Shown piece after piece: positions 1 to 21,551 of a DNA stretch of 21,551 nt (positions within the stretch are counted from its first letter, which is position 1; each line of letters starts with the position of its first letter). Below the pieces are notes generated by a model, which saw nothing but the letters and a program-made list of their open reading frames with translations, ran no database searches and was not told where the DNA came from. Location of the stretch: positions 1 through 21,551 of IMG/VR virus record IMGVR_UViG_3300008266_000575; one strand, given 5' to 3'. The translations under genes were made by a program, and so were the position numbers. The DNA is from a virus.

Positions 1-8
1 TAATTAGT

Positions 9-18
9 AATATTTATG
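9..18 (+). promoter_or_regulatory. ATATTTAT element upstream of fibre gene
   Basis: The core ATATTTAT occupies 10-17, 49 bases before the fibre ATG. It is one of eight near-identical elements that each precede a transcription-unit start in this window. It resembles a Bacteroidota -7 box (TAnnTTTG) lacking the final G, and it contains part of the reverse complement of the T4 late box TATAAATA. Promoter function is inferred from the recurrence alone. Confidence 0.45.
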
Positions 19-32
19 TGTAGTAAACCCTC

Positions 33-56
33 GTTCTAGGGAGAGTGAACTAGAAC
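33..56 (+). promoter_or_regulatory. Leader hairpin of the fibre gene
   Basis: A perfect 7-bp inverted repeat, GTTCTAG (33-39) with CTAGAAC (50-56), encloses a 10-base loop containing GGAGAG, and ends 10 bases before the ATG at 67. A competing smaller stem, CCCT (28-31) with AGGG (38-41), would exclude it. No T-run follows, so it is not a terminator. A role in mRNA stability or translation control is inference. Confidence 0.4.
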
Positions 57-66
57 ATAAATATAC

Positions 67-3000
67 ATGGCAAATGAATTCGTAGTACGCAACGGACTGC
101 TTGCGTTAGATAACAGTGTTATAAGTGGTTCTTTAACAGTAACCGGTGGAATAACAGGTTCTTTTTCAGGTACAGGTTCGTACGCTGCGTTTGCTTTATC
201 ATCATCTAATTCACTCACTTCATCATTCGCTTTTCAAGCAGCTAATGCATCTAACGCTGTTAGTGCATCATTTGCAACAGTAGCTGCTAATGCCTCTAGT
301 GCATCATTTGCTACAAACGCTTCAACAGCTGCTAGTGCATCATTTGCTACTAGTGCAGCAAATGCAACTACAGCATCTCATGCTTTAAATGCAGTAACAT
401 CATCCTTTGCTACGTTTGCTTCAACTGCAGCTAGTGCTTCGTTTGCATCTAACACAGCAACAGCAGCTTCTGCCTCGTTTGCTACAAACGCTTCAACAGC
501 AGCTAGTGCATCATTTGCTACTAATGCTGCTAGTGCAACTACAGCATCCCATGCTTTAAATGCAGTTACTGCCTCACATGCTTTAAATGCTGTAACCGCA
601 TCTCATGCATTGAATGCTGTAACAGCATCTTATATTCAATTAGCTGCTAGTGCATCTAATGCACTATCTGCTTCATATGCACTAAATGCATCTAATGCTA
701 CTAGTGCATCATATTCTAATTTTGCAATTTCATCTTCATTTGCAAGTAACGCAGCAAACGCTTCTACAGCGTCATTTGCTGCATTTGCCTCTACAGCTTC
801 AAATGCACAAACATTAGCACCAGGAACTACAGTTTCTGCTTCAAATATTTACGTTAATAATAATTTATTTGTTGCTGGTACAGCATCATTTGGTTACTTA
901 CAAACAGTAACTGGTTCAGCTGTAATTATAGGTGAACAATTTATTATATTAAACGCAGATTCACCTATATCTAGATATGCTGGTATTCAAATTTATGATA
1001 CTGGATCAGCATCAACTGCCTCATTTGAGTGGGACGGTGTAAGAGATAACTGGATTATAGTTGAAGAAACAGGATTATCAGCTGGTATTTTAACTGGTCC
1101 TACAGGATCAAAAGGTAGTGAAGTATTCCCTACAACAAATGCAATATTAAAAGGTACAGGGCACCATACAGTAGGTAATAGTAATATTAGTGACAATGGA
1201 AGTATTGTATCAGTTAATTCAAATACACAAATAACTGGTAGTTTAATTGTATCATCAGGTGTAACAGCTAATTTAACTGGAACATCTTCATTTGCAACAA
1301 CAGCATCTTATGCTGGTGCTGCTTCAAATGCAACTAGTGCCTCGTTTGCTACTAGTGCAGCAAATGCAACTACTGCTTCACATGCAGTGAATGCAGTAAC
1401 TGCATCTAGAGCATTGAATGCTAATACAGCATCTTATGCTACGTTTGCAGCAACTGCTACTAGTGCCTCGTTTGCTCCTAGTTTAGAAACATTAGCAACA
1501 GTAGCTGCTAGAGGTGCTACTGCAAATAATGCTATAGTAATTACTCCAACAGGAAAAACATTACAATTAGGTAATGCTGCTAGTGAGGGAGGAGCTGGTG
1601 TTTTATTTGCTGGTTCTCTTGCAAATAAAAACTGGTTTATAGGTAACCAATATAATGTAAATGCTGGTCTTGAATTTACTCCTACTGCTGCTGGTGATAG
1701 TACTACTATTGGTACTACTCCTTCGATGGTTATTAATGAAGGAGGTAGTGTTGGTATAGGTACTACATCACCTGCTTATAAATTAGATGTAAATGGTCCA
1801 TTAAGAGTTAATGATGCTATTTATTTTCAAGGTACCCTTATAGATGAAGCTGCTAATGAACCATCATACACTTGGTTAAGAGTACAACCATCCTCAGGAG
1901 ATAAAGCAGGTGTTTTACAAATAGGACCCTCAGGAACTAATAAAACTGGTGTAATTGAACTATATCCTTCTAGTTCATTTAATACTGCTTTAAGACATGT
2001 TATAGCAAATAGTGGTAGTAATGCTACATTAAGAATAGGAAGTGATGCTTCTGCTTTGCCGATTCAATTTATTTCTTCAAATTCTCCTACAGTAACAATA
2101 TTAAGTGGAGGTAGTGTTGGTATAGGCACTACATCACCCCCAGGTAAGTTAGCGGTTGAAACTGATACTTTTAAACGAGCTATTTTTATAAATTCTACCT
2201 CATCAACAATTACAGATTTTACTGCGGGGGGTACAGGTATAGCTTTTTCAAGAGCAACAGATGGTTCAAATAATTTACATGCTATTTTTGCTTATGAAAG
2301 TTCAACGACTCATAATTTTGCTTTAGCAACTAGAGGTAATTTAGTGTTTGCAGCTGGAGGATCATCTACTTATACATCTGCTCCTGAACGTATGAGAATT
2401 ACAGATGGAGGTAATGTTGGTATAGGCTCTACAACCCCTGCTTATAAACTAGATGTAAATGGAGGAGCAGCAGATACAACAATAGCCGCTCAAAATACAG
2501 GCCAAAATGCTGTTAGATTAAGACTCACAAATGAAGAAAGAGACTTTATAATAACAAATAGCCCAGCAGATGATTTATTATCGTTTTTTTATGGTGGAGT
2601 TAATAGATTACAATTTAACACAACAAACCAATGGTTTAATAGTGGTAATGTTGGTATAGGTACTACAGCTCCATCATCACAAGTTCACATTAACTCAGGA
2701 GGCTCATATACAAATACAGACGCAAATAATAGATTATTTATTGAAAGAGATAGCCATGCTTATATATTATATAGCTCCCCAGATGAAAGAGATCAAGGTT
2801 TACATTTTCATAATACAACAGATAATGCAATTGTAGGTCGTATAGCATATTTTCATAGAACAGCAGGTGATTCTATAAATCTTAGTGTTGCTAGCTCTAT
2901 AAGAATGACTGTTTATGCTGATGGTAATGTTGGTATAGGTACTACAACTCCAAGTGAAAAACTTCATACTATTGGGAATGTCAAAATAGAGCAAACATCC

Positions 3001-6000
3001 AATACTAATGCCGTTCTTACTTTAAACCCAAACTCAGGAACATTAGGAACAGGTTATCAATGGAATTTAGTTGGTGTAAACTCAGGAGGTAATTATGCTT
3101 TCCAAATTAGAGAAGCATCTTCTACATATTTGACAATAACTAACTCTGCTGGTGGCACAGGTGGTAGCATTGGTATAGGCACTACAGCACCCTTAGCTAG
3201 ACTCCACACATATGTTGGAACAAGTACTGTAGCATCAGCTTCTAATGCTATTGGTATATTTGAAAGCAGCGTTAATGGTGTAGTTCAAATAAATGGTCCT
3301 GATGCTAATTCAATGGGTCTATTTTTTGGAAGAACAGGAGCAGCATATTACTCAGGTATTGAAAGAGCAGGAACTGATTTATATTTAAAAAATAATAGCT
3401 CTGTTGCTGTAACAATTAATAGTGGTGGTAGTGTTGGTATAGGTACTACAAATCCAGGTAATAAACTATCTGTTATTGGAAGTGCTGCTGTAGTAACAGG
3501 TAATTTATTACTAACCCAAGGTTACGGTATTACTTGGAACAATGGCGATAACTACATACAAGGAATTTCAGGATATCATTTACAATTTACTACTTACGAT
3601 GGATCTTCACAGACAGAAGTAATGAGACTTACAGGAGGATCATCTGGTGGTGCAAGAGTAGGTATAGGTACTACAAATCCAGCATATAAACTAGATGTAG
3701 CAGGTGAAGCTAGAATTACAGGCTCAGTAATAGGAAACCAAAATTCTATTATTGGTGGTGCTTTTGGTACTACAACTTTAGCTAATATACCTAGTGCAAC
3801 TGGAGCTACTATAGGAACATATCTTAATACTTTTGCTTTTATAGATTTAGCAACACAAGCCGCTAATGGTTCTTGGATTGACTTTAGTTCAGGAAGTGGG
3901 GACGATTATCAAGGTAGAATTAGATATAATAATAGTCTTCAAAGCATGTATTTTTATACTAATGCTTCTTCTACCCCATTAGTAAGCTATACAAGTACTA
4001 ATGTTGGTATAGGCACAACATCCCCATCATACAAACTTCATGTAGCGGGTGATGTATTCTCTACAGGCACAATTCAAACTGATGGAAATATCTATATTTC
4101 TTATAATGGAGGTAGATTATATTTTGATAGACCAAACGGTGCTACCGTTGGTGCTGTAGGATGGAATACAGACGATAATTTTTATGTTGGTGGTCACCCC
4201 GATTATGGTCCTGGAGCAGGTAATGACGTTATAGTTAGAGGATTTGGAGCTAATCTTATTTTAGGAACAGCTTCAACAAACTATGTTTGGTTAAACTCTA
4301 GTGGAAATGTTGGTATAGGCACTACAGCACCAACACGAAAATTACATATAGGTTCAGGAGCAGGAAGTAGCCCATGGATGTTATTACAAGGATCCTTTAC
4401 TACACCCGCTATTGATCATTCAAGAATTTATTTTAATGATTATAATTTTGGTATAGGAGCTGGCAAATGGTCTTCTGGCGAAGCATCAAATGATGATGAT
4501 CTTTATCTTTGGTCTTATAATGGTACTGGTAGAGATATTAGATTTGCAGTAACAACAGATGGTTCAACTGCTGTAACTAGTAGTAACTGGACTACTAACA
4601 TGATTATTAAAAATAATGGTAGTATTGGTATAGGCACTACATTACCAAGCTACAAAACAGAAGTAGCAGGTGCTGTTGGTCAATACTGGAATGGTACTGC
4701 ATTTACTAGTACACCTCTTGCGTTAGCAATATCAAATACAAATGCAGGTGGATATGATCCTGTTTTAATACTCCAACAAGCAGATAGTGCTGGGACAGTA
4801 AAAAATGCAGGTGGTATAGGATTAGTGGGTACAGCAGCTTGGACCGCAGGTGATAATGCTTCTCAAGTTTCAGATATGTACTTCCTTGTTAAAAATAACA
4901 GTGGAGGAATATCTGAAAGAATGCGCATAAAAAGTAATGGTAATATTGGTATAGGTACAACATCCCCAATAGCAAAATTAGATGTACGAGGAGGAAGTGA
5001 TGGAGATGCAATGATCAGTATGGGATCTAACAGTGTAAGTGGTATATTAAATTCACAAGCAAACATATACATAAATGCTGATTCAGATAATGACTCTTCT
5101 TCAGGAGTTATAGGATTTGGATTTAATAGAACAGGATTTACTGGTGGAACGGAAACAATGAGAATTTTAGAAAATGGCAATGTTGGTATAGGAACTACAT
5201 TACCAAGTTTTAAACTACAAGTAGACCACGGCACAACAACTCAATATGTAGCTTCATTTAGAAATACAGCAGATAATTTACAATTAAAAATAGGTACTAC
5301 AACTGGTGCTTTATTAAATATTCAAGGTTCAACAATTAGTGCTAATGCTGCTTATAATATTGCTTTACAAGCAGATGGAGGTAATGTTGGTATAGGAATC
5401 CCAAATCCAAGCTCACTACTCCACACTTACACAACAACCGCTGCTGATAATGCGGGTCATATCCAATATGAAAATGGTAATACTGGAGTTGGTGCATTAG
5501 CAAATGCACAATTAATTGGTAAATCTAGATATGGTACTGCCCAACTAATGGTTTGGGAAAACTATGGTATTAGATTTGGTATGAGAAGCACAGCTAATGG
5601 TGGTGCTGGTGATATTTACTTTACTACTGGTACGGATAGTGTTCAAATGGTTATTAGAGGAAGTAATGTTGGTATTGGTACTACAACAGCAGATTCAATG
5701 CTTCGTGTTCAAGGAACATCACGCATAACAGGTCAATTTGTTCAAGGTAGTGGTGATGCTAGAGCAACATCCGGAACTACAATTGCACTTACAAGAAATA
5801 CAGCATTCTCAGCTAATAGTGATATAGGAGATGGTGAAAGATTTTTAAGCATAGTAAACGAAAGCTCAACATCAACAGCATTTTCTAATGTATGCTTTAG
5901 AATAAATCCAAATAGTGGAGGCAGCAGTGGCAATGCTATGTTAGATATGAAGTTTGTAAATAATGGATCACTAACTAGTACTTTATACTGGACCTTTAAC

Positions 6001-6369
6001 CACGGTGGTAGCTTTGGTGATAAATTAACATTAACAAGTGCTGGTACATTAACAGCAGCTGGTGACGTAGTAGCATACTCAGATGCTCGTTTAAAAGAAA
6101 ATATAATTACTATTGATAATGCTGTTGAAAAAGTAACAGCAATGAGAGGTGTATTCTTCAATAAAAAAGAGGATGAAACTAAATCAAGAAGATCAGGTGT
6201 TATTGCTCAAGAAATACAAGAAATACTACCAGAGGTGGTTACCACAAGTGCTGATGGTACATTAGGTGTAGCATATGGCAACATCGTAGGTGTATTAATC
6301 GAAGCAATCAAAGAACAACAAAAACAAATAGACGAACTCAAATATTTATTACAAACACAAAACAAATAA
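67..6369 (+). CDS. Giant modular tail fibre with C-terminal S74 intramolecular chaperone
   Basis: This is a 2100-residue probable receptor-binding fibre. A short N-terminal head (about 1-50) is followed by an Ala/Ser-rich tract of SASFATNA-type units (about 50-260). Next comes a globular shaft domain (about 267-335) resembling the NAGIEVxRG...RWN domains of T4-like cyanophage fibres, then a second SASF tract (about 407-472). From about 559 to 1883 there are 15 repeats of the form GNVGIGTTxPxxKLDV, spaced roughly 70-120 residues apart. The C-terminus has the Peptidase_S74 signature SDARLKEN, with the catalytic Ser2005 and Lys2010 pair, so self-cleavage is expected before Ser2005, releasing a 96-residue trimerisation chaperone. 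The end is a coiled coil (KEQQKQIDELKYLL). The ATG at 67 is the first in frame and has an A-rich leader without a Shine-Dalgarno sequence. S74 and fibre assignments are strong; the receptor is unknown. Confidence 0.9.
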   Translation: MANEFVVRNGLLALDNSVISGSLTVTGGITGSFSGTGSYAAFALSSSNSLTSSFAFQAANASNAVSASFATVAANASSASFATNASTAASASFATSAANATTASHALNAVTSSFATFASTAASASFASNTATAASASFATNASTAASASFATNAASATTASHALNAVTASHALNAVTASHALNAVTASYIQLAASASNALSASYALNASNATSASYSNFAISSSFASNAANASTASFAAFASTASNAQTLAPGTTVSASNIYVNNNLFVAGTASFGYLQTVTGSAVIIGEQFIILNADSPISRYAGIQIYDTGSASTASFEWDGVRDNWIIVEETGLSAGILTGPTGSKGSEVFPTTNAILKGTGHHTVGNSNISDNGSIVSVNSNTQITGSLIVSSGVTANLTGTSSFATTASYAGAASNATSASFATSAANATTASHAVNAVTASRALNANTASYATFAATATSASFAPSLETLATVAARGATANNAIVITPTGKTLQLGNAASEGGAGVLFAGSLANKNWFIGNQYNVNAGLEFTPTAAGDSTTIGTTPSMVINEGGSVGIGTTSPAYKLDVNGPLRVNDAIYFQGTLIDEAANEPSYTWLRVQPSSGDKAGVLQIGPSGTNKTGVIELYPSSSFNTALRHVIANSGSNATLRIGSDASALPIQFISSNSPTVTILSGGSVGIGTTSPPGKLAVETDTFKRAIFINSTSSTITDFTAGGTGIAFSRATDGSNNLHAIFAYESSTTHNFALATRGNLVFAAGGSSTYTSAPERMRITDGGNVGIGSTTPAYKLDVNGGAADTTIAAQNTGQNAVRLRLTNEERDFIITNSPADDLLSFFYGGVNRLQFNTTNQWFNSGNVGIGTTAPSSQVHINSGGSYTNTDANNRLFIERDSHAYILYSSPDERDQGLHFHNTTDNAIVGRIAYFHRTAGDSINLSVASSIRMTVYADGNVGIGTTTPSEKLHTIGNVKIEQTSNTNAVLTLNPNSGTLGTGYQWNLVGVNSGGNYAFQIREASSTYLTITNSAGGTGGSIGIGTTAPLARLHTYVGTSTVASASNAIGIFESSVNGVVQINGPDANSMGLFFGRTGAAYYSGIERAGTDLYLKNNSSVAVTINSGGSVGIGTTNPGNKLSVIGSAAVVTGNLLLTQGYGITWNNGDNYIQGISGYHLQFTTYDGSSQTEVMRLTGGSSGGARVGIGTTNPAYKLDVAGEARITGSVIGNQNSIIGGAFGTTTLANIPSATGATIGTYLNTFAFIDLATQAANGSWIDFSSGSGDDYQGRIRYNNSLQSMYFYTNASSTPLVSYTSTNVGIGTTSPSYKLHVAGDVFSTGTIQTDGNIYISYNGGRLYFDRPNGATVGAVGWNTDDNFYVGGHPDYGPGAGNDVIVRGFGANLILGTASTNYVWLNSSGNVGIGTTAPTRKLHIGSGAGSSPWMLLQGSFTTPAIDHSRIYFNDYNFGIGAGKWSSGEASNDDDLYLWSYNGTGRDIRFAVTTDGSTAVTSSNWTTNMIIKNNGSIGIGTTLPSYKTEVAGAVGQYWNGTAFTSTPLALAISNTNAGGYDPVLILQQADSAGTVKNAGGIGLVGTAAWTAGDNASQVSDMYFLVKNNSGGISERMRIKSNGNIGIGTTSPIAKLDVRGGSDGDAMISMGSNSVSGILNSQANIYINADSDNDSSSGVIGFGFNRTGFTGGTETMRILENGNVGIGTTLPSFKLQVDHGTTTQYVASFRNTADNLQLKIGTTTGALLNIQGSTISANAAYNIALQADGGNVGIGIPNPSSLLHTYTTTAADNAGHIQYENGNTGVGALANAQLIGKSRYGTAQLMVWENYGIRFGMRSTANGGAGDIYFTTGTDSVQMVIRGSNVGIGTTTADSMLRVQGTSRITGQFVQGSGDARATSGTTIALTRNTAFSANSDIGDGERFLSIVNESSTSTAFSNVCFRINPNSGGSSGNAMLDMKFVNNGSLTSTLYWTFNHGGSFGDKLTLTSAGTLTAAGDVVAYSDARLKENIITIDNAVEKVTAMRGVFFNKKEDETKSRRSGVIAQEIQEILPEVVTTSADGTLGVAYGNIVGVLIEAIKEQQKQIDELKYLLQTQNK
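544..624 (+). repeat. Three tandem 27-base repeats coding ASHALNAVT
   Basis: Three consecutive imperfect copies of a 27-base unit encode ASHALNAVT exactly three times, with synonymous differences between copies. They lie inside the fibre's Ala/Ser-rich tract. Conserved protein with drifting codons indicates selection on the peptide, or old duplications. Confidence 0.85.
1741..5715 (+). repeat. Array of 15 dispersed GIGTT-type fibre repeats
   Basis: Copies of about 19 codons, consensus G-N-V-G-I-G-T-T-x-P-x-x-K-L-D-V, begin near 1741, 2107, 2407, 2641, 2923, 3163, 3424, 3646, 3994, 4300, 4615, 4936, 5176, 5383 and 5659. The GGTATAGG(T/C)ACTAC core is highly similar at the DNA level, which offers sites for homologous recombination. 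Copy 14 reads GIGIPNP and copy 15 lacks the usual KL, so the array is degenerate at its 3' end. Confidence 0.9.
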
Positions 6370-6370
6370 A

Positions 6371-6775
6371 ATGGCAGTTAATTACAATTGGACGTTCGGT
6401 CCACTAGAAGCGTACCCAACAGCATCAGGAGAAACAGACGTAATCTTTATCGTACATTGGCAGTATCATGCTTCTGAAGTAGTAGAAACAACTACTTACA
6501 CATCAACATCAATCGGTACTATTGGTATTCCATTGACTACAGGTTCAGCATTTATTCCTTATCCTGAATTAACATTTGATGATGTTGAAAATTGGGTAGT
6601 AACAGCGATGGGTCCTGAGCAAGTAGCATCTTTAGAAGCTGGTTTAGCACAAAACATTGCTAATCAGATTAATCCACCAGTAGTGTATTTACCAAATCCA
6701 TGGGATACAACAACAACTACAACTACTACTACAACTAGTACAACAACAACTACAACAACTGAAGAACCAGCATAA
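6371..6775 (+). CDS. Small virion-associated protein with Thr-rich tail
   Basis: This 134-residue protein starts one base after the fibre stop codon, so it is probably co-transcribed and coupled. Residues 1-110 contain a compact domain beginning NYNWTFGPLEAYP. It resembles a small family common beside structural genes in marine T4-like phages; the function is not known to me. Residues about 111-134 are almost only threonine with one serine, ending in EEPA. They are coded by mixed ACA/ACT codons, a low-complexity triplet tract at about 6709-6759. Thr tracts of this type occur as flexible linkers in phage tail adhesins, but here the tract is C-terminal. There is no signal peptide or membrane segment. 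A tail-decoration or fibre-accessory role is inferred from position. Confidence 0.75.
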   Translation: MAVNYNWTFGPLEAYPTASGETDVIFIVHWQYHASEVVETTTYTSTSIGTIGIPLTTGSAFIPYPELTFDDVENWVVTAMGPEQVASLEAGLAQNIANQINPPVVYLPNPWDTTTTTTTTTTSTTTTTTTEEPA

Positions 6776-6777
6776 TA

Positions 6778-7359
6778 ATGGCATTACCAAGCAGTGGACA
6801 AATATCGCTTAGTCAGAGTAGATCAGAAATGTCCCAAAGTGCCTTAAACAGCTATTCATTAGCTAGTTGGGCTTTTGGATATTCTGGAGGTAATAATATA
6901 GGAGTAGGACCAACAAACTACGCTCCTGTTAATATATTATCCTCAGGATCTAGATGGAATACTTCTGGAAAGAAAATTATTATATCTAATCTTTCAATGT
7001 CGGCTTGGTATGGATATGACCATGGTGCTTCTATTCCTACTGGGGTAACAGGTACTTTATATCAACACGCTGATGCAGCTGGATTGTGTTATCCACAAAC
7101 AATGTTACCAATAGAATTAGGTACTAGTAATGCAACTTATTCTATTAATATATCTGGTTCTGCTGATTATAATGAAGCAATTTCAGTTATATATGGTAAA
7201 CCATGGGCAGTAAATGGTGGAAGTTCTTTTGCTGGATATCAAGATGTTTATCAAAATACAGGAGAATTTACTTTAAATGTTAGTTTTAACTATAATTATA
7301 CCTACAATGCAACTAGTGGTAGTAAAATATATGTTGTATTGTGGGGAGCATGTCCTTAA
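6778..7359 (+). CDS. Probable tail adhesin or fibre-tip protein (MALPSSG-type)
   Basis: The product has 193 residues. The N-terminus MALPSSGQISLSQSRSEM matches a recurring start of phage tail-fibre and receptor-binding proteins (MALPSSGxISLSQ), which probably docks the protein to the tail. The rest is rich in Gly, Ser, Tyr and Asn, and looks all-beta. It has two cysteines, one in GLCYP (about residue 101) and one in the closing WGACP. The ATG follows the previous stop with two intervening bases and no Shine-Dalgarno sequence. Position directly after the long fibre suggests it forms part of the host-recognition apparatus. The specific function is inference. Confidence 0.7.
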   Translation: MALPSSGQISLSQSRSEMSQSALNSYSLASWAFGYSGGNNIGVGPTNYAPVNILSSGSRWNTSGKKIIISNLSMSAWYGYDHGASIPTGVTGTLYQHADAAGLCYPQTMLPIELGTSNATYSINISGSADYNEAISVIYGKPWAVNGGSSFAGYQDVYQNTGEFTLNVSFNYNYTYNATSGSKIYVVLWGACP

Positions 7360-7371
7360 AAATATTATTAT

Positions 7372-7761
7372 ATGACGTACAAAGTTTGGGTAGGTACAGC
7401 AAATCCTCCCTCTTCCTATGATGTAACATTATATTCTAGAGCAGGTGATACTATAACTAGTGGAGATGAATATAATTTAGAATATAGTACAGATAATGTA
7501 ACATGGACTTATATTGCTGGTCCTTTAAGTTCAACTAGTTGTACTCAACATTCTACTGTAAGTACTAGTACAGGGATTATATATGTTAGAGCCGTAAGAG
7601 ATTCTAATAATTTTTTAATTTATGGTAGAGGATCAAATAGTTCAACCTGTCCTGCTAATGCTGGATTTGTATGTGAGTTTAGCGCAACTATTACAGGAAA
7701 TGAATCTGTAGCATACACTGTATACGTAACTGGTGGTGATTTCTCAAATTGTGCTATATAA
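7372..7761 (+). CDS. Hypothetical beta-rich structural protein
   Basis: This 129-residue protein is not assigned to a family. It is rich in Thr, Ser, Tyr and Val, with alternating hydrophobic patterns typical of a beta-sandwich. It has four cysteines, at about 57 (SSTSCTQH), 93 (SSTCP), 100 (FVCEF) and 127 (SNCAI). It has no signal peptide, membrane helix or catalytic motif. It follows the probable adhesin by 12 bases and ends the fibre operon just before a terminator, so a small virion or adhesin-accessory role is likely but unproven. The start is the first ATG, with the leader AAATATTATTATATG. Confidence 0.65.
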   Translation: MTYKVWVGTANPPSSYDVTLYSRAGDTITSGDEYNLEYSTDNVTWTYIAGPLSSTSCTQHSTVSTSTGIIYVRAVRDSNNFLIYGRGSNSSTCPANAGFVCEFSATITGNESVAYTVYVTGGDFSNCAI

Positions 7762-7765
7762 AAAT

Positions 7766-7791
7766 AAATTTGGTTGTCTTCCAAATTTTTT
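7766..7791 (+). terminator. Rho-independent terminator closing the fibre operon
   Basis: AAATTTGG (7766-7773) pairs perfectly with CCAAATTT (7781-7788) around a 7-base loop, followed by further T residues. The stem is AT-rich with two GC pairs. It sits five bases after the stop at 7761 and immediately before the next ATATTTAT element. Confidence 0.65.
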
Positions 7792-7793
7792 AT

Positions 7794-7804
7794 ATATTTA
7801 TATA
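7794..7804 (+). promoter_or_regulatory. ATATTTAT element upstream of small membrane gene
   Basis: ATATTTATATA directly follows the terminator and lies 23 bases before the ATG at 7825. Its place between a terminator and a new gene start makes it one of the best-supported copies of the repeated element. Confidence 0.5.
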
Positions 7805-7824
7805 CGAAACCAAAAACAAATAAT

Positions 7825-8052
7825 ATGTTAACACTCATCATCGTTTTAGTACTTGCTGCTGCTGTTACCTTTGTATTAATGAGAAAAGGTAAAATTGCTG
7901 ACGCTAACAACAACAACATTCCTGATGCTATCGAAAAACCAATCGAAGTAGTAAAAGAAAAAGTTGCTGAAGTTAAAGCAGAAGTTAAAGAAGTAGCTGC
8001 TAAAGTAAAAAATGCTGCACCTAAGAAAAAACCAGCAAAAAAGAATAAATAA
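7825..8052 (+). CDS. Single-pass membrane protein with EF-hand-like loop and Lys/Glu/Ala tail
   Basis: The product has 75 residues from the ATG at 7825. An upstream in-frame TTG at 7774 would add 17 residues but lies in the terminator loop, so it is rejected. Residues 2-19 form a hydrophobic transmembrane helix followed by RKGK, which suggests the C-terminus is cytoplasmic by the positive-inside rule. Residues 26-37 (DANNNNIPDAIE) match the spacing of calcium-binding DxNxNxxxDxxE loops of EF-hand, thrombospondin-3 or dockerin type, with Asp/Asn/Asn/Asp/Glu at 1, 3, 5, 9 and 12. Residues 38-75 are an amphipathic Lys/Glu/Ala/Val tail ending in a poly-basic stretch. The function is unknown. A holin-like or membrane-anchoring role is possible but unsupported beyond topology. 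Confidence 0.75.
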   Translation: MLTLIIVLVLAAAVTFVLMRKGKIADANNNNIPDAIEKPIEVVKEKVAEVKAEVKEVAAKVKNAAPKKKPAKKNK

Positions 8053-8055
8053 TAT

Positions 8056-8529
8056 ATGGAAAAAGTTACATTGAAGTTACACGAATTTTATGCTCTAGAA
8101 GCAGAATTGAATGGTGTTACTAACCAACAAACCGGTGAGCAATTATCTAAAGGTTTGTTAAGTGAAAAAATTAAGTTAACTACAAAGTATTGGTTACATG
8201 ACCTTAACAAGAAAGTTGCTGCTGAAAAAGAATCAGTAGAAAAGCTTAAGGAAGAGTTGATCAAGAAATACGGTACTGCATCTGAAGATGGTACTATTAG
8301 TATCCCAATGTTCATCAATGAAGTAGTTGATGAAGATACTAAAGAAGTTGTTTCTCGTGAAATTAATCCTGATTTCGTTAAGTTTCAAAACGATTTTAAT
8401 TCATTGTTAAATGAAGAACGTGAATTAGAATACAAAGAATTCAAATTAGAAGACTTTGAAAACGTTGAAACTGATGGAGTTTACAATACTTTCTTTAAAT
8501 TAATTAAGGTTGTAGAAGACAATGCTTAA
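8056..8529 (+). CDS. Conserved hypothetical phage protein, charged and partly coiled
   Basis: This 157-residue protein has no enzymatic motif I can name. It has a helical, Lys/Glu-rich middle (about 55-75, VAAEKESVEKLKEELIKKYG), a short beta segment (SIPMFINEVVDED) and an acidic C-terminus (LEDFENVETDG...FFKLIKVVED). It has the look of a family recurring in the tail regions of uncultured T4-like phages, but that is recognition without a search. It starts three bases after the previous stop and overlaps the next gene by eight bases, so the three are one operon. The Arg codons are CGT, as in the sheath and tube genes. Role unknown. Confidence 0.75.
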   Translation: MEKVTLKLHEFYALEAELNGVTNQQTGEQLSKGLLSEKIKLTTKYWLHDLNKKVAAEKESVEKLKEELIKKYGTASEDGTISIPMFINEVVDEDTKEVVSREINPDFVKFQNDFNSLLNEERELEYKEFKLEDFENVETDGVYNTFFKLIKVVEDNA

Positions 8530-8755
8530 AATAGCTGAAATCGCTAAAGCATGGATAGCTGCGGCTAATCCAACACCAGAACAACAAACAATAGCTGAAT
8601 ATAGGGCAAGCGTCTGCGACGCTTGTCCGAAAAAAGCTTACAATGCAACTATCAATTTATACTATTGTAGTGAATGTGGTTGCCCATTAAGTAAAAAAAT
8701 ATTTAGTCCTAAACCAGGACGCGAAGCTTGCCCATTAGCTCAATGGGAAAAATAA
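8522..8755 (+). CDS. Small zinc-ribbon protein
   Basis: This 77-residue protein has six cysteines: C32 and C35 (CDAC), C49, C52 and C54 (CSECGC), and C70 (EACPLAQW). The paired CxxC knuckles separated by 13 residues predict a zinc ribbon. The closing CPLAQW resembles the CPxGKW end of small phage zinc-ribbon proteins (DUF6171-like, from memory). The start overlaps the end of the preceding gene by eight bases, implying translational coupling. No DNA-binding or enzymatic function can be deduced. A structural or regulatory role is equally possible. Confidence 0.75.
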   Translation: MLKIAEIAKAWIAAANPTPEQQTIAEYRASVCDACPKKAYNATINLYYCSECGCPLSKKIFSPKPGREACPLAQWEK

Positions 8756-8766
8756 TAATATAAGTT

Positions 8767-9036
8767 ATGCCATATCTAACTCCAGACGAATTAAAATCAA
8801 TTAAAGATTTACAAACTCAATATAATCAAACTATATTCGAGCTTGGCGCTGCTGAAGCACAATTAACCGTTTTTATCCAGCAGTCTGAAAAAATTAAGAA
8901 AAGTAAAGAAGGATTAGTATCAGATTTAATGACAATCGAGAAAAAAGAATCGGAACTAGTCGCGTCTCTTCAAGAAAAATACGGAGCGGGTAATATTGAC
9001 CCACAAACGGGAGAAATCACACCTGTTCAACAATAA
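8767..9036 (+). CDS. Small coiled-coil protein of unknown function
   Basis: This 89-residue protein is predicted mostly helical. Heptad-like hydrophobics run from about residue 6 to 70 (LTPDELKSIKDLQTQYNQ onward), followed by a conserved-looking tail, KYGAGNIDPQTGEITP. It has no cysteine, membrane segment or catalytic motif. It is the last gene of the four-gene block before the sheath leader, 11 bases after the zinc-ribbon gene. Similar short coiled-coil proteins occur next to sheath genes in T4-like marine phages. A scaffold or chaperone role is only a guess. Confidence 0.7.
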   Translation: MPYLTPDELKSIKDLQTQYNQTIFELGAAEAQLTVFIQQSEKIKKSKEGLVSDLMTIEKKESELVASLQEKYGAGNIDPQTGEITPVQQ

Positions 9037-9060
9037 TCTGCGGTTTATATTGATTTTTGG

Positions 9061-9068
9061 ATATTTAT
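9061..9068 (+). promoter_or_regulatory. ATATTTAT element upstream of tail sheath gene
   Basis: ATATTTAT lies in the 76-base gap before the sheath gene, 44 bases before its ATG. The rest of the leader is A/T-rich and ends in caataatataaaATG without a Shine-Dalgarno sequence. I see no convincing terminator in the gap. Confidence 0.45.
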
Positions 9069-9112
9069 TATTAGGTCAATCCTATTAAAATTTTCAAAAA
9101 CAATAATATAAA

Positions 9113-10852
9113 ATGGCAGAAAAAATTTTATCTCCTGGTGTATTCCAAAATGAATCTGACCAATCTTTAGTACAACAAGGTATTCAAGGTACTTCAACAG
9201 CTGTTGTTGGTCCAACTGTGTTGGGTCAACCATTTGTTCCTACTTATGTTACCTCTTATACTGAGTTTGTGTCAAAATTCGGAGAAACATTTAAAAGTGG
9301 TAGTTACTACTACGAATACTTCACATCACAAGTTGCAAAGGATTTCTTCCAGAATGGTGGACAGACATTATTAGTTACCAGAATTGTAAATGGTAGTGGT
9401 AGCACAGAAATGAGCACATATGCTTCAGCTAGTGTTTCTGCAAGTAATAATAGTGCTTCATTTTTTCTTGAAACTTTAGCTTGGGGTAGTGTGATGAATA
9501 ACGTTGGACCTATTGCTGCCGGTGCTTTAGCAAGTGGTAGTGCAACTAACGTTCGTTGGGAAATTACGCAAGTAAGCACAGGTAGTGGTACATTTACATT
9601 AGCTGTTCGTTCTGGTAATGATAATACAGCTAGCCCTAATTACTTAGAAACTTGGTCTAATTTATCATTAGATCCAGCTTTACCAAACTTTATTTCTCGT
9701 GTAATTGGTGATACTAAACCAGTTTTCCGTATTGATACTTCAGGTACTCCATACATTGATTATACTGGTTCTTACGCTAATGCATCTCAATATATTCGTG
9801 TTAAATCAGTGCTTCTTCCAAACATCGATTCAATCGATAATAATGGTAATTTCAAAACTGGATCTTACGCTGCTACATTACCAGCAATAGGAAGTGGTTC
9901 AGCAGCAGGTGCTTTTGCAGGTGGTATTCCAGCAACAACATTAGGATCTAATTTTAATGAATTAATTGGTGATGGTTCAACAAACAACAATAACATTCAA
10001 GGATTTACAAATCCTGATTATATAACTGCTTTCAGTATATTGACAAATAAAGACGATTATCGTTTTAACGTATTATTAGCTCCAGGTATCGCTGCTAATG
10101 GTGCTGCCGCTGATGATATGATTAGTGTTTGTCAAAACAGAGGTGATGCAATTGCACTTTTAGATTGTACTTTGTATGGTCAAACAGTATCTGCTGCTTC
10201 AACAGCTGCTTCAAGTCAAAATAGCAATTATGCTGCTACTTACTGGCCTTGGGTTCAATTATACAATTCTAACTTAGGTAAGAATGTATGGTGTCCTCCA
10301 TCAACAGTAATGGGTGGTGTATTAGCATTCAACGACCAAGTTGGTGCTGAATGGTTTGCTCCAGCCGGTTTAAACCGTGGTGGTGTTCCATCAGTATTAA
10401 AAGCTGAAAGAAAATTATCTCAAAACGATCGTGATACATTATATGATGCAAATGTTAACCCATTAGCTACATTCCCAGGAAATGGTGTTGTAGTATTTGG
10501 TCAAAAGACATTGCAAAAGAAATCAACAGCACTTGATCGCGTAAACGTTCGTCGTTTATTGATCGCATTAAAAGATTATATTGGCCAAGTTGCAAACAAC
10601 TTAGTATTTGAACAAAATACAAACGTAACAAGAAACTTGTTCTTAAGCCAAGTTAATCCATACCTAGATTCAGTAGTACAACGTCAAGGTTTATATGCTT
10701 ACAAGGTAGTAATGGATGAATCCAATAACACACCTGATGTAATTGATAGAAACCAATTAGTAGGTCAGATCTATATCCAACCAACTAAGACAGCTGAATT
10801 TATTATATTGAATTTCAACGTACAACCAACTGGCGCTACATTCCCTGCATAA
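9113..10852 (+). CDS. Contractile tail sheath protein
   Basis: This is a 579-residue sheath subunit of the Phage_sheath family, which polymerises around the tube and contracts to drive it into the cell. The N-terminus (ILSPGVFQNESDQS...GTSTAVVGPTVLGQPFVPTYVTSYTEF) has the typical opening in which the SPGV segment forms the linker arm to neighbouring subunits. It is followed by the FFQNGGQTLLVTRIV strand (about 78-95). The variable surface domain spans about 100-320. The conserved C-terminal domain (about 450-579) contains NVRRLLIALKDYIGQVANNLVFEQN and ends in a strand expected to hand over to the next subunit. Arg codons are mostly CGT, consistent with high expression. It has its own leader and precedes the tube gene, as in T4 (18-19). 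Confidence 0.93.
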   Translation: MAEKILSPGVFQNESDQSLVQQGIQGTSTAVVGPTVLGQPFVPTYVTSYTEFVSKFGETFKSGSYYYEYFTSQVAKDFFQNGGQTLLVTRIVNGSGSTEMSTYASASVSASNNSASFFLETLAWGSVMNNVGPIAAGALASGSATNVRWEITQVSTGSGTFTLAVRSGNDNTASPNYLETWSNLSLDPALPNFISRVIGDTKPVFRIDTSGTPYIDYTGSYANASQYIRVKSVLLPNIDSIDNNGNFKTGSYAATLPAIGSGSAAGAFAGGIPATTLGSNFNELIGDGSTNNNNIQGFTNPDYITAFSILTNKDDYRFNVLLAPGIAANGAAADDMISVCQNRGDAIALLDCTLYGQTVSAASTAASSQNSNYAATYWPWVQLYNSNLGKNVWCPPSTVMGGVLAFNDQVGAEWFAPAGLNRGGVPSVLKAERKLSQNDRDTLYDANVNPLATFPGNGVVVFGQKTLQKKSTALDRVNVRRLLIALKDYIGQVANNLVFEQNTNVTRNLFLSQVNPYLDSVVQRQGLYAYKVVMDESNNTPDVIDRNQLVGQIYIQPTKTAEFIILNFNVQPTGATFPA

Positions 10853-10868
10853 GGGGATGTAGTTGCTA

Positions 10869-10876
10869 ATATTTAT
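10869..10876 (+). promoter_or_regulatory. ATATTTAT element in a hairpin loop upstream of tail tube gene
   Basis: ATATTTAT lies 26 bases before the tube ATG. It is flanked by a 6-bp inverted repeat, TTGCTA (10863-10868) and TAGCAA (10880-10885), so the element lies in the loop. The stem is followed by TTT and might also act as a weak terminator for the sheath transcript. Confidence 0.45.
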
Positions 10877-10902
10877 TAATAGCAATTTAAACACAACATA
10901 AA

Positions 10903-11388
10903 ATGGCAGTATTAAGTGCAAACGAAATAATGTTCACAGCGTTTGAGCCTAAAGTTCAGAATCGCTTTATCATGTATATAGCTGGTATTCCTGCTTACTT
11001 GATTAAAAGTGCTACTGCTCCTGGATTCGAAGCTGGTGAAATTATTTTAGATCACATCAACGTATATCGTAAAGTTAAAGGTAAAGTACGTTGGAACGAC
11101 ATGACTTTAAACTTATATGATCCTGTAACTCCATCAGGCGCTCAAGCTGTAATGGAATGGGCTCGTTTAGCACACGAATCAGTAACTGGTCGTGATGGCT
11201 ACTCTGATTTCTATAAAAAAGATTTAACTTTAGATATCTTAGGTCCAGTAGGTGATATTGTTGGTGAGTGGATTATCAAAGGTGCTTATGTAAAAACAGC
11301 AACTTTTGGTGAATACGATTGGGCAAATGAAGCCGCAATCAACTTATCAGTAACAGTAGCTATGGACTATTGCGTATTGAACTTCTAA
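10903..11388 (+). CDS. Tail tube protein, gp19-like
   Basis: This 161-residue product is close to the 163 residues of T4 gp19. It forms the hexameric rings of the inner tail tube inside the sheath. Recognisable parts are the N-terminal NRFIMYIAGIPAYLIKSATAPGFE strand pair (about 21-44), the Arg/Lys-rich strand following ILDHINVYRKVKGKVRW, the helix AQAVMEWARLAHE (about 79-90) and the C-terminal strands KTATFGEYDWAN...AMDYCVL typical of T4_gp19. The leader is acacaacataaaATG without a Shine-Dalgarno sequence. All five Arg codons are CGT or CGC, unlike the AGA-rich fibre and baseplate genes, suggesting high expression. A strong terminator follows. Confidence 0.93.
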   Translation: MAVLSANEIMFTAFEPKVQNRFIMYIAGIPAYLIKSATAPGFEAGEIILDHINVYRKVKGKVRWNDMTLNLYDPVTPSGAQAVMEWARLAHESVTGRDGYSDFYKKDLTLDILGPVGDIVGEWIIKGAYVKTATFGEYDWANEAAINLSVTVAMDYCVLNF

Positions 11389-11412
11389 TTCCTCCTTCAT
11401 ATTTCTTTCTTT

Positions 11413-11444
11413 AAGGCGTCTGCTTTGCAGACGTCTTTTTTTTT
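11413..11444 (+). terminator. Strong rho-independent terminator after tail tube gene
   Basis: AAGGCGTCTGC (11413-11423) pairs with GCAGACGTCTT (11427-11437) around a TTT loop. The stem has 11 pairs including one G-U, and a run of nine T starts at 11436. It is by far the most GC-rich hairpin in the intergenic DNA. Confidence 0.9.
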
Positions 11445-11447
11445 CGT

Positions 11448-11455
11448 ATATTTAT
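11448..11455 (+). promoter_or_regulatory. ATATTTAT element upstream of chaperone gene
   Basis: The core ATATTTAT, within TATATTTATATATA, begins four bases after the T-run of the preceding terminator and lies 23 bases before the ATG at 11479. The terminator-element-ATG order repeats the arrangement at 7766-7825. Confidence 0.5.
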
Positions 11456-11478
11456 ATATATAAAACAAATAAAAGTTT

Positions 11479-12219
11479 ATGGCTGAATTAAAAATTCCAA
11501 CAGAAACAGTTTCGCTACCATCTAAAGGTTTACTGTATCCTGAAACATCACCACTCGCTAGTGGACAAATCGAAATGAAATACATGACAGCTAAGGAAGA
11601 AGATATCCTTACTAATGTCAATTACCTCAAAAACGGCACAGTAATAGACAAACTATTACAAGCACTAATCGTTTCCAAAATTGATTACAATGAGTTATTG
11701 ATCGGTGATAAAAACGCTGTATTAATTGCTGCTCGTATTTTAGGTTATGGTAAAGATTATACCTTTGTTGATGATAATAGTAAAGAAATTACTGTTGATT
11801 TAACTAAATTAGAAGATAAAAAGATTGATACATCTATTTTTCAACGTGGTGTAAATGAATTTACCTTTACATTACCACACTCAAGTAATAACATTACATT
11901 TAAGTTATTAACACAAGGTGATGAACAAAAAATTGAAGCTGAGATTAAGGGTATGCAAAAAGTAAACCCAAATGGTTCATTTGATGTTACTACACGTTTA
12001 AAATACATGATTACTTCAGTTGAAGGCAAACGTGAACAAAAAGACATTCGCGAATTTATTGATAATTATTTAATTGCTAAAGACGCAAGAGCATTACGTG
12101 AATACTATAATAAAATCTCTCCAGATGTTGATTTGTTATATAAGCCTGAAAGTGGGGACTATGCAGAGGAGGGCATAGTTGTACCTATTTCTATTAGCTT
12201 TTTTTGGCCTGACGCTTGA
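11479..12219 (+). CDS. Tail-assembly chaperone, T4 gp26-like (0-frame product)
   Basis: This 246-residue product has the T4_baseplate (gp26-type) signature near its N-terminus: VSLPSKGLLYPETSPLASGQ, then EMKYMTAKEEDILTN (about 33-48) and IDKLLQALI. T4 gp26 is a hub-assembly factor absent from the finished baseplate. Its position just upstream of the tape measure matches lambda G-type chaperones. The reading frame ends VPISISFFWPDA, followed by TGA. The F-F-W codons TTT TTT TGG form a T7 run at 12199-12205, where a +1 or -2 shift would join the downstream frame (11479-12490 as one fusion of about 336-337 residues). CGT is the main Arg codon. Confidence 0.85.
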   Translation: MAELKIPTETVSLPSKGLLYPETSPLASGQIEMKYMTAKEEDILTNVNYLKNGTVIDKLLQALIVSKIDYNELLIGDKNAVLIAARILGYGKDYTFVDDNSKEITVDLTKLEDKKIDTSIFQRGVNEFTFTLPHSSNNITFKLLTQGDEQKIEAEIKGMQKVNPNGSFDVTTRLKYMITSVEGKREQKDIREFIDNYLIAKDARALREYYNKISPDVDLLYKPESGDYAEEGIVVPISISFFWPDA

Positions 12220-12490
12220 TTATAGATTAGGATTATTCACCCAAATCCACGAAATAGTATTTCACGGAGGTGGTGGATATGATTGGGATACTGTTTATAA
12301 TATGCCTGTTTGGTTACGTAAGTTTACATTTGAAAAATTAAAGGAACACTACGAAAAACAACAGGAAGCAATAAATAAACAGCAAAACATGCTTAAAAAT
12401 GTATCTAATAAAGAATTAGCAAAGCCCGACATTGCTCCTAAACCAACAACTACAACACCAACATACACAGCGAAGGTACCTAAAAAATAG
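12179..12490 (+). CDS. Overlapping second-frame chaperone ORF, likely expressed by frameshift
   Basis: This open frame, +1 relative to the gp26-like gene, runs from just after an in-frame TAG (12176-12178) to the TAG at 12488-12490 and overlaps the gp26-like gene by 41 bases. Beyond the slip site it encodes GLTLDYRLGLFTQIHEIVFHGGGGYDWDTVYNMPVWLRKFTFEKLKEHYEKQ and a Lys/Gln/Thr-rich tail. That IHEIVFHG...NMPVWLRKFT core looks like the short gp51-like or lambda T-like part found before tape measures. There is no ATG until about 12301, inside the conserved core, so independent translation would need TTG at 12179. A GGAGG at 12168-12172 stands six bases before that TTG, which keeps internal initiation possible. 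A frameshift fusion is favoured. Confidence 0.7.
   Translation: MYLFLLAFFGLTLDYRLGLFTQIHEIVFHGGGGYDWDTVYNMPVWLRKFTFEKLKEHYEKQQEAINKQQNMLKNVSNKELAKPDIAPKPTTTTPTYTAKVPKK
12199..12205 (+). promoter_or_regulatory. Candidate programmed frameshift site (T7 run)
   Basis: Zero-frame codons here are AGC TTT TTT TGG. Skipping one T, or slipping back two, places the ribosome in the frame continuing GGC CTG ACG to 12490. A simple -1 slip reaches TGA at 12210 and is uninformative. The zero-frame stop follows at 12217. Phage Mu (-2) and Listeria phage PSA (+1) are known precedents in tail chaperone genes. Confidence 0.6.
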
Positions 12491-12498
12491 GTACCTTT
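12473..12498 (+). terminator. Hairpin terminator overlapping the chaperone stop codon
   Basis: AAGGTACCTA (12473-12482) pairs perfectly with TAGGTACCTT (12488-12497) around five A residues. The stem contains the last codons and the TAG stop. Only a short T stretch follows (TTTAATATTT), so terminator strength is uncertain. It could act in either direction. Confidence 0.6.
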
Positions 12499-12499
12499 A

Positions 12500-12507
12500 A
12501 TATTTAT
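12500..12507 (+). promoter_or_regulatory. ATATTTAT element upstream of tape measure gene
   Basis: ATATTTAT begins three bases after the chaperone hairpin and lies 24 bases before the ATG at 12532, repeating the terminator-element-ATG order seen at 7766 and 11413. Confidence 0.5.
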
Positions 12508-12531
12508 ATGTCGTAATATTATATATCTTAA

Positions 12532-14787
12532 ATGGCAGATCCAGCACAATTAGCACAACAACTAGAAGATCTCAATAGAGAACTAGATAAGGTAGAGGAC
12601 TCAATTAAAAGTATAGCCGCTAGCCTTTCTAAAGGACTTAAATTGGATGATGTACTGAGAAAATCAGCGCAGGCTACTAGAGACTTAGCTGATGAATTTG
12701 AAAGAGGAGAAAATATTACTAAAAAAGTACAAAAGCAACTTAAAGCTAATAGAGATGTTATTGAAAAACAACTTCTAAAAGAAATTGAACTTCGTGCTAA
12801 AGGGTATAAGAAACTTGCTGATAATGTAGCATTACAAAGACAAATAGTAGAAAGATCTGATGCTCAATTAAGAACATTACAAAAAATAAATGAAGAATAT
12901 CAAAAGCAAAATAATTTATTTGCTTTACTAGGATCTAAACTAAAAGACTTTGGAAAATCCATACGAGAATTTTTTAGTGTAGCCAGCATCTTTAAGATGC
13001 TTATAGATGGCGCTTTACGCTTTAATAAAATATCAGTTGATATTAGCAAAAATTTAGATTACGGAGCGGATAATGCTAATAGAGTAACCAATGAAATGGT
13101 TAGGATGGCAAGAAGCTCTGATAACATAAATGTTACATTAGCTAATGCCGCTGAGGCAATGAGTCAATTAAATTCTGCTACTGGATTTAATGTTGAACTT
13201 TCAAGAGATGTTCTTGAAACTCAAATAATGCTAACTAAACAGCTAGGATTATCAGGGGATGAAGCAGCTATTGTTTATAAGTTTTCATTATTAACTGGAA
13301 AATCATCTTCCCAACTTGAAAAATCTTTATCTAGAGCATATGTAACAAATAAAAATGCTCTTAAAGTTGGTACATCATATAAAGAAGTTTTAGCAGCTTT
13401 ATCCAAAACATCAGGTGAATTAGCTGTTAGTTTAGGAACTAATCCTAACGTATTAGCTAAAGCAGTAGTACAGGCTAAAGCATTTGGTACTACACTTGAA
13501 CAAGTAAAATCACAAGGTGATGCTTTACTTGATTTTGAAACATCACTTGAAAACGAATTAAAAGCTGAATTATTAACGGGAGAACAGTTAAACCTAGAAA
13601 GAGCTAGAGCAGCCGCGTTAGCAGGTGATCAAGTAGCACTTGCTCAGGAACTTAATAACCAAGGTATGACTTTGGCTAAGTTTGAAAAGATGAATGTTCT
13701 AGGCCGTAGAGCATACGCTCAAGCCTTAGGATTATCTTCAGATGAACTTGCTGATCAGCTTCGTAAGCAAAAAATGGCTGTTGAAAGTGGTAAATCACTT
13801 GCTCAATTAACCCAAAAAGAAGCTGATGAAGCTAAAAAAAGACAAGATATACAAACTAAGTTTAACCAAGGTATTGATAAATTAAAAGATACAATTGGTA
13901 ATTTATTAGCTGGTCCTTTAGGTGCCTTTATAGATTCATTAGCAAATGGATTAAATTATGTAAATAAAATATTTAGTGTATTTGGTAAAATGGGTGGCTT
14001 AATCTCTAAATTCTTTGGAGGTAAAGTTGGTAATTTCTTAGGTGATGTAGCTTCTGTAGCTACAATAGGTGCCTTAATTGCTATTGTTACTAGATCATTA
14101 ACTAAAGGTACATTTTTTAACCCAATGATCACTAAAGACATTGGTGCTATTGGTGGTGGGGGTGGATTAATGAATATGTTTGGAGGAGGTGGAAAAGGTG
14201 GTGGATTAGGTAGAATAGGAAAAGCATTCAAAGGTGGTGGTGTTGCAGGTGCTAGTAAAGCTATAGGCCGAATGGCTAAAGGAAGTAGTGGACTAGCTAA
14301 ATTAGCTAAAGGCACAGGATATTTGTCATGATTATGTGCAGGTACTGATTTAGCAGGCAATCTAACAGATGAAAATAGAAGTACAGGTAATGCCTTAGCT
14401 AAAACATTAGATCAAAATAAATTTACAGCATTAGGTGCTGGTATAGGTGCATTGTTTGGAGGTGTTGGTGCTATACCAGGTGCCGCCATTGGTGGTTTAT
14501 TAGATTTTGCATTAGGTGATGCTACCCAAATAGTAAAAGATGGTATTGCATCTGCTAGTAGAGGGCCATTTACTATTATGGACTCATACGGTTCAACAGC
14601 TGTTACAAGTAAAGGCGACGGCTTAGCTGTATCGCCAAATATTAATGCGGGTGGCGGTGATTCATCCGCAGTTATTGCTGCTATTAATGATCTTAAAACA
14701 GCATTAATGAACCGCCCAATAACAATTAGTATGGATAGTAGACAAGTAGGCTCAGCATTGGTTCAAAGCTCATACAAGTCTGCATAA
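12532..14787 (+). CDS. Tail tape measure protein interrupted by one in-frame TGA
   Basis: The reading frame has 751 codons before the final TAA if the TGA at 14329-14331 is read through. The part before it is 599 residues, and a further 151 codons follow in the same frame with no other stop. Residues 1-130 are Lys/Glu-rich helix and coiled coil. A long helical middle follows (for example LGLSGDEAAIVYKFSLLTGKSSSQLEKSLSRAY), and about 457-527 is a Gly-rich, hydrophobic stretch that includes a membrane-like helix at about 504-523. After the TGA come a second Gly/Ala hydrophobic segment (ALGAGIGALFGGVGAIPGAA) and a conserved-looking tail, KGPFT-like then SPNINAGGG. The helical make-up, hydrophobic patches and place after the chaperones identify a tape measure that sets tail length. 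Whether the TGA is real, an error or recoded is open. Confidence 0.85.
14329..14331 (+). other. In-frame TGA codon within tape measure gene
   Basis: The context is TTG TCA TGA TTA TGT. Coding character continues in the same frame for 151 codons. The next possible start is TTG at 14452, which would omit 40 codons that also look coding. The base after the stop is T, not the leaky C. No other gene here needs TGA as sense. Confidence 0.8.
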
Positions 14788-14793
14788 TTTAAA

Positions 14794-14801
14794 ATATTTA
14801 T
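14794..14801 (+). promoter_or_regulatory. ATATTTAT element upstream of baseplate block
   Basis: ATATTTAT lies seven bases after the tape measure stop and 26 bases before the ATG at 14828. No clear terminator separates it from the tape measure gene. Confidence 0.45.
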
Positions 14802-14827
14802 ATCAAACGTTTAAAATATAAAAAACC

Positions 14828-15133
14828 ATGGGATTATTAGACAAATTAGCTACTGATGGAACATTAAGTTTAAGAGGTGGACAACCTGTAAACTTTGGTG
14901 TTAACCCAGTACCGCCAAACTCATTACACAACCTATACTCAGTAGATGGTAACCCTGATGTAACTTGGAGATTAATTAATAGAAATCTTCCAATGAAACC
15001 ACCACCATCAACTATGGATGAATTAGATCCAATTGCTCCTAATTTAATACCAACAGGAGTAGTATCACAAGTATACAAATCTAAAACTGGTCGTAGATAT
15101 AAAGATTTAGGACCAATTGAAGGACGTTATTAA
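14828..15133 (+). CDS. Small hypothetical tail/baseplate protein
   Basis: This 101-residue protein has no family I recognise. It is proline- and asparagine-rich (GGQPVNFGVNPVPPNSLH, MKPPPSTMDELDPIAPN) and likely extended. It has no cysteine, membrane helix or coiled coil, and ends in TGRRYKDLGPIEGRY. It lies between the tape measure and a large baseplate-type protein, 13 bases before the latter. Its GGQPVNFG stretch resembles the GSSGQPF...VNFG opening of the next protein, which hints at a shared docking segment. The start ATG is preceded by aaaaaacc without a Shine-Dalgarno sequence. It is probably a minor tail component, by position only. Confidence 0.7.
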   Translation: MGLLDKLATDGTLSLRGGQPVNFGVNPVPPNSLHNLYSVDGNPDVTWRLINRNLPMKPPPSTMDELDPIAPNLIPTGVVSQVYKSKTGRRYKDLGPIEGRY

Positions 15134-15146
15134 TAACTTGTTTTAA

Positions 15147-17318
15147 ATGCCTTTACTTAATTTACAAACGGACTTAAAATCACTTAAGTACGGGCAAGAT
15201 CAGCCTGGAGGGGGAAGTAGTGGTCAACCTTTCATTACAACCAACATTAACGATCCCCATGGTACTAGAGTTAATTTTGGAAGCAATAGTATATTAAATT
15301 TAGTAGGAATAAATAGTATTCCTTTAATCCCCAATGTTTCATCTGCTTTAAATAGAAGCAATATAGGAAGACTTATTGGTGGTTTTTTAAATAGTGATGA
15401 TTTTATTAGAGGAGGGGCTCTAGGTTCTGTTCAAGCATCTATTAATGATGCTTTTCGTATTGGTAGTTTTCTTTTATCTCCACCTAAAGGTCCAATATTC
15501 ATAGCAAAACAAATAGGATTACAATTAACTAATCCTAAATTAGAAGTAAAAAGAGGATTAAGAGGGGTAGCAGCAGGTGCTTTAGCTCCTGGTGGTTTAT
15601 TAGGTACTGTAACAGGAGGTGTATTAGGTCCTACTCGTATTTACAATTTAGGTATTAATACATTAGCACAAACAGGTGTTAATGCTTTTGGTCTTCATTT
15701 TGTAAGACATGGTCTCGGACCTGTTCAAGATGATGATACTAAATACGAAGCTGTAGTTACTTTTAATAATGATAGTCCTAACAGTATACAAAACAGATTA
15801 GTAGAATTAAAAAATAAATTTAGCTTAGGAGATAACCAAACAAATTTAGTTTTAACTCCTAGATTAACTAGAACTATTAATACTGCTTTATCTGCTTTTA
15901 ATGCACTTACTGGAACTAATTTCACCCCAGTTAACTACAACCCAGCACAGCTTACTATTGACAGATATCTTACAGGACCTGGTTCTATCTATGGTATTGG
16001 ATCTACAATTATTCCAAGAACTAGTTTTACAGAAGATAAATTACAAATAGATAGATTAGCTAGATTACAAAATACTAATTTAAGACTATCTCAAAATAAT
16101 GTTAATTATTATAATATACAGGGAGTATCACAACAGTATTTTACCCCTACACAGATAGATGAATTTAACTCTATAGACGTAGCTAGACCAAAATCAAAGC
16201 CAAGTACTCTAGACACAGCAACTTATAATACTACACAAACATCAGCTGTTGCTTTAACAGTAACTAATAATGTAATTTCTAGTCAAAATGGTACTTTACA
16301 AAATGTACAAGTTAGTAGAAATATTCCTGTACAAAATGCTACCTATAGAAGATATAAACAAATAATTGATTCTAAAAAATTAAGAGAAAGAACATTTACT
16401 GTTAATGGAAACCAAGTTAATGAATTTGGATTGTATGGCACAAATAATCCTGATCAAATAGTTGGTGGTATTATTGGAAAAGAAGTATTACCAACTGCTA
16501 CAACATATCCTATTTATAGTAATGGAGATAAAATAGTAAAAATAAATATTCCTTGGAATAAAGTAACTCGTGAATTAAGAGTAGGAAGTGGATTACAAGA
16601 TCAGATTAACTTAACTCCTATATTTAATAGTGTATCTGGTTCATTACCTGATAAAGTTACTATTTTTGATCCCACTACTCAAAAAAGAATAGAACATAAT
16701 ATAAACGACTTAGTAAAATTTAGAATACAAGCAATAGCAGGTAGTAATCCTCAAAGCTCTAATTATATGATATTTAGAGCATATCTAACACAATTTTCAG
16801 ATAATACGGATGCTGCTTGGAGTTCTGTTAAATATAGTGGTAGAGGTGAAGACTTTTATATATATAACGGTTTTTCTCGTAAAATACAAATTTCATTTAA
16901 AGTAGCAGCATTATCCGCTGAAGAAATGAAGCCAATGTATCAAAAATTAAATTACCTAATGAGTAATTTAATGCCTGATTATGAAAATAATTTAATGAGA
17001 GGACCATTGGTAAAAATGACTGTTGGTAACTGGATTGACAGTCAAGTTGGAGTTTTAAATAGTATTTCGTATAATGTGCCTCAAGATTCACCTTGGGAAA
17101 TAGCATTAAATGAACCTTTACCTGGTGCTAGTGGTATTGATACAAAAATGTTAATATTACCTCATATTGTTGAAGTAAGTATGACATTTACACCTATTGG
17201 TTCTCAAACTAAGGGTGTTAACTTGATATCTGAAAAATCAGAAAAAGCATCACATATAGCTCAAAACGTAAACGATTATCAGTTTATAGGAGACAACATA
17301 TATAGAGAAAACACATAG
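15147..17318 (+). CDS. Large baseplate/tail-tube-type structural protein
   Basis: The product has 723 residues. The N-terminal part is Gly/Asn/Leu-rich with a stretch containing LLSPPKGPIFIAKQIGLQ (about 112-130) and a hydrophobic Gly-rich segment. The C-terminal domain (about 520-705) has VKFRIQAI, FRAYLTQFSDNTDAAWSSVKYSGRGEDFYIYNGFSRKIQISFKVAAL and LVKMTVGNWIDSQVGVLNSISY. That arrangement of long beta strands resembles the tube-like domains of baseplate proteins that start or cap the tail tube (T4 gp48/gp54 class). The comparison is from memory and no search was run. It follows the tape measure, as 48 and 54 follow 29 in T4, and precedes the LysM gene with one intervening base. AGA is the dominant Arg codon. 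Structural identity is likely; the exact homologue is uncertain. Confidence 0.7.
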   Translation: MPLLNLQTDLKSLKYGQDQPGGGSSGQPFITTNINDPHGTRVNFGSNSILNLVGINSIPLIPNVSSALNRSNIGRLIGGFLNSDDFIRGGALGSVQASINDAFRIGSFLLSPPKGPIFIAKQIGLQLTNPKLEVKRGLRGVAAGALAPGGLLGTVTGGVLGPTRIYNLGINTLAQTGVNAFGLHFVRHGLGPVQDDDTKYEAVVTFNNDSPNSIQNRLVELKNKFSLGDNQTNLVLTPRLTRTINTALSAFNALTGTNFTPVNYNPAQLTIDRYLTGPGSIYGIGSTIIPRTSFTEDKLQIDRLARLQNTNLRLSQNNVNYYNIQGVSQQYFTPTQIDEFNSIDVARPKSKPSTLDTATYNTTQTSAVALTVTNNVISSQNGTLQNVQVSRNIPVQNATYRRYKQIIDSKKLRERTFTVNGNQVNEFGLYGTNNPDQIVGGIIGKEVLPTATTYPIYSNGDKIVKINIPWNKVTRELRVGSGLQDQINLTPIFNSVSGSLPDKVTIFDPTTQKRIEHNINDLVKFRIQAIAGSNPQSSNYMIFRAYLTQFSDNTDAAWSSVKYSGRGEDFYIYNGFSRKIQISFKVAALSAEEMKPMYQKLNYLMSNLMPDYENNLMRGPLVKMTVGNWIDSQVGVLNSISYNVPQDSPWEIALNEPLPGASGIDTKMLILPHIVEVSMTFTPIGSQTKGVNLISEKSEKASHIAQNVNDYQFIGDNIYRENT

Positions 17319-17319
17319 T

Positions 17320-17634
17320 ATGAATCGTTATTATAATGTTCCCATATTAAAAACAGCGAATACAGATCGCCCTTATTATAAAGGAAGATTTTATCCAAAC
17401 ATTCCTTTAACGGAGAATGATGTGTATGTTATTACAACTGTTGGGGACAGATTAGATTCATTAGCATTTTCATACTACGGAGATCCAACATTATGGTGGA
17501 TAATTTCAGTTGCTAATAACAACATTACTAAAGGTGCTCTCTACCCAGATCCAGGTACTCAATTAAGAATACCTAATCCTAATAATGTAAATTCTTTATT
17601 AGAATCTTATAATCAATTTAATCAAGCTAGATAA
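17320..17634 (+). CDS. LysM-domain baseplate protein, gp53 / gpX-like
   Basis: This 104-residue protein is mainly one LysM domain at about 35-86. It contains DVYVITTVGDRLDSLAFSYYGDPTLWWIISVANN and ends with the typical PGTQLRIPN. In contractile tails such small LysM proteins (P2 gpX, T4 gp53) stabilise the baseplate around the hub. The N-terminus is a short Tyr/Pro-rich arm (MNRYYNVPILKTANTDRPYY). It starts one base after the preceding stop and is followed after four bases by the hub gene, a tight operon that supports a baseplate role. There is no signal peptide, so a cell-wall LysM enzyme is unlikely. Confidence 0.85.
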   Translation: MNRYYNVPILKTANTDRPYYKGRFYPNIPLTENDVYVITTVGDRLDSLAFSYYGDPTLWWIISVANNNITKGALYPDPGTQLRIPNPNNVNSLLESYNQFNQAR

Positions 17635-17638
17635 TGTT

Positions 17639-20617
17639 ATGTCAATATTTAAAGAATCATTTAAACAGGGTGTTAGGGATCAGATAACAGCGAGACAAAA
17701 TGCCATTAGTAGCATTCCTCGTTCTGCTGATTCTATTCAATATTTTAATTCTCGCAATGCTTGGATTAAAATGAGTTCTGCTGTTAATGTGGCTGGTGAC
17801 AATGGTGATTTAGCTAGAAAAAATACTTTATTAGGTGGTGTTTTATCATGGAATGGTAGCAGTTATGGTCAAAGAGCAGGAGTTGGTTCTTCCAATGAAG
17901 CTTACAGCACAAATACATCTGGTGGTACTCCTCACAGATTAGGTATCAGGCCAATGCCTGGTATTACTTCAATACAAGTAAGATCAAGATCAGCATATGG
18001 TTCTTTAAGAGAAGTTACTGTAAACTTCCAATGTTGGGATATTAGACAACTTGAAGAACTAGAACTATTATACATGCGCCCCGGATATTCAGTATTAGTA
18101 GAATGGGGATGGTTTCCTTATTTAAATAACAAAGGAAATCTTCAAACCGCTATTAATAAAAGTGATTATCTTTTTTTAGGAAAAACAAAAGAAGAAATTT
18201 GGTCTGAATTATTTAAACGCTCTTCTCAAGATGGTAATTTTGATTCAGCATACGGTCTTATAAAAAACTATAGTTGGTCTGCTCGTGATGATGGTGGATA
18301 TGATTGTAATACTACTATTATAACAATGGGTGAAGTATTAGAATCATTAAAAGTTAATTATGGTGCTTTTGATGTAAGTGATTTACAAACTAAAGGTTTA
18401 TTTCCTCTTAGTAAACCATCAAATGCTTTTCAATCAAATACTTCAATTATATCTAATCTTCTATCAGCTATTGGACTAGGATCAGGTACACCACCCCCAG
18501 GACTTAAAGATGATATAGCTAATGCCTATGCTCAAAACATTATAGCAGGAATCTGTGCTGAATTGTATAATATTGCAATTGCTAATCCAACAGTAGCTTC
18601 TAGTAAGGTATCATCTTATACTTTAACAGACAGCAATAATAATAATTACTCATATGAATTTATAAAATATAGTGTAACATTTCAAAATATGGCTGGTCCT
18701 ACTATTACAGATGGTGACCAACAGATTTATATTCGTTTAGCTGATTTTGTAGAAATATTAAATAAATATGTTATATTAAGTGATAAAACTAATAAAAGTC
18801 CTATTTCAAAATTATCAGTAAGTGATGCTGGTGATTATCAAATTAACCAAACAGGATCTTTATTACAATGTTTAGGTGACATACATCAGATATCAACTAA
18901 CCCATACGTTTGTTTAATTAAAAATACATCATATGATGACCCAAAAACAAATTTAGGAGTTGATGGATTAGATGTTACCTCTGTTAAAAGTTATATGGCA
19001 GTAATGAAATATAACTACTTAGATATTACTACTGAATTTGGTACTATAGGTAATATATACGTTAATTTAGATTATTTGTATGGATTATCTATTAATGATA
19101 CTTTAGCAGCACAAGATAAAAAAGAAAAAAATAATCTAATATTATTTGATTATATTAAATCAATAATGTCAGGTATAAACATAGCAATAGGTAATGTAGC
19201 TAATTTTGATATATTCATAGATCCAATAGATTCTGTAGCTAGAATTATTGATGTAAACTATGTTGATAACAGATCAAGAACAGATGCCTATAATAATGCT
19301 TTTGAAATTCAAATTCAAAATTTAAAATCAGTTGTAAGAAGCTATAGATTTGAATCTCAGATTTTCCCCGAAATGTCAAGTGTTATAGCTATTGGAGCAC
19401 AAGCTCAAGGAGGTGCTTTAGCAGAAGACACTAATACATTAGTAGATTTTAATAAAAACTTAGTAGATAGAGTTATACCTAAAAAAGATGCTCCTACTTC
19501 TCCAATTGATCCTAGTGTCCCTACAGAACTTCAAACTAAATTAAATAATTTACAACAAAACTGGGGTAATATAGCTGAATATTTTATAGAATTAAACCCA
19601 GATTGGTGGGAAAGTAAAGGTGATTACGATGTAGAGCAATCTTCTAAATATGCTAATTCACTAAAAGATATTATTGGGTTTTTTAAAAGTATTATAAATA
19701 AAAATACTAAAAATAGAGCTATTATTCCTACAAAATTATCTCTTGAAATGGATGGTATTGGAGGAATGATTATAGGAAATATGTTTAAAATTCCTAAAGA
19801 TATAATTCCTAAAGGATACGGTGGTGACTTAAACTACAACTCAGGAAGTAGTGCTGGTCCTCAAAAATTAGCTTATGTTGTAACAGGATTAAATCATACC
19901 ATTCAAAATAATGATTGGACTACAACCGTTGATGCTCAATTTATTGTACTAGATGAACCTAGTGGTTTAGATAAAAGCAATATCCAAACTATTCGAGCAA
20001 TTAATAGAACAGTTACAACTGCCTCACCCGCAATTACAAATGCAGCACCACCACCAGCAAATGCTTCTAGTTTAGGATTTGGTTTGCCTTTAGCTACACC
20101 TTTTACTTTTACTAGTTTATTAACAAGAGCAAGACAAAAATCATTTGGTGTTCCTGTTACTGTAGGATCTGATGCAAATCACCAAGGTTTAGATTTACAA
20201 GGACCTAGTGGTGGAGTAAAAAATGTTGCTTTAAGTGCAACTGTAGGAGGAAATGGAACAACAGGAGATGGAGTGTTTGCTGTTCAAGATGGTACTGTTA
20301 AGTTTGCAGGTCCTGCTACTGGATTTGGATGGTGGGTGTATATTAATCACAATATAGGTGGGCAGCAATATACTTCAATTTATGGTCACGTACCTGTAAA
20401 TAGTATATCCGTTAGAGCAGGAGATACTGTTACAAGAGGACAACAAATAGCTTTAGTAGGAAATGAAGGAACTTCTTTAGGTTACCATTTACATTTTGAA
20501 TTATGGAAAGGAGATAGAGCAACATTACTTGATCCAGTAGATTATTTACCATATTTCCAATCAAATGGAGGAACAATTCCTGACACTACTCCAATTATTT
20601 CAGGAAACAAATATTAA
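17639..20617 (+). CDS. Baseplate hub protein fused to C-terminal M23 peptidase
   Basis: This 992-residue fusion probably forms the central hub and carries the tail enzyme that opens peptidoglycan. The N-terminal region (about 104-165) contains ITSIQVRSRSAYGSLREVTV and LYMRPGYSVLVEWGWFPY, typical of hub proteins in T4-like environmental phages. The middle (about 290-780) is hub-like and unassigned. A Thr/Ala/Pro linker (about 785-812) leads to an M23 (LytM-type) domain at about 812-975. Its metal site is intact: H848 and D852 (HQGLD), H950 and H952 (HLHFE), plus H917 in YGHV. M23 enzymes cut peptide cross-bridges, whereas T4 gp5 is a lysozyme. The start ATG lies four bases after the LysM stop. 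Hub assignment moderate, peptidase assignment strong. Confidence 0.88.
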   Translation: MSIFKESFKQGVRDQITARQNAISSIPRSADSIQYFNSRNAWIKMSSAVNVAGDNGDLARKNTLLGGVLSWNGSSYGQRAGVGSSNEAYSTNTSGGTPHRLGIRPMPGITSIQVRSRSAYGSLREVTVNFQCWDIRQLEELELLYMRPGYSVLVEWGWFPYLNNKGNLQTAINKSDYLFLGKTKEEIWSELFKRSSQDGNFDSAYGLIKNYSWSARDDGGYDCNTTIITMGEVLESLKVNYGAFDVSDLQTKGLFPLSKPSNAFQSNTSIISNLLSAIGLGSGTPPPGLKDDIANAYAQNIIAGICAELYNIAIANPTVASSKVSSYTLTDSNNNNYSYEFIKYSVTFQNMAGPTITDGDQQIYIRLADFVEILNKYVILSDKTNKSPISKLSVSDAGDYQINQTGSLLQCLGDIHQISTNPYVCLIKNTSYDDPKTNLGVDGLDVTSVKSYMAVMKYNYLDITTEFGTIGNIYVNLDYLYGLSINDTLAAQDKKEKNNLILFDYIKSIMSGINIAIGNVANFDIFIDPIDSVARIIDVNYVDNRSRTDAYNNAFEIQIQNLKSVVRSYRFESQIFPEMSSVIAIGAQAQGGALAEDTNTLVDFNKNLVDRVIPKKDAPTSPIDPSVPTELQTKLNNLQQNWGNIAEYFIELNPDWWESKGDYDVEQSSKYANSLKDIIGFFKSIINKNTKNRAIIPTKLSLEMDGIGGMIIGNMFKIPKDIIPKGYGGDLNYNSGSSAGPQKLAYVVTGLNHTIQNNDWTTTVDAQFIVLDEPSGLDKSNIQTIRAINRTVTTASPAITNAAPPPANASSLGFGLPLATPFTFTSLLTRARQKSFGVPVTVGSDANHQGLDLQGPSGGVKNVALSATVGGNGTTGDGVFAVQDGTVKFAGPATGFGWWVYINHNIGGQQYTSIYGHVPVNSISVRAGDTVTRGQQIALVGNEGTSLGYHLHFELWKGDRATLLDPVDYLPYFQSNGGTIPDTTPIISGNKY

Positions 20618-20619
20618 TA

Positions 20620-21117
20620 GTGAGAATACCAAATAACATAATAATAAAAGGTCAGTATACATCAGGGGATGAATTTGTAGATCCTAACACAAATGAGTCA
20701 TATCAAGGATATTACTATCAAATAAATGAATCTTTTTTTAAGGGAAAGGTATTTAGTATTAATGCCTCTAAAATTATAAGAAAGCAAGATTCAAATAAAT
20801 TACTTGATAATCCAAAAACAAAAACATATTCCCAAATATCTGGAGTTACGTCTCAACAACTCCATTCACCCGAATATGTTCATTTACCGTTTAGTAATCT
20901 TGCGGGTAGTGATTATGCTGAGTCTAATACTGTAAAATATTATGTAAAGAAGCTAAATTTTAATCCTATATTAATTAGAGAGGTAAATAAAATAGCTTTT
21001 GAAAGATTAACTAATGATCCTCTTTATCAAACATTAGCTGTACAATCTTCTGATTTAAATAAAATAGATGAACTAGATAAAGCAATGCCTGGTTTAAAAG
21101 CTTTTTTGATAGGCTAA
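20620..21117 (+). CDS. Hypothetical protein downstream of hub gene
   Basis: The product has 165 residues with GTG as start, two bases after the hub stop (TAA then TAG). No in-frame ATG precedes a plausible core, so GTG fits. It contains IIIKGQYTSGDEFVDPNT and YQGYYYQINESFFKGKVFS, a Tyr-rich beta segment I recognise as recurrent beside hub genes in uncultured T4-like phages. The rest is helical and polar (EVNKIAFERLTNDPLYQTL). It has no enzymatic motif, membrane helix or cysteine. It ends the baseplate operon and is probably a minor tail protein. The function is unknown. Confidence 0.7.
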   Translation: MRIPNNIIIKGQYTSGDEFVDPNTNESYQGYYYQINESFFKGKVFSINASKIIRKQDSNKLLDNPKTKTYSQISGVTSQQLHSPEYVHLPFSNLAGSDYAESNTVKYYVKKLNFNPILIREVNKIAFERLTNDPLYQTLAVQSSDLNKIDELDKAMPGLKAFLIG

Positions 21118-21129
21118 AATTTTAGTCTT

Positions 21130-21137
21130 ATATTTAA
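21130..21137 (+). promoter_or_regulatory. ATATTTAA variant element upstream of last gene
   Basis: ATATTTAA differs from the other seven copies at the last core base and lies 18 bases before the ATG at 21156, the shortest spacing. An AT-only palindrome, CTAAAATTTTAG (21115-21126), stands just before it and is too weak to call a terminator. Confidence 0.35.
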
Positions 21138-21155
21138 GGATAAAGGTTATGTTAT

Positions 21156-21551
21156 ATGTTTTATGTTATAGAAAGATCATCGCAGTTACCTGCTAAATTT
21201 GGAGATTGTTTTGTTAGGTTCATTCCTAAAAACGATAACTATCATCCAACACTTACTGATTTAAGTTTAGTTTATATTCGTCCACTTGACGATAAGAAAG
21301 GATACATTTTATGTATCGATCATACTGAGTCATTCGGTATTGATAAAGTAGAAATATTAGATTGGTTATTATACCATACAGATAAGCTATGGGTGCTTGA
21401 TAAGAAAGAAGCAATGCATTGGATGTACCCACTAGCTGATAAATTATTTGACGCTCATTTGTTAGATTTCGTTGACTTAACCCAGACATTAGGTAATAAC
21501 TGTATTAGCTATTATTATAGTAAATACACTAATTTACCTAATGTCAATTGT
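21156..21551 (+). CDS. Partial gene at window end, unassigned (possible replication protein)
   Basis: An open frame of 132 codons runs from ATG at 21156 to the last base with no stop, so only the N-terminus is seen. It begins MFYVIERSSQLPAKFGDC, followed by FVRFIPKNDNYHPTLTDLSL, VYIRPLDDKKGYILCIDHTESF, and LWVLDKKEAMHWMYPLADK. The alternating strands and helices, four cysteines and many charged residues look like a soluble globular protein, unlike the beta-rich tail proteins upstream. It loosely recalls the exonuclease-like N-termini of phage DNA polymerases, but I see no catalytic motif and do not assign it. It opens a new transcription unit and probably marks the end of the tail module. Confidence 0.65.
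   Translation, partial: MFYVIERSSQLPAKFGDCFVRFIPKNDNYHPTLTDLSLVYIRPLDDKKGYILCIDHTESFGIDKVEILDWLLYHTDKLWVLDKKEAMHWMYPLADKLFDAHLLDFVDLTQTLGNNCISYYYSKYTNLPNVNC

Follow-up and report, generated by a model that had tools for sequence, protein, structure and literature searches.

Two overlapping reading frames just 5' of the tape measure gene probably encode a tail assembly chaperone of the phage lambda G/GT type, made in two forms through +1 frameshifting and belonging to the T4 gp26 family. We put the probability of this reading, which comes from sequence comparison, at roughly 0.84. In the window (the whole 21,551-nucleotide stretch of viral DNA analysed here), most ribosomes would terminate at 12217 to give a 246-amino-acid G form. 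Some would skip one base at a run of seven Ts, where tRNA-Phe would re-pair in the +1 direction from UUU to UUU (UUU to UUY generally), giving a G-T fusion with the predicted window-type junction peptide SISFFGLTLDYR. By analogy with known tail chaperones, the G part would coat the tape measure protein, and the T part would recruit tail tube subunits. The features are as follows.

10903..11388, + strand: tail tube protein gene, 5' of G (phrog_4542, E 7e-20)
11479..12219, + strand: G part (TAC-N), zero-frame ORF, T4 gp26/gp51-like, 246 aa, C-terminus SISFFWPDA
12166..12173, + strand: SD-like GAGGAGGG (shuffle test), with 26 nt between its GGAGG (12168-12172) and the T run
12176..12178, + strand: TAG closing the +1 frame 5' of the slip site (from the sequence)
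12199..12209, + strand: putative slip site TTT TTT TGG CC, with T7 at 12199-12205 (cluster conservation, wobble bits, Phe codon control)
12200..12490, + strand: T part (TAC-C), +1-frame domain starting FFGLTLDYRLGLFTQIHEIVFHGGGGYDWDTVYNMPVWLRKFTF, helical with a disordered tail (alignment, AF2, profile search)
12217..12219, + strand: TGA, zero-frame stop, 18 nt from the first T of the slip site (from the sequence)
12488-12490, + strand: TAG, +1-frame stop (from the sequence)
12532..14331, + strand: tape measure protein gene, immediately 3' of T, the expected chaperone client (position, relatives)

Layout of the locus

A preliminary description of this DNA had pointed to the overlapping frames before the tape measure, and all its coordinates held. 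The second ORF, 12179-12490, lies +1 relative to the zero frame of 11479-12219 and overlaps it by 41 bases that include the T7 run. The zero frame ends in SFFWPDA followed by TGA, and the second frame is open from directly after the TAG at 12176-12178 to its stop at 12488-12490. As had also been noted, this frame has no upstream ATG: its first ATG encodes the methionine of NMP, already inside the domain, and the sole common start codon ahead of the conserved block is the TTG at 12179. Because the TAG at 12176-12178 closes the +1 frame, any shift must fall between that stop and 12219.

The gene order is sheath (phrog_23), tube (phrog_4542), G, T and tape measure, which agrees with known chaperone loci and so counts for the chaperone reading. 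Flavobacterium phage immuto has its annotated tape measure gene in the same place. In the window the tape measure gene contains an in-frame TGA at 14329-14331, its frame being otherwise open to 14787. Two near-identical contigs, L001 and L004, carry sense codons at that position, and we regard the TGA as a nonsense variant or an assembly error of this contig. Elsewhere, positions 67-6369 encode a 2100-aa low-complexity protein with ASNASTASFA-type repeats, and the product of its neighbour at 6371-6775 ends in long threonine runs; together these are probably the tail fibre region.

A putative slip site conserved across divergent homologues

We assembled homologues through two IMG/VR scans, which yielded 160 loci, and added isolates and MAG contigs. 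The set was grouped into 89 clusters sharing <85% identity around the junction; 132 distinct loci have a +1 ORF of at least 45 aa. Among isolated phages, the Flavobacterium phages immuto are the closest. Several related contigs belong to genome bins of Bacteroidota. The frame relation is the same in the isolate genomes of Flavobacterium phage immuto, Rhodothermus RM378 and Bacillus SP-15, as well as in MAG contigs, and its recurrence in 132 distinct loci puts the arrangement far beyond chance. IMG/VR scans with the SP-15 and XacN1 proteins found one or no relatives, and megablast of the locus against the phage collection gave no match.

The junction reads TTTTTTTGGCCT in 77 of the 89 clusters, with near-variants in all others but one: TTTTTTTACCCT (three clusters), TTTTTTTATCCT (one), CTTTTTTGGCCT (three), TTTCTTTGGCCT (two), TTTCTTTTCCCT (one), TTTCTATTCCCT (one) and, in L039 alone, TTCTTTTGGCCC. 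Eighty-one clusters keep the seven-T run. The wobble bases of both slip Phe codons hold 1.91 bits, against ~0.1 at neighbouring wobble positions. These codons are TTT in 170 of 171 instances (85/86 and 85/85), whereas four other conserved Phe codons of the same genes are TTC in 14-26%; the clusters are related, so we claim no exact probability for this bias. Up to the T run, third codon positions are constrained as in the zero frame; from ~15 bases past it, they are constrained as in the +1 frame. Double coding accounts for the G and L codons that follow the run, so their conservation alone is no evidence for slippage; the Phe wobble bases are the sharper test.

An independent start for the second frame is missing from many homologues. 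In 25 of the 132 loci, the +1 frame opens just 1-3 codons 5' of the run, and 22 of these 25 contain no ATG, GTG or TTG before codon 13 of the T domain, which practically rules out a separately started T in those loci. The overlap holds a conserved slip site, and the second ORF lacks a start of its own. The preliminary description had proposed to test, by aligning homologues, whether the T run and both frames are kept with no start for the second; they are, with no start near the slip in those 22 loci. Among the outcomes it had named as speaking against a programmed shift are both parts encoded in one frame without a slip site and an indel in the T7 run. The former was found in no member of the +1 group, and L001 and L004 carry identical sequence through the gene, which makes an indel error unlikely.

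The zero-frame stop varies. It falls 15-24 nt after the first T in homologues and may be TAG, TGA or TAA, so it is neither a slip-site component nor the pausing signal. The single TTC slip codon belongs to L039, whose site is TTCTTTT and which has lost the overlapping +1 ORF to an insert between G and T. This insert (L039 3727-4420), located directly behind the altered slip site, is an ORF with a GIY-YIG endonuclease-like start, and T then has its own ATG. Rfam returned no match in the window or in L039, so the state of L039 cannot be put down to a known intron family. L039 is an exception that fits.

Upstream of the slip lies a further conserved feature. GGAGG, AGGAG or GAGGA occurs ≤60 nt before the slip in 66 of 89 clusters, whereas 300 synonymous shuffles gave 23.5 on average and never more than 34. 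Copies cluster around -45 to -20, with few in other parts of the gene, and they are spelled with GGG and GAG codons, which are less frequent. The element is therefore conserved beyond codon usage, possibly as a stimulator or as a leftover initiation signal. The dnaX stimulator lies ~10 nt from its slip. In prfB, an SD-like stimulator lies 3 nt upstream of the CTT TGA slip (PMC12421855). At 26 nt, the window's element is too far upstream for known stimulators. Its conservation is made more puzzling by Flavobacterium johnsoniae, where prfB shifting is poor and SD sequences are rarely used (PMC12421855).

Direction of the shift and rival explanations

Homologues that break the T run bear on the direction of the shift. 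The frame relation is kept in TTTCTTTGG (L049, L081), TTTCTTTTC (L026), TTTCTATTC (L083) and TTCTTTCGT (L089), and every one of these contains UUU followed by a pyrimidine. At L083 (TTT CTA TTC) and L089 (TTC TTT CGT), a +1 shift from UUU to UUC re-pairs perfectly, whereas a -2 shift finds no matching codon. These homologues favour +1 over -2 re-pairing and disfavour transcriptional slippage. The base 5' of the run is C in 60 clusters, G in 20, A in seven and T in two, so that C or G precedes the run in 80 of 89; the wobble background is A 40%, T 37%, G 12% and C 12%. The excess of C and G and the scarcity of T indicate that the -1 heptamer T_TTT_TTT is avoided. Across homologues the A site holds no stop and no fixed rare codon (UGG, UAC, UAU, UUC, CAC, AGU, CGU). 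A conserved stimulatory RNA structure was not detected either: for downstream or flanking sequence, no consensus pairs emerged from alifold, and over five segments the mean z ranged from -0.1 to -0.7.

The same two-form chaperone could arise through a -2 shift of the kind known in phage Mu (PMC5009743), with tRNA-Phe on the second UUU slipping back two bases and adding one Phe (SFFFG; SISFFFGLTLDYR). On the T7 of most members such re-pairing would be perfect and, by pairing, equal to +1. The two loci just described, L083 and L089, offer it no codon for proper re-pairing, so that re-pairing in all members, as for a Mu-type site, is not found, and TTTCTTT members, among them immuto with its site AGC TTT CTT TGG, would need wobble pairing by tRNA-Leu. 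We give the -2 route a small chance. Comparative evidence bears out the earlier proposal of a programmed +1 or -2 shift by which a gp26-like chaperone is joined with a partner encoded in the second frame, and it favours +1. RNA polymerase might instead drop one T or add two at the T7 run, after which ordinary translation would give the fusion. The long run retained by most clusters would suit polymerase slippage, but frames are unchanged where the run is T3-C-T3 or shorter (L026, L049, L081, L083, L089), and T8 is avoided rather than favoured; we consider this quite improbable.

T could also be a separate protein begun at TTG 12179 behind the GGAGG, or at another weak start. The GGAGG is present where the preliminary description had placed it, the 6-nt spacing to TTG is good in the window, the SD-like element is conserved, and the free T ORF of L039 does have its own ATG after the inserted ORF. 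The proposed start did not hold up in homologues, however: a +1-frame start lies 4-12 nt past the SD-like element in only 6 of 66 clusters, so the element is no conserved start signal for T. The startless loci, the unconserved +1-frame sequence ahead of FFG and the wobble constraint on the T run, which separate initiation leaves unaccounted for, weigh further against it. We rejected separate initiation on the scarcity of starts and the 22 startless loci, and rate it very improbable indeed. An assembly or sequencing indel that split one gene is a negligible prospect; homopolymer runs are error-prone, but a frame relation shared by 132 distinct loci, from isolates and MAG contigs alike, already refutes it. 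We infer that the shift is ribosomal and runs in the +1 direction.

Family, structure and relatives of the two parts

Profile matches place the G part in the T4 gp26/gp51 family (PF12322/phrog_150); PF12322 is the family of both T4 proteins. The match to phrog_150 (baseplate hub) has E 1.5e-7. The match to PF12322 is weak (E 0.005; 17 bits, below the 24.5-bit cut-off), but homologues from SP-15 (100 bits) and RM378 (37.6 bits) pass that cut-off. An AF2 model of G (pLDDT 92.9), predicted separately from T with the window and IMG/VR sequences as input, matched, in BFVD, the baseplate hub subunit of SP-15 as well as T4-like hub assembly proteins (best E 4.6e-18). Among PDB entries the HK97 tail assembly chaperone ranked first, though the match is weak (Foldseek E 0.48; VIA Z 4.9, rmsd 3.7, 78 residues). 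PDB chains searched with G and T sequence profiles gave no match.

The T part had been described as having a well-conserved-looking core, and the +1-frame domain is indeed kept across divergent homologue clusters in a 43-row alignment (A5). Its AF2 model has helices at residues 6-22, 29-33 and 37-69, with pLDDT ~90 over residues 11-60 and a disordered tail; the best BFVD match to this model had E only 0.01 or worse. In L011 (741-3431) the T domain lies in one frame with the tape measure (897 aa), while a stop ends T in its close relative L012. The immuto annotation reduces the T part to a 36-codon fragment.

More distant relatives appear to shift the other way. All 14 examined (XacN1, CM1, PA5oct, Paride, Phosso, Atu_ph07, XaC1, PBECO4, CBB, GAP32, PHA46, Vibrio 2.275, cyanophage C48C1 and LR756511, with near-duplicates that include PA5oct/Paride and CBB/GAP32) carry T_TTT_TTY near the end of G and a downstream ORF in the -1 frame. 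When 1122 six-frame ORFs were searched by hmmsearch with the T profile of the +1 group, the shifted-frame ORF ranked above every decoy in 14 of 19 other phages (E 3e-24 to 0.24); XaC1 ranked lower, and the search missed those of PA5oct, Paride, Atu_ph07 and RM378. Taken as a set, these hits support homology of the +1 and -1 T domains well; for single members the support is weak. An hhalign comparison of the two groups (E 9e-11) was set aside, one of six column-shuffled controls also being high-scoring. In a cyanophage (L184), the ORF at 1677-1781 annotated 'baseplate hub assembly catalyst' falls within the -1-frame T domain region and so probably represents a piece of the long chaperone, not a gene.

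Comparison supports the lambda G/GT-like arrangement in a T4 gp26/gp51 setting that the preliminary description had proposed. Like lambda, the window has a pair of overlapping frames ahead of the tape measure gene and a T without its own start, and would have a slippery site and a short and a fused long form. Lambda shifts -1 and the window apparently +1, and the window's G falls in the T4 gp26 (PF12322) family; the two are likened by arrangement. T4 itself, according to PMC10885494 (citing Vladimirov et al. 2022), has separate genes, gp26 and gp51 (PF12322), for the short and long forms, unlike the window's one gene with a putative shift. The G parts share PF12322/phrog_150, and the C-terminus of T4 gp51 holds a T-like stretch, fused in frame, with 33% identity to the -1-frame T domain of C48C1 (pairwise E 1e-8). 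One family thus seems to have three routes to the same two-form chaperone: +1 shifting, -1 shifting and, in T4, two genes, one of them with its T-like stretch in frame.

Other known systems share features with this one. In the PF12322 chaperones of jumbo phages and cyanophages, G ends with the same Phe-Phe codons, the T domain is homologous and the position is the same; they combine T_TTT_TTY with a -1 frame, whereas the +1 group avoids a preceding T. In prfB (release factor 2), as proposed here, the P-site tRNA re-pairs one base forward on a pyrimidine run, but the window has a sense codon in place of an A-site stop, and its SD-like sequence lies at 26 nt rather than 3 nt. Tail chaperone fusions also enter the +1 frame in phage Mu, by -2, and in halovirus HSTV-2, by a +1 shift called very likely (PMC5009743); these belong to other phage families, the HSTV-2 host is archaeal, and the likeness drawn here is one of description.

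A bolder and more tentative idea, to which we give somewhat less than even odds, is that one chaperone gene switched shift direction at the same Phe-Phe codons. It would run +1 where C or G precedes the T run (Bacteroidota-type phages and the SP-15 group), -1 where a T does (jumbo phages and cyanophages) and as two genes in T4; the +1 site would be a new kind, UUU-Y with an A-site sense codon and the SD-like element 26 nt upstream as a long-range stimulator. The -1 and T4 cases are at least partly published (PMC12846349 and PMC10885494, each citing Vladimirov 2022), with poly-T -1 signals in T4-like TAC genes mentioned in PMC12846349. The literature searched, whose coverage was incomplete, yielded no account of the +1 case.

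Current annotation misses the T part. Among the homologues there would be hundreds of naturally varying +1 sites that lack a stop codon, a type for which bacteria have supplied few examples. The base before the T run would set the direction of the shift, a single-base rule that is directly testable. T4 serves as the textbook case of a phage lacking the otherwise conserved frameshift of tail chaperones (PMC5009743). Since kin of gp26 and gp51 appear to frameshift, forward or backward, the two-gene arrangement of T4 looks derived.
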